Origin: an uncultured Actinomycetes bacterium | GTDB taxonomy: Bacteria; Actinomycetota; Actinomycetes; Nanopelagicales; Nanopelagicaceae | Direction of reading: 5' to 3' | DNA length: 41,229 nucleotides | NCBI GenBank assembly: GCA_903894425.1 | Contig: CAITQC010000011.1 | Coordinates: forward strand, 1-41,229 | Shown here: piece by piece, positions 1-41,229 of the stretch | Layout of the letters: every line of letters begins with the position of its first letter | How positions within the stretch are numbered: position 1 is the stretch's first letter | Translations under genes and position numbers: made by a program | The notes under the pieces: generated by a model | What the model saw: the letters and a program-made list of their open reading frames with translations, nothing else | Told to the model about the DNA's origin: nothing | Database searches by the model: none

Positions 1-575
1 GCAGTTAACTTCTTTGGTTGCTTCTGTAAATGCTTTTGTAACTTACGAAGTGGAACTTGACCTTCACCGTCACCAACAATTACTTCGATAACTGGTACAC
101 CCGGAGCAAAGCGCTCAGTCTTCTTGTGCTCATCCTGCAATAGTTGACGCACCGTATTAGCTGAACCTTCGCCAGTTAAGACAATTCCTGCACGTCCAAC
201 ACTTCGGTGGACCATATCTTGATTACGTGAAACTGCCACGGCCGGTGTTGTAGTCCAACCCTTACGTATGGCCATCAAGACGCTTGCACCTGCACCGATT
301 TGTCCCTCAATGGAAGAGTAGGCGGCGCGACCTGCAATGCGTGTAAAGAAAAGTAGAGCTGTAAGGAAAGAAAGAGGAAGGAAGATAAAACCAATATAAA
401 TTGGGTGATCAACGACGACTCCGATACCGATACCCACGCCAAAAGTAAGCAAGAAGATTGCAATAAGTGCGGCGCCGATCCAAGGTTTAACTTGCTTGGT
501 AACAGCATAGGCATCACGAAAGGTTTGAAAGCGTGGAGTCTTGATCTTTTTTTCTTTAACTTTTCTCTTAAACAT
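1..575 (-). CDS. DUF4191-family membrane protein (C-terminus cut by window edge)
   Basis: Minus-strand open frame from ATG at 575 (MFKRKVKEKKIKTPRFQTFRDAYAVTKQVKPWIGAALIAIFLL...) running off position 1; hydrophobic segments; next to lipA as in other actinobacteria. Confidence 0.8.
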   Translation of the reverse strand, partial: MFKRKVKEKKIKTPRFQTFRDAYAVTKQVKPWIGAALIAIFLLTFGVGIGIGVVVDHPIYIGFIFLPLSFLTALLFFTRIAGRAAYSSIEGQIGAGASVLMAIRKGWTTTPAVAVSRNQDMVHRSVGRAGIVLTGEGSANTVRQLLQDEHKKTERFAPGVPVIEVIVGDGEGQVPLRKLQKHLQKQPKKLT

Positions 576-579
576 GGAG

Positions 580-1278
580 TTAGTTTAGTGGGGCAGGGGC
601 CGTTCCACCAAGGCGAGCCGGTGCCCAACGCTGGCCCACATGGCTATCGGGATAGTTGTCTTGAACCTGATGCAACATATCCAGCAATGTTTCGCGAAGA
701 TTAAGCTCTGCTTCTTCAACATTATCACCGCGTTGGTAAGAGATTGGCTCGCCAAAACTTACAGTTACGGGATAGTTCTTACGACGCAGATCTCGTTTAA
801 CACCTTTAGTCCAAATGCGTTGGCTGCCCCAGATTATTGTTGGGATTATAGGGACGCCAGCGCCCATCGCTAGTCGTACAGCCCCTGATTTAAGTCCCTT
901 AATCTCAAAGGAAGTAGAGACTGTTCCTTCTGGAAATATTCCAATAATTTCGCCAGATTTTAAAGCACGAAGTGCTGCAACAAAAGATGCCGAACCATTA
1001 CTGCGATCAACATTGATGTGGTGCATACCGCGCATCAAGGGGCCAGCTAATTTGTTATCAAAAATCTCCTTCTTGGCCATGAAGCGCACAAATCGACCGG
1101 CAGGTAATGCAGCAGTACCGGTGATAGCAAAATCTAAGTAACTAACGTGATTAATTGCAAGGATTGCGCCACCTTTGCGTGGAACATTTTCTTCGCCTTC
1201 AAAATCAAATTTAAGTCCTAGATATCTCCATAAGGATTTAATCGCAACGATAACTGGTGGATAAACCAGATCAGCCAT
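580..1278 (-). CDS. 1-acyl-sn-glycerol-3-phosphate acyltransferase (PlsC family)
   Basis: ORF 580..1341; internal Met at 1278 ([11 protein letters not shown]...) preferred because upstream part overlaps lipA; NHVSYLD (NHxxxxD-like) and FPEGTVS motifs. Confidence 0.88.
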
Positions 1279-2203
1279 GAGTGGCCCTGGCTTCCATCGC
1301 CTGTTTGTATAAGCGTCCTGCGCGATAGCTTGAACGAACAAGCGGTCCGCTCATTACGCCTAGGAATCCGATATCAGTGGCTTCTTTAGATAGTTCAACA
1401 AACTCTTCTGGCTTTACCCAACGTTCTACCGGGTGGTGGCGATTAGTCGGTCGCAGATATTGCGTGATTGTTATTAAGTCACAACCTGCATCGTGAAGAT
1501 CAACAAGGGCCTGTGAAACTTCTTCGCGAGTTTCGCCAAGACCAAGGATTAAGTTTGATTTCGTGATTAAACCAAAATCACGGGCCATGGATATTACGGT
1601 CAATGATTTTTCGTAAGTAAAAGCTGGGCGAATTCGCTTGAAAATGCGGGGAACCGTTTCAAGGTTGTGAGCAAAGACTTCAGGGCGAGTTTCAAAGATT
1701 TCATTAAGTAGTTGTGCCTTGGCATGAAAATCTGGGGCCAACATTTCAACGCCAGTTCCTGGGTTTAATGCATGAACTTGGCGAATCGTTTCAGCATATA
1801 GCCATGCACCCTCATCCGGTAAGTCATCACGGGTAACGCCGGTAATCGTGGCATATTTAAGCCCCATTGCTTTTACAGATTCTGCAACCTTGCGTGGTTC
1901 TTCACGATCTATTGCATCAGGCTTACCTGTATCTATATTGCAGAAGTCGCAGCGGCGAGTGCACTTATCTCCACCAATTAAAAATGTTGCCTCTTTGTCT
2001 TCCCAACATTCAAAGATGTTTGGGCACGCAGCTTCTTGGCAGACCGTGTGCAGGCCCTCTGATTTAACGAGTGTCTGTAAGCGTGTGTACTCAGGACCCA
2101 TATGAGCTTTTGTTTTAATCCATTCAGGTTTGCGCTCAATAGGAGTCTGCGTGTTGCGCGCTTCAATGCGTATTAACTTACGCCCTTCTGGTGCAAGGCT
2201 CAT
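1271..2203 (-). CDS. lipA: Lipoyl synthase (radical SAM)
   Basis: [11 protein letters not shown] radical-SAM motif plus N-terminal [12 protein letters not shown] cluster motif. Confidence 0.97.
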
Positions 2204-2856
2204 GCGCTCACCTTCCTCAAAGATTCGAAAATAAATTGTTCAACTAGAGGCAGTACCTCAGTGATATTTACTGAGCGATCTAACTCTTTTTCAATCGAAG
2301 TAACTTGCGCATCAGCGATTCCGCAGGGAATGATTCGTGTGAAATTTGTTAAATCAGGACTGACATTTAGTGCGAAGCCATGCATAGTTACACCTTGAGT
2401 GACACGGATACCGATGGCGGCGATTTTACGATCACCTTTTTCATCTCGGACCCAGACTCCAGAACGCCCAGAAACACATGTTGCATCAATACCCAGCTCT
2501 GAACAAACATTGATTAACCCTGCTTCAATTTCGCGGACAAAGCCAACGAGTTCATGGGGATTTGCTAATTTCACAATTGGATATCCAACGATTTGTCCCG
2601 GACCATGCCAAGTGATTTTTCCACCACGATCCACCTCGATAACAGGTGTTCCATCCTGAGGCTTCTCAGAGTCCAAAGTTCGCCGACCAGCGGTGTATAC
2701 CGATGGGTGTTCTAACAACAACAAAGTATTGGGACGTGCTCCAGATACAACTTCTGCGTGGATATTTCTCTGGACCTGCCAGGCCTTTTCATAATCAATC
2801 ACACCATGACGGATTAAGGCGATAGCGCTTTGGCTGGATGGGGTTATGACAGGCAC
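2200..2856 (-). CDS. lipB: Octanoyl-[ACP]:protein N-octanoyltransferase
   Basis: [21 protein letters not shown] and KIAAIGIRV motifs; 4-bp overlap with lipA. Confidence 0.96.
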
Positions 2857-2930
2857 ATCGCTAGCCTAAAGGTAGGCTTGCCTCCTTACCAATTAGAGAA
2901 TACGAACTCAGAGCCAAAGGGGCCACATAC

Positions 2931-5087
2931 GTGACTAGCGCCATGATGAAAAAGAGCCGACGTCCATTTATCACGGCATTAATAGTGATCTTTCTCTGGT
3001 TTGGAGCAAGTGGGGTCTTTGGGCCTCTTTTCGGAAAACTCTCTACGGTTCAGGAAAATGATAGTTCTCAGTTTCTGCCACAAAGTGCCGAGTCAACAAA
3101 GGCTGCAAAAATCATCACAAGGTTTTCAGCTGATCAAACTCAAACCATTCCAACATTGGTCCTCTTCTTAGGCGAAGTTAACGTTGACAAGATCTCGGGC
3201 CTTAACGCTCACTTAGCTACTTTGGGCTCAACGCCCATTATTGGTTCTGATGTTGCGATCTCTAAATATTTAATTCCTGGTCAGCCAGTCTTTGCCTTTC
3301 CTTCCGAAGATAAGAAGGCTTTACTAGCAAGTGTCCCTTTAACTTTCGCATCTGCGCAGGATTTATTGCCTAATGACAAACCGGTACTGCCTGAGATTAT
3401 TAAAACGCTACGCGCTGATTCTGCTGCATATGCAGCTGCAAATGGATTAACTGCAAATGTGACCGGTGTTGGTGCACTTTTGGGAGATCTCTTTGGAGCT
3501 TTCGGCGGGATCGATTCATCTTTACTGCTAACAACGTTAGGCGTTGTTGCATTCATCTTAATTATTGTTTATAGATCCCCAATTCTTTGGATCCTTCCGT
3601 TATTTGCAGCAGTCATTGCACTCTCGACCGCTGGTGGTTTGGTTTATCTATTGGCCAAGAACAATGTCATTGACTTAAACGGTCAATCTCAGGGGATCTT
3701 GTCGGTATTAGTTTTGGGAGCAGCAACTGATTATGCGCTGCTACTAATCTCTCGATACCGCGAAGAGCTTCATCACTATGAATCTCGCTTTGATGCTATG
3801 AAAGCTGCTTACCGTGGTGTTTTTGAACCGATTCTTGCATCTGGCTCAACTGTTGCAGTGAGTCTTCTTGTTCTTCTATTGAGCGATCTCTCAAGTAACG
3901 CCGGGCTTGGTCCAGTCGGAGCAGTTGGAATTGCTGCTTCAATGATTACGATTTTGACCTTATTGCCAGCTTTACTTGTGGCATTTGGTCGCTGGATTTT
4001 CTGGCCACGAATTCCACGATTTGATGATGCAAATCCTCAACTTGAAGGCACTTGGGCAAAGATTGGTGAGGCCGTTGAAAAACGTCCACGCAAACTATGG
4101 ATGATTACGGCGGTGGGGTTGGTAATTTTGGCAGGCTTCTCAACAACTCTCAATGCCAAGGGTCTTTCAACTGCCGACTCTTTCACTAAGAAGCAGGATT
4201 CGGTAGTTGGCTTAGAGCTATTAGGCGAGCATTTCCCAGGCGGTGCCGGTCAACCAACGGAAGTGATTGTAAAACAATCACAAGTGGATCAGGTACTTGC
4301 TGCTCTTGGAACAATTCAAGAAGTTGCCTCAACTGATTTAGTGCGAGTTGCACCAGTTTTGCCTGGACAACCAGTTCCTGCAGTGAAGGTATTAGATGGT
4401 CAAGTTGTTATCAATGCAACTTTATCGCTTAACCCAGATTCGGTGGCAGCGCGCGATGTAATTCCAGTGATTCGCGATGCTGTTCATGCAATTGATCCTT
4501 CCATTCTAGTTGGTGGCTCCACAGCAGTTGCATTCGATACCGATGTCTCTTCTGCCCGCGATAATCGAACGATTATTCCAATAGTTTTGGTACTGATAAC
4601 ACTTATCTTGGGTCTTTTACTTCGAAGTGTTATTTCAGCGTTATTACTTTTATCTACTGTGGTTCTTTCCTACTTTGCCACTTTAGGGGCATGTCAGTTG
4701 GTATTTGAAAATATCTTCCACTTCAAGGGTGCAGATACTTCATTCCCACTCTTTGCTTTCATTTTCCTTGTGGCATTGGGTATTGATTACAACATCTTCT
4801 TAATGACTCGTGTGCGCGAAGAATCGGCAAAGATTGGTACCCGAAAGGGTGTTATCAAGGGTCTTACGGTCACCGGTGGAGTGATTACCTCTGCTGGAAT
4901 TGTCCTAGCAGCCACATTTGGAGTTCTAGGAATCCTGCCTTTGGTCTTCTTGGCAGAACTTGGCTTTGCAGTGGCCTTTGGTGTTTTGCTTGACACCATT
5001 ATCGTGCGCAGTATTTTAGTACCAGCACTTTCATATGACATTGGAAGCAAAATCTGGTGGCCATCAAAACTTCAAAACAATAAGTAA
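2931..5087 (+). CDS. MMPL/RND-family transporter
   Basis: 718 aa, two TM blocks with ATDYALLLISRYREEL and GIDYNIFLMTRVREES motifs typical of MMPL proteins. Confidence 0.92.
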   Translation: MTSAMMKKSRRPFITALIVIFLWFGASGVFGPLFGKLSTVQENDSSQFLPQSAESTKAAKIITRFSADQTQTIPTLVLFLGEVNVDKISGLNAHLATLGSTPIIGSDVAISKYLIPGQPVFAFPSEDKKALLASVPLTFASAQDLLPNDKPVLPEIIKTLRADSAAYAAANGLTANVTGVGALLGDLFGAFGGIDSSLLLTTLGVVAFILIIVYRSPILWILPLFAAVIALSTAGGLVYLLAKNNVIDLNGQSQGILSVLVLGAATDYALLLISRYREELHHYESRFDAMKAAYRGVFEPILASGSTVAVSLLVLLLSDLSSNAGLGPVGAVGIAASMITILTLLPALLVAFGRWIFWPRIPRFDDANPQLEGTWAKIGEAVEKRPRKLWMITAVGLVILAGFSTTLNAKGLSTADSFTKKQDSVVGLELLGEHFPGGAGQPTEVIVKQSQVDQVLAALGTIQEVASTDLVRVAPVLPGQPVPAVKVLDGQVVINATLSLNPDSVAARDVIPVIRDAVHAIDPSILVGGSTAVAFDTDVSSARDNRTIIPIVLVLITLILGLLLRSVISALLLLSTVVLSYFATLGACQLVFENIFHFKGADTSFPLFAFIFLVALGIDYNIFLMTRVREESAKIGTRKGVIKGLTVTGGVITSAGIVLAATFGVLGILPLVFLAELGFAVAFGVLLDTIIVRSILVPALSYDIGSKIWWPSKLQNNK

Positions 5088-5094
5088 GGGTTAT

Positions 5095-6105
5095 ATGCGC
5101 GTAGGTATTGCAGGATATGGATTAGCTGGACGGTATTTTCACGCTCCACTTCTCAAGGGGTGTGGGTATGAAGTAGTTGCGATTCAAACTAGTAATGCCG
5201 AACGTGCGGCTAATGCAGTGGCAGATTTTCCAGATGTACATCTCGTTGCAACAATTGATGAGCTTGTTGCGCACAAACTTGATTTAGTTGTGGTCGCGTC
5301 TGCAAATCTGGCTCATGCCGAACATGCATTTGCTGCAATCAATGCCGGCATTGCCGTGGTTGTAGATAAGCCGATGGGTCGAACATTTGCAGAGACTGCA
5401 GAGATTATTTCAGCTGGAGAGCGAGCAGGTGTTCCAGTCTCAACATTTTTTAACCGACGATGGGATAGTGATTCACTAACTATCAAGAAAGTGCTGGCAT
5501 CTGGCGTACTTGGAACAATTCACCGCTTGGACTCTAGGTTTGAGCGTTTTCGCCCAGAGCTCAATAAAGATTCATGGCGTGAAAATATGAGTGCAGCCGA
5601 GGGTGGGGGACAATTACTTGATCTGCAACCACATTTAATTTCAACGGCTCTTGATTGGTTTGGTAATGCTGAACTTGTTACCTCCACGGTTCGAAATATT
5701 CGCGGTGGCGCAGATGATGATGCAGTTCTAGTTCTTAAGCATGATTCGGGCGTGCTCTCAATACTTTCAGCTAGCGCAGTTGTTGGAGCACCTGGCCCTC
5801 GTATACGAATTTTGGGAAGCAAGGGCGCACTTGTTATCAATGATCTAGATCCACAAGAAGATTTACTAAAGGCGGGCAAAATCCCTACTGGCGGCAAATG
5901 GGATGTACCGACAAAGTCAAAGACATTAATCTATCGCGGTGACGAGGTGGAAGAGATAGTTGGCGAAGATGGAAATTACGCCATTTTCTATTCATTGGTT
6001 GCCGGTGCTATTGCTGGAACAAATCCTTGGCCTATCTCTAATGACGATGCCTTGTTAGTGGCAAAGATTATTGATCAGGCCAGGAATAACGCACTGCATG
6101 TCTAG
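5095..6105 (+). CDS. Gfo/Idh/MocA family NAD(P)-dependent oxidoreductase
   Basis: MRVGIAGYGLAGRYFHAPLL Rossmann start; VVDKPMGRT motif; start moved to internal Met at 5095. Confidence 0.92.
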   Translation: MRVGIAGYGLAGRYFHAPLLKGCGYEVVAIQTSNAERAANAVADFPDVHLVATIDELVAHKLDLVVVASANLAHAEHAFAAINAGIAVVVDKPMGRTFAETAEIISAGERAGVPVSTFFNRRWDSDSLTIKKVLASGVLGTIHRLDSRFERFRPELNKDSWRENMSAAEGGGQLLDLQPHLISTALDWFGNAELVTSTVRNIRGGADDDAVLVLKHDSGVLSILSASAVVGAPGPRIRILGSKGALVINDLDPQEDLLKAGKIPTGGKWDVPTKSKTLIYRGDEVEEIVGEDGNYAIFYSLVAGAIAGTNPWPISNDDALLVAKIIDQARNNALHV

Positions 6106-7267
6106 GAAAAGCGATGTCGTTGTTATTGGCGCCGGATTAGCTGGATTAAGCGCTGCAATTCACCTACAAGAGGCTGGCCGTTCGGTAACTGTTATCGATG
6201 CCAGTGATCGCGCAGGTGGGCGAGTAAGCAGTGACCACATCGATGGATATATCTGCGACAGAGGTTTTCAATTAATTAACTCCAAGTATCCAGCCTTAAT
6301 CGAACTTGATGTGATTAATGAAATCGATTTCATCGCTGCTCCCCGTGTCATTGAAGTGAGTTTAGGTACCGAACGGGTTGCTCTGGGCGATCCTCGTACA
6401 GCGCCCTTTTCAGCGTTACATCGCGCAACCGGAACGCTGTCAGAAAAGATCAACTTCGCCCGCTTTGTTTTCTCAAAGCCAAAAGCATCGCAATCTATTG
6501 GGGCTGCACTTCGAGAAGCTGGATGCGCATCCACCTACGATCGAGTTCTTCGGCCTTTCTTGCAGGGTGTTTTCCTGACCGACCCTGACAAAGTCGATGC
6601 GATTTATGGCCATGCGGTGTTAAGAAGTTTTGTTAGCGGAGCTCCAGGTATTCCTAAGTTTGGCGTTGGTCAACTTTCGCAAGCGATTGCATCGCGTGTA
6701 CATAATCTCCAACTTAATGTCCGGGCAGAAAGAATCGTTGGAACTACGGTTCAAACCTCTGTGGGAGATTTTGCTGCCAGTGATGTCATTGTCGCCACCG
6801 ATGCAACTACCGCTGCTCAATTACTGGATCTACCTTCGGCGGCGCCAATGGTTGGCTGCATTACTTGGTACCACTCAACAGATAGCAATCCTTCAGGAAG
6901 TGGTCGCCTATTAATAGATGGGCAGAACCGCGGCCCAGTAATTAATTCAGTGGTTATCTCAGATATCTCTGCGGCATATGCACCGGCTGGAATGAATTTG
7001 ATTTCAAGCACAACAGATTTGGGAACTACTGAATCTGAAGTTCGCCGTCACCTAGCAACAATGTGGGGAGCACAGACCCGCGAATGGCAGTTGATTGCAA
7101 AGTACGAAATCCCTTCAGCGCTTCCATTACAAAGCGTGGGGAAAGCATTGACGCAGAGTACAAAGATTTCTGATCATCTCTATGTTGCGGGGGACCACAG
7201 AAGCGTTCCGTCACAGCAAGGTGCCTTATTTAGTGGAACCTTAGCTTCTCAATTAATCTTGAACTAG
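6098..7267 (+). CDS. FAD-dependent amine oxidase/desaturase-like oxidoreductase
   Basis: VVVIGAGLAGLSAAIHLQEAGRSVTVIDASDRAGGRVSSD dinucleotide-binding motif; C-terminal YVAGDHRSVPSQQGALFSG; start at Met 6098 overlapping the previous stop. Confidence 0.88.
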   Translation: MSRKSDVVVIGAGLAGLSAAIHLQEAGRSVTVIDASDRAGGRVSSDHIDGYICDRGFQLINSKYPALIELDVINEIDFIAAPRVIEVSLGTERVALGDPRTAPFSALHRATGTLSEKINFARFVFSKPKASQSIGAALREAGCASTYDRVLRPFLQGVFLTDPDKVDAIYGHAVLRSFVSGAPGIPKFGVGQLSQAIASRVHNLQLNVRAERIVGTTVQTSVGDFAASDVIVATDATTAAQLLDLPSAAPMVGCITWYHSTDSNPSGSGRLLIDGQNRGPVINSVVISDISAAYAPAGMNLISSTTDLGTTESEVRRHLATMWGAQTREWQLIAKYEIPSALPLQSVGKALTQSTKISDHLYVAGDHRSVPSQQGALFSGTLASQLILN

Positions 7268-8143
7268 TTCCTTTAGCGCATCTGTAATGTGCGGATAATC
7301 CCAAGTGAATCCAGCCTCTTGCAATATATGAGGCATAACTTTCTTGGAGCCAAGTACTTCAGTTGAAAATCCGCCCATCGCAATTTTTAGAGCTATGGCA
7401 GGCGCCGGAAAAACCGCGGGGCGGTGAAGTGCTCGGGCTAGTGCTGAGGTGAACTCTTGATTGGTGACTGGATTTGGGGAAGTCAGATTAACGGGACCAG
7501 AGATTGGATGCTCTAAGGCAAATTCAATTGCACGGATTTGATCATGCAAAGTTATCCATGACCACCACTGTTTACCCGAACCGAGTTTTCCACCAAAACC
7601 TAAACGAAATAGCGGCAACATCTTTCCAAGAGCGCCACCAGTTGGATCCAGAACTAAACCTGTGCGAATCTTTACGGTGCGAACATCGCCTGCCAGATCA
7701 GCGGCAGCTTCCCATTCGCGGCAAACAGCGGCAAGAAAATCATCGCCGACCCGATCGCTTTCAATAACGGCGCGGTTTCCGCTCTCGCCATACCATCCGA
7801 TTGCACTTGCAGAGATAAATACCTGTGGCTTCAATTCAGCTACAGCTTTTGCAATAGCTGTTGTACCCATTAAACGTGAGTTCAGAATTTCCGATTTATA
7901 TTTTTTGCTCCACCGCTTATCGCCAACTCCGACACCAGCTAAATGAATAACGGCATTGATTCCTTCTAGGGCAGTTAAATCAACATAGCCTGTTTGTGGA
8001 TCCCATTGCACTTCATCAGAGGCAACAGGAGCTCGTCGAACTAAACGTTGCACGGTATGGCCCTCGCTCTTTAAGTGGCCAACTAGAGCTGTACCTATTA
8101 GACCTGATGAACCGCTGATAGCGATTCTCTGTGGAACTGGCAT
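7253..8143 (-). CDS. TIGR01777-family SDR/epimerase-like protein
   Basis: RIAISGSSGLIGTALVGHL, VIHLAGVGVGDKRW, SASAIGWYG motifs. Confidence 0.92.
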   Translation of the reverse strand: MPVPQRIAISGSSGLIGTALVGHLKSEGHTVQRLVRRAPVASDEVQWDPQTGYVDLTALEGINAVIHLAGVGVGDKRWSKKYKSEILNSRLMGTTAIAKAVAELKPQVFISASAIGWYGESGNRAVIESDRVGDDFLAAVCREWEAAADLAGDVRTVKIRTGLVLDPTGGALGKMLPLFRLGFGGKLGSGKQWWSWITLHDQIRAIEFALEHPISGPVNLTSPNPVTNQEFTSALARALHRPAVFPAPAIALKIAMGGFSTEVLGSKKVMPHILQEAGFTWDYPHITDALKELVQD

Positions 8144-8149
8144 CAGTGT

Positions 8150-9757
8150 TTAGAGTCCCAAATCAGATTCAAAGGCGCCGCCTTCAAGGCGATCCTTCAA
8201 GGTAACAAGGAATCTAGCGGCATCGGCGCCATCTACAACGCGATGATCGTATGAAAGACCTAGATAGACCATTGAACGAATAGCGATTGTCTCGCCACCG
8301 TCTTCGCCGCGAACAACCATCGGACGCTTTACAACTGCTCCTAGTCCCAGAATTGCAACCTGCGGTTGATTAATAATCGGAGTATCAAATAAAGCTCCGC
8401 GGCTACCAGTATTAGTTAGCGTAAATGTTCCGCCACCTAATTCATCTGGAGTGACTTTGTTGTCGCGTGTGCGAGCAGCTAGATCTGCAATTTTACGTGC
8501 GATCCCACCCATGTTTAGATCGCCAGCGTTAGCAATAACCGGAACAAGTAATCCCCGTTCGGTATCGACTGCGATTCCAAGGTGTTCGGCGCCATGATAA
8601 GTAATTTGGTCACCTTCAACTGAAGAGTTGAGTACTGGGTGTTGCTTAAGCGCCTCGCATACTGCAACTGAGAAGAATGGAAGGTATGAGAGTTTGACTC
8701 CTTCACGGGCTTCAAAAGATGCTTTAGCTTTGTCGCGAAGTCGTGAAATCTTTGTTACATCTACTTCAATGACAGTTGTTAACTGTGCACTTACTTGAAG
8801 CGACTCAACCATACGGGCAGCGATAACTTTACGAAGTCTTGACATCGTCACTGTTGTTCCACGAAGTGGTGAAACGGCAACTACTGATGGCTTGGAAGTT
8901 GCTGGTGCAAGGTTTTGCATAGCAGGAGCAGATTGGGTTGGGGCTACTGGCTTTGCCATTGCTTCAACATCTTCGCGGCGAATACGTCCACCGATTCCTG
9001 TGCCCTTTACGAGTGACAGATTGACGCCAAGATCATTTGCTAATTTACGAACTAGGGGAGTTACGTATGCATCGGTTGGTTGAACAACAGGTGCAGCTGC
9101 AACAACTGGAGCAGGTGTTTGAACGACAGGGGCTACAACGACAGGGGCTGCAACGACAGGTGTACCGCTTGCACCGATCAAACCAAGTCGCGCCCCGACC
9201 GGAACAGTTGTATCAATTGCAACATCGATCGCTAGCAAAGTTCCAGCAACTGGTGAAGGAATCTCGGTATCAACTTTGTCTGTAGAAACTTCTAATAATG
9301 CTTCATCTACGGCAACTGAGTCACCAATGTTTTTTAGCCAACGAGTAACGGTTCCTTCGCTCACGCTTTCGCCAAGTGCTGGCATGGTGATAACAGTTCC
9401 GGAAGTTGTTGGTGCAACTGCAACAGGTGGTGCAACTGGTTCAGGAACGGCAACTGCAACAGGTGGCGCAACATGGGCTGCCACCGGAGCTGCCACAGGT
9501 TGTGCAGGAGCCTGTGAGGCACCATTATCAATTACTGCAAGCTCTGCGCCAACTGGAACAGTTTGATCGATCTGTACAACAATCTTTGTAAGAGTTCCGG
9601 CAACTGGTGAAGGAATCTCGGTATCAACTTTGTCAGTTGAAACTTCTAGAAGTGGCTCATCGACGTTGACATGGTCACCTTCAGACTTTAACCAACGCGT
9701 AACCGTTCCTTCGCTAACACTTTCACCAAGTGCTGGCATCGTTACTGAGAATGTCAT
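8150..9757 (-). CDS. sucB: Dihydrolipoamide acyltransferase, E2 component of 2-oxo acid dehydrogenase (two lipoyl domains)
   Basis: Two lipoyl domains (both [15 protein letters not shown]), peripheral subunit-binding domain ([22 protein letters not shown]), catalytic [13 protein letters not shown]. Confidence 0.93.
9230..9757 (-). repeat. Internal duplication of lipoyl domain within the E2 gene
   Basis: Near-identical DNA (e.g. ...ggtgaaggaatctcggtatcaactttgtc...) at about 9251 and 9605, offset 354 bp. Confidence 0.9.
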
Positions 9758-9772
9758 CTATTTTCTCCCTGG

Positions 9773-11140
9773 TTATCCGTGTGCATGTAGCGGTTTGCCG
9801 GCAAGGGCCATATGAGCTTCGCCCATTGCCTCTGACAGTGTTGGGTGTGCATGAATAAGAGGCGCGACATCTGCTGCTCGGGCCTCCCAGTTAAAGATTA
9901 ACTCTGCTTCTGCTAGCAGCTCACCGACGCGGGCGCCGACCATATGAACTCCAAGAATTGGACCATCTTTTTCAGCGACTAGTTTGATTGAACCGGCAGT
10001 AGCAAGGATTTGCGCCTTACCGTTACCAGCTAAGTCATAACTGAGTTCTACAACATCGTGGCCACGCTTTTTTGCTTCTGCAGTTGTTAAACCTACTGAT
10101 GCAACTTCTGGATCCGAGTATGTCACGCGTGGAATTCCATCGTAGTTAATTGCACGGGGATTTAATCCTGCAATCTCTTCGGCCACCAACATACCTTCGG
10201 CAAAACCAACGTGAGCAAGTTGTAGCGTCGGAATCAAATCGCCAACGGCCCAGATACCAGCAATGTTTGTGCGACATTTATCATCGACAAGAACATAGCC
10301 ACGATCCATGGTTATTCCAGCTTCTTCATAACCAAGATTTGCCGATACTGGCCCTCGACCTACTGCAACCATCAAAACCTCGGCGCTAAATTCTTTTCCA
10401 TCTTCTAGAGTGATTGTTACACCGCGTTGATCTTTAACGACAGATTTATACTTCACACCAAGTTCAAAGTTAATGCCACGCTTACGAAATGCGCGCTCTA
10501 GCTGCTTACTCGAAGATTCATCTTCAAGGGCGATCAAATGTGGTAAACCTTCAACGATTGTTACTTCGGCACCAAAAGATTTCCATACTGATGCAAATTC
10601 ACAACCAATAACACCGCCACCTAAGACGATTACAGAGCTTGGAACATAATCCAACTTAGTTCCATGGTCGGAAGTAATGATCTGCTTTCCATCGATTTCA
10701 AGGCCAGGCAAAGTACGAGCATATGAACCAGTTGCAAGGATGATGTTCTTTCCGGTGTAACGCTGACCATTTACTTCAATTGTGTCTTTAGATACTAATT
10801 TTCCGTGACCTTCGATGTAAGTGATGTTTCGAGATTTAATCAATCCCTGTAGCCCTTTATGTAGCCGTGAAATAACGCCATCTTTATATGTATTAACACC
10901 ATTCATATCGATGCCATTAAAAGTAGATTTAACGCCGAACTTGGCTCCTTCGCGAGATCCATCAGCGATTTCAGCCGAGTGCAACAGCGCCTTAGTTGGG
11001 ATGCATCCCTTATGAAGACAGGTACCGCCTACTTTTTCGGCTTCGATCAGTGCAACAGATAGGCCAAGTTGCGCACTTCGCAAGGCGCAGGCATAGCCAC
11101 CGCTTCCGCCACCTAAAATCACTAGATCAAATTGCGCCAC
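9773..11140 (-). CDS. lpdA: Dihydrolipoyl dehydrogenase
   Basis: GGTCLHKGCIPTKALL redox disulfide motif; GGGVIGCEFASVW; HAHPTLSEAMGEA C-terminus. Confidence 0.96.
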   Translation of the reverse strand: MAQFDLVILGGGSGGYACALRSAQLGLSVALIEAEKVGGTCLHKGCIPTKALLHSAEIADGSREGAKFGVKSTFNGIDMNGVNTYKDGVISRLHKGLQGLIKSRNITYIEGHGKLVSKDTIEVNGQRYTGKNIILATGSYARTLPGLEIDGKQIITSDHGTKLDYVPSSVIVLGGGVIGCEFASVWKSFGAEVTIVEGLPHLIALEDESSSKQLERAFRKRGINFELGVKYKSVVKDQRGVTITLEDGKEFSAEVLMVAVGRGPVSANLGYEEAGITMDRGYVLVDDKCRTNIAGIWAVGDLIPTLQLAHVGFAEGMLVAEEIAGLNPRAINYDGIPRVTYSDPEVASVGLTTAEAKKRGHDVVELSYDLAGNGKAQILATAGSIKLVAEKDGPILGVHMVGARVGELLAEAELIFNWEARAADVAPLIHAHPTLSEAMGEAHMALAGKPLHAHG

Positions 11141-11186
11141 CGATAGCCCCTTTTTCTCGTGCGTCAGGGGCTCTATCCTGCCGTAC

Positions 11187-12677
11187 CTACGCCTGTTCGA
11201 CCAATCTTACGAGGGAGCGCATGCTCACACCCGTGCCACCGACGGGGGTATAGCCGTGGGCCTTGGCCTCGTTATAGGCAGGGCCGGCGATATCAAGGTG
11301 TAGCCAGGGCAGTTCATCGCTAACGAACTCTTTTAAGAATAGGCCAGCGACCAACATGCCACCATTCTTATCGCCAATATTTGCAAGATCTGCCACGGGT
11401 GAATCTAAAGATGCTCGAAGTTCGATTGGAAGCGGCATTGGCCAGAACTGTTCACCGCAACTCTTAGCTGCGGCTAAAAATAATTCGCTCAACTGCGCAT
11501 TATTTGTCATAACTGCACTAGTGCGAGTTCCAAGGGCAACAACTTGAGCACCAGTAAGAGTGGCCACATCTATAATTCCATCGAGCTTTTTCTTGCTTGC
11601 CTGCGCCTTAACTAAAGCATCTGCCAAGACCAAGCGGCCTTCAGCATCTGGATTTAATACTTCAACGGTTTTGCCACCAAAGATTGTGATGATGTCACTT
11701 GGACGTGTTGCAGTATCACTTGGCATATTTTCTGCAAGCGGTGCCCAACATTCAATTGCTACCGGTAAGGCAAGTTCAGCGATTGCCAGAGTTGCAGCAC
11801 ATACCGCTGCTGCACCGCTCATATCAGATTTCATCGCTTCCATGCCAAGACCGGGCTTTAGATTCAAACCACCAGTATCAAAAGTGATTCCCTTGCCTAC
11901 AAAAGCAAAACGCTTAGCGTTCTTGTTCTTAGGGGTATATGAAATATGCAACAGACGTGGGGGATTGGCTGAACCCTGTCCAACACCAACAATGCCGCCA
12001 AATCCCTGTGACTTCAACTGTTTTTCATCCCAGATTGTGACTTTAAGTCCAGCTTTCAATCCGCCAGCAGCCTTAATGCTTGCAGTTAATTTCTTTGTAA
12101 ATGAATCTGGCGTTAAATGACTTGGAGGAGTATTTACTAAATCGCGTACTAAATGTGTGTACTTAGCAATAATCGCTGCACGTTTAATTGCAGAGTGTGT
12201 GTTCGCGCTACTGGCTAACTGAGTGAATACTGTTGCAGATTTTAAGGGAGCTTTATGATCATCTTTAGTTGATCCACGGAACTCATTGAAAAGATATGCG
12301 CCAAGGCCTGCCCCTTCGGCAACAGCATAAACAGCAGAAAGATCTTTGGTGGGAAGGGCAAAGGTTGCACTGTTTGTACCAGCCAAGGCCCGAGCAGCAC
12401 TTCCCGAAGCCCTGCGCAAAGTTTCATCGCTATATGTTTTTGTCTTTGCGCCAAGGCCAGTAAAGATAATTAGCCGGGCTGGTCCACCCGGGATTTTTGT
12501 GATTTCATCGGCTTTACCTGTTGCGCCCATTTCAACAAGTGATGCAACAAGAGATTTTGTATCCAGTGCAAGATCGCCAGATTCGATGGCGATAGCGCCC
12601 TTTGTGTTAGTGCTCACAAGTCCTACAACAAGGACATCATCTTTAACTAGGCCATCTGAAACTTTGAGTGTTGTCAT
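11187..12677 (-). CDS. pepA: Leucyl aminopeptidase (M17)
   Basis: NPDAEGRLVLADAL signature, GKGITFDTGGLNLKP, KSDMSGAAAV; start chosen at Met 12677 (MTTLKVSDG). Confidence 0.94.
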   Translation of the reverse strand: MTTLKVSDGLVKDDVLVVGLVSTNTKGAIAIESGDLALDTKSLVASLVEMGATGKADEITKIPGGPARLIIFTGLGAKTKTYSDETLRRASGSAARALAGTNSATFALPTKDLSAVYAVAEGAGLGAYLFNEFRGSTKDDHKAPLKSATVFTQLASSANTHSAIKRAAIIAKYTHLVRDLVNTPPSHLTPDSFTKKLTASIKAAGGLKAGLKVTIWDEKQLKSQGFGGIVGVGQGSANPPRLLHISYTPKNKNAKRFAFVGKGITFDTGGLNLKPGLGMEAMKSDMSGAAAVCAATLAIAELALPVAIECWAPLAENMPSDTATRPSDIITIFGGKTVEVLNPDAEGRLVLADALVKAQASKKKLDGIIDVATLTGAQVVALGTRTSAVMTNNAQLSELFLAAAKSCGEQFWPMPLPIELRASLDSPVADLANIGDKNGGMLVAGLFLKEFVSDELPWLHLDIAGPAYNEAKAHGYTPVGGTGVSMRSLVRLVEQA

Positions 12678-12716
12678 AGGTGCCAGAGTAATAGATGTCT
12701 TGGTAGGTTTCACGCC

Positions 12717-13805
12717 ATGAAGCATTCACCTTTACACGAAAAGCACCTGTCCCGTAATGCCAAGATGGCAGATTTTGGTGGGTGGTTAATGCCCATTGAA
12801 TACCCCGGAGCCGGAGTACTGGCAGAGCATGCCGCTGTCCGTGAAAAAGTTGGAATCTTTGATGTGTCACATCTTGGCAAGGCAAGCGTCAAGGGGCCGG
12901 GTGCTCTCGAATTTCTTAATTCAATGTTCACTAATGATCTTAATCGCATAGAAAATGGATCGGCGCAATATACATTGCTTTGTACACCCGCCGGTGGAGT
13001 AGTTGATGACCTCATTGTCTATCGCAATGCGCCAGATGATTTCTTTCTAGTTCCTAATGCATCCAATGCAACCGATGTTGTTAAGGTACTTCGAGAACAT
13101 GTACCTGCAGGGATAGAGATTGTGAATCTTCATCTGGAATATGCAGTTATCGCACTCCAAGGTCCGTTGGCTCCACAAGTAATGCAATCACTTGGAGTAA
13201 ATACCGAGATTGACTACATGGCTTTTGAAACGGTAAGCGTTGGTGGGGCAGAAGTTATTTTGTGTCGCACGGGCTACACAGGCGAACTCGGCTATGAGCT
13301 TTTACCAAAAGTTGGCGATGCTTCAAATGTTTGGGATGCAATTGTTGAAGCGATCGAACCAGTTGCAGGATTGGTCTGCGGATTAGGCGCCCGAGATACT
13401 TTGCGCACCGAAATGGGATATCCGCTTCACGGTCACGAACTTTCACTTGAAATCACGCCAGTTGAAGCAAGTGCGTCATGGGCAATCGGTTGGGATAAGG
13501 GCGATTTTCTAGGCAGCGATATCTTGCGCTCACAGAAATCTGCTGGGCCAAAGCGACGCAGCGTTGCAATAAAATCATTGGATAGAGGAATCCCGCGCGG
13601 TGGAATGTCAGTTAAATCAGATGAAGGCACACCACTTGGCGAAATAACCAGTGGAACTTTTTCACCATCTCTAAAAGTCGGCATCGGAATCGCGCTGCTT
13701 GACTCGTCGGTCAAAGTTGGAGACAAGCTGATTATCGATGTGCGCGGTCGCGACTCGATGGTAGAAGTTGTAAAACTTCCCTTTATGCCTTCGCACGTTC
13801 GCTAA
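12717..13805 (+). CDS. gcvT: Aminomethyltransferase, glycine cleavage system T protein
   Basis: GIFDVSHLGKASVKGPGALEFLN, CRTGYTGELGYEL, GARDTLRTEMGYPLHGHEL motifs. Confidence 0.96.
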   Translation: MKHSPLHEKHLSRNAKMADFGGWLMPIEYPGAGVLAEHAAVREKVGIFDVSHLGKASVKGPGALEFLNSMFTNDLNRIENGSAQYTLLCTPAGGVVDDLIVYRNAPDDFFLVPNASNATDVVKVLREHVPAGIEIVNLHLEYAVIALQGPLAPQVMQSLGVNTEIDYMAFETVSVGGAEVILCRTGYTGELGYELLPKVGDASNVWDAIVEAIEPVAGLVCGLGARDTLRTEMGYPLHGHELSLEITPVEASASWAIGWDKGDFLGSDILRSQKSAGPKRRSVAIKSLDRGIPRGGMSVKSDEGTPLGEITSGTFSPSLKVGIGIALLDSSVKVGDKLIIDVRGRDSMVEVVKLPFMPSHVR

Positions 13806-14583
13806 ATTCAATCGGCGCCATAAAAGCTGCTCGAGTATGAGTTCTTCTCAATGCAGATAGAACCGACGTTCCCGATAGCGCTAGTAACGCTGCAGTAAAT
13901 ATGGCGCGGGGAATGTCCCATGCCATAGAGGTTGCAAAGTGGAAAATGATAAAGCGATATAGGTTTTCGCTGACCGCACCACTGGCTAAATACGATAACT
14001 GTGTATCACCGCCCAAGGCCCATGGCCAAAACTGTAGATCCATCAACAATCCAAATGCCTCGGCCGCAATTACTCCGAAGATTATCAAAAGCGCTATTTC
14101 ACTTTTTCCACGAACTTTCTTTCCTGGAATAAATCCAGCGGCCATTCCAATCCATGCTGCTGCAAAAATCTGATAGCCAAGCCATGGACCTAAGCCACCG
14201 GTCAGTAGGGCAGAAACAAACATTGATGTTAAACCCAAGAGAAAACCAAATGAAGGCCCAAAGACTCGAGCGCTTAGAATTAAAATAAACCACATCGGTT
14301 CGATTCCCACTGCTCCAGCACCAAGAGGGCGAAGGGCTGCTATTAGCGCTGACAAAACTCCTAATAATGCAACGGATTTAGCATCGAGGAGTGAGTTCGA
14401 GATCTGAATAATCACGAGTAAAAAAGATATTGAAACTGCAATCCAAAAGAAGATCTGTGTTCTAGGAAGAGATTGTCCGCTATAAAAAAAGGGCCAAAGA
14501 AAACCTGACAGAGAGATTAATGAAGCTAGCGCAAGCACGAAAGTTGCGACCGGGGAGAAGCGAACAATATCTGGTGTGCGCAT
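13783..14583 (-). CDS. ECF transporter S component (probable cobalamin/precursor substrate subunit)
   Basis: Multi-TM protein, 266 aa, ALRPLGAGAVGIEPMWFILILSARVFGPSFGFLLG typical of ECF S components; adjacent to EcfA and EcfT; operon headed by a cobalamin riboswitch. Confidence 0.85.
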   Translation of the reverse strand: MRTPDIVRFSPVATFVLALASLISLSGFLWPFFYSGQSLPRTQIFFWIAVSISFLLVIIQISNSLLDAKSVALLGVLSALIAALRPLGAGAVGIEPMWFILILSARVFGPSFGFLLGLTSMFVSALLTGGLGPWLGYQIFAAAWIGMAAGFIPGKKVRGKSEIALLIIFGVIAAEAFGLLMDLQFWPWALGGDTQLSYLASGAVSENLYRFIIFHFATSMAWDIPRAIFTAALLALSGTSVLSALRRTHTRAAFMAPIEFSERAKA

Positions 14584-16191
14584 TTATTCTCGTCCTTCAA
14601 TCGCGCGCACTACATCGGCAACCGTAAGCCAAGGCTGGGGAGCCATAATTTTTGAAACTTGCGGAGCAAATGCTGGCGATGAAAGAAGGACATCAATAGT
14701 TGGGCCATCAGCCACGATCTCGCCATCTGCGATAAAGATTGTTCTGGTGGCAAGTTCGGCAACAAGTTCAACATCATGTGTTGCAATGATTACGCTTCGA
14801 TTGAATGTGCGAGCAAAGTCAACAAGGATTTTCGTTAGAACTCTCTTGGCCTGATAATCCAAACCTCGCGTTGGTTCATCCATGATGAGTAATCGAGGAT
14901 TGGCTGATAGAACAACGCTGAGCGCAAGACCTAAGCGCTGACCCTCGGATAGATCACGCGGATGGGCACTTGCCGAGATTCCGGGTACAAGTTGAGCTAG
15001 AAGGGCAAATGTTGTGCCGGAATCAACTTGGTTGTCGTTGTCAGCTTGTTGGCATTCAATGGTAACTGATTGTCCGTATAACAAATCACTTGGCTCCTGC
15101 GGAATGAATCCAACATTTTCACGGCGTAATTTACTATGTAGCTTCTGCGAGTTGATTCCATTGACTATAACTTCTCCGTAGGCGTTATCACTCACACCAG
15201 CGATTGCACGTAACAAAGAACTTTTTCCTGCACCATTGCGACCCATAATTGCAACGATTTCATTTTCATAGATCATGGTCGATATTGCATTAACGGCATT
15301 CTTTCCGTTGTAGGAAACCGTTAGGTCACTGATTGAAACGAAGGGCTTGATTGATGGTGCGGTGTGAGCCGGCTTTGTAATCTCAAACCCATCCCTAAAC
15401 TCTGTAGTCATTCTGCGCATCTGGCGCACGGAGACACCAATCTCTTTAAGCCCAAGGGCCCGAGCGAGTTCAACAATTGGGGGAGCTATTGGTGAGTTCA
15501 TCAAAATATCTTCGGGCCTACCAATCATGGCCTTTCCTGCCCCATTAATATGAACTATTCGGTCTGCAAATTGAATAACTCGCTCTAATTTATGTTCTGC
15601 AATCACGACCGTAAGACCTAAATCATGTACGAGGCGATGCAGGATAGATAGAACTTCTTCGGCTGCAATTGGATCCAAAGCGCTAGTTGGTTCATCAAGA
15701 ACTAGAACTTTAGGATGAGCAACAAGGGCGCTAGCAATAGCTACACGTTGTTGTTCACCGCCACTTAATGTTGCAATCGCTCGAGAGCGCAGTTGTGAGA
15801 GTGAGATTAGGTCTAGTACTTCTTCAACTCGTTTGCGCATCGTGTCATTGGAGAGATTCAGCGCCTCCATCCCAAAGACCAACTCTTCTTCAACGGTGTC
15901 GGCCACGAAGCCGTTAGCAGGGTTTTGACCAACAATTCCAATGAGATGAGCAAGTGATCCAGGTTTAACCGTTGCCGTAGATATTCCATCAACAGTTATG
16001 TCTCCAGCCAGAATTCCACCGGTGTGGTGCGGAACCAGGCCATTAATCAATCGCAAGAGCGAGGACTTGCCAGAGCCCGTTGGCCCAATGACTAGAACTA
16101 ACTCACCTTCGGTAATCTCCAGATTTAAATCTTCGATAACCGTTGTAGTTGAGTTTGGATATATGAGTGAAACGTTTGAGAACTTGATCAT
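14584..16191 (-). CDS. ECF transporter ATPase with two fused ABC domains (EcfA-EcfA')
   Basis: Two Walker A (GPTGSGKSS, GRNGAGKSS), two signatures (LSGGEQQR, LSEGQRLG), two Walker B (VLVLDEPTSALD, LLIMDEPTRGLD). Confidence 0.94.
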   Translation of the reverse strand: MIKFSNVSLIYPNSTTTVIEDLNLEITEGELVLVIGPTGSGKSSLLRLINGLVPHHTGGILAGDITVDGISTATVKPGSLAHLIGIVGQNPANGFVADTVEEELVFGMEALNLSNDTMRKRVEEVLDLISLSQLRSRAIATLSGGEQQRVAIASALVAHPKVLVLDEPTSALDPIAAEEVLSILHRLVHDLGLTVVIAEHKLERVIQFADRIVHINGAGKAMIGRPEDILMNSPIAPPIVELARALGLKEIGVSVRQMRRMTTEFRDGFEITKPAHTAPSIKPFVSISDLTVSYNGKNAVNAISTMIYENEIVAIMGRNGAGKSSLLRAIAGVSDNAYGEVIVNGINSQKLHSKLRRENVGFIPQEPSDLLYGQSVTIECQQADNDNQVDSGTTFALLAQLVPGISASAHPRDLSEGQRLGLALSVVLSANPRLLIMDEPTRGLDYQAKRVLTKILVDFARTFNRSVIIATHDVELVAELATRTIFIADGEIVADGPTIDVLLSSPAFAPQVSKIMAPQPWLTVADVVRAIEGRE

Positions 16192-16934
16192 GATAATCCC
16201 ACCATCAATAATCCAGTTGCTATTACGGCAACATCAATTCGAGCCCAGTTAATTGGGCGATAACGCGAACGCTTTCTGCTTATCCCATAGCCTCGAGAAT
16301 CCATCGCTGCGGCAAGGTCTAAAGAGCGAGCCAGGGATTCTTCTAATAGCGGAATTGCAATTCGTTTAAAGGATTTCAAACCGCGGGTTCTTTGACCGCG
16401 CAATCTTTGTGCCATTCGTATCCGTGAAACTGCAGACACTAACTGCGGAAGTACCGAAGTTGCAATTACAACAGATACGCCAAACTCATAAAGATAAATG
16501 GGTAGAACTCTTAGCAATCGATGAGGACTTGTAAGTGATGCAGCAGCACCAAATATTACGATCATTGAGCAAATGACAACGCCTTCAGATATTGAGGAAC
16601 TTAATCGCTCAAGTGTGACGTCTCCACCGATGCGAATTCCCGGCATCCAGTGGGGAAGCGGCAACACTGGTAGCCTGAATAAGACCGTTCCTGGTATTGG
16701 AACGCCAATGAGGAGTCCAATTACTGCGCGCACGGTGATAATCCAAATCGCTAATTTAAGCGTCCAGTTGAATGAACGGCCCCATGGTGCATTTTCTCTT
16801 GTTGTGAAAACTATTACCGACATAACACCCACTGCCGTTATGGCAAACCACGGTGCATTAACACGTACAACAGCCGTTGCAAGAGTCAATGAAAATATCC
16901 ACCATGTAAATGGGTGAAATGTCGGCTTTTTCAC
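16188..16934 (-). CDS. ECF transporter transmembrane component EcfT
   Basis: Multi-TM, with a C-terminal ARSLDLAAAMDSRGYG segment containing the SRG motif (AARG-like) of EcfT; overlaps EcfA by 4 bp. Confidence 0.88.
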   Translation of the reverse strand: MKKPTFHPFTWWIFSLTLATAVVRVNAPWFAITAVGVMSVIVFTTRENAPWGRSFNWTLKLAIWIITVRAVIGLLIGVPIPGTVLFRLPVLPLPHWMPGIRIGGDVTLERLSSSISEGVVICSMIVIFGAAASLTSPHRLLRVLPIYLYEFGVSVVIATSVLPQLVSAVSRIRMAQRLRGQRTRGLKSFKRIAIPLLEESLARSLDLAAAMDSRGYGISRKRSRYRPINWARIDVAVIATGLLMVGLS

Positions 16935-16940
16935 TTTCGA

Positions 16941-17474
16941 TTACTTTGTTTTGATCAATGCTTTAGGTGTAGCGATTTCCAGTCCGCATTCTTTTGCAGG
17001 ATATCCTGATAGCCCGCAGATTAATCCAGATGAGCCAGCACGAATTTTTACAATCTGACCTAGTACGTCGATGCCTTGTGACGTCTTTGCCGTGCGAACA
17101 CAAGTTGTGACTATCTTCCTTGGCTTTTCACCTTTAGGTGCCCAAGTTTTGGAACCAAAATCAATTACTAAGGCGATTCGCTTGGTGTCTTTGTCAGCTC
17201 TTTCGCCGGCACAGATCGTTGCAAAATTGGGCTTAACTGCAGGAACACGAGATGGAACATCATCACTGCTAAAAACAAATGACCAACCTTCAACAGCTCC
17301 ATCTGCAATATCAACAGTTGGTCCGGTCATTGCCGCACTCCATTTTGTTGCTCCAGGTGCTGATTGGAAGTATCCCCAATAGCGCCATCCTTTTGTTGCC
17401 GCTTCTGCTTGTGGAACAAAAAGAATCGATGTTGCCAGAATTAATATTGAAACAAGTAGTGATTTGAACTTCAT
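16941..17474 (-). CDS. Secreted SCO2322-family protein, first gene of the ECF operon
   Basis: Signal peptide MKFKSLLVSILILATSILFVPQAEA; KGWRYWGYFQ...WSAAMTGPTVDIADGAVEGWSFVF; start at ATG 17474 after the riboswitch. Confidence 0.8.
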   Translation of the reverse strand: MKFKSLLVSILILATSILFVPQAEAATKGWRYWGYFQSAPGATKWSAAMTGPTVDIADGAVEGWSFVFSSDDVPSRVPAVKPNFATICAGERADKDTKRIALVIDFGSKTWAPKGEKPRKIVTTCVRTAKTSQGIDVLGQIVKIRAGSSGLICGLSGYPAKECGLEIATPKALIKTK

Positions 17475-17519
17475 TGCTGTGGGGCCTCTCGAATGTGAAA
17501 GAGTCTCACAGGGAGCAGT

Positions 17520-17685
17520 ACCGCGCGAAGACGAGAAAGAAACTCTCGCAGACATGAGGACCACACCCCGCAAACCTCGGCGGGTGTTTGTCTAAAACCA
17601 TCCATTAGGTAATCCGACTTTACGGTTGCGGGTCAGTGTCGGAGTTTCACCGAACTTCCCCTAATGAAGGGCGTATTAAGTTGTG
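17520..17685 (-). ncRNA. Cobalamin (AdoCbl/B12) riboswitch
   Basis: Minus-strand reads GGGGAAGTTCGGTGAAACTCCGACACTGACCCGCAACCGTAAAGTCGG, matching the B12-box core (GGGAA..GGTG.AA.TCC..CTG.CCCGCAAC.GT); lies directly upstream of the SCO2322/ECF operon; boundaries approximate. Confidence 0.92.
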
Positions 17686-17749
17686 AGCGAAGGCAACCAC
17701 ATTGCATTCAAGTTGGCAACAGGGCGCGCTTAGTTCTAGAGTCAACACC

Positions 17750-18751
17750 ATGGAATATCGTCGCCTTGGCAGTACTGGAATGTATGTATCCGAGATTTCT
17801 TATGGAAACTGGATAACTCACGGCTCACAAGTTGAAGCCGACTCAGCGATTAAATGCGTAAAGACCGCATTGGATTGCGGAATCACCACATTTGATACGG
17901 CCGATGTTTATGCGGGCACAAAAGCTGAAAGCGTTTTAGGTAAAGCTCTTAAGGGAGTTCGCCGCGAGTCATATGAACTCTTTACCAAGGTCTATTGGCC
18001 CACTGGCACGGGTAAAAATGATCGCGGTCTATCCCGAAAACACATCATCGAATCATGCAACGCATCTCTTAAGCGCTTGCAGACAGACCATATTGATCTG
18101 TATCAGATGCACCGCTTTGATTATGAAACACCCCTTGAAGAGTCTTTAAGCGCATTTGACGATTTAATTCGCGCAGGCAAGGTTCATTATATTGGTTTTT
18201 CCGAATGGACTGCTCAACAAATTGCTGCAGCATTAAAGATTCAAGATGATCGTGGTTATAACCGATTTGTATCTAGCCAGCCTCAATACTCAGCGCTATG
18301 GCGAGTTATCGAAGCAGAGGTTGTGCCGCTCTGCGTTAAAGAAGGCATAGGACAAATTGTGTGGTCACCTATGGCTCAAGGAGTATTAACTGGAAAGTAT
18401 CTTCCAGGAAAGAAACCACCAACAGGTTCGCGAGCTACCGATAAAAAAGGTGGCGCAGGCATGATCTCCAAGTGGATGCGAGAAGATGTTTTGACAGCAG
18501 TACAAAAGCTCAAGCCAATCGCTGATAAGGCTGGTATTACGATGTCGCAGTTATCTATCGCTTGGGTTTTACAAAACCCAAATGTTTCAACTGCAATTGT
18601 TGGCGCCACAAAGCCTTCTCAGGTAAAAGAGAATGTAAAGGCCTCAGGAATTAAACTCGATGCAGATACGATGAAAGCGATCGATACTGCTTTAGGCAAA
18701 CTGCCTGAAATGGACCCAACTCAAAACATAAGTCCAAATCCTCGCGCTTAG
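17750..18751 (+). CDS. Aldo/keto reductase (Kv-beta/YghZ-like)
   Basis: MEYRRLGSTGMYVSEISYGNW, FDTADVYAGTKAESVLGKAL, DHIDLYQMHRFD motifs; start at Met 17750. Confidence 0.92.
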   Translation: MEYRRLGSTGMYVSEISYGNWITHGSQVEADSAIKCVKTALDCGITTFDTADVYAGTKAESVLGKALKGVRRESYELFTKVYWPTGTGKNDRGLSRKHIIESCNASLKRLQTDHIDLYQMHRFDYETPLEESLSAFDDLIRAGKVHYIGFSEWTAQQIAAALKIQDDRGYNRFVSSQPQYSALWRVIEAEVVPLCVKEGIGQIVWSPMAQGVLTGKYLPGKKPPTGSRATDKKGGAGMISKWMREDVLTAVQKLKPIADKAGITMSQLSIAWVLQNPNVSTAIVGATKPSQVKENVKASGIKLDADTMKAIDTALGKLPEMDPTQNISPNPRA

Positions 18752-19278
18752 TTGACGACATCTCCTACTTTGGTCTGTGGGTGTGGAGCGCGTAAACGAC
18801 GCATTTGTGTTGAGCGCAGCCATGCGTACATGCCTAAGCCTTTAGTGCTCGCAGCTGGATACTTAGCATGAACTAATCGTTGAACTTTGCGACCTAAGAA
18901 AAATCCATCACCTACTGCAATAAGTAGCACCACATACATCAAGGCGATTGCACCGAACTGAATAGCAGGAATTTGAATGAGTGTCAGAACCAGTACCAGG
19001 AAAATAATCGGCAGGAAGTATTCACCGATAGATCGACGGGCATCGACGTAGTTACGGACAAAGCGGCGTTCAGGACCGCGATCACGGGCTGGAAGTGCGC
19101 TCTCTTCTCCGCGAAGGTAAGCGGCTCGCGAACCAACACGATCTTGGCGGGCAGCTAACTTCTGTGCTCGCTTCTGCTCCTTGGTGACAACAGGGGATAG
19201 GGAAGAGATCTTCACCTTTGCCTGAGCATCTTTGCGCTTTGGAGTAGGACGGCCCTTGCCAGTTGATTCAGTAGTCAT
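18748..19278 (-). CDS. DUF3043-family membrane protein
   Basis: GKGRPTPKRKDAQ N-terminus, RRFVRNYVDARRSIGEYFLP, two TM helices. Confidence 0.85.
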   Translation of the reverse strand: MTTESTGKGRPTPKRKDAQAKVKISSLSPVVTKEQKRAQKLAARQDRVGSRAAYLRGEESALPARDRGPERRFVRNYVDARRSIGEYFLPIIFLVLVLTLIQIPAIQFGAIALMYVVLLIAVGDGFFLGRKVQRLVHAKYPAASTKGLGMYAWLRSTQMRRLRAPHPQTKVGDVVN

Positions 19279-19356
19279 GGGCCTAACTATAGAGCCAAGT
19301 CATAACTCGCGAAGGGGCATGCCGGCAGGTAGGATTTGGGCAAACAAGGAGAGAAA

Positions 19357-19701
19357 ATGACTACAGAAGTTACAACCACAGGATTAGCTCTAACCGATGT
19401 CGCTGCTGCAAAAGTAGCTGCTTTGCTGGCCCAAGAAGGTCGCGATGATTTGAACCTGCGCGTTGCTGTACAACCAGGAGGTTGTTCAGGACTTCGCTAT
19501 CAGCTCTACTTTGATGACCGTAACCAAGAGGGCGATATTGTCCGCGAATTTGGTGCTGTCAAAGTTGTAGTCGACAAAATGAGCGATCCTTATTTAATGG
19601 GTGCAACTGTTGATTTTGTTGACACTATTGAAAAGCAGGGCTTTACAATCGATAACCCAAATGCGCAAGGTTCTTGTGCATGCGGCGATTCATTTAACTA
19701 A
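19357..19701 (+). CDS. erpA: HesB/ErpA-type iron-sulfur cluster insertion protein
   Basis: A-type carrier cysteines: GGCSGLRYQLYFDD and GSCACGDSF; start at internal Met 19357. Confidence 0.94.
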   Translation: MTTEVTTTGLALTDVAAAKVAALLAQEGRDDLNLRVAVQPGGCSGLRYQLYFDDRNQEGDIVREFGAVKVVVDKMSDPYLMGATVDFVDTIEKQGFTIDNPNAQGSCACGDSFN

Positions 19702-19732
19702 CTAAAGCTCTCTTACGCTCTAGTATCGCTAC

Positions 19733-20710
19733 ATGAAAATCGGTGTAGCGGGTTCAGTGGGTCTTGATCATTTAATGACTTTCTCAGGAAAGTTCACCGA
19801 CTCATTTGTCGCGGGTTCGCTAGAAAAAGTCTCACTCTCTTTTCTTGTAGACAGTCTTGATGTGCGCCGTGGAGGATGTGCGGCCAATATCTGTTATGGA
19901 ATGGGTGTCCTTGGTTTAAACCCTGTTCTCATCGCCGCCGTTGGTAAAGATTGGGCAGATTATGAAGCCTGGCTTTCACGTCATGGCGTAGATACTTCAC
20001 ACGCCTTAGTTTCAAAGGATTTGTATACCGCTCACTTTATGGTGACAACCGATGACGATCTCAATCAGATTGCATCGTTTTTTCCAGGAGCAATGAGTGA
20101 GGCCCGAAATATTGAACTTGGTCCGATCATGGATAAAACGGGACGATTCGACATGGTTGTTATTTCACCGGATGATCCTGAAGCGATGTTGCACCACTCT
20201 GATGTCTGTCGCAATGAGGCAATTGCATTTGCAGCCGATCCATCTCAACAAATGGCCCGTATGTCGGGGGAAGAAATCAAACTTCTAATCGATGGTGCTT
20301 CCTATCTATTTTTAAATGAATACGAATTAGCGTTAGCAATGCAAAAAACAGGGTGGAGCGATGCGCAGATTCTGGAGCATGTAAAAGTCCGAGTGGTGAC
20401 ATTGGGTTCTAAGGGTGCCAAAGTAGAAAGCGCATCAGGGGAGTTCGTGCAGGTCGGGGTTCCTCAAGAAAAATCAAAGACAGATCCAACAGGTGTTGGT
20501 GACTCCTTTAGATCTGGCTTTATCGCAGGTCTGGCCTGGGGCCTTAGCCACGAGCGCTGCGCCCAGTTGGGATCACTGATCGCCACATATGTCATTGAGA
20601 CTATGGGCACCCAGGAGTATCGATTTACTAGCCAGGAGTTTCTAGCCCGTTTTCAGGGGGCATATGGCCCAGATGCCGCCGCCGAGATAGCCCCGCATCT
20701 GAATTTTTAG
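19733..20710 (+). CDS. adoK: PfkB-family carbohydrate/adenosine kinase (AdoK-like)
   Basis: SLSFLVDSLDVRRGGCAANICYGMGVLG, ADPSQQMARMSGEEI, TDPTGVGDSFRSGF; strong recalled resemblance to actinobacterial adenosine kinase. Confidence 0.85.
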   Translation: MKIGVAGSVGLDHLMTFSGKFTDSFVAGSLEKVSLSFLVDSLDVRRGGCAANICYGMGVLGLNPVLIAAVGKDWADYEAWLSRHGVDTSHALVSKDLYTAHFMVTTDDDLNQIASFFPGAMSEARNIELGPIMDKTGRFDMVVISPDDPEAMLHHSDVCRNEAIAFAADPSQQMARMSGEEIKLLIDGASYLFLNEYELALAMQKTGWSDAQILEHVKVRVVTLGSKGAKVESASGEFVQVGVPQEKSKTDPTGVGDSFRSGFIAGLAWGLSHERCAQLGSLIATYVIETMGTQEYRFTSQEFLARFQGAYGPDAAAEIAPHLNF

Positions 20711-20795
20711 CTACAAAAAGCTGTGATGCGAACCACCGGGGCGGCGAGTTAATCAGGTGCAACGCAAGCGCGTTTTGCGCTCTATCCTTACCCCC

Positions 20796-21545
20796 ATGTC
20801 GCTAACAAAGCTCAAGGGCCTACGCACCCTTCTCCTTCTGGCCCCGGTTCTTGTGCTCACGGGATGTTCCAAAGTTTCCGGTCTTGGCTATGAAGAAGGA
20901 CTTTCAAGCGTTAATGACCAATCCTTGTCACTGTGGCAAGGAGCATGGATTACTGCAGGTGTCGTTGGAGTCATCACTCTCATTTTGATTTTGTGGCCTG
21001 CGGTATTTCATCGTGGGAAAAAAGATGGACCGGAGTTTCCAAAGCAGACTCAGTACAACGTTCCAATTGAAATTGTTTACACAGTTATCCCTTTTATTAT
21101 TGTCGCGGTTCTTTTTTATTACACAGCGAAAAAAGAAACAGTGATTTCTGCACATACAGATACCTACAAGCACGAGATCACTGTCGAAGGAATTCAATGG
21201 TCGTGGCAGTTTGGATATCCAGAAGCTGGAGCTGATGCACTGGTTACAGGAACTCCTGCACAACCTCCTGTTCTTTATGTTCCCATGGGCGAGAAAGTGC
21301 GTTACACGATTACCTCAAATGATGTAGTTCATGGATTCTGGATCCCAGCGTTCATGATTCAAATGCAGAACCTTCCAGGGGTAACAAATCATCTTGAATT
21401 TACTGCCAATAAACTTGGCGATTTCCCAGGTCGTTGCAATATTTTGTGCGGCCGCAATCATTCGCAGATGTTATTTACAGTTCGTGTAGTGACACCAGAT
21501 CAGTACAAGGCTTATCTTGAAACCTTTAAGGGGAGCGCAGCATGA
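20796..21545 (+). CDS. ctaC: Cytochrome c oxidase subunit II (aa3), lipoprotein signal
   Basis: [11 protein letters not shown] lipobox; CuA motif [14 protein letters not shown]; start at 20796 or 20757. Confidence 0.95.
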
Positions 21546-23197
21546 CAACATTTGCAGATCGTCCAACGATTACCAATGTTCCGCCTTTGCCACCTCAAAA
21601 AGGTAAGGCCTTCGTAAAGTGGATTACATCAACTGATCACAAAACAATCGGCTATCTATATTTGATGACTTCTTTTGCATGGTTTCTTATCGGCGGCGTC
21701 TTAGCTCTTGCTCTACGTAGCGAACTAGCGCGTCCTGGCATGCAGTTCTTAAGCGCCGAGCAGTACAACCAGATTTTCACAATGCACGGAACGATTATGT
21801 TATTGATGTTTGCAACCCCGCTCTTTGTTGGCTTTGCAAATGTGATCATGCCACTGCAAATTGGCGCAGCAGATGTGGCTTTCCCGCGTCTGAATATGCT
21901 TTCTTATTGGCTATATCTTTTCGGTGGCCTAATGGCATTCGCTGGCTTTTTATCTCCAGGTGGGGCAGCTTCATTTGGTTGGACTGTTTATGTTCCACTT
22001 TCAAACTCAATTTACTCACCAGGTATCGGTGCAGATCTTTGGCTACTAGGTTTAGCTGTTGGTGGTATCGGAACAATTCTTGGTGGCGTTAATTTCATTA
22101 CAACGATTTTCACCATGCGCGCTCCGGGCATGACGATGTTTCGTATGTCGATCTTTTCATGGAACGTGTTGTTGACATCAATCCTTGTGCTTCTTGCTTT
22201 TCCACCACTTGCAGCAGCTCTGCTAGGTCTTGAATCTGATCGTATTTACGGCACGCACCTTTTTGATCCAGCAAATGGCGGGGCAATGTTGTTCCAGCAT
22301 TTGTTCTGGTTCTTCGGCCACCCTGAGGTGTATATCTTGGCCCTTCCATTTTTCGGTGTTGCTACCGAGATTTTGCCGGTATTTAGTCGAAAGCCCATCT
22401 TTGGTTATAAGGGCCTTATTGCGGCAACAATTGCTATCTCAGCGCTCTCGGTTTCAGTCTGGGCGCACCATATGTTTGCAACAGGTCAGGTCTTGTTGCC
22501 CTTCTTCTCTTTCATGACATTCCTAATCGGTGTTCCGACCGGTGTTAAATTCTTCAACTGGATCGGAACAATGTGGCGCGGTCACGTAACTTTTGAAACT
22601 CCGATGTTGTGGGTTATGGGCTTTTTGGTCACATTCCTTTTCGGTGGATTAACAGGAATTATTTTGGCATCACCGCCTCTTGATTTTGCAGTCTCTGCAA
22701 GTTATTTCGTCGTTGCTCACTTCCACTATGTTCTTTTTGGAACAGTGGTTTTTGCGATGTTTGCCGGATTCTATTTCTGGTGGCCAAAGATGACGGGACG
22801 TATGCTCAATGAGCGTCTTGGAAAAATTCACTTCTGGACAACTTTTATTGGCTTCCACTTAACTTTCCTCATTCAGCACTGGTTGGGAATCAAGGGATTC
22901 CCACGCCGCTATGCCGACTACTTGCCAACCGATGGCTTCACATTTATGAACGAAGTTTCAACAATTGGCTCATTCCTTCTGGCATTTTCGATGATTCCAT
23001 TCATGATCAACGTATGGATAACACGCAAATCACCTTTGGTTGGAGTCGATGATCCTTGGGGTTATGGATCATCTCTTGAGTGGGCAACTTCTTGTCCACC
23101 ACCACGCCACAATTTCTTAACGATGCCTCGCATCTCATCAGAGCGACCAGCATTTGATCTGCACCATCCACATATCAAGACTGAAGGGCACAAATAA
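21542..23197 (+). CDS. ctaD: Cytochrome c oxidase subunit I
   Basis: [46 protein letters not shown] motifs. Confidence 0.98.
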
Positions 23198-23200
23198 ACT

Positions 23201-23605
23201 ATGAAGGTTTCATGGCAGCTCTTTATTGGTCTTGCACTGTTCTATGTTTTGATGACAATCGTCTATTGGCAGGTGGGCGGTGAACCTGTAGGCATCGGTG
23301 GAATGGCTCTTGCATCCGGCCTTGCTGGCATGGTGGGCTTTTATGTTTGGTTTACTCAAAAGCGTATTGGTGCAATTCTTCCTGAAGATAACCTAACTGC
23401 ACAGATTTCAGATGGTGCTGGAGATTTAGGCTTCTACAGCCCGCACTCATGGTGGCCATTGCCTGTTGGCTTAAGCTCATGCGCATTAAGCCTGTCCCTA
23501 ATTATCGGTTGGTGGCTAACTTTGATTGCTTTGGGAGCACTGGTGATTTCAATCATCGGTATGGTCACAGAGTATGAGAAGCCGTTGAAAGCCACAGCCC
23601 ACTAA
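23201..23605 (+). CDS. ctaF: Actinobacterial cytochrome c oxidase subunit IV
   Basis: 134 aa, four hydrophobic segments, directly after ctaD; MKVSWQLFIGLALFYVLMTIVYW. Confidence 0.9.
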   Translation: MKVSWQLFIGLALFYVLMTIVYWQVGGEPVGIGGMALASGLAGMVGFYVWFTQKRIGAILPEDNLTAQISDGAGDLGFYSPHSWWPLPVGLSSCALSLSLIIGWWLTLIALGALVISIIGMVTEYEKPLKATAH

Positions 23606-24078
23606 TGTCGCAAGTTCGTGCGCAAATCTTGGATGTTGATTATCCATATACAGCAGCTGCACGAATAACTATCAATGCCCCAGCATCGGCAATCTTTGAT
23701 TTATTAGCAAATCCTCGCGCGCATTCCTCCTTTGATGGTTCAGGAACAATTACAAAATCCATATCTGGGCCCGATCGACTTTTCCTTGGTGCAAAGTTCG
23801 GTATGGCGATGAAGATTAAGGTGCCTTATCGCATAACCAATACCGTGGTTGCTTTTGATGAAAACAAGAAGATTACGTGGTCCCACTTAATGAAGTGGAC
23901 CTGGTCTTACGAACTTCTTGAACTTGGAAATGGGCAGACGCAAGTAACCGAGATATTCGATGGAAGTAAAATTTCAGCAGTATCGCGTTGGTATTTAAGG
24001 AAGACCGGTTCATTTCTACGTAATCCAAAGTGGATGGCAAAGTCACTAGTACGTTTGAAGGCGATCTGCGAAGGTTGA
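23605..24078 (+). CDS. SRPBCC (START/Bet v1-like) family protein
   Basis: ARITINAPASAIFDLLANPRAHSSFDGSGTI...; overlaps ctaF stop by 1 bp. Confidence 0.85.
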   Translation: MSQVRAQILDVDYPYTAAARITINAPASAIFDLLANPRAHSSFDGSGTITKSISGPDRLFLGAKFGMAMKIKVPYRITNTVVAFDENKKITWSHLMKWTWSYELLELGNGQTQVTEIFDGSKISAVSRWYLRKTGSFLRNPKWMAKSLVRLKAICEG

Positions 24079-24932
24079 AAACCGCACGATTAGCCCCATA
24101 TCTCTTTGTTTTTCTCTGGAGCACCGGTTTTGTAGGTGCTAAATATGGTTTGCCATATGCCGATCCATTTATCTTTTTATCTCTACGGGTCTTTATTGCA
24201 GCAGGATTTCTCCTTTTAGTTGCTCGATTGATGAAAGCACCAATTGCCATTGGAGCAGATGCAGTGAAGAAATCCTCACTCATCGGAGTTTTTCTACACG
24301 CCTTCTATCTTGGCGGAGTCTTCTTTGCTATTTCTCGAGGTGTTGCAGCCGGTGTTGCAGCTGTTATAACTAGTTTGCAACCAGTATTTGTATCTATTTT
24401 GGCAGTAAGAGTCTTGGGCGAGAAGTTACGCGCCGTGCAAGTTGGCGGCCTGTTACTTGGATTAATAGGAGTCGTCCTTGTGCTAGGTCCCACATTTGAT
24501 AGCTCAGTTTCGAAATTAGGTATCGCAGCGGTTTTTGTTGCACTCTTTGGAAGCACAACGGCAACTTTGATGCAAAAGAAATTTGGTTCAGGCATACCGA
24601 TGATGGCAGGCACCGCATATCAGTACTTGGCTAGCGGAGTTGTCTTAGCGATAGCAGCACTTGCAACCAATGGAATGCATATTGATTTCACCCCCAAGTT
24701 TGTAGCAGCTATGACCTGGCTAATCCTTGCTCTTTCTGTTGGGGCTGTTCTACTATTCCTATGGTTACTTAATACGGGTAGTGCGGCTTCAGTATCTTCT
24801 CTGTTTTACCTAGTGCCACCTGCAACAGCTCTCGAAGCCTTTGTATTATTTGGGGAAAAAGTAAACACCCAGGGCTTCCTTGGAATAGGAATAACGGCCC
24901 TAGGTGTTTGGCTTGTAATACGTAAAAACTAA
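24075..24932 (+). CDS. EamA/DMT-family transporter
   Basis: PYLFVFLWSTGFVGAKYGLPYADP...; ten-TM pattern; likely TTG start at 24075 overlapping previous TGA (ttga). Confidence 0.9.
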   Translation: MKTARLAPYLFVFLWSTGFVGAKYGLPYADPFIFLSLRVFIAAGFLLLVARLMKAPIAIGADAVKKSSLIGVFLHAFYLGGVFFAISRGVAAGVAAVITSLQPVFVSILAVRVLGEKLRAVQVGGLLLGLIGVVLVLGPTFDSSVSKLGIAAVFVALFGSTTATLMQKKFGSGIPMMAGTAYQYLASGVVLAIAALATNGMHIDFTPKFVAAMTWLILALSVGAVLLFLWLLNTGSAASVSSLFYLVPPATALEAFVLFGEKVNTQGFLGIGITALGVWLVIRKN

Positions 24933-26519
24933 CTAGTGGTGTTCGATCTCCTTGAGTTCTTGATCTGTCACCTTAGGAACAGCAACTGCATGAGCCTTAC
25001 TTAGGCGTCGACGGAGTTTGCTCTTAAGTGAACCTGGTCGACGTACTCCACGAGAGTCGGTATCTTCGATTTCCAAGACAGATGCTTGTTCATGTGAAGT
25101 AAGGATGAATGCTTTTTCTGCAGAAATCGGTGCATGGACTTCAACGAACTCGCCATGTGGCAAACGAAGAAGACGACCCGTTTCAGTGCCATGAAGCAAG
25201 AGGTCACGGTCTGCACGCTGCAGAGACAGGCACAGGCGCTTTGTGATTACAAATGCAATTGGTGGAAGAACAAAGATGCCGATGCGTGAGAACCACATAA
25301 TCTGATTGATTGAGAGATCAAAACTAGTGGCCAAAATATCATTGCCACCATTGATGAGTGCGACCATCACGAAAGTGATCGACATGACGCCAAGCGCTGT
25401 TCGGTTAGGCACGTTTCGTGGGCGATCAAGCAAGTGATGTTCGCGCTTATCTCCAGTTATCCAACTTTCAATAAATGGATATAACGCCATTCCAGTAAAG
25501 ACAATACCGGGAACAATTAACGCTGGAATCAGAATATTCCAAGAGATTGTGTGGCCGAATGCATGAGTTTCAAGAGGGGGAGCCATGCGTACAAGACCAT
25601 CAAGCCAACCCATGTACCAGTCAGGTTGTGAACCTGCTGAAATCTGACCTGGCGTGTATGGGCCATAAAGCCAGATCGGGTTAATCGATGCGACTGCCGA
25701 TAAAAATGCAATTACGCCAAATACTACGAAGAAGAATCCTCCAGCTTTAGCCATATAGACAGGCAAGATTGGATGTCCAACAACGTTCTTTTCTGTACGT
25801 CCAACGCCTGGGAACTGGGTGTGCTTTTGGTACCAAACTAGCATGACGTGAATTGTGATGACTGCCAGAAAGGCTCCGGGAATTAGTAAAACATGGAGTG
25901 TAAAGATGCGCGGAATAAATCCGACCCCAGGAAATGCCCCACCAAAGAGGAAGAAAGATATGTAAGTACCAACGACTGGAATTGCTTGAATAATCGCTGA
26001 AGTAATACGAAGACCAGTTCCAGAGAGCAAATCATCTGGAAGCGAGTAGCCAAAGAGACCCTCAACAAAACCAAGAGTCAAAAGTAAGATTCCAAGGATC
26101 CAGTTAAACTCACGAGGCTTTCTAAATGCCCCGGTAAAGAAGACGCGCAAAAGGTGAGCAACGATTGCTGCCATGAAAATATTTGCTGCCCAGTGGTGAA
26201 TTTGACGCATCAAAAGCCCGCCGCGAACTTCAAAGGAGATATCCAGAGTCGAAGCGTAGGCCGCAGACATCTTGAGTCCCTTAAGAGGCTCGTAGACTCC
26301 GTTGTAAATTACATCGCGCTGTGAGGGATCAAACCAAAAAGTTAAGAAAGTTCCAGATAGCAGCAAGATGATGAATGAATACATGCAAACTTCACCAAGC
26401 ATAAATGACCAGTGATCAGGAAAGACTTTGTTAAGAGATTTCTTTACCCAACCCGCTGCTCCTGTCCGCTCATCAACGTAATTGGCCACAGATCCAATTG
26501 TTTTTTCCATAGGTGTCAT
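24933..26519 (-). CDS. qcrB: Menaquinol-cytochrome c reductase cytochrome b subunit
   Basis: HHWAANIFMAAIVAHLLRVFFTGAFRKPRE, SQPDWYMGWLDGLVR; long C-terminal extension typical of actinobacterial QcrB. Confidence 0.97.
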   Translation of the reverse strand: MTPMEKTIGSVANYVDERTGAAGWVKKSLNKVFPDHWSFMLGEVCMYSFIILLLSGTFLTFWFDPSQRDVIYNGVYEPLKGLKMSAAYASTLDISFEVRGGLLMRQIHHWAANIFMAAIVAHLLRVFFTGAFRKPREFNWILGILLLTLGFVEGLFGYSLPDDLLSGTGLRITSAIIQAIPVVGTYISFFLFGGAFPGVGFIPRIFTLHVLLIPGAFLAVITIHVMLVWYQKHTQFPGVGRTEKNVVGHPILPVYMAKAGGFFFVVFGVIAFLSAVASINPIWLYGPYTPGQISAGSQPDWYMGWLDGLVRMAPPLETHAFGHTISWNILIPALIVPGIVFTGMALYPFIESWITGDKREHHLLDRPRNVPNRTALGVMSITFVMVALINGGNDILATSFDLSINQIMWFSRIGIFVLPPIAFVITKRLCLSLQRADRDLLLHGTETGRLLRLPHGEFVEVHAPISAEKAFILTSHEQASVLEIEDTDSRGVRRPGSLKSKLRRRLSKAHAVAVPKVTDQELKEIEHH

Positions 26520-27511
26520 TGTGAGTTACGCTCCCAGAAACTAGGTCCGACCGGTTCATTAAATGCTGCACGTGCTATTAAATAACCCTCGGCATCGATA
26601 GTGATATCTAACTGAGGAAGTGGGCGTGCTGCTGGCCCGAAAATTACTTTTGCTCCGCGGGTCACATCAAAAGTTGATTGGTGACATGGACACAGCAAGT
26701 GTTTTGTTTGCTGTTCATAAAGTGCAACTGCACAACCCATATGTGAACAGATTTTAGAGAAGGCGATAATTCCATCATGAGTCATCGCTAATTTCTCAGG
26801 AGTAAGTTGGAAATCCTGCTCACGCAAACGAATCAAGAGAACTGGATCCTTGGCGATATCACTCAGTGGGCGTTCATCTAGATGTTCAACCGCTGGCAGG
26901 ACCTGCACTACTGCGCCTACTTCAAGATCTGAAGCCAAGATTGGGCGGTTGCCCGGATCAGTTAGTAGTCGCGTTCCAGCCTTCCAGTTAGTTGTTTCCA
27001 ACTGCTTTTTTGGAAGAGGACCAAGATCGCGCAGCAGTAAAACTGGTGGAAGTGCAAACAGACCAAGAGATGCACCTAGTGAGCGCTTAATGAGTTTGCG
27101 TCGACCGAGTTGCACTCCTGCTACGCCTTCTTTAACAGTTTTTACAAACTCTTCACGATCTGAATCACTAGAGCGAAATTCATGACGATGATTGATCACT
27201 TCTTTGTCCGACATCAAAGTCTTGGCCCAGTGGATTGCTGCGATTCCAAGGAAAAATAGTGACATCGCCATACCGATACCGATTCCCAATTGCTGTGCGT
27301 TTTGATCGCCCATAACTGGAATAAAGATAAAGACATCGTTAGCAACATAGATGTATGAATAAATCAGAAGTAGAGAGCCGACTCCGGAAAGCGCAAAGAG
27401 AATTGCAACTTGTTGCTCGGCGCGTTTCTCAGCCTTGGGATTAACATCAGTTGCACGTGGCTCATGGACAGGGACTGCTGAATCCTGCGTTGGGATTAAT
27501 TCATTAGACAC
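26516..27511 (-). CDS. qcrA: Rieske iron-sulfur subunit
   Basis: CSHMGCAV ... CPCHQSTFD Rieske cluster motifs; N-terminal TM helices. Confidence 0.97.
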   Translation of the reverse strand: MSNELIPTQDSAVPVHEPRATDVNPKAEKRAEQQVAILFALSGVGSLLLIYSYIYVANDVFIFIPVMGDQNAQQLGIGIGMAMSLFFLGIAAIHWAKTLMSDKEVINHRHEFRSSDSDREEFVKTVKEGVAGVQLGRRKLIKRSLGASLGLFALPPVLLLRDLGPLPKKQLETTNWKAGTRLLTDPGNRPILASDLEVGAVVQVLPAVEHLDERPLSDIAKDPVLLIRLREQDFQLTPEKLAMTHDGIIAFSKICSHMGCAVALYEQQTKHLLCPCHQSTFDVTRGAKVIFGPAARPLPQLDITIDAEGYLIARAAFNEPVGPSFWERNSQ

Positions 27512-27518
27512 GTCGCGA

Positions 27519-28310
27519 TTACCTTGCTCTCGTAGTTAGCCATACTGCAATACCAATAAGCATTCCGATACCTAGAACCCAAGCTAAGAGACCCTCAGTC
27601 ACAGGTCCGATTCGACCCATTGTTGCTCCACCCAGATTTGGTTCGGCCTCTGCCGACTTGATCCACTTGATAAGTGAAAGTTTTTCAGCAGGGGTAATTG
27701 TCTTATCGCTAAACACTGGCATTGATTGTGGGCCAGTAATTAAAGCTTCGTAGATATATTTAGCATCAACGCCCATCAATGTTGGTGCGAACTTGCCTTG
27801 CGTTAGTGCTCCACCTTGGCCAGCAAAGTTGTGGCACATCGCGCAGTTATTACGAAAGAGTTCGCCACCTTCTGCTGTGCTGCCATCTCGTTCGTAGTTG
27901 AGTACTGAATCCTCTGGAATAGCTGGTCCCGGAGCAAGAGATGCCACATATGCTGCTAGCGCAGCGGTTTCTTGTGCGTCATATACAGGCTCTTTTCGCA
28001 TAGCCTGAGTGCTCATATCGGCCATAGGCATGCGTCCTGTGCCTACTTGGAAATCAACCGAGGCTGCACCAACTCCGATGAGAGATGGAGCAATAGCACC
28101 GCCTTCAGCATTTAATCCGTGGCAGGAAGAACAGCCTTTTAAGAAGATTTGTTTTCCTTCATCGATAGCTGCTGAGCGAGCAAAAGTAGTTGGAGATTGT
28201 TTTACAGTTGCACTTGCAACAGAAAAGGTTGTTCCAATTGCAAGCAATGCAATGATCAAGAGAAATGGCCCTGCTGCCTTATGGCGACGGTAACGAGATA
28301 AGCGTTTCAC
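27519..28310 (-). CDS. qcrC: Diheme cytochrome c subunit of the bc1 complex
   Basis: Two CxxCH motifs: CSSCHGLNAEGG and CAMCHNFAGQGG; N- and C-terminal TM helices. Confidence 0.97.
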   Translation of the reverse strand: MKRLSRYRRHKAAGPFLLIIALLAIGTTFSVASATVKQSPTTFARSAAIDEGKQIFLKGCSSCHGLNAEGGAIAPSLIGVGAASVDFQVGTGRMPMADMSTQAMRKEPVYDAQETAALAAYVASLAPGPAIPEDSVLNYERDGSTAEGGELFRNNCAMCHNFAGQGGALTQGKFAPTLMGVDAKYIYEALITGPQSMPVFSDKTITPAEKLSLIKWIKSAEAEPNLGGATMGRIGPVTEGLLAWVLGIGMLIGIAVWLTTRAR

Positions 28311-28327
28311 GAAGTGATTGTGCTCCC

Positions 28328-28957
28328 TTACTTAATGAGGTAAATCGCAGAGAAAAGTGCGATCCACACGACGTCGACGAAGTGCCAATAATATGAAACT
28401 ACGATTGCTGTTGTTGCTTGTTCGTGAGTGAAGCGTCGCGCCTTAGCTACGCGGATCATGACAATTAGGAAAGCAATAAGCCCACCCGTTACGTGTAGAC
28501 CGTGAAAACCTGTAGCAATGAAAAATACTGAACCATAGGCAGTAGATGAAAGAGTCAGGCCCTCTTGAACAAGGGAAGCGTATTCAAAGATTTGACCACC
28601 GATAAAGAATGCACCCATGAGGAAAGTCAACGCAAACCATTCGCGCATTCCCCATTTATTAATCTGAATGATGGAACCTGTGCGGCGATTTTGAAAACGC
28701 TCTGCAGCAAAAACTCCGAACTGACATGTAACCGAGGAGAGAACAAGAATTGTTGTGTTGAGTGCGGCAAAGGGAATATTAAGAATATGGTTTGACTCGG
28801 TCCAAATGGTGGGTCCTTGCACTGCACGCGTAGTGAAGTAGATTGCAAAGAGTGCTGCGAAGAACATGAGCTCGCTGGAAAGCCAGACGATTGTTCCAAC
28901 AGCTACCGCGTTGGGGCGAGTGATTTTGTGATGGGCCGTTACGGCTGCGCTTGACAT
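28328..28957 (-). CDS. ctaE: Cytochrome c oxidase subunit III
   Basis: [52 protein letters not shown] motifs. Confidence 0.97.
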
Positions 28958-29107
28958 GAGGGCGATTATTCCCGAAATTCACGCCTGCGTCTGCCAACTA
29001 GCCCCAGAACCAGAGAGTATTCCCCGCCTGCAGGGGTGAAACAGGCCACAGGGTTTTAGCGTTAAAAAGCGCGTGCGACACAGGCATCTGCGGCTTAGAC
29101 TTGGAGC

Positions 29108-29509
29108 ATGGCCAAGAAGCAGATTGTTGTTTATTCAGATGACTCATCCACCCGAACTGCGATTATTAGCGCCCTAGGCGTTCGCAGCGCCAGTGATCTT
29201 GATGAGAACCAAATTCACGAGTTCGCTACTGGCCCTGCGCTACGTGCATTTGTCGATAGCAAGGCAAATGTCGATCTCTTTATTCTTGATGGCGAAGCGG
29301 CCCCTGAAGGTGGGATGGGTCTTGCCCGCCAGCTTAAGGATGAGGTCTTTAACTGCGCACCTGTATTAGTGATCACTGGGCGTAAAGAGGATGCCTGGCT
29401 AGCTGCTTGGTCTTTAGCTGAAGCATCAGTTGTTCATCCGATAGATCCATTTACATTGGCCAAGAGCGCTGCAGAACTGCTTCGCGGCACAAAGCTTGCA
29501 ACGGTCTAA
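29108..29509 (+). CDS. Small stand-alone receiver-like (response regulator-like) protein
   Basis: 133 aa; acidic pair SDD, candidate phospho-acceptor in LFILDGEAAPEGG, VITG; conserved Lys apparently replaced (VVHPIDP). Confidence 0.7.
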   Translation: MAKKQIVVYSDDSSTRTAIISALGVRSASDLDENQIHEFATGPALRAFVDSKANVDLFILDGEAAPEGGMGLARQLKDEVFNCAPVLVITGRKEDAWLAAWSLAEASVVHPIDPFTLAKSAAELLRGTKLATV

Positions 29510-29520
29510 ATAAGCATTAG

Positions 29521-30567
29521 ATGAATCACGATCTGTGGGATCGATACATCGGCATCCTTGAAAATGGTTTGGATTTAGAACCTGTAGATGTTCAGTGGTG
29601 CATGAAGCAGATTTTAGAGGACAAGGCAGATATAGAGCTTATAAAAAGATTTCTAGTAGCGCTAAAAACCAAAGGTGAAACTTCTGAAGAGGTGAGCGCT
29701 CTTGTAGGGCAGATGTATCAATATTCATCACCTATCTCAATTACAGAACGCGCAGTAGACACAGTAGGCACCGGCGGTGATGGTGCTCATACGATAAATA
29801 TTTCAACAACTGCGGCGATAATAGCTGCAGCCGCTGGAGCAAAAGTTGTGAAGCATGGAAATCGTGCTGCATCTTCAAAGTCAGGGGCAGCAGATCTACT
29901 TGAAGCTTTAGGTATTGCAATAACTCTGGATGGAAAAGGTGTTGAAGCGACCTTTGCGCAATTAGGAATTGGTTTTTGTTTTGCACCTGTGTTTCATCCT
30001 GCTATGCGTTTTGCCGCTCCTGCTAGAAAAGAGCTAGCTGTTCCTACAGTTTTTAATATTTTGGGACCTCTTGCCAATCCTGCTAAGCCGAAGGCGGCGG
30101 CGATAGGTGTGGCAAATGAACGAATGCATTTAGTAATGGCCCAAGTGCTAGGAGATAAGGGCGTTGATGGTTTTGTCTTTCGTGGAGACGATGGACTGGA
30201 TGAAATTACTCTTGCTACAACTACTTCGGTATTGACAATCGGCAATGGTGAAATTTCAAGTGATTTAATCGATCCTCTTGATTTTTCAATTCCACGAGCT
30301 CCAATTTCATCTTTAATTGGTGGCGATGCATCAGAAAACGCACGTATTTCTCTAGCGATTTTTTCGGGGGAAAAGGGAGCCCCACGTGATGCTGTTGTTC
30401 TCAATGCTGCTGCGGCAATCGCTGCTTATGAGGCAAAGATGGAGCTTTCACTTCACGATCGCATGGCAATAGGAGTTGAAAAAGCAATCAAGGCCATTGA
30501 TAGTGGGGCGGCTTCGAATCTAGTTATCAAGTGGGCACAACTTAGCCAACAACTAGCCTCTTCTTAA
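29521..30567 (+). CDS. trpD: Anthranilate phosphoribosyltransferase
   Basis: VGTGGDGAHTINISTTAAIIAAAAGAKVVKHGNRAASSKSGAADLLEALG. Confidence 0.96.
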   Translation: MNHDLWDRYIGILENGLDLEPVDVQWCMKQILEDKADIELIKRFLVALKTKGETSEEVSALVGQMYQYSSPISITERAVDTVGTGGDGAHTINISTTAAIIAAAAGAKVVKHGNRAASSKSGAADLLEALGIAITLDGKGVEATFAQLGIGFCFAPVFHPAMRFAAPARKELAVPTVFNILGPLANPAKPKAAAIGVANERMHLVMAQVLGDKGVDGFVFRGDDGLDEITLATTTSVLTIGNGEISSDLIDPLDFSIPRAPISSLIGGDASENARISLAIFSGEKGAPRDAVVLNAAAAIAAYEAKMELSLHDRMAIGVEKAIKAIDSGAASNLVIKWAQLSQQLASS

Positions 30568-31138
30568 TTTTTTTAAATTCAGGCAACGTTGTAATTCCAA
30601 AACCACCAAGGCGTTCGATAATCCCATGCAAAACATCAACCGTTGCTCGTGCATCATCGAGGGCTCTGTGGGTTGGGGAAGTCGTTGCTCCAAAAAACTG
30701 AGCCAAGGTAGCTAATTTGCAGTTAATGACATCATCTTTAGTTAAGACGTATCGAGCAAGACGGGCAGTATCTGCAACATGATGCTTAGGCCACGGATAA
30801 TCCAGAATAACCGCCGCCGCTTTTAAAAAGCCAATATCGAATGGTGCATTATGTGCGACTAAGACATTCTCATTTTCTGGCCCAAGGAATTCGATAAAAG
30901 TTGGAAAGATTTCATTTATGCGCGGTGCATCCATGAGCATTGCATCAGTGATTCCTGTTAATTGAGTGATGAACGGGCTTATCGAAAGCCCTGGGTTAAC
31001 AAAGGATTGGAACTCGCCAATGATCTGTCCACCTTTGACTTTGACCGCACCGATTTCGGTTATGCCAGCGCCCGTTGACGGGGCTGCTCCTGAAGTTTCA
31101 AGATCTAGAACAACAAATGTTGTTTGAGAAAGATGCAT
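30542..31138 (-). CDS. DnaQ-like 3'-5' exonuclease (DEDD)
   Basis: TTFVVLDLETSGAAP, AHNAPFDIGFLKA, HRALDDARATVDVL exonuclease motifs; start 31138 (or 31168). Confidence 0.92.
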   Translation of the reverse strand: MHLSQTTFVVLDLETSGAAPSTGAGITEIGAVKVKGGQIIGEFQSFVNPGLSISPFITQLTGITDAMLMDAPRINEIFPTFIEFLGPENENVLVAHNAPFDIGFLKAAAVILDYPWPKHHVADTARLARYVLTKDDVINCKLATLAQFFGATTSPTHRALDDARATVDVLHGIIERLGGFGITTLPEFKKIKKRLVVG

Positions 31139-31193
31139 GTCGGCAATAGTAAATGATTGCACCGTCATTAACTTCGGGCGTATTCTTAGGCCT

Positions 31194-31967
31194 ATGGCAG
31201 TTGAAACGGCACCTCCCGGATGGATGCAAGATTGGTCAGCGCAGGGTTCGGGCAAAAATGCACGCACAGGAGTCTTATTGCTCCATGGATTTACGGGCGC
31301 GCCTCCTTCAATGCGCCCTTGGGGAGAGTTTCTACATTCAAAGGGTTACACCGTTCGTGTTCCTTTGTTGCCCGGTCATGGAACACAACCGGCAGATCTC
31401 AATAAAGTGAAGTGGCAGGAGTGGCCAACCAAAGTTCAAGCTGAACTCGAAGAGTTGTACAAGAGTTGTGATTACGTATTCATTGCTGGTTTATCTATGG
31501 GTGGTGGAACAACACTTAACGTAGCGATTGAAAATAACGATCGCTTAACGGGAATTATTCTCGTTAACCCAATGATTCATGTAGCTTTCATGCCACATCA
31601 ATTGGCTTATGTAGTATCGCATTTTCAAAAATTGCGTTCAAGTGTCGGCAATGACATCAAGCGCCCAGGAATCACCGAACATGGATACGACGCACTACCC
31701 ACTCGTGGGGTGTATGAACTCTTGAAGATGTTGAAAATTACTCGCAAGAATCTAAATAAAGTAACAGTTCCAGTACAACTCTTTCATTCAGTCGAGGACC
31801 ACACATTGCCAGTAACAAATACTGAAATCATCATGGCCGGCTTAGGTTCAACCAATAAATCACGCATCGAGCTTGTTAATAGTTATCACGTTGCTACATT
31901 GGATTATGACCAGGAGCTGATTTTCCAGAACTCTGTGACATTTATAGAAGGGCTATCCAAGCAGTAG
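31194..31967 (+). CDS. Alpha/beta hydrolase (monoglyceride lipase/carboxylesterase-like)
   Basis: GVLLLHGFTGAPPSMRPWGE, FIAGLSMGGGTTLN nucleophile elbow (GLSMG), C-terminal SYHVATLD. Confidence 0.9.
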   Translation: MAVETAPPGWMQDWSAQGSGKNARTGVLLLHGFTGAPPSMRPWGEFLHSKGYTVRVPLLPGHGTQPADLNKVKWQEWPTKVQAELEELYKSCDYVFIAGLSMGGGTTLNVAIENNDRLTGIILVNPMIHVAFMPHQLAYVVSHFQKLRSSVGNDIKRPGITEHGYDALPTRGVYELLKMLKITRKNLNKVTVPVQLFHSVEDHTLPVTNTEIIMAGLGSTNKSRIELVNSYHVATLDYDQELIFQNSVTFIEGLSKQ

Positions 31968-32023
31968 TGCTGGCACTTAGCTGAAATGTTTTAACTATTT
32001 CATTGGTTGCATAACCTGCGGAT

Positions 32024-33397
32024 ATGGAATTTAAAACGATTATTGAGCCATTTAAGATTCATTCAGTAGCTCCATTGCAGATGACAACTCAAAGTCAGCG
32101 CGAGAAATATATTGAAGACGTTGGCTATAACCTCTTTTCTTTGCACTCCGATAATGTGTTGATAGATCTACTCACCGACTCTGGCACTGGCGCAATGAGT
32201 CGTAATCAATGGGCTGCAATTCAGCACGGCGACGAGTCGTATGCCGGCTCACCTTCATGGTTGATGTTCAAAGATGCGGTTCAAAATCTCTTTCCATACA
32301 AACACGTGATTCCAACTCACCAGGGTCGAGCGGCCGAGAAGATTCTTTTCACTGCAATTGGCGGAAAAGGCAAAATAATTCCCAGCAACACACACTTTGA
32401 TACAACGAGGGCAAATATTGAATACACACAGGCCGAAGGAGTTGACCTGGTTATTTCAGAAGGCAAAGATCCATCATCCCTGCATCCTTTTAAGGGCAAT
32501 ATGGATTTGGTTGCACTTGAAGAGTTCATTAACAAATTCGGTGTTGAAAATATTCCAGTTGTGATGATGACGATTACTAATAACTCAGGGGGAGGGCAGC
32601 CAGTATCTTTAGAAAACCTTAGAGCTGTCAGCGCTATTTGCAAGAAATATGGAATTCCATTTTTTCTAGATGCTTGTCGTTTCGCAGAAAACGCCTGGTT
32701 TATTCGTGAGCGCGAAGCTGGGCAACAAGAGCGAGATGTTGCAGACATCGTTCGCGAAATTGCATCACTGGCTGATGGAATGACGATGAGTGCCAAAAAG
32801 GATCCGATGGGCAATATTGGTGGATGGCTTGCATTAAATGATGATGATTTGGCATCGATCTGTAGAAATCTTTTGATTCTGACCGAGGGTTTTCCAACCT
32901 ACGGTGGTTTAGCTGGTCGTGATTTAGAGGCGTTGGCCGTTGGTTTAACAGAAGTCATATCTCATGATTATTTGAAGTATCGAATCACTTCAACTGCTTA
33001 CCTTGGAAATGCTTTACTTAAGAAAGGGATTCCAATTGTTCAACCAACAGGTGGCCACGCAATCTATATTGATGCAAAGGCGCTGCTGCCTCATATACCG
33101 CCGCTGCACTATCCGGGCCAGGCTTTAGCCGTTGAACTATATAAAGTTGGCGGAATTCGTGGCTGTGAAATTGGAACCGTGATGTTTGGCAGAAAGCCAG
33201 ATGGAAGTGAAGTCGCATCTGCCATGGAGTTGGTGCGTTTAGCTATTCCGCGGCGAACATATACGCAGAGCCATATCGATTATGTAATCGAAGTCTGTGC
33301 CGAGGTTGCGGCCCATTCTCAAGATTTGCGAGGCTATCGAATTATGAAGGAGCCACCAGCACTTCGGCATTTCACTTCGGAGTTTGCGCCTCTATAG
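32024..33397 (+). CDS. tnaA: Tryptophanase-like beta-eliminating lyase (PLP-dependent)
   Basis: IDLLTDSGTGAMS, HVIPTHQGRAAE, SAKKDPMGNIGG (PLP lysine), LTEGFPTYGGLAGRDLEALAVGL; FDTT, GIRGCEIG and LRHFT are tryptophanase-like rather than tyrosine phenol-lyase-like. Confidence 0.87.
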   Translation: MEFKTIIEPFKIHSVAPLQMTTQSQREKYIEDVGYNLFSLHSDNVLIDLLTDSGTGAMSRNQWAAIQHGDESYAGSPSWLMFKDAVQNLFPYKHVIPTHQGRAAEKILFTAIGGKGKIIPSNTHFDTTRANIEYTQAEGVDLVISEGKDPSSLHPFKGNMDLVALEEFINKFGVENIPVVMMTITNNSGGGQPVSLENLRAVSAICKKYGIPFFLDACRFAENAWFIREREAGQQERDVADIVREIASLADGMTMSAKKDPMGNIGGWLALNDDDLASICRNLLILTEGFPTYGGLAGRDLEALAVGLTEVISHDYLKYRITSTAYLGNALLKKGIPIVQPTGGHAIYIDAKALLPHIPPLHYPGQALAVELYKVGGIRGCEIGTVMFGRKPDGSEVASAMELVRLAIPRRTYTQSHIDYVIEVCAEVAAHSQDLRGYRIMKEPPALRHFTSEFAPL

Positions 33398-33877
33398 CAT
33401 CAACTGCATCAGCACCAGGTCTAGAAAGTTCCCATGCTTTTTTGCAACTCGTGGCATTCGCGCACTTTCAACAAAGCCATAGGCCGCATGCAGTCCAATG
33501 GATTGCGTATTTGTTGAATCAATAGCGGCAATCATGACGAGGTGATTTTGCAGGCGCGCTCTTTCAATCAGATCTTCGAGAATTTTTTTACCAATACCTT
33601 GTCCGCGAAAGTCGGATGCAACATGGACGCTGTGCTCGACTGTGTGGTTATAGCCCTCACCAAATCGAAACGATCCAAATACGCCATATCCAACCACTAA
33701 GCCATCGACGTCGGCCACGATCACTGGGTAGCCATGTTTCTTCTTATCTTCAAACCAGACCAAACGTTCTGATTCATCTACCGCATCTTCACGGTAAATG
33801 GCGTTGGTCGTGCTGATTACATCGTTGTATATCGCGGTGATTGCGGCTATATCACTAGCTTTGGCATCTCTAATCAT
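33392..33877 (-). CDS. GNAT N-acetyltransferase (phosphinothricin acetyltransferase-like)
   Basis: MIRDAKASDIAAITAIYNDVISTTNAIY, VASDFRGQGIGKKILEDLI acetyl-CoA motif; start moved to Met 33877. Confidence 0.9.
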   Translation of the reverse strand: MIRDAKASDIAAITAIYNDVISTTNAIYREDAVDESERLVWFEDKKKHGYPVIVADVDGLVVGYGVFGSFRFGEGYNHTVEHSVHVASDFRGQGIGKKILEDLIERARLQNHLVMIAAIDSTNTQSIGLHAAYGFVESARMPRVAKKHGNFLDLVLMQLML

Positions 33878-33878
33878 C

Positions 33879-35114
33879 TTAAGGATTAATCGTGAACCAA
33901 AGTAATGCCAGAACACAGACTGAGACCAATGAAATAATGAAGCCATACACGATTCGCATTCGAGTATTGGAAACGAATTCTCCCATGAGGCGTACATCCT
34001 TGGATATTCCGTACATAAAAAATAGAAGTGGCAACAACAAAATGGCGTTGAGGATCTGGGTGAAGACAAGGACTTTAATCAGTGGCACGCCAGGTAAAAG
34101 AATCAAACCGGCGGCAAAAAATGTCATTACTCCAAAAGTTGCGTAAAAAAGCGGTGCTTCTTTTGGTCCGTCATCTAAAGCTGCCGGTTGACCAGTTAAG
34201 TCACCAACAGAGTATGCAGTTGAAAGCGGAAGTATTGACGCTGCAAGAAGGGCTGCGCCTACCAAGCCAATGGCAAATAGCGCCTTTGCTAATGTGCCCG
34301 CAAGTGGTTCCAGAGCACGCGCAGCTTGCGCAGCATCGGTGATATTTGTTCGACCCTCTTTATTGAGTGTTGCGGCACATGTGATGATTACAAAGAACCC
34401 GATGATTCCTGTGAGTAACGAACCAGTCCAAACGTCGATGCGCAATAGTTTTAAATCATCGCGCGTTAGACGCTTATCAACGGCATATGACTGAATGAAA
34501 GCAAGTCCCCATGGCGCAAGAGTTGTTCCTAATGTTGCGGTGGCAATATAAATGGCATCGTGAGTAAGTGGCATCGTTGGAACAAATACTCCGTGAAATG
34601 CCTGGCCCCAATCTGGGTGAGCCATAAAACCAGCGACAACATATGAGATAAATACTGCAGAGAGGAGAAAGAAAACTTTTTCAACGTTAGCAAATGAGCC
34701 ACGGAGCACAAGAAAAGAAACAATGAGCGCACCGGCTGGAACGGTAATAAACCGAGATACTCCAAAGAGTTGACCAGCTGCGGCGATACCAGCGAACTCG
34801 GCAGTAAGAGTTCCGAAGTTTGCAATAATTAACGCACTTGCACTCAATGTGCCAGAGCGTGCACCATATTTTTGACGCACCAAACCGATGAGTCCTTGGC
34901 GCGTCACAACACCAATTCGTGCACCTAAATCTTGGAAGATAACTAATGCAATAGTTGAAATAACAAGTACCCACAACATTTGGTAGCCATATTTAGCGCC
35001 AAGTTGTGAATATGTCGTGATGCCTGCCGGATCATCATCTGAAAGACCCGCGATAAGACCTGGACCCATTACAGATAGCAGGGCAGCTAAGCGAATTTTA
35101 CGGGTAGTCGTCAT
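33879..35114 (-). CDS. NRAMP-family divalent metal transporter, non-canonical metal site
   Basis: GPGLIAGLSDDDPAGITTYSQLGAKYGYQMLW (TM1) and TLGTTLAPWGLAFIQSYAVDKR (TM6); eleven-ish TM pattern. Confidence 0.88.
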   Translation of the reverse strand: MTTTRKIRLAALLSVMGPGLIAGLSDDDPAGITTYSQLGAKYGYQMLWVLVISTIALVIFQDLGARIGVVTRQGLIGLVRQKYGARSGTLSASALIIANFGTLTAEFAGIAAAGQLFGVSRFITVPAGALIVSFLVLRGSFANVEKVFFLLSAVFISYVVAGFMAHPDWGQAFHGVFVPTMPLTHDAIYIATATLGTTLAPWGLAFIQSYAVDKRLTRDDLKLLRIDVWTGSLLTGIIGFFVIITCAATLNKEGRTNITDAAQAARALEPLAGTLAKALFAIGLVGAALLAASILPLSTAYSVGDLTGQPAALDDGPKEAPLFYATFGVMTFFAAGLILLPGVPLIKVLVFTQILNAILLLPLLFFMYGISKDVRLMGEFVSNTRMRIVYGFIISLVSVCVLALLWFTINP

Positions 35115-36457
35115 GAGAGCGCACCAGTGCCTTTAGTAAAGCCGTGTGCTTCTTCGGGCTTAAGTGCGTCAACTAAATCATCGGCCAAGATTCTGCCAAC
35201 GGGCTTTCCTTTGACATCGATTACGACAATAGATGAACCGCGGTTATTAGAAAACTCCTCGATAACTTCTTCAAGAGGTGCATCTAACAAAACGGCAGTT
35301 GGGTACGGAGCTCCGATTAATGTGGAGAGCAGGGAAGTTGGCTTTGAGGCGATAAGTTCGATAATTGGGATGTGATCGACAAGTTTTCCCTTTGCATCGA
35401 CAATAACCACACCATCGGAAATATCACGATCACGATTTTCAACCAATATCGTTAAAGCATGTGCCACTGAATCACCTTCATGAGCGATGACCATATGCGT
35501 AGTCATAATTCCACCAGCTAATGTTTCATCAAATGAAATTAATTGACGTAGTTGTTTAGCCATCTTTGAATCCATAGCTTTCAAAATATCTTCGCGGTGT
35601 TCGTCATCTAAATCTCGCAAGACTTCTGCGGACTCATCTGGTTCCATTCGACTCAGTAGTTCGGCTGCGCGCCCTTCGCTTAATCCACGAAGGAGACCTT
35701 GGAGTTCTTCATCCTCCATCTCCTCAAGAGCATCGGCAGCAAGTTCTGGATCCAACATTTCAATCAATGCGCTCTGCTCGCGGCCCGCTAAATCTTCAAT
35801 TAAGTCGGCAAGATCTGCAGGACGAAGTTGCGACAAAGCTGTTTTTGAACCAGAGGTTTTTACCACTCCGGATGTGTCAGCAAGAGATGCAACTGTTGCC
35901 CAATCGAGAACATGTTGTGGGGTTGCTCTGCGTCCTATAGCTCCAGGGAAGATGCGTCGGAGAAAAGTTACAAAGGAAATATCTACACCAACTACGCGAA
36001 TTTCTTTGTCGAGAGGTGCCAGATAAAGATCAGAGGAACGAACAACACGTAATCCATTAACATCAACAATTTGATGATCTAAAACATCCGCGTCTAGAAG
36101 TGATTCATCGCTTCGACGTTTATAGTCCGTCAAATTAATCGTTGTCGATGAAAGCTGAATCTCGTTACGGCTTAACTTTGCAATGCGAGCTCCATCAATA
36201 AAGGATTTACGTAAGCCAACCTTGACAATGAGTCCTGACACCGGGGGATAAGCATCGTGTCCGTGTTTAACTACGACGTCAACTAAGCGACCTATTTCTC
36301 GCCCATCTTCATTTCGAACCGGGCAACCAAGTAGTCCGGCTAAAGAGACTAATGAATCGCGGATACTTTTGCGAGCCAACACTGATTCGCGCCGACCAAC
36401 TGCGCGTTCAACCGTCTTCACCACACGGGCGATAGGTTTTTTTGTTGGCTTGTTCAT
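35111..36457 (-). CDS. PRC-barrel + MgtE N-terminal + CBS-pair protein without MgtE membrane domain
   Basis: PRC-barrel-like VRNEDGREIGRLVDVVV; MgtE_N helices LADLIEDLAGREQSALIEMLDPELAADALEEMEDEELQGLLRGLSEGRAAELLSRMEPDESAEVLRDL; CBS pair through SSIVVIDVKGKPVGRILADDLVDAL; no TM segments at C-terminus. Confidence 0.9.
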   Translation of the reverse strand: MNKPTKKPIARVVKTVERAVGRRESVLARKSIRDSLVSLAGLLGCPVRNEDGREIGRLVDVVVKHGHDAYPPVSGLIVKVGLRKSFIDGARIAKLSRNEIQLSSTTINLTDYKRRSDESLLDADVLDHQIVDVNGLRVVRSSDLYLAPLDKEIRVVGVDISFVTFLRRIFPGAIGRRATPQHVLDWATVASLADTSGVVKTSGSKTALSQLRPADLADLIEDLAGREQSALIEMLDPELAADALEEMEDEELQGLLRGLSEGRAAELLSRMEPDESAEVLRDLDDEHREDILKAMDSKMAKQLRQLISFDETLAGGIMTTHMVIAHEGDSVAHALTILVENRDRDISDGVVIVDAKGKLVDHIPIIELIASKPTSLLSTLIGAPYPTAVLLDAPLEEVIEEFSNNRGSSIVVIDVKGKPVGRILADDLVDALKPEEAHGFTKGTGALS

Positions 36458-36504
36458 ACCTGCAATCTTAAAGGCTCAACCTCTTTGCCTGGTGCTATTA
36501 AAGA

Positions 36505-37920
36505 TTATTGAGCAGTTCTCAGATAATTCAGCCCCTGCTTGGCGCTCCATCCATCTGGAAATCGGGCTAGTAGCTGCATAGGTCCTACAAGATCAGAGCC
36601 AATTGTGATCAATGCAAGTTCGGTGCGGCCATCTGGTCGAATTTGACCCAAACCGATGTCGGCCATTAACGCATTACATAAACATTTTGAGGTTAGCGCC
36701 TCTTCCTCTTCTCCATTCTTAAAGAGATATGTATCTATTGGTTCGCCCGGGCAGCGATATCCAATGCCACCGCTTTCTCGTTTAAATGGAGTACGCAGGT
36801 AGCCCAGATCGCACTTGCGTGCACGCTTTGCAAATAGCTCAGGTTCGGAAAGTGTGGCATCGAGTTCGATAACTTTGAATGGAAAGCCAGTCGGTGATGC
36901 GGACGCATCTGTTACAACACGAGTTTCACCTGCAGCTAGAGATGACAAAACTTGTGAGCGAAGTTCTGGTGTAAAACCAGATTCATTACATAAAGCAAAG
37001 ATGGAACCAACTTGTATTCCCTGTGCCCCCAAAGCCTTTGCCTCGACGAATTTTTCAGGAGTTCCAAATCCACCAGCCAACCAAAAAGGTGAGCCTGAGG
37101 CGACTACTTTCTCGAGGTTTGGCATATCTGCATCCGAATAAACAGCTTCGCCATTTGCATCGGTTGAGTTCTTAGCTCGTGGAGGAGCGTTGTGACCACC
37201 GGCTACGTGATACTCAATTACAAAGCCATCAGGTTTAGTTTCTGCATCTTTATTCAAATATGAGACTAAAGCATGTGATGAAACTATTGCCAGAAACTGT
37301 GGACGTTTAATCGGATAGTGGACCCCATCAATGCAGGCAGGGTCAAAACCTATCTGATACTTATCGTTGGTATCTTCGACATCAACTTTCATAGTTATGG
37401 AGTTACCTAAAGATAACCAATTCAATAACCGTGGAATCTGTGCTGGTATACCTGCACCAATTAATATGTAATCAACCCCGGCCAACATCGCACCGTACAG
37501 TTGCGCGGGAATTGCTAGTTGAATCTTTTCAAGGATATTCATCCCGACAAGCCCATCGTGATTTTCTTTTGCCAGCCACACTTCGACAAATGTTGACACA
37601 ATAAGAAGATGAAGTGCGAAAGCTGTTGGTTTTACAATTAACTTCGGTACATCGATATACGGACGCTTTGGATCTTTGCCGCCTTCTATGAAAAAACGCT
37701 TAAGAATCTCTTGGACGACAATCACATCAGGAAAGTGAGAAAGTGCCCGTTGGGTGTCACCAGTTGGGTCGCCGTCCTGCAATCTACGCGCCATCACCGA
37801 GTCAATTGCAGTTCCTGAAATCACGCCAAGTTCACCTTGTATGGCGACATCTTTAGCTAATCGCCAGGAGGATACTGCGATGCCCATTCCACCTTGGATG
37901 ATCGCTGGATGCTTTCTCAT
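36505..37920 (-). CDS. Nitronate monooxygenase/NPD-like FMN protein with Cys-containing C-terminal extension
   Basis: IIQGGMGIAVSSWRLAKDVAIQGELGVISG, VAGGHN, GGFGTPEKFVEAKALGAQGIQVGSIFAL; C-terminal GYRCPGEP and SKCLCNALMADIG. Confidence 0.85.
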   Translation of the reverse strand: MRKHPAIIQGGMGIAVSSWRLAKDVAIQGELGVISGTAIDSVMARRLQDGDPTGDTQRALSHFPDVIVVQEILKRFFIEGGKDPKRPYIDVPKLIVKPTAFALHLLIVSTFVEVWLAKENHDGLVGMNILEKIQLAIPAQLYGAMLAGVDYILIGAGIPAQIPRLLNWLSLGNSITMKVDVEDTNDKYQIGFDPACIDGVHYPIKRPQFLAIVSSHALVSYLNKDAETKPDGFVIEYHVAGGHNAPPRAKNSTDANGEAVYSDADMPNLEKVVASGSPFWLAGGFGTPEKFVEAKALGAQGIQVGSIFALCNESGFTPELRSQVLSSLAAGETRVVTDASASPTGFPFKVIELDATLSEPELFAKRARKCDLGYLRTPFKRESGGIGYRCPGEPIDTYLFKNGEEEEALTSKCLCNALMADIGLGQIRPDGRTELALITIGSDLVGPMQLLARFPDGWSAKQGLNYLRTAQ

Positions 37921-38008
37921 GGAGCAAGACTAAACAAGGAAAAACTCGAACTCGCCAGTAGGCCAAGAGTTAGCACTCTGGGCAGCAACTTCTAAAGGGG
38001 GCGTTTCC

Positions 38009-38740
38009 TTATTTAATCAAAATCGTTACGTTAACTCCTAAAATTCCTAACTCAGTGCAAGTTCCAAGACGCATTGTTCGATCGGCCGTGGCAAGGCAGA
38101 CAATTTTTTCAGTAAATCCTGTAAGTCCCGAAGGACCGGCTGGTCCTTGATCCCCCTTTTCACCTTTATCGCCCTTTTCACCCTGAATGCCTTGAAAACC
38201 TTGAGGGCCTCCGGACATTCCAGTGTCACCCTTTTCCCCTTTGCGGCCAGATGGACCAGTCGGTCCGGTTGGACCTGCAATGAATGAAGTGGCACTAGTT
38301 TGAATACTGCCATCGGGATATTTTATGCCGCGCGCTGTTCTCAGGAGTCCACGATCGCCTACGTTGCCAATTGTTATATCAGCGGTTGGATCAAGTGCTT
38401 CAATTCCAGTCGCCGTGAATTGAAGGAAACCCAATTGCAAAGCACCGGCATTCCGCACAACTAATCTTCCACCTTCAACTCCCAAAGTGACATTATGGCC
38501 ATTTATTTTGTCAATAAAACTCAAGGAGTTTTCTCCGATATTTATTGACTTCCAACGCATCTCCGAGCTGCCCAAATTGTAAACGTTATCTTTTGAAGGA
38601 ATAAGGTCTGTTAGTGATTTTTGCAACGTTTCTGACGTAGCATCTTTTGCACTTTTCGACCAAGCAAGAGCTGTAATATTTGTACCGCACAGGATTAAAA
38701 TCAGTAGCGCACCGATAACTCGCTTCTTATAAGTATTCAT
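38009..38740 (-). CDS. Secreted collagen-like (GXY-repeat) protein
   Basis: N-terminal hydrophobic signal (RVIGALLILILCGTNITALA); GPTGPTGPSGRKGEKGDTGMSGGPQGFQGIQGEKGDKGEKGDQGPAGPSGLTG; YNLGSSEMRWKSINIG and YPDGSIQTSA upstream. Confidence 0.88.
   Translation of the reverse strand: MNTYKKRVIGALLILILCGTNITALAWSKSAKDATSETLQKSLTDLIPSKDNVYNLGSSEMRWKSINIGENSLSFIDKINGHNVTLGVEGGRLVVRNAGALQLGFLQFTATGIEALDPTADITIGNVGDRGLLRTARGIKYPDGSIQTSATSFIAGPTGPTGPSGRKGEKGDTGMSGGPQGFQGIQGEKGDKGEKGDQGPAGPSGLTGFTEKIVCLATADRTMRLGTCTELGILGVNVTILIK
38118..38275 (-). repeat. Collagen-like GXY coding repeat
   Basis: About 53 aa, mostly Gly at every third residue with one interruption (GMSGGPQG). Confidence 0.88.
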
Positions 38741-38751
38741 TTCTTCCTCCA

Positions 38752-39567
38752 TTAAAATGAGCGGATGGGTCTAACGTGAAATAACGTGGCTTTATTTGCA
38801 TTTCCTTGGTATCCATGACCGACGGATTGGGCCCATCCGCCAACATCAGAAAATTCGGAGGATGACCAATAGTCACCAGAAATCAGACCAGCCGTGCCTT
38901 GCAAGTTCGTACTTAATAGAATCAATTCACCTAAGGATGGTATGAACCAATCTGAAAACTTGTTGCTGTTGCCTAAGTTGTAGTTCTGGACAAGAGTTCC
39001 AGCACCTTGGACGCAAGATAGATTCAAAATTCTGGTATTTGCTCTTCCCGACCCAACTATTCGAGAGTTCCATGAGGTATTGGAGAGTTGAATTATGTGG
39101 GTTGTGTCATCACACCAAGATGTTGTTGGATCGGTTTTTTGGTCTTTTCCACTCCAATTCGCAGGAGCTGCCTCAAGATAAGTAAAAGTTGGGTATCTGT
39201 TATATCTATCTACAAAAAAGACTATTCCCTCGCCAGGGCCTGCGGAACCAACTTCGCAAACCTCCTTTCCTGTTGATCCGCAGACCAACTGAGGCTTAAA
39301 GCCGTTAGCACTTGTTTGTTCGATGGTAGGAAAAACAAAAGGTTGCTCACTTGAGGTCCGACAGGCACCAGTAAAAGTTACTCGCAGCGTACCTGTGGTC
39401 TTATTCATGCAAACTAGATTCGTATCATTAGTAAGAGCATTGAAACTTGATGCAGCTACAACAGAGTCAGGAGTCTGAAAACTAATCATCATGAAGAAAG
39501 TCAGAGCCAAAGCAGATAATGCTATTAACGTCATCCTCAATGAACGCTGACCCTTATTGATTTGCAT
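38752..39567 (-). CDS. Secreted protein with Lcl_C/DUF1566-like C-terminal domain
   Basis: Signal-like N-terminus; SDWFIPSLGELILLSTNL...GDYWSSSEFSDVGGWAQSVGHGYQGNANKATLFHVRPIRSF; AAAGGAGG-type RBS just upstream (aaaggagga). Confidence 0.75.
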   Translation of the reverse strand: MQINKGQRSLRMTLIALSALALTFFMMISFQTPDSVVAASSFNALTNDTNLVCMNKTTGTLRVTFTGACRTSSEQPFVFPTIEQTSANGFKPQLVCGSTGKEVCEVGSAGPGEGIVFFVDRYNRYPTFTYLEAAPANWSGKDQKTDPTTSWCDDTTHIIQLSNTSWNSRIVGSGRANTRILNLSCVQGAGTLVQNYNLGNSNKFSDWFIPSLGELILLSTNLQGTAGLISGDYWSSSEFSDVGGWAQSVGHGYQGNANKATLFHVRPIRSF

Positions 39568-39613
39568 TTCCTAGTCCTCCTTTGCGAACGTACCAAAAGG
39601 AATTCTCCGATTA

Positions 39614-39666
39614 CATTGCCACGAGGATTTGGCATTCACTTCTAATTTGCCTTCCTCGTGGCAATG
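39614..39666. terminator. Long perfect inverted repeat in intergenic space (candidate terminator or processing/regulatory hairpin)
   Basis: cattgccacgagga (39614-39627) and tcctcgtggcaatg (39653-39666) are exact reverse complements, 25-nt loop with an inner ggca/tgcc pairing; weak T-run only. Confidence 0.6.
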
Positions 39667-39674
39667 ATCGGGGG

Positions 39675-41229
39675 CTATTTTCCAGTTACTTTTATTACCG
39701 CTATAGCTGTTGAACCGACTGCGACTTGTAGCGAAGAGTTCGCTACAACTTTGCGAGTTTTTGTGTAGGACTTGGTTGTCCAAGTTCCAGAACTATTAAG
39801 TTGGATCCCAGTGAGGGTGACAAACTTTGTTGCTCCAACTGGACGAAGCTTCAACAATAGTTTCTGGTTTGCATAACCGCGTCCAAGGCTTACGGTTATG
39901 CGCTTTGATCGTCCGGAACCAGTGACCTTTAATAGTTTTAAGGCAGCGTTTCCAGATGCATATGCGATGTAGATACTTGCAGATGCGACGGGTGTGCTCA
40001 CATAAGATGTATCACCTGACTTGAATGTATTGGTAACGCATACACCGACTTTTAACGCTGTGACTATTCCATTTGCATTTACAGCGCATAGTTGTGGAGT
40101 TGAGGTGCTAAAAATCATGGCACCTGTTCCCATTCCTCCGGATGCGACGATGGAGGCGGTGGCACGGACAGCTAACTTAGGAGAAGTCAATCGAACCTTC
40201 ACAGATGTTTGCTTAGCTTTGATACCGAATTGGGTTAAGTGTGAAGTTACGATGACTACTTGGCCATTAGCATCTAGGTAGTAGCCATCGGTAGCTCCTG
40301 CCTGAAGAGTTGTGCCAGTCATTAGGGGGATAGGTGTCCAAGTGATCCCATCATCTGACTTGGCGACAATGTTGTCCCCTAATGCGTTGCGGAATTGAAT
40401 TGTGATTGGTGCTAACAAAACAGGAATAACTCTTCCGAATCCATCAAGCACTTGCACTTCAACTGTTACTAATCCAAGTGCTAATGCCTGTGGGGTCGTT
40501 ACCGGTGTAATGCGGACCACCCCATTCAAGCCTGACACACCAGCAGGTAGGTTAACTGTTACTGGAATGACCGCTCCGTTAAGTCCTTGGACGTTTACGT
40601 TGACGACTTTCGCTTCGTTTGCAAGTACCGGAGTTTCTACTGGATTATCTGGAGTGATTGTTGGTGCTGCAGTCCATTGAGCGAAGAGGGTTAGGTCTGT
40701 AGCAAAGTTATAGCTTGCGCCATTACCGAATGCAGTGCCTCCTCCAGCTGCAATCGTGTTCCAACCTGTGAAGTTAAATCCAGTACGAGTAAATCCATTG
40801 GAACTCAAGGAAGCGGGGATATTAGAAGTCTGTGAAGGTGTTGAACCTGCATCAGATCCATTTCCGTTGAAGGTGACGCTGTGATTTGTAGGTGGATTAG
40901 CAGACCACTGTGCATAGAGAGTGATATCTGCACCGAAGCCATAGCTTGCGCCATTGGCAAAGGCAGTTCCACCACCAAGAGCGACGGTATTCCAACCAGT
41001 AAATGTGTAACCGGTGCGAGTAAAGCCGTTGCTAGTTAAGTTGGTTGCAACATTTGCTGTCTGTGCAGCTGTTGCTCCACCATCTGAACCATTGCCGTTG
41101 AAGGTGACGGTGCGATTTGCAGGTGGGTTAGCAGACCACTGTGCATACAAAGTGATATCTGCACCAGAGCCATAGCTTGCGCCATTGGCAAAGGCAGTTC
41201 CACCACCAAGAGCGACGGTATTCCAACCA
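39675..41229 (-). CDS. Large surface protein with InlB/Listeria-Bacteroides (List-Bact) repeats and Ig-like C-terminal region; 5' end beyond window
   Basis: Frame stays open to the window end; VTFNGNGSDGG...GYTFTGWNTVALGGGTAFANGASYGFGADITLYAQW repeated; ATG not in window. Confidence 0.88.
   Translation of the reverse strand, partial: GWNTVALGGGTAFANGASYGSGADITLYAQWSANPPANRTVTFNGNGSDGGATAAQTANVATNLTSNGFTRTGYTFTGWNTVALGGGTAFANGASYGFGADITLYAQWSANPPTNHSVTFNGNGSDAGSTPSQTSNIPASLSSNGFTRTGFNFTGWNTIAAGGGTAFGNGASYNFATDLTLFAQWTAAPTITPDNPVETPVLANEAKVVNVNVQGLNGAVIPVTVNLPAGVSGLNGVVRITPVTTPQALALGLVTVEVQVLDGFGRVIPVLLAPITIQFRNALGDNIVAKSDDGITWTPIPLMTGTTLQAGATDGYYLDANGQVVIVTSHLTQFGIKAKQTSVKVRLTSPKLAVRATASIVASGGMGTGAMIFSTSTPQLCAVNANGIVTALKVGVCVTNTFKSGDTSYVSTPVASASIYIAYASGNAALKLLKVTGSGRSKRITVSLGRGYANQKLLLKLRPVGATKFVTLTGIQLNSSGTWTTKSYTKTRKVVANSSLQVAVGSTAIAVIKVTGK
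40670..41229 (-). repeat. 231-bp (77-aa) tandem repeat array, at least ~2.4 units visible
   Basis: Landmark atagcttgcg at 40710, 40941 and 41172, spaced exactly 231 bp; the two units nearest the window edge are almost identical. Confidence 0.92.

Follow-up and report, generated by a model that had tools for sequence, protein, structure and literature searches.

A candidate surface-adhesin cassette with adjacent Lcl_C-like and collagen-like genes in a freshwater actinobacterium

Three successive ORFs on the minus strand of an uncultured Nanopelagicaceae genome encode a repeat-bearing protein (FLG), a protein ending in an Lcl_C-like domain (LCL), and a collagen-like protein (COL), and the same trio recurs in the same order in a second genome of the genus. 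We propose, with confidence just short of even, that these genes form a co-translated three-gene surface-adhesin cassette in which LCL would provide the binding head and COL would give reach. The stretch of DNA analyzed (the window, 41,229 nucleotides) covers contig G000:C11 of the source genome in full, an assembly of 1.53 Mb in 180 contigs. Within it, FLG (39675..41228) is represented by the 3' part of its gene, which is cut by the contig end; the encoded product bears List_Bact_rpt repeats and a conserved C-terminal half and, as the upstream member of the cassette, would be a large secreted protein. LCL (38752..39567) and COL (38009..38752) follow, and an NMO/PfaD-like gene (37920-36505) lies after COL in the same direction. 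To our knowledge, little is known about what small planktonic actinobacteria use for attachment to particles, algae, or each other, and FLG-LCL-COL is a concrete candidate for an attachment operon in such organisms.

The LCL gene codes for a 271-residue protein with an N-terminal signal/anchor segment, a small cysteine hairpin (approximately residues 50-78), and an Lcl_C (DUF1566) lectin-like domain at approximately residues 94-271 (38755..39288, minus strand), within which four cysteines (C96, C104, C152, and C185) are nearly invariant among relatives. Its ATG is preceded by a good Shine-Dalgarno sequence (AAAGGAGG). The original prediction assigned this product to the Lcl_C type from its C-terminal motif, and the assignment is upheld by the predicted fold, although the profile score alone falls short: a search with PF07603 returned E 2.7e-5 and 24.9 bits, under the 34.9-bit gathering score, a cut-off that every relative tested, with G250 and G160 among them, likewise missed. 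The weak score of LCL is due to sequence divergence. As a single sequence LCL matched PDB 8q4e, the C-terminal domain (CTD) of Legionella Lcl, with E 6e-4, and a family profile of 11 relatives did so with E 1.2e-12. An AlphaFold2 model built with 23 relatives as input has a domain pLDDT of ~90, and its best PDB match is 8q4e_A (E 2.4e-6, TM 0.70 by target length). In the predicted structure, LCL ends in a domain with an Lcl-CTD-like fold.

Lcl of Legionella (lpg2644; NF046116) is a trimeric, lollipop-shaped adhesin, and the published family is listed from the Pseudomonadota and the FCB group (PMC11162425). The products of the window resemble it in the Lcl_C fold, in a collagen tract with KGD/KGE triplets, and in the apparent secretion of both the collagen part and the Lcl_C part, DUF1566 being C-terminal in its chain. 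However, Legionella Lcl is encoded by one gene, whereas here there are two, with LCL first, and an additional FLG gene; the separate ORFs, which do not place stalk and head on one polypeptide, score 42.3 and 27.7 bits against NF046116, whose cut-off is 500. In an alignment that follows the published numbering (PMC11162425), the GAG-binding residues K369, K380, K385, and K391 correspond to F239, G250, G255, and T261 of LCL, and the trimer-stabilizing Arg342 to a leucine; the cavity residues Glu368 and Asp336 correspond to E238 and D206. The LCL domain is near neutral to acidic (pI ~6) without the four lysines, and it has four conserved cysteines, whereas the Legionella Lcl-CTD is devoid of disulfides (PMC11162425). 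Binding of GAGs in the Legionella manner was rejected for LCL because these lysines are not conserved, and their replacement in a near-neutral domain means that the LCL ligand probably differs from that of Legionella Lcl. Since Legionella Lcl is an adhesin (PMC11162425), surface adhesion or aggregation would, by analogy, be the most likely role here, and LCL would bind either a glycan or the surface of a particle.

COL is a protein of 247 residues whose collagen tract (38111..38275, minus strand) consists of 7 Gly-X-Y triplets, a single interruption (GMSGGPQG) also present in G250, and 11 further triplets. The expected collagen-like nature of this neighbor is confirmed by PF01391 at 27.6 bits, just above the cut-off of 27.2, and the longest Gly-X-X run, of 11 triplets, was reached in none of 20,000 shuffles of the protein's own Gly-rich stretch. 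Ahead of the tract lie an N-terminal hydrophobic segment and a beta-rich domain of ~105 residues (IPSKDNVYNLGSSEMRWKSINIG...GIKYPDGSIQTSA; 38288..38620), which is 40-52% identical to that of other COL-type proteins and is shared with freshwater-virus proteins and with the fused protein of G160. After the tract comes a 34-residue C-terminal cap with a cysteine hairpin (38012..38113), whose profile also hits many of the order's other collagen-like proteins, at E values down to 1e-10. The predicted structure of COL is of low confidence (mean pLDDT 40.6). That COL has its own beta domain and a conserved C-terminal cap argues against its being a bare stalk in need of LCL as a head. Docking of LCL to COL through related cysteine hairpins, one in the LCL N-terminus and one in the COL cap, was also considered and discarded, the cap profile matching the LCL hairpin only at a non-significant E 6.6. 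In the cassette that we propose, COL would be an N-anchored stalk in which the beta domain is followed by a collagen triple helix and the small cap. LCL would be a short protein, either secreted or anchored at its N-terminus, with a lectin-like head of trimer type at its C-terminal end.

The meeting of the two ORFs at 38752 on the minus strand, recognized from the outset, proves to be a 1-nt overlap, TAATG, between the TAA stop of LCL and the first ATG of COL. A second in-frame COL ATG at 38740 (codon 5) is preceded by a far stronger Shine-Dalgarno sequence (GGAGGAAGAA-ATG) and would yield a product of 243 residues; the true LCL-COL gap in the source genome may therefore be 11 nt. The TAATG overlap is kept in G250, where the overlapping ATG is the likely COL start. 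With either start the two genes are tightly coupled in arrangement; they would be transcribed together and are probably translationally coupled.

Conservation was evaluated across 296 genomes of the family (295 relatives and the source; an order-level sample gave the same number), and G250 was located by a search of all 296 with the FLG and COL domains. The expectation that the gene pair is conserved together in relatives holds in this genome alone, so that the LCL-COL pair is present in 2 of the 296. An interim conclusion that the pair is not conserved, drawn from the absence of COL in G095 and G137, was overturned by this finding. G250 carries FLG, LCL, and COL at 36, 47, and 49% identity, respectively, with flanking genes that differ from those of the window and in another chromosomal setting. 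Between the two genomes, codon positions 1 and 2 differ less than third positions in all three genes, which indicates constraint at the protein level on each of the three frames. As judged from sequence, the kept arrangement suggests that LCL and COL work together, presumably displayed on the cell surface. The G250 trio lies near genes for signal-peptidase-like (S26) and camelysin-like (M73) proteins (L208 2712-4497) as well as regulator genes; the source genome has a camelysin homologue on a separate contig, C158.

The C-terminal half of FLG occurs in 20 of the 296 genomes, in five of them (window included) at an identity of at least 41%; for the N-terminal domain of COL the count is 11 genomes. 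In G095 and G137, FLG and LCL are adjacent in the same order, 3 nt apart, and ~40% and ~51% identical to their counterparts in the window; unlike in the window, LCL is shorter (219 residues) and without the cysteine hairpin, and there is no collagen gene. In G170, no LCL lies in the interval from FLG to the ABC-transporter gene, the gene located after LCL in G095. FLG is thus linked to LCL in more genomes than COL is, and is the steadier partner of LCL.

These distributions also fit an account that we rate as a serious possibility, somewhat below an even chance, in which the three genes are operon-mates encoding independent surface proteins; COL would be a capped stalk complete in itself and LCL a self-contained small lectin, with no assembly of head and stalk. 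LCL accompanies FLG without COL in G095 and G137, proteins that lack Lcl_C also carry the conserved COL cap, and the cap shows no significant relationship to the LCL hairpin. COL-type proteins of G132, G198, G039, G129, G199, G211, G215, and G149 have no adjoining Lcl_C gene; the first seven of these share with COL its N-terminal beta domain and in several cases its cap, most have an extra collagen tract ahead of the beta domain, and some carry another domain at the C-terminus. In G132, G039, G199, and G211 (L085, L087, L089, and L211), the COL-type gene is second in a bicistron after a conserved, unrelated membrane-anchored protein of ~190 residues, which gave no Pfam match where tested. Against this independence stand the TAATG coupling, kept between two genomes at ~48% identity, and the occurrence of corresponding parts as a single fused polypeptide in G160. 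Directly upstream of the COL-type operon in G132 (L085 2031-4162) are genes for an ice-binding-like protein and a sortase.

The G160 protein is encoded by a single 417-residue ORF consisting of an N-terminal domain of COL type, then collagen, then an Lcl_C head, and may be read as a Rosetta-stone-like link between the COL-type and Lcl_C parts. Among Actinomycetota relatives, the proteins that fuse collagen with Lcl_C (G160, G009, G124, L100, L102, and L103) belong mostly to LCL's own Lcl_C subfamily, and all run from stalk to head in one polypeptide, whereas here the LCL gene precedes the COL gene. Fused and split forms were surveyed in a second collection (genome_contigs, with the G095 and G137 records included), where 78 classifiable Lcl_C loci besides the window were scored for collagen in the Lcl_C ORF or in two neighbors on each side: collagen is fused to Lcl_C at 6 and absent from both places at 72, and no locus is adjacent-split, the split form of G250 having been found separately. 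A wider pass through all loci collected before G250 gave no second pairing of a collagen-free head with a headless collagen besides that of the window. A Methylococcaceae genome (L165) has three tandem collagen-Lcl_C fusion genes, and the source genome encodes a second Lcl_C protein, L002 (G000:C33), a long protein with IPT/TIG-like repeats and apparently two Lcl_C domains.

In a 56-row Lcl_C tree, a clade of 10 rows (support 100/98) gathers the LCLs of the window and G250, the FLG-linked LCLs of G095 and G137, five collagen-fused proteins (G160, G009, L100, L102, and L103), and a single collagen-free protein from Methylococcaceae; within it, the four actinobacterial LCLs that are not fused group together as an inner clade (100/99). 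By this phylogeny, the split LCL lies on a branch in which collagen fusion is common. A tree uniting the five fused proteins as one clade was not rejected (p-AU 0.63), and G160's relation to the inner LCL clade is therefore not firm. Simple fission of a fused gene was set aside in view of the reversed gene order, and, given the p-AU value, the change between fused and separate genes may have run in either direction.

The idea of a two-gene split Lcl, with which the analysis began, survives in part. The coupled pair kept in G250 and the fused counterpart in G160 speak for it; the reversed order, the beta domain and cap that COL has of its own, and the steadier partnership of LCL with FLG speak against it. 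In the cassette as we envisage it, LCL and COL, as two chains, would supply the equivalent of the single chain found in G160 and other relatives. A more specific model, which we regard as unlikely, is a hetero-oligomeric adhesin in which LCL and COL would associate physically, the Lcl_C head docking on the capped collagen stalk and perhaps also on FLG; this would be the first two-chain Lcl-type lollipop. If such a head-stalk assembly is real, heads could be swapped with the stalk unchanged, and the G160 fusion offers a ready comparison. Both collagen-Lcl_C fusions and a separated, probably co-translated form are now seen in freshwater Actinomycetota.

The closest syntenic relative, G232, has NRAMP, MgtE, and NMO neighbors 79-94% identical to those of the window and, instead of the cassette, an ORF of at least 1868 residues with three Lcl_C domains (L080, G232:C26, 1-5607); other relatives have neither LCL nor COL at this site. 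The giant Lcl_C protein in the cassette's place indicates that the site holds changing surface genes, and it would suit a scenario of recent module shuffling in which Lcl_C and collagen genes were joined there with no lasting functional link. We consider this improbable, since the same trio is found at another locus in G250, and the cassette has therefore stayed together, or been moved as one block, despite strong divergence. Derivation from prophage fiber genes, as opposed to cellular adhesin genes, is very improbable: proteins encoded on 18 viral contigs (L217-L234) match the N-terminal domain of COL at 31-46% identity, one of them (L228) joining it to what we take to be a baseplate-type domain, and collagen-like phage tail families match COL, but the viral homologues are without GXY repeats, LCL and COL both carry N-terminal hydrophobic export segments, and no phage genes were recognized in the vicinity, either in the window or in G250.

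DUF1566 domains can be targets of diversity-generating retroelements. No reverse transcriptase (RT) gene that would point to such an element for LCL was recognized in the window; the genome's one RT match lies on another contig (L251, G000:C140:2522-3010), within an open frame of 1648 residues. The 14-base arm of a stem-loop between FLG and LCL had no other copy in the source genome with up to one mismatch allowed. This strong stem-loop (39613..39667, minus strand) has perfect 14-bp arms and no U-run, the whole region folds at -45 kcal/mol (z -4.95), and the structure is possibly an attenuator or mRNA stabilizer.
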